Of a stretch of 12,577 nucleotides of DNA, positions 1 through 12,577 are shown one piece after another (position 1 is the stretch's first letter; every line of letters starts with the position of its first letter). The DNA lies in assembly GCA_026418875.1 (NCBI GenBank), contig JAOAAM010000508.1, positions 1 through 12,577 on the forward strand, written 5' to 3'. The DNA is from Gemmataceae bacterium (GTDB taxonomy: Bacteria; Planctomycetota; Planctomycetia; Gemmatales; Gemmataceae). The notes beneath the pieces are model-generated. The model saw only the letters and a list, made by a program, of their open reading frames with translations, was not told the origin of the DNA and did no database searches. The position numbers and the translations under genes were made by a program.

Positions 1-19
1 AGATGTGTATAAGAGACAG
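1..19 (+). other. Residual Tn5 mosaic-end / Nextera adapter sequence (artefact)
   Basis: The first 19 bases read AGATGTGTATAAGAGACAG, which is exactly the 19-bp Tn5 mosaic end used in Nextera tagmentation libraries. Its position flush with the end of the window indicates untrimmed adapter at a contig edge, not genomic DNA. Genomic sequence should be taken to begin at base 20. An open frame whose ATG lies inside this adapter is therefore not a gene. Confidence 0.95.
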
Positions 20-184
20 CTTCCAGGCCATCCGCAAGTCTTGGATGCCGTTTTGGCGCGTCAAGTCGAAGTCCACCAAAAACAGACCGATCCGGGAAGT
101 AGTGAGGTGGGAGGTCGGCCAATCGTCGTCCGTCGTGGCACTCAGGCCGGCGTGATTCGCGCGATGGGTACCGCGTTTTGGCAC
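20..184 (-). CDS. Possible partial gene fragment, unknown
   Basis: On the minus strand a frame is open from a possible GTG at 182-184 to the contig edge, giving about 55 residues. They include a protein-like stretch with acidic and hydrophobic residues (DDDWPTSHLTTSRIGLFLVD) and C or G at most third codon positions. No Shine-Dalgarno sequence precedes the GTG, and there is an in-frame stop a few codons upstream of it. The plus strand carries a competing open frame from the edge to a TGA at 153-155 with equally GC-rich third positions, which could be the C-terminus of another gene. The sequence does not settle which is real, if either. I recognise no family. Confidence 0.22.
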
Positions 185-251
185 GAACCGGGAACGTGGG
201 GGTCACGGCGGGGGGGTGAGTGTCGGCAGCCGTGAGGGCGGTATGCCAAGC

Positions 252-280
252 TTGTCGCGAGCCAGGGCAGGTGGGATAAT
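252..280 (+). promoter_or_regulatory. Sigma70-like promoter before the exonuclease gene
   Basis: TTGTCG (252-257) and GATAAT (275-280) are separated by 17 bp, a good match to a housekeeping promoter. The -10 box ends only 6 bp before the ATG at 287. Transcription would then start at or next to that ATG and give a leaderless message, unless translation starts at the in-frame ATG at 320. This is by inspection only. Confidence 0.4.
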
Positions 281-286
281 TCCGGC

Positions 287-865
287 ATGCCGTTGCTGTC
301 ATGGAAGTCGGGCGCTCCCATGGTGCCGCCGGGGTCATTCGTGGCGTTGGATTTCGAGACCGCAGACCCGGGCTACGATAGTGCCTGCGCCTTGAGCGTG
401 ATTCGGGTCGATGATGACACGATCACGGAAAAGCGGACCCGGTTGATTCGTCCGCCGCGACTGCGTTTTCGCTTCACCCACATTCACGGCATCACTTGGA
501 AACACGTCCAGGATTGCCCGACGTTCGCGCAATGCTGGCCCGATTTTTTGCCGTTGCTCGACGGCGTGAGCTTCATCGCCGCCCACAATGCCCGTTTCGA
601 CGAGATGGTCCTGACGACATGCTGCACGATGGCGGGGCTGACGGTGCCGGCGATTCCCTGGTTGTGCAGCGTGCGGCTGGCTCGGCGGACCTGGGGCCTT
701 CGCGCCAATCGCTTGCCCGACCTGGCCCGACACCTGGGTTTCCGATTGAAACACCACGACCCCGAGTCCGACGCCGAAGCCTGTGCCCGCATCGTGTTAG
801 CTGCCCGGGCGATCCACCGCTCCCGCCATTCGCCGCAACCCGAACCGTTGCCGCACGAGCTATGA
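287..865 (+). CDS. DnaQ-like DEDDh 3'-5' exonuclease
   Basis: This is a 192-residue protein of the RNase H-fold DEDDh exonuclease family (DnaQ/PolC epsilon-like), which removes nucleotides from 3' ends using two metal ions. Motif I is VALDFET with D22 and E24, motif II is AAHNARFDEMVL with D105, and motif III is HHDPESDA with H157 and D162, so all five catalytic positions are present. HGIT at 67-70 is the usual family element. There is no polymerase, BRCT or UvrC domain, so it is a stand-alone exonuclease like many DnaQ paralogues; whether it proofreads or serves repair or RNA turnover cannot be told. The last 20 or so residues are a basic, Pro-rich tail. ATG 287 lies 6 bp from a -10-like box without a Shine-Dalgarno sequence. 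ATG 320 (M12, followed by VPPGSFVALDFET) would also give a complete domain and is a real alternative start. The next gene begins 61 bp downstream on the same strand. Confidence 0.88.
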   Translation: MPLLSWKSGAPMVPPGSFVALDFETADPGYDSACALSVIRVDDDTITEKRTRLIRPPRLRFRFTHIHGITWKHVQDCPTFAQCWPDFLPLLDGVSFIAAHNARFDEMVLTTCCTMAGLTVPAIPWLCSVRLARRTWGLRANRLPDLARHLGFRLKHHDPESDAEACARIVLAARAIHRSRHSPQPEPLPHEL

Positions 866-913
866 ATGAGCTCGAACATCGGTCACCCAAACGAAACCTA
901 CAGCCGAGACAGC

Positions 914-919
914 GGAGGG
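914..919 (+). promoter_or_regulatory. Ribosome binding site that fixes the selenoprotein start
   Basis: GGAGGG lies 7 bases before the ATG at 927. It is the strongest Shine-Dalgarno sequence in this part of the window. It supports initiation upstream of the in-frame TGA at 966 and argues against a start at GTG 1017, which has no comparable site. Confidence 0.8.
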
Positions 920-926
920 AAGCGAG

Positions 927-1283
927 ATGCCCAAGAAGATTGCCTGGCGCTATCATCGCCCGGCTTGAACGACCTGCAAGCGGGCGCAGGGGTTCCTTGA
1001 CGCCAACGCTTGCGAGGTGGCCACGACGGTGGACTCCAACAAGCAGAAAATCGGCCCCGCCGACGCCCTGAAATTGCTCGACGGAGTGCGCCGGCTGGTG
1101 GCCATCAAAGGGAAGAACGTCGTCGAGTACGATCTGGTCAAGGATCGCCCCGACGATGAGACGCTCCTCAAACACCTCATCGGACCCACCGGAAATCTAC
1201 GTGCCCCGAGCATCCGGGTCGGCGACGTCTTCGCGGTCGGGTTCAACGAGGAGATGTATCAGAAAATCCTCGGGGTGAAGTGA
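927..1283 (+). CDS. ArsC/Spx-like selenoprotein (in-frame UGA read as selenocysteine)
   Basis: This encodes a 118-residue protein of the ArsC/Spx thioredoxin-like family if the TGA at 966-968 is read as selenocysteine. It would start MPKKIAWRYHRPA, then U14-T-T-C17-KRAQGFLDAN. Spx and ArsC-like proteins carry a CxxC redox motif (CTSCRKA-type) at this place, so U14 replaces the first Cys and forms UxxC. The rest of the fold is intact: VDSNKQKIGPADALKLL (35-51), KGKNVVEYDL (61-70), DRPDDETLLKHL (73-84) and GPTGNLRAP (86-94), the last holding the Arg and Pro that correspond to the family's RP element. No other stop occurs from ATG 927 to TGA 1281-1283, and GGAGGG precedes the ATG. A SECIS-like hairpin lies at 983-1004. 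The exact reaction is unknown; a thiol/selenol oxidoreductase role is inferred, and true arsenate reduction is not shown. I recall that ArsC-family proteins with Sec at this position are known elsewhere. Alternatives are a Cys-to-stop mutation or base-call error, or a remnant starting at GTG 1017 (88 residues) lacking the redox motif. A hairpin terminator follows 5 bases after the stop. Confidence 0.8.
966..968 (+). other. In-frame UGA, predicted selenocysteine codon (Sec14)
   Basis: This is codon 14 of the ArsC/Spx-like gene. It lies three codons before TGC (Cys17), so the pair reads UxxC. Family members have Cys here, and reading continues in the same frame for 104 more codons with conserved sequence. 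The true stop at 1281-1283 is also TGA but lies next to a terminator and has no comparable hairpin placed 3' to it inside coding sequence. Confidence 0.78.
983..1004 (+). promoter_or_regulatory. Predicted bacterial SECIS element
   Basis: Bases 983-990 (GGCGCAGG) pair with 995-1004 (CCUUGACGCC): G983-C1004, G984-C1003, C985-G1002, G986-C1001, C987-G999, A988-U998, G989-C996 and G990-C995. U997 and A1000 are bulged, and the apical loop is GGUU (991-994). Twenty-two bases separate the UGA from the loop. The E. coli fdhF SECIS likewise has a GU in its apical loop and a bulged U, contacted by SelB, with a similar spacing from UGA. That match is by inspection; no folding energy was computed. The element would direct SelB with Sec-tRNA to the UGA. 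Confidence 0.68.
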
Positions 1284-1288
1284 GTCAA

Positions 1289-1315
1289 GCCGGGGACGCT
1301 TTCGTCGTCCCCGGC
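1289..1315 (+). terminator. Hairpin terminator after the selenoprotein gene
   Basis: GCCGGGGACG (1289-1298) pairs perfectly with CGTCCCCGGC (1306-1315) around a 7-base loop, starting 5 bases after the stop codon. The U tract after it is weak (GTTTC). It resembles an intrinsic terminator and probably ends the exonuclease/selenoprotein transcript. Confidence 0.7.
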
Positions 1316-1343
1316 GTTTCGCCCTCGGCGTTTCGCCCTCGGC
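1312..1343. repeat. 14-bp tandem duplication
   Basis: CGGCGTTTCGCCCT occurs twice in direct succession (1312-1325 and 1326-1339) and is followed by a third partial copy, CGGC. It overlaps the 3' arm of the terminator hairpin. It looks like local slippage or duplication and no function is implied. Confidence 0.9.
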
Positions 1344-1607
1344 TGCCAATTCGACGGGCGAGAGGTCGGTCGCAATCGGGCTAGATGCGCTCAGACCAGC
1401 GTCTCCGTTTCCTCAACGAAGCTTCCCACTCGTTCGGCAAACGGTGAGGCGGACCACTCCCACGGCATCGGCTCGACCGTCCCCCCCCACCCCGCCGCCA
1501 ACTCGGATGTTGCCCTGCCCCAGACTCGGCCTGTTCGGCTCATTTCGGCTCGCCGCCGCGGCCTCCCGACGCCAATCCCGGGACGTTTCAGGCATGCCTT
1601 GGTGCCC

Positions 1608-1636
1608 TTGAACATCCGCGGAGGAACTCGGAAAAT
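1608..1636 (+). promoter_or_regulatory. Sigma70-like promoter before the first PSCyt1/DUF1553 gene
   Basis: TTGAAC (1608-1613) and GAAAAT (1631-1636) are 17 bp apart. Transcription would start near 1643 and leave a leader of roughly 37 bases. The site probably drives the 1680-5667 gene pair. Found by inspection. Confidence 0.38.
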
Positions 1637-1679
1637 AGGGGTGGTCCCGCCTGATGCGAACCTTTTGCGGTAAGTCAGC

Positions 1680-4205
1680 ATGAAATTCCGATCTCGCCTG
1701 CAATTCTTCGGATTCTCCGCGCCGGGGTGGATGGCGTTGTTCGCGTTGTTTGCGTCGTTCGCCGCGCTCGGAGTCGTTGGTCTGGCGGGTGCCGATGAGC
1801 CGAAATTCTCCCCAGAGGATTTGCGGTTTTTTGATCAAGAGGTGCGGCCCATCCTGGAGGCGAACTGCCTCAAGTGCCATAGCGGCGAGACGAAGCGTGC
1901 GGGGTTGGATCTGTCGCGGCGGGAAAGCATTTTGAAAGGCGGGGACAGCGGGCCGGCGGTGTCGCTGGAAAAGCCGGACGACAGCCGACTGCTGCGCGCC
2001 ATTCGCTACACCGATCCGGAATTGAAGATGCCCCCCACGGGTCCGCTACCGCCCAAGTCGGTCGAGACACTGACAGCGTGGGTGAAGCGGGGGTTGCCGG
2101 GTCGGCGGATCGAAGTCGCTTCGGCGCATCCGGTTCGTGGCGGCGTGGTCACCCCGGAGGCTCGGCAAGCCTGGCCGTATCGTCCGTTGACCCGGCCGCC
2201 GGTTCCCAAGGTCGCGGAGGTCACCCATCCCATCGATGCCTTCATCCGCGCGAAGCTCGATGAACAGGGGCTGAAGATGAACGAGCCAGCGGACAAGATC
2301 GCCCTGGTTCGTCGGGTCTACTACGACCTGATCGGCCTGCCGCCGACTCCCGAACAAGTGGATGCCTTCGTCGCCGACGATGCCCCCGACGCTTACGAAC
2401 GCCTGATCGACCGCTTGCTCGAATCGCCGCACTACGGTGAGCGCTGGGGCCGACATTGGCTCGACCTGGTCCGCTATGCCGAGACGAATGGCTACGAGCG
2501 CGACGGCCCGAAACCTTTCGCCTGGCGCTATCGCGATTACGTCATCAAGAGCTTCAACGACGACAAGCCGTTCGACCGCTTCATCCTGGAACAGCTGGCG
2601 GGCGACGAATTGGATCGCGACAACCCGGAGGCCATCATCGGCACGGGCTACTATCGCTTGGGCCTGTGGGATGACGAACCGGCGGACCCGCTGCAATCGC
2701 GCTACGACGAGTTCGACGATTGGGTGGCGACGACGTGCCAGGTGTTCCTCGGCATGACGATGAATTGTGCCCGTTGTCATGAGCACAAGATCGACCCCAT
2801 CCCGCAAGCCGATTATTACCGAATGCTGGCCTTCTTCCAGGACGTGCAACATTTCAGCAACAGTCGGGACACCCGCTCCAGCTTCAACCTGACGGACATC
2901 TCGCCGCCCGAGAAGCGCCGGAGTTACGAGGCGGAGTTGCAGCGGCGTGAGGCGGAGAAGGAGCGGATCACGCGGGAGATGACGCAGTTGGAGGACGAGG
3001 CGATCCGTCGGATGCCCGCGGAGGATCAGCGTGCCGCCGAGGGAATCGATCGCCCCGCCGTGGTGGCGAAGTTGAAGGAGTACTTCACCAAGGAAGAGAA
3101 TCAGAAGTACACGCAATTAAAGCGGGAGTTGAATCGGCTGCGCTCGTTGCCGGAGATCCCGCGGGAGTTGGCCCTGTCGGTGAACAACTGTTTGGTGCAG
3201 GTGCCCGACACCTTCGTCATGCAGCGGGGGAATCCGCATGCCCCGGGTGCGAAGGTGGAGCCGGGCTTCCCGGAAGTGCTCGGCTTCCCCGATCCGCAGA
3301 TTCCGCCTCCGCCGCCGGGAGCGCGGAGTAGCGGTCGTCGGTTGGTCCTGGCGAAATGGATTGCCTCGCCGCAGAATCCATTGACGGCCCGAGTGTTAGC
3401 CAATCGCCTCTGGCAGCACCATTTCGGCCGCGGAATTGTCGCCACGCCGAACGATTTCGGTAAGTTCGGCACCCCGCCGACCCACCCCGAGTTGCTGGAT
3501 TGGCTCGCCTGCGAACTGATCGAGCGGGGCTGGAAGCTGAAGCCCATGCATCGACTCATCATGACCTCGCAAGCGTATCGGCAGTCGTCTCGTGGCAACG
3601 ACGAGGGATTGCTCAAAGATCCCTCGAACCAGTGGTTCTGGCGCTTCAACATGCGTCGCCTCTCGGCTGAGGAAGTTCGTGATTCGCTGTTGATGGTGAG
3701 CGGGCAACTCAACCTGAAAGCGGGCGGACCGAGCGTGTATCCGAAGATCCCCAAGGAAGTGCTGGCGGGGCAGTCGCGACCGGGTGAGGGTTGGCCCGTC
3801 TCGCCGCCGCAAGAGGCCAACCGACGCTCCATCTACGTGGGCGTCAAACGGTCGCTGCAACTGCCCATCTTGGCCCAGCACGATCAAGCCGACACCGATT
3901 CCAGTTGCCCGGTACGCTACACGACCACCGTGCCGACGCAAGCGCTAGGCCTGGTCAATAGCGAATTCGCCCAAGAGACCGCGGCAGCCTTGGCGGCCCG
4001 GTTGCGGAAAGACCGTCCTGAGGATCTGTCGGCGCAGGTGCGCTGGGCCATCCGCCTGACGACCGGCCGCCTGCCCGACGAACAGGAAGTGGCCGAAGAC
4101 GTCGCCTTCATCGCCGAGTTGCAGCGGATCTCGCCGAAGGCCGACGCCCTGCAACAGTATTGTTTGATGATTTTGAATACGAACGAGTTCGTGTATCTCG
4201 ATTGA
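1680..4205 (+). CDS. Exported PSCyt1-DUF1549-DUF1553 (PSD1) protein, copy 1
   Basis: This 841-residue protein has the classical planctomycete three-domain layout. Residues 1-38 are a Sec-type signal peptide (basic start, hydrophobic 18-38, likely cut near GAD at 37-39). PSCyt1 (about 50-140) carries C63-L-K-C66-H67, a c-type haem-binding CxxCH motif, and ends in KMPP plus an [12 protein letters not shown] helix. DUF1549/PSCyt2 (about 183-395) carries a second motif, C363-A-R-C366-H367-E-H-K-I-D-P. A charged, probably coiled-coil linker follows (about 415-480, rich in E, R and K). DUF1553/PSD1 (about 552-841) includes [20 protein letters not shown] and ends with the hallmark [10 protein letters not shown]. 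The family's function is not established; the exported location and CxxCH motifs suggest an extracytoplasmic redox or catabolic role. The start has little Shine-Dalgarno sequence. The stop at 4203-4205 overlaps the ribosome binding site of the DUF1501 gene, so the two are co-translated. An internal PPPPP run lies near residue 540. Confidence 0.93.
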
Positions 4206-4208
4206 GGG
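4204..4208 (+). promoter_or_regulatory. Ribosome binding site inside the preceding stop codon
   Basis: GAGGG overlaps the TGA stop (4203-4205) of the upstream gene and lies 7 bases before ATG 4216. It is too close to GTG 4210, which decides the start in favour of 4216 and implies translational coupling of the pair. Confidence 0.7.
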
Positions 4209-4215
4209 AGTGGCC

Positions 4216-5667
4216 ATGAGCGGCGAACGTCAATTTTGTCGTCGGACGCGGCGGGAATTCCTGTGGGAAGCCGGTGCGGGCTTCGGGGCAGCCGCGTTGA
4301 CATCGCTTCTTTCGGCCGACGGCTTCTTCGACAAGTTGCACGCGGCGGAGAAGTTCGCCAGCCCCTTGGCCCCCCGCCGACCGCATTACACCGGCCCGGC
4401 CAAAGCGTGCATTTTCATCTTCTGCTACGGCGGGCCGAGCCACATCGACACCTTCGACTACAAGCCCAAGCTGTACGACCTGGATGGCAAAACCATCCCG
4501 ATCAAAACCTTCGGTCGGGCGGGGAAACGGAACGAAGGGCGTGTGGTCGGCCCGAAATGGAAGTTCCGGCCCTATGGCCAATGCGGGAAGTATGTCAGCG
4601 ACTTGTTTCCGCACATCGGCACCTGCGTGGACGACATCGCCTTTTTGCATGGCATGTACGCCGAGTCGCCCATCCACGGGTCGGCCATGCTCATGATGAA
4701 TTCCGGCCGCTTGCTCAGCGGCAGCCCCTCGCTGGGGTCGTGGATCACCTACGGCCTGGGCAGCGAGAACGAAAACCTACCCGGCTTCGTCGTCATGCTG
4801 GACAAGACCGGCGGGCCGATCAGCGGTCCGAAAAACTGGTCGAGCGGCTACATGCCGGCAGCCTACCAAGGCGTCGTCATTCGCGCCGACGACACGCCGA
4901 TCTACAACCTGGAGCGGCCTGCGGGAATGAGCGAAGCCGCCCAACGCAAACTCCTCGATCGTCTGCGGGAGAAGAACGAGGCGCATCTGTCGGCTCGACC
5001 CGACAACTCCGAATTGGCCGCGCGGATCGCCAGCTATGAGATGGCCTTCAACATGCAGAAGCACGCCCCCGAGGCGGTCGACTTCTCGCAGGAAACCAAA
5101 GAGACGCTGGCCCTTTATGGCATCGACGGTTCGCGCACGGAAGACTTCGGCCGAAAGTGCCTGCTTGCCCGACGGCTGGTCGAGCGCGGCGTCCGCTTCG
5201 TGCAGATCTATTCCGGCGGTGCTCACAACGACGACAACTGGGATGCCCACACCGACATCGTCAAGAATCACAGCAAACATGCCGGAGACATCGACAAGCC
5301 CGTCGCGGCTCTGCTGAAAGACTTGAAACGTCGCGGCTTGCTCGATTCCACGATTGTCATCTGGGGCGGCGAGTTCGGCCGGCAACCCACCGCCGAGTAT
5401 GCCCAAGGCACCGGCCGTGACCACAACAGCTACGGTTTCACGATGTGGCTGGCTGGCGGCGGCGTCAAAGGCGGTGTCAGCGTGGGGGCCACCGACGAAC
5501 TCGGCAACAATGCCGTGGAAGACCGCTTCCACGTCAAGCACCTGCACGCCACCGTCTTGCACCTGATGGGCTTGGACCCGAATCGGTTGAGCTACTTCTA
5601 CGGCGGGTTGAACCAACGGCTTGTCGGTGTCGAGGGGGCCGACCCGATCCACAAGATCGTCGCTTGA
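4216..5667 (+). CDS. Tat-exported DUF1501 protein, copy 1
   Basis: This 483-residue DUF1501 protein is the usual partner of PSCyt1/DUF1553 proteins. The family is related to the alkaline phosphatase/sulfatase fold; its reaction is unknown. The N-terminus carries a twin-arginine signal, T11-R12-R13-E14-F15-L16, then a weakly hydrophobic AGAGFGAAALTSLLSA segment, so it should be exported folded. Family landmarks are GGPSHIDTFD (72-81), WGGEFGRQPT (383-392) and GRDHNSYGFTMWLAGGGVKGG starting near 400, with D402 and H403 as candidate metal ligands. It ends in a short HLMGLDPNRLSYFYGG-type tail typical of the family. The start is ATG 4216 and not GTG 4210 because of the ribosome binding site. The gap to the upstream gene is 10 bases. 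A long hairpin at 5700-5737 closes the operon. Confidence 0.92.
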   Translation: MSGERQFCRRTRREFLWEAGAGFGAAALTSLLSADGFFDKLHAAEKFASPLAPRRPHYTGPAKACIFIFCYGGPSHIDTFDYKPKLYDLDGKTIPIKTFGRAGKRNEGRVVGPKWKFRPYGQCGKYVSDLFPHIGTCVDDIAFLHGMYAESPIHGSAMLMMNSGRLLSGSPSLGSWITYGLGSENENLPGFVVMLDKTGGPISGPKNWSSGYMPAAYQGVVIRADDTPIYNLERPAGMSEAAQRKLLDRLREKNEAHLSARPDNSELAARIASYEMAFNMQKHAPEAVDFSQETKETLALYGIDGSRTEDFGRKCLLARRLVERGVRFVQIYSGGAHNDDNWDAHTDIVKNHSKHAGDIDKPVAALLKDLKRRGLLDSTIVIWGGEFGRQPTAEYAQGTGRDHNSYGFTMWLAGGGVKGGVSVGATDELGNNAVEDRFHVKHLHATVLHLMGLDPNRLSYFYGGLNQRLVGVEGADPIHKIVA

Positions 5668-5699
5668 TCGACAGACAACGCCGTGATCTAACAACCCCC

Positions 5700-5737
5700 C
5701 CCCGTCGTGCTGTCGAAAACTCGGCAGCTCGACGGGG
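5700..5737. terminator. Long hairpin between convergent genes, likely bidirectional terminator
   Basis: CCCCGTCG (5700-5707) pairs with CGACGGGG (5730-5737). After one T-T mismatch, GCTGTCG (5709-5715) pairs with CGGCAGC (5722-5728) with one G-U pair. The loop is AAAACT. The hairpin lies between the stop of the DUF1501 gene (5667) and the stop of the minus-strand gene (5743), which suits termination from both sides. U tracts are poor on both sides. A run of nine C (5695-5703) enters the stem. Confidence 0.72.
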
Positions 5738-5742
5738 TGGGG

Positions 5743-6315
5743 TCAACGCTTTTGAATCAACTGGTCTTCCCGCACGACCTGGATCGGCACGGCGGATCTC
5801 TTCTCGAATGATTTGAGCTTTTTCTCGAACGCATCCAAGGTACGTCGGGCCGCGGCTAGGTTGGACTTGCTTCCCACTAGCAACCATCGATGGTTGTCCA
5901 CATCCGCCGTGACGTGCTCCAGCACGGCCGACACGGCCTGCGATTTTCCGGCGACCACCGTCAGCCGCACGTCGATCCCAGCCACATGTTCACCAGAAAC
6001 CGCCATGCTGATAATCGCCTCGCTGCTGGCAAGGGGCGTCAGCGGGAGGGTGGCCAGGCCCAACATGCCCCGGGTCATTCTTCCGAGCATGCCGAGGACT
6101 TTGGCGAACGGATCCTCCTGGATTTCGATCAGGGCAATGGCGTAGTGTGTCTTTTCGTTTCCGGGCAATTTCCTGGCCACGGCTGTCCGAGCGGCCTCGA
6201 GTTGTTCCGCCGTAAGCTCCGCTCGCGGTTGCGCCTCGGCACTTCGGGTGGCCCCGATCCACAGCGAGAAAAACGCCACCCACGGCATCAGATGGCGATA
6301 CCGAAAGGACACCAT
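5743..6315 (-). CDS. Small exported protein of unknown function
   Basis: This is a 190-residue protein read on the minus strand. Residues 1-28 form a signal peptide (basic start, hydrophobic 11-22) with an AEA motif at 26-28 before Q29. The mature part begins with a helix (TAEQLEAARTAVARKL) and has a Gly/Met/Leu-rich stretch (about 73-92, MLGRMTRGMLGLATLPLTPL). An alternating beta-like core follows (AIISMAVSGEHVAGIDVRLT; WLLVGSKSNL), then a charged helix near the C-terminus (LDAFEKKLKSFEKR). No Cys, no catalytic motif and no family that I recognise. GGAG lies 7 bases upstream of the ATG and fixes the start. It converges on the first DUF1501 gene and diverges from the isomerase gene. Comparing several homologues would tell whether the 75-residue core is a known fold. 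Confidence 0.78.
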   Translation of the reverse strand: MVSFRYRHLMPWVAFFSLWIGATRSAEAQPRAELTAEQLEAARTAVARKLPGNEKTHYAIALIEIQEDPFAKVLGMLGRMTRGMLGLATLPLTPLASSEAIISMAVSGEHVAGIDVRLTVVAGKSQAVSAVLEHVTADVDNHRWLLVGSKSNLAAARRTLDAFEKKLKSFEKRSAVPIQVVREDQLIQKR

Positions 6316-6330
6316 CGAAACGCTCCGATC

Positions 6331-6344
6331 GAACCAGGAGGTTC
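6331..6344. repeat. Short inverted repeat in the leader of the minus-strand gene
   Basis: GAACC (6331-6335) and GGTTC (6340-6344) flank AGGA. The site lies 15 bases upstream of the exported protein's ATG, just beyond its ribosome binding site. It could be a small operator or a leader hairpin, or chance. Confidence 0.3.
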
Positions 6345-6460
6345 AATTCATACTACCCCCAAATATCGGTCGGTGTTTCAGATCGGAGGTGCCCGACATC
6401 TCGGCCTTCCCTCATATGCGGTCGGGGACGGCACTCTGGCTGCTCGGGGCCGCTCTCCGA

Positions 6461-6489
6461 TTGATCCTCTTTGAGCCGCGGGCTACACT
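6461..6489 (+). promoter_or_regulatory. Sigma70-like promoter before the isomerase gene
   Basis: TTGATC (6461-6466) and TACACT (6484-6489) have a 17-bp spacer. Transcription would start near 6496, giving a leader of about 42 bases before ATG 6538. This is the best-looking promoter in the divergent intergenic region 6316-6537. Found by inspection. Confidence 0.48.
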
Positions 6490-6537
6490 GCCTGCCAACG
6501 CTGTCAGACGCCGGTCCTTCCTCGATGGGGGCGAACG

Positions 6538-7449
6538 ATGGAACTAGGTTTTGTGAGTGCGATTTTCCCGGATCTGTCGCTGGAAGAAGTGTTGCAATTT
6601 GCCGCCGAGGAAGGCTTCCTTTGCGTGGAAGTCATGTGCTGGCCCCCGGGCAAGGCCGATCGGCGCTATGCGGGTGTCACGCATCTGGACGTGACGGCAT
6701 TCACCGACCGGGACGCCGAGTCCATTCGCCAGCTCATGGATGCCCACGGCGTGTTCATTAGCGGTCTCGGTTATTATCCCAACCCGCTCCACCCCGATCC
6801 GGAGCATCGGCGGATGGTCGTCGGGCATCTGTTGAAGGTGATCGACGCGGCGAAGAAAATCGGCATCCCGGTGGTCAACACCTTCATCGGCCGGGACCAC
6901 ACGAAGTCGGTGGACGAGAACTGGCCAGTACTCCTCGAGACGTGGAAGCCGATCGTCGAAGCGGCTGAGAAAGCCGACATCCACATCGGCATCGAGAATT
7001 GCCCGATGATTTTCAGCAACGACGAGTGGCCCGGCGGGAAGAACATCGCCACTTCGCCGGCCATCTGGCGGCGGCTCTTCGCCGACCTGAATAGCAGCCG
7101 TATCGGGCTCAACATCGACCCTTCGCACCTGGTGTGGCAACACATCGATGCGGCCCGGTGCTTGCGCGAGTTCGGCTCCCGGATCGTCCACGTCCATGCG
7201 AAGGACACCCGCATCGACCATGACAAGCTTTACGAGGTCGGTATCATGGGACTCGGTTGGCGCACGCCGAAGCTGCCCGGCCTGGGCGATGTCGATTGGA
7301 CGCACTTCTTCAGCGCCCTGACCGATACAGGCTACGACGGGCCGGTGTGCATCGAAGTGGAAGACCGGGCGTATGAGAAGTCGTTGGAGGATCGGAAGCG
7401 CTCGCTGCGCCAGAGCCGCAACTTCCTCAACCAGTTCGTGAGTTTCTGA
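6538..7449 (+). CDS. Sugar phosphate isomerase/epimerase family protein (AP-endonuclease-2-type TIM barrel)
   Basis: This is a 303-residue protein of the xylose-isomerase-like TIM barrel family (AP_endonuc_2 fold), a cytoplasmic metal-dependent family that isomerises or epimerises sugars, inositols or related polyols. The expected metal ligands are visible: E153 (IGIENCPM), D194 (NIDPSHL), H220 (VHVHAKD) and E273 (IEVED), in that order. The length is full for the family and there is no signal peptide. A GGGGG stretch at 6527-6531, 6 bases before the ATG, serves as the ribosome binding site. The insertion [11 protein letters not shown] (157-167) looks typical of the branch found in planctomycetes, but the substrate cannot be assigned. 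The second PSCyt1/DUF1553 gene begins 78 bases downstream on the same strand, so it may be co-transcribed with that pair and process a sugar taken up with its help; this link is inference. Confidence 0.88.
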
Positions 7450-7527
7450 GGGGGAATTGGTCAGCCGCGGCGTGGCGGGTGGTGTAGAATGACGCTACGC
7501 TTCCATCCTCCCGCCTGAGGTTCGAGC

Positions 7528-9897
7528 ATGCCCCGAGTCGTGACGATGTTGGCTAGGTTGGTGTCGGCTCCGGCAACGGTTTTGGGCACTCTGGCACTCA
7601 CGTTGACGACGGCGTCTCCGGCCGTCGGAGCCGAGCCGACGGTCGACTTCAACCGCGATGTTCGTCCCATCCTGTCGGACAATTGCTTCCGCTGTCATGG
7701 TCCGGATGAGAAGGAACGGAAGGCGGAGTTGCGGCTGGACGTTCGGGAGTCGGCCGTGGGTCAGGAGGTCATCGTCCCGGGGAAAAGCGGGGAGAGCGAG
7801 TTGCTGCGGCGGATCACGGCGAGGGAGGCGAGCCAGCGGATGCCCCCGCCCTCGACCGGCAAGCAACTGAGCGAAGCACAAATCGAGACACTTCGGCGAT
7901 GGATCGACGAGGGAGCCTCGTATGCCAAGCACTGGGCCTTCGTGCCGCCCAAGCGGCCTGCGGGGGGGTCGATCGATGAGTTCATTCGCCGAAAACTGGA
8001 AGCGGTTGGCCTGACCATGTCACCCGAGGCCAGCCGAGAGCGATTGATCCGCCGGGTGACGCTCGACCTGACGGGTCTGCCGCCGACCTTGGCCGAGATC
8101 GATGCCTTTGTCCATGATCCATCGCCCGATGCCTACGAGAAGGTGGTCGATCGGCTGTTGAACTCGCCCCGTTACGGCGAGCGGATGGCCCTGGATTGGC
8201 TGGATGCCGCCCGCTTCGCCGACACCCACGGCTACCACATCGATAGCGGCCGGGACATGACCCGTTGGCGCGACTGGGTCATCGACGCGTTCAATCGCAA
8301 CCTGCCATTCGACCAGTTCACCATCGAGCAGTTGGCCGGCGACCTCCTCCCGAATGCCACGGTCGAGCAGAAGATCGCCAGCGGCTTCAACCGCAATCAC
8401 ATGATCAACTTTGAAGGCGGCGCCATCCCGGAGGAGTATCACACAGCCTACATCGTCGATCGAGTGAACACCACGGCCACGGTCTGGTTGGGTTTGTCGC
8501 TGGCCTGCGCCCAATGCCACGATCACAAGTACGACCCGTTCACGCAGAAGGACTACTATCGCCTCTATGCGTTCTTCCACAATGTTCCGGAGAACGGCTT
8601 GGACGGCTCCCGCGGCAACGCCGCCCCGCTCCTCCGCTTCCCCACGCCGGAACAACAGCGCGAACTGGACCGCTTGGCGGAAGAAATCGCTCGCTGGCAG
8701 AAGCTGGAGAAATGGCCCTTCTTGGCCAAGTGGGCGAAATCACAGCAGGCTCCCCTGCAACAGCAGCGGGACAAGCTGGAGCGGCAAGTGCCCACCACCA
8801 TGGTCATGCAGGAGATGCCCCGGCCACGCGACACCTTCATCCTCATCCGCGGAGCGTATGACAAGAAGGGGGAGAAGGTGACGGCAGGGCTGCCCGAGGC
8901 CTTGGTTGAACATCCGATCTCGACGGACCGCCCGTTGAATCGGCTCGATCTCGCCCGTTGGATCGTCTCCGAAGAGAACCCGCTGACCGCCCGGGTGATC
9001 GTCAATCGTTATTGGCAGATGTTTTTCGGGACGGGTTTAGTCAAGACGTCGGAAGATTTTGGTACCCAAGGCGAATACCCTTCGCACCCCGAATTGTTGG
9101 ATTGGCTTGCCGTCGAATTTCGCGAGTCGGGCTGGGACGTGAAGCGGCTGGTGAAAATGATCGTGATGTCGGCGGCGTATCGGCAGGATTCTCGAGTTCG
9201 GCCCGAGCACCTGCAAAAGGACCCGGAAAACCGGCTGCTCGCCCGGGCCTCCCGCTTACGTTTGCAAGCGGAGTTCATCCGAGATCAGGCGCTGGCGGTC
9301 AGTGGGCTGCTGAACGGCGAGATCGGGGGAAGGAGCGTCTTCCCATATCAGCCGCCGGGGCTCTGGGAGGAACTGATGTCCCGGGCCGACGGGGCGAATT
9401 GGACGGCCCAAACCTACACCCCCAGCCACGGGAAAGATCTTTACCGCCGAACGATGTACACCTTCTGGAAGCGGACCTGCCCGCCGCCCACCTTGGCAAC
9501 CTTCGACGCCCCGGACCGCGAAGTCTGCACGGTGCGACGGCCCCGGACCAACACCCCGCTGCAAGCGCTGATCTTGATGAACGACCCGACCTACGTCGAG
9601 GCTTCCCGGAAGTTGGCCGAGCGCCTTTTGCGTGAAGCCGACTCGACCGACGAGCGGATTCGCCTCGCCTTCCGCCTGTGCACGGGTCGGCTTCCGAACG
9701 AGCAAGAATTCAGTATCCTCCAACGGTTGTTCGAGGATCGACGGACGAAATATCGGCAGGACCGAGAGGCAGCCCTGAAACTGTTGTCGGTCGGCGAATC
9801 GCCCCGGGACGAGGCCTTGCCGTTCGAGGAATTGGCAGCGTGGAGCTCGCTTGCCAGCGTCATACTGAACCTGGACGAAACCATCACACGGAACTAG
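7528..9897 (+). CDS. Exported PSCyt1-DUF1549-DUF1553 (PSD1) protein, copy 2
   Basis: This 789-residue protein is a paralogue of the gene at 1680, with the same layout. A Sec-type signal peptide covers residues 1-35 (AVGA before E36). PSCyt1 (about 40-130) has C53-F-R-C56-H57 followed by GPDEKERKAELRLD and an RMPPP element. DUF1549/PSCyt2 (about 148-352) has C327-A-Q-C330-H331-D-H-K-Y-D-P. A Gln/Lys-rich, probably helical linker (about 370-425) is followed by DUF1553/PSD1 (about 468-789) with NPLTARVIVNRYWQMFFGTG and a final SVILNLDETITRN. Compared with copy 1 it has a shorter PSCyt1-to-PSCyt2 spacer. It carries the DREVCTVRRPRTNTPLQALI stretch, where copy 1 has [24 protein letters not shown] lies 7 bases before the ATG. 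It probably forms an operon with the DUF1501 gene 45 bases downstream. Function of the family is unknown. Confidence 0.93.
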   Translation: MPRVVTMLARLVSAPATVLGTLALTLTTASPAVGAEPTVDFNRDVRPILSDNCFRCHGPDEKERKAELRLDVRESAVGQEVIVPGKSGESELLRRITAREASQRMPPPSTGKQLSEAQIETLRRWIDEGASYAKHWAFVPPKRPAGGSIDEFIRRKLEAVGLTMSPEASRERLIRRVTLDLTGLPPTLAEIDAFVHDPSPDAYEKVVDRLLNSPRYGERMALDWLDAARFADTHGYHIDSGRDMTRWRDWVIDAFNRNLPFDQFTIEQLAGDLLPNATVEQKIASGFNRNHMINFEGGAIPEEYHTAYIVDRVNTTATVWLGLSLACAQCHDHKYDPFTQKDYYRLYAFFHNVPENGLDGSRGNAAPLLRFPTPEQQRELDRLAEEIARWQKLEKWPFLAKWAKSQQAPLQQQRDKLERQVPTTMVMQEMPRPRDTFILIRGAYDKKGEKVTAGLPEALVEHPISTDRPLNRLDLARWIVSEENPLTARVIVNRYWQMFFGTGLVKTSEDFGTQGEYPSHPELLDWLAVEFRESGWDVKRLVKMIVMSAAYRQDSRVRPEHLQKDPENRLLARASRLRLQAEFIRDQALAVSGLLNGEIGGRSVFPYQPPGLWEELMSRADGANWTAQTYTPSHGKDLYRRTMYTFWKRTCPPPTLATFDAPDREVCTVRRPRTNTPLQALILMNDPTYVEASRKLAERLLREADSTDERIRLAFRLCTGRLPNEQEFSILQRLFEDRRTKYRQDREAALKLLSVGESPRDEALPFEELAAWSSLASVILNLDETITRN

Positions 9898-9942
9898 GCA
9901 CGACCTCTGGCGACCGGGGATCGACCCTGGAGGGAGCGGCGA

Positions 9943-11370
9943 ATGAATCCCGTGACCGAGTATGCGGCGTTGATGACGCGGCGGCACTTCTTTGGCCGGA
10001 CGGCAACCGGCATCGGCGTGGCCGCGCTGGCCTCGCTGTTGAATGGCGAGAAGGCCATCGCCTCGCCCCATTTCGCCCCCCGGGCCAAGCGAGTGATTTA
10101 CCTGTTCATGTCCGGCGGGCCATCCCACATCGACTTGTTCGACTTCAAGCCGAAATTGGCGGAATTGAACGGCACGGAACTGCCCGATTCGGTTCGCATG
10201 GGGCAACGCATCACCGGGATGACAGCCTATCAGGGCAAATTCCCGTGTGCCGCCTCGATCTTCAAGTTCCGGCAGCATGGCCAGAGCGGCACCTGGGTGA
10301 GCGAACTGTTGCCCAATATCGCCCGAGTCATCGATCATTGCGCCGTCGTCAAGTCGATGCACACCGAGGCGATCAATCACGATCCGGCGACGACGTACAT
10401 CCAGACGGGCAGCCAGCAGCCGGGCCGACCCAGCTTGGGGGCATGGCTCAGCTACGGCATCGGCAGCGAATCGAAAAACCTGCCCGCCTTCATCGTCATG
10501 ATCTCGCAAGGCTCAGGCAACAAGACCGACCAGCCCATCTTCTCCCGGTTGTGGGGAGCGGGATTCCTGCCCAGCCAGCATCAGGGCGTTCGCTTCCGTT
10601 CCGGGGCCGACCCCGTGCTGTATCTCTCGAATCCCCCCGGGATCGACACCGCGGATCGGCGAGCCATGCTCGATGCCGCCGGGCAATTGAATCAACTGGC
10701 GGCTCAGAGTTTCGGCGATCCCGAGATCAACACCCGAATTGCCCAATACGAAATGGCCTTCCGCATGCAGGCTTCGGTGCCCGAGCTGACCGACCTGTCG
10801 CGTGAAGATCGCCGGACGATCGAAATGTACGGCATCAAGGACGATGGGGTCGATGGCGGATTCGCCCGAAACTGCCTGCTGGCCCGACGGATGATCGAAC
10901 GCGGCGTCCGTTTCGTCCAACTCATGCACCGCGGCTGGGACCAGCACAGCGACCTGCCCAAGCAGATCCGCGGTCAATGCTCCGACGTGGACCGACCGAC
11001 GGCGGCCCTGATCGCCGACTTGAAGCAGCGCGGCCTGCTGGACGAGACGCTGGTCATATGGGGCGGCGAATTCGGGCGAACGGTTTATAGCCAGGGGGCG
11101 CTGACTAAGGATAACTACGGTCGGGATCACCACGGCCGATGCTTCTCGATGCTGCTTGCCGGCGGCGGAATCAAGCCGGGCATCACCTACGGCGAAACCG
11201 ACGATTATTGCTACAACATCGTGCGCGATCCGGTCCACATCCACGACTACAATGCGACGATCTTGCACCTGTTGGGCATTGACCACACCCGGTTGACGTA
11301 TCGGTTCATGGGGCGCGACTTCCGCCTGACCGACGTTCATGGCGAAGTTGTGCACGGGTTGCTGGCGTGA
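9943..11370 (+). CDS. Tat-exported DUF1501 protein, copy 2
   Basis: This 475-residue DUF1501 protein is a paralogue of the protein at 4216. Its Tat signal is T12-R13-R14-H15-F16-F17-G18, followed by [14 protein letters not shown]. Family landmarks are [14 protein letters not shown] (57-70), [10 protein letters not shown] (372-381) and [21 protein letters not shown] starting at 393, with D395 and H396 matching D402 and H403 of copy 1. The C-terminal [18 protein letters not shown] is the usual ending. A strong GGAGGGAG ribosome binding site (9929-9936) precedes the ATG. The gap to the upstream gene is 45 bases, wider than the 10 bases in copy 1. ATG at 9973 (M11, just before the Tat motif) is a possible alternative start. 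Confidence 0.92.
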
Positions 11371-11521
11371 CGAGGCAGGGTGCTCGGTGTTCGTTGCTTC
11401 CCGTGCTTTACTTACTTGACTTGCTTTCCGTGCTTTCCTTGGTCACTTCTCCGCCAGGAGAGTGCACGCCGGCTCATCTGAATGCTGCGTGACGGGTCGT
11501 GAAACACACGCTGCCTTTGTC

Positions 11522-11528
11522 GGGGGAG
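11522..11528 (+). promoter_or_regulatory. Ribosome binding site that fixes the hemD-like start
   Basis: GGGGGAG lies 8 bases before ATG 11537. The longer frame from GTG 11462 would add 25 residues that do not resemble the start of a HemD protein and has no site of this quality. Confidence 0.65.
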
Positions 11529-11536
11529 AATTGGGC

Positions 11537-12334
11537 ATGTCGCTAGCCGGTCGGGTGGTGGCCTTGGCCGAAGGACGACAACTCGAAGAGCTGGCGCAAC
11601 TTCTCGCAAAAGAGCAGGCCGTCGTCCTGCGCTGCCCCATGATCGGCATCCGCGACAACCCCGACGAGGGTCATGTCGTCTCGTGGCTGCACGACTTGAT
11701 CTCTGGGCAGTTCTCCTTGGTGATCCTCCTGACCGGCGAGGGACTCAGGCGGCTGACGGGTTTCGCCGCACGGCGGGGCATCCAAGACCGCATGGTGCAT
11801 GCCCTCGGTCAAACCCGCCTACTCGTCCGCGGACCCAAGCCCATTCAGGCGCTGCGTGAATTGGGGCTGAAGCCGACGTGGACGGCGGCGAAGCCCACCA
11901 CGGAAGGCGTCCTGGACGTGTTACGAACCATCCCGCTGGAGGGAGTGACCGTCGGCGTGCAGTTGTATGACCAGGCAAACGACACTTTGGAGCGGTTCTT
12001 AACGCAGTCGGGGGCACGGCCTGCCTGTGTCTTGCCGTATGTCTACGCCCCGGCGGCGGAGACCGAACAGGTCGCACAACTTTTACAGCGGATCAACGAG
12101 GGGACCGTGGATGCCATCGTTTTTACCAGCGCCCCGCAGGTGGAGAGGCTGTACGCGGTGATGGCCGAGCGGCATCTCGCGGTGGATTGGTCGAAGACGC
12201 GAGTTGCAGCCGTCGGGCCGGTCGTGGCCGAGGCCCTGCGCCGCCACGACGCTCCCGTCCACGTCTGCCCCGAGCAGGGCTTTCAGATGAAAAACCTGGT
12301 ACATCACCTCCGCAATTCTTTCCGCGTGAGCTAG
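11537..12334 (+). CDS. hemD: Uroporphyrinogen-III synthase (HemD-like)
   Basis: This 265-residue protein fits the HemD family, which closes hydroxymethylbilane to uroporphyrinogen III with inversion of ring D, the branch point to haem, sirohaem and cobalamin. It acts in the cytoplasm without a cofactor. The family is poorly conserved in sequence, so the call rests on the pattern of two alternating alpha/beta domains. Seen are TGEGL (66-70), RGPKPIQALRELGL (98-111) followed by KPTWTAAKPTTEGVL, FTSAPQVERL (196-205) and VAAVGPVVAEAL (223-234). The length is normal and there is no signal peptide. ATG 11537 is preferred over GTG 11462 because of its ribosome binding site. The leader (11371-11536) is pyrimidine-rich and contains CCGTGCTTT twice (11401 and 11428). 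No other haem gene is in the window, so its usual partners (hemC, hemB) must lie elsewhere. Confidence 0.85.
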   Translation: MSLAGRVVALAEGRQLEELAQLLAKEQAVVLRCPMIGIRDNPDEGHVVSWLHDLISGQFSLVILLTGEGLRRLTGFAARRGIQDRMVHALGQTRLLVRGPKPIQALRELGLKPTWTAAKPTTEGVLDVLRTIPLEGVTVGVQLYDQANDTLERFLTQSGARPACVLPYVYAPAAETEQVAQLLQRINEGTVDAIVFTSAPQVERLYAVMAERHLAVDWSKTRVAAVGPVVAEALRRHDAPVHVCPEQGFQMKNLVHHLRNSFRVS

Positions 12335-12363
12335 ATTTGGGTAAGCGCACCGATGCGCCCCGA

Positions 12364-12378
12364 CCGGGACGTTCCCGG
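12364..12378 (+). terminator. Small GC-rich hairpin after the hemD-like gene
   Basis: CCGGGA (12364-12369) pairs with TCCCGG (12373-12378) around a 3-base loop, 29 bases after the stop at 12334. No U tract follows, so it is at best a weak terminator. The rest of 12335-12491 shows no gene. Confidence 0.3.
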
Positions 12379-12491
12379 AATCCAACCCAACCGAGATCCG
12401 CTCGCGGCAAGCCCTGGTTGTCCCAATGCTCGGGAACAAGGTTCGACCATCCAGGAAGGGGCGGGCATTAACCTAAGCGGGGGGACGTGTC

Positions 12492-12577
12492 ATGACCGAG
12501 GCCACGCGAATCCTGCTTTGGGACTCGCAGCCCCATGATCGGGCGCGAATCATGGCGGCGCTGGGGCTGTACCTGGA
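12492..12577 (+). CDS. Start of an unidentified gene, cut by the window end
   Basis: ATG 12492 follows a GGGGGGA ribosome binding site (12479-12485) by 6 bases. The 28 visible codons read MTEATRILLWDSQP, then HDRARIMAALGLYL. A beta strand, WD, then a helix beginning HDR recalls the first strand and helix of a response-regulator receiver domain (ILLVDD-type), but W replaces the first acidic residue usually seen and the fragment is too short to assign. It could equally be a degenerate receiver domain or an unrelated protein. Confidence 0.55.
   Translation, partial: MTEATRILLWDSQPHDRARIMAALGLYL

Follow-up and report, generated by a model that had tools for sequence, protein, structure and literature searches.

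Whether the in-frame UGA near the beginning of a short planctomycete gene acts as a stop signal or as a selenocysteine (Sec) codon is the question raised by positions 927-1283 of the window, that is, the whole 12,577-nucleotide stretch of Gemmataceae bacterium DNA analysed here. The sequence-only reading had proposed that this gene encodes a hidden selenoprotein related to ArsC and Spx, with Sec at residue 14 of a UxxC motif. The gene's frame and family, its exchange of UGA and Cys, the covariation of its hairpin, the purifying selection on it and its predicted fold were all obtained by computation, and we consider it very probable that the gene belongs to the selenoprotein family NF041106 and that its UGA is translated as selenocysteine by means of the hairpin listed in Table 1.

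Table 1. Positions of the gene, its predicted recoding elements and its neighbours in the window.
Feature	Position	Strand	Basis
Putative selenoprotein gene of NF041106, ArsC/Spx-like; 118 residues plus stop	927..1283	+	read-through translation, profile matches
GGAGGG, ribosome-binding-site-like; 7 bases between motif and ATG 927-929	914..919	+	direct reading
In-frame TGA, codon 14, predicted to be read as selenocysteine	966..968	+	TGA here in 81/104 family loci
Cys17 codon, second half of the UxxC pair	975..977	+	Cys in 103/103 readable loci
bSECIS-like hairpin	972..1018	+	fold stability, consensus core, covariation in relatives
Upper stem with apical loop GUU	987-991 with 995-999; loop 992-994	+	
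Bulged A and lower stem, with additional pairing to 972/1018	A1000; 983-986 with 1001-1004	+	
88-aa GTG ORF of the table-11 ORF list, without Sec14 and Cys17	1017..1283	+	
DnaQ-like exonuclease (RNase_T), neighbour, collinear in same-genus relative	287..865	+	
PSCyt1/PSCyt2/PSD1 protein, then DUF1501 protein	1680-5667		

The ATG with its upstream GGAGGG, the TGA as sole frame break and Cys17 all lie where they had been placed. When TGA is translated as a residue, the frame gives 118 residues with a single internal TGA and a terminal TGA, and the active-site motif of the product is U14-T-T-C17. This read-through protein matched NF041106, "ArsC family (seleno)protein", with 135.1 bits (cut-off 85) over model positions 1-107 of 107, as well as Pfam ArsC (PF03960) with 30.6 bits (gathering cut-off 24); because both cut-offs were passed, the read-through frame is more than chance. 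Scores against the Spx models fell below their cut-offs (TIGR01617, 27.6 of 75.05 bits; NF002459, 15.3 of 123 bits). As had been predicted, the standard ORF call reduces the gene to its C-terminal 88 residues, starting from the GTG and lacking the active site. This fragment by itself scores 92.4 bits against NF041106, and annotation using that model could flag the gene since the fragment passes the cut-off.

The description of the selenoprotein as hidden did not stand, because NF041106 is already catalogued as a (seleno)protein family and has been included in a published table. In a table of the 2026 review PMC13188914, NF041106 is given as "Arsenate reductase-like protein" with a UxxC motif and reference 61, which, judging from the order of the reference list, is the 2008 Global Ocean Sampling paper PMC2398784. 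A table row of that paper reads "Arsenate reductase 2, cd03032, UxxC, 42", and this row presumably corresponds to NF041106. "ArsC-like" selenoproteins are also tabulated in PMC1794560, and full Sec-insertion gene sets were reported in G. obscuriglobus and I. pallida (PMC4807772). Since both are in published work, neither the NF041106 family nor the use of Sec by planctomycetes is new. The window protein resembles NF041106 ArsC_rel_Se_1 in its whole-length match, in the UxxC at the same position and in the Sec/Cys exchange within the family; no substantial difference was seen, and the window adds a further copy, from a Gemmataceae-type assembly. Among the papers found on selenoproteins and selenocysteine in Planctomycetes and Gemmata, no description of the 927-1283 gene was recognised, and no paper settling the role of the NF041106 family was found. 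In PMC4807772, "ArsC" occurs once, in the reference list, where it appears to be part of an author's name. A catalogued selenoprotein family is now placed firmly in this planctomycete family and across the phylum, and the locus is of interest for a same-genus Sec/Cys pair and a hairpin with covariation rather than for the protein's existence.

Matches to NF041106 above the cut-off came from 64 of 294 genomes sampled across the phylum and from 42 of 59 relatives, which gave 104 distinct loci when combined. Codon 14 of these planctomycete loci is TGA (81), TGC (17), TGT (4) or GAC (Asp, one locus), with one locus unreadable, and it should be noted that the loci are related and the codon 14 counts are not independent. 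The expectation of only Cys or UGA at this codon was borne out in 102 of the 104 loci, the Asp copy and the unreadable locus being the other two; every one of the 103 readable loci has Cys at codon 17. Frame breaks or varied residues, as in a decaying gene, had been named as a warning sign, and among the matches listed from both searches the internal stops were either none or a single TGA, never TAA or TAG. The counts at codons 14 and 17, together with these TGA-only internal stops, indicate a Sec/Cys family and not a decaying gene. In 70 aligned sequences, drawn from the 103 readable loci with the Asp copy left out, R11, C14, C17, G86, G89, L91, P94 and G105 are invariant (UGA read as C).

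The Asp copy (L145) comes from genome G045, which also holds a TGA copy (L157), and is possibly a redox-dead or repurposed paralogue. The locus with the unreadable codon 14 residue (L140, genome G329) is a family member with a divergent N-terminus.

A same-genus orthologue (L014, at the same place as L066; genome G294) carries TGC at codon 14 and encodes a protein with 84% identity; collinearity between the window and this relative extends from about 236 to 4488. The dN/dS values against this orthologue (whole gene, 0.10; downstream of the UGA, 0.11; downstream of GTG 1017, 0.13) are rough because synonymous divergence is high (about 1.2); they indicate that purifying selection acts before and after the UGA, with a ratio of about 0.1 on either side. 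Nonsynonymous change is low, with approximately 1 of 31 sites changed upstream of the UGA (13 codons) and 5.5 of 38 between it and the GTG (16 codons). In a tree built from 57 of the 104 loci, whose bootstrap was not fully settled, the window gene and the same-genus orthologue are sisters (100/100) that differ as Sec versus Cys; the tree requires 10 Sec/Cys changes, at least seven of which are forced by well-supported branches. As judged from sequence comparison, the pair would represent a recent Sec/Cys swap, with the hairpin core apparently degraded in the sister orthologue. Presumably the sister gene changed from Sec to Cys. Such an orthologue pair within one genus is useful for studying Sec loss or gain.

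The hairpin of the window lies within the published limits of bSECIS elements. According to section 5 of PMC13188914, these comprise a loop of 3-9 nt with an early G, an upper stem of 4-16 bp, a spacing of 16-37 nt and an energy of at most -7.5 kcal/mol; the window hairpin has a loop of 3 nt with G first, an upper stem of five pairs before the bulge, a UGA-to-loop spacing of 23 nt and an energy below -7.5. The fold of positions 963-1020 reached -30.7 kcal/mol (z -4.04), and none of 200 shuffles was equally stable, while three shorter cuts of the hairpin were not clearly beyond their shuffles (z -1.26, 0.37 and -1.07). When synonymous codons were shuffled with the protein fixed, the window gave z -3.63, and the 38 TGA loci (mean -1.65) differed from the 19 Cys loci (mean -0.69; Mann-Whitney p 0.0035). 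The same-genus Cys orthologue, too, forms a more stable fold than synonymous shuffles of itself (z -2.96). An Rfam search of the window gave no match at E up to 1.

Covariation was assessed in 27 Sec rows, including the window (26 of the same order and one of the same class), in which the stem and loop are free of gaps. Among them, 88.4% of cells are paired versus 80.3% in shuffles, and only 29-59% when the stem is slid by up to three columns; 22 double-sided changes were counted versus 8.1 in shuffles, and one stem pair is seen as U-A, G-C and C-G. Further pair types were no better than shuffles in the same rows (10 versus 9.9). The window pairs at five of the eight positions of the consensus stem, followed by the bulged A and a re-registered lower stem. 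On the rigid eight-pair stem, the 38 TGA loci average 5.4 pairs and the 19 Cys loci 3.5, and many distant planctomycete Sec loci fit it poorly, down to one of eight pairs; the claim of covariation is therefore confined to the 27 rows, and several of the distant Sec loci seem to use a different hairpin register. In the hairpin core, the window agrees with the consensus of its relatives at 13 of 13 positions and the same-genus Cys sister at 9 of 13. The mean agreement is 11.6 in the 27 Sec rows (window included) and 7.9 in the Cys relatives (12 of 14, without L019 and L039), a gap that is partly built in because the consensus was derived from Sec rows. With these results, the 927-1283 gene gains a covariation-supported element of the SECIS type.

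The machinery for Sec decoding, the weak point of the case, was found only in part. The assembly to which the window belongs, as contig C369, comprises 816 contigs with 3.45 Mb in total and is 83.25% complete. The implication that this planctomycete uses selenocysteine is partly supported by this assembly, in which selA was found (557.6 bits; its contig is collinear with its counterpart in the sister genome) and selB, selC and selD were not. The absence of selA, selB and selC, named beforehand as a refutation, is seen only in part and neither overturns the reading nor clears it. For selB, no match over the cut-off was obtained, and a SelB profile from nine relatives gave none beyond 46.6 bits; the best SelB-like match in the genome is IF-2, followed by two weaker ones (33 and 32 bits). 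For selD, no match reached the cut-off of 125, and the only match (72.5 bits) is ThiL. For selC, neither an RF01852 search nor ARAGORN revealed the gene, and eight RF01852 matches in this genome (two of them over the cut-off) were typed by ARAGORN as tRNA-Ser, Leu, Val, Arg and His; the same search yielded ARAGORN-confirmed tRNA-Sec in six of 11 genomes tried. In the relative G310, each of the three is on a contig of its own, and simple arithmetic, assuming 17% missing at random, puts the chance of losing all three together at approximately 0.5%. Missing sequence is the likeliest cause of their absence; a recent loss of Sec decoding in the organism is conceivable, and less likely than missing sequence.

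Across the 59 relatives (window's genome included), selA, selB and selD were over their cut-offs in 44, 39 and 42 genomes, respectively. The comparison with codon 14 covered 41 genomes, the window's included, with a match over the cut-off and a readable codon (27 TGA, 14 Cys); G329, with its unreadable codon, and G319, with a partial match below the cut-off, were left out. None of the 27 TGA genomes lacks all of selA, selB and selD, versus four of the 14 Cys genomes (Fisher p 0.0099), and these four are each at least 95% complete. The selA gene is found in 26 of 27 TGA versus 10 of 14 Cys genomes (p 0.04), and neither selB alone (22 of 27 versus 9 of 14, p 0.27) nor selD alone (25 of 27 versus 10 of 14, p 0.16) was significantly tied to TGA. 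Five TGA genomes are without selB at the cut-off; three of them (G305, G325 and G335) hold C-terminal fragments of SelB, and those with neither selB nor fragments are the window's genome (83% complete) and G296 (75%).

G296, a member of the window's family, carries the TGA gene and selA, with no selB or selD found, and its best match to the tRNA-Sec model is a tRNA-Ser. In the same-genus genome G294, also 75% complete, selA and selD were found and selB and selC were not; its best SelB-like match is EF-Tu, and of its matches to the tRNA-Sec model the best alone was typed, as tRNA-Ser. A second selenoprotein family, NF041114, was not found in any of the 11 genomes searched. Among 43 SelD matches over the cut-off in the relatives, 20 contain one in-frame TGA, and nine sit in open frames 634-1439 codons long and may be parts of fusions.

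The incomplete machinery could also mean that the genus is losing Sec decoding, so that a gene which encoded a selenoprotein until recently now terminates at the UGA after residue 13. It would agree with this that selB and selC were found in neither of the two genus genomes examined, nor selD in the window's, and that the sister species has Cys at codon 14. We nevertheless regard such decay as improbable: the frame is intact to its end with low dN/dS on either side of the UGA, the hairpin core matches the consensus in full, and both genus genomes retain an open-frame selA, with selD in G294, in assemblies that are 83% and 75% complete. Besides, G305, G325 and G335 miss selB at the family cut-off yet hold C-terminal pieces of it. 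A related idea, that the genus has truly lost all or part of selB, selC and selD and still makes the full-length protein through unrecognised decoding or natural read-through, is given very little credence.

A sequencing or assembly error, by which the true codon would be TGC and the product an ordinary Cys protein, finds some support in the TGC of the G294 orthologue, from which a single wrong base could make UGA. Such an error would not bring along the Sec-type hairpin core that the window keeps in full and the Cys sister has in part, and it is thus disfavoured and thought quite unlikely. The 88-residue ORF, which table 11 does call, might instead be the real product with the upstream frame accidental; this is scarcely tenable, because the encoded protein sequence is conserved both ahead of the UGA (13 codons) and from there to the GTG (16 codons), and because residues 11, 14 and 17 are invariant in the 70 aligned sequences. 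The original assignment of the UGA as Sec14 of a UxxC ArsC/Spx-like protein is upheld by the family, the TGA/Cys exchange, the covarying hairpin and the purifying selection on either side. By the sequence-level tests, 927-1283 would be a selenoprotein gene of an ordinary kind, save for the unfound selB, selC and selD, and Sec is presumably inserted in the window's organism.

The AlphaFold2 model of the product has a mean pLDDT of 92.6, with residue 14 just before a helix (residues 15-26). The closest solved structures are those of Spx (profile E 3.2e-10; Foldseek E 8.2e-5, TM about 0.54). The protein shares its fold with the Spx regulators (1z3e, 6ghb and 3gfk), and the CTSC of Spx is aligned to its UxxC; unlike them, it has Sec for the first Cys, scores far below the Spx model cut-offs, and has four fewer residues in the stretch that contains Gly52 of Spx, an RNA-polymerase contact. 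It resembles the ArsC arsenate reductases (3f0i; PF03960) in exceeding the Pfam gathering score and in a weak Foldseek match (3f0i, E 8.6e-3), and differs from them in its two-residue UxxC pair.

A likely mechanism is SelB-directed Sec insertion, by which Sec14 and Cys17 would become a redox pair within a fold of the Spx/ArsC type. The mRNA hairpin would recruit SelB carrying Sec-tRNA(Sec), and the UGA would then be read as selenocysteine during translation; the product, 118 residues long, would have a thioredoxin fold and belong to the Spx/ArsC branch, with Sec14 placed just before its first helix. Sec14 and Cys17 may form a selenenyl-sulfide/selenol couple for redox chemistry, in which Sec14 would attack the substrate and Cys17 resolve the intermediate. 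The product is probably a selenol/thiol redox protein. With the UxxC pair and the LRAP segment conserved and the Spx Gly52 stretch shortened, a role as disulfide or selenenyl-sulfide reductase appears likelier than one in arsenate reduction or in binding RNA polymerase.

The neighbouring genes (DnaQ-like exonuclease, PSCyt1/PSCyt2/PSD1 protein) offer no hint of function. A second PSCyt1/PSCyt2/PSD1 and DUF1501 pair is apparent at window 7528-11370, by length and sequence. The first 19 positions of the window, at the contig start, read AGATGTGTATAAGAGACAG, which also occurs at positions 17-35 of L016 on contig C418; we take it to be the Tn5/Nextera mosaic-end sequence, and it is untrimmed adaptor at contig ends of the window's assembly.
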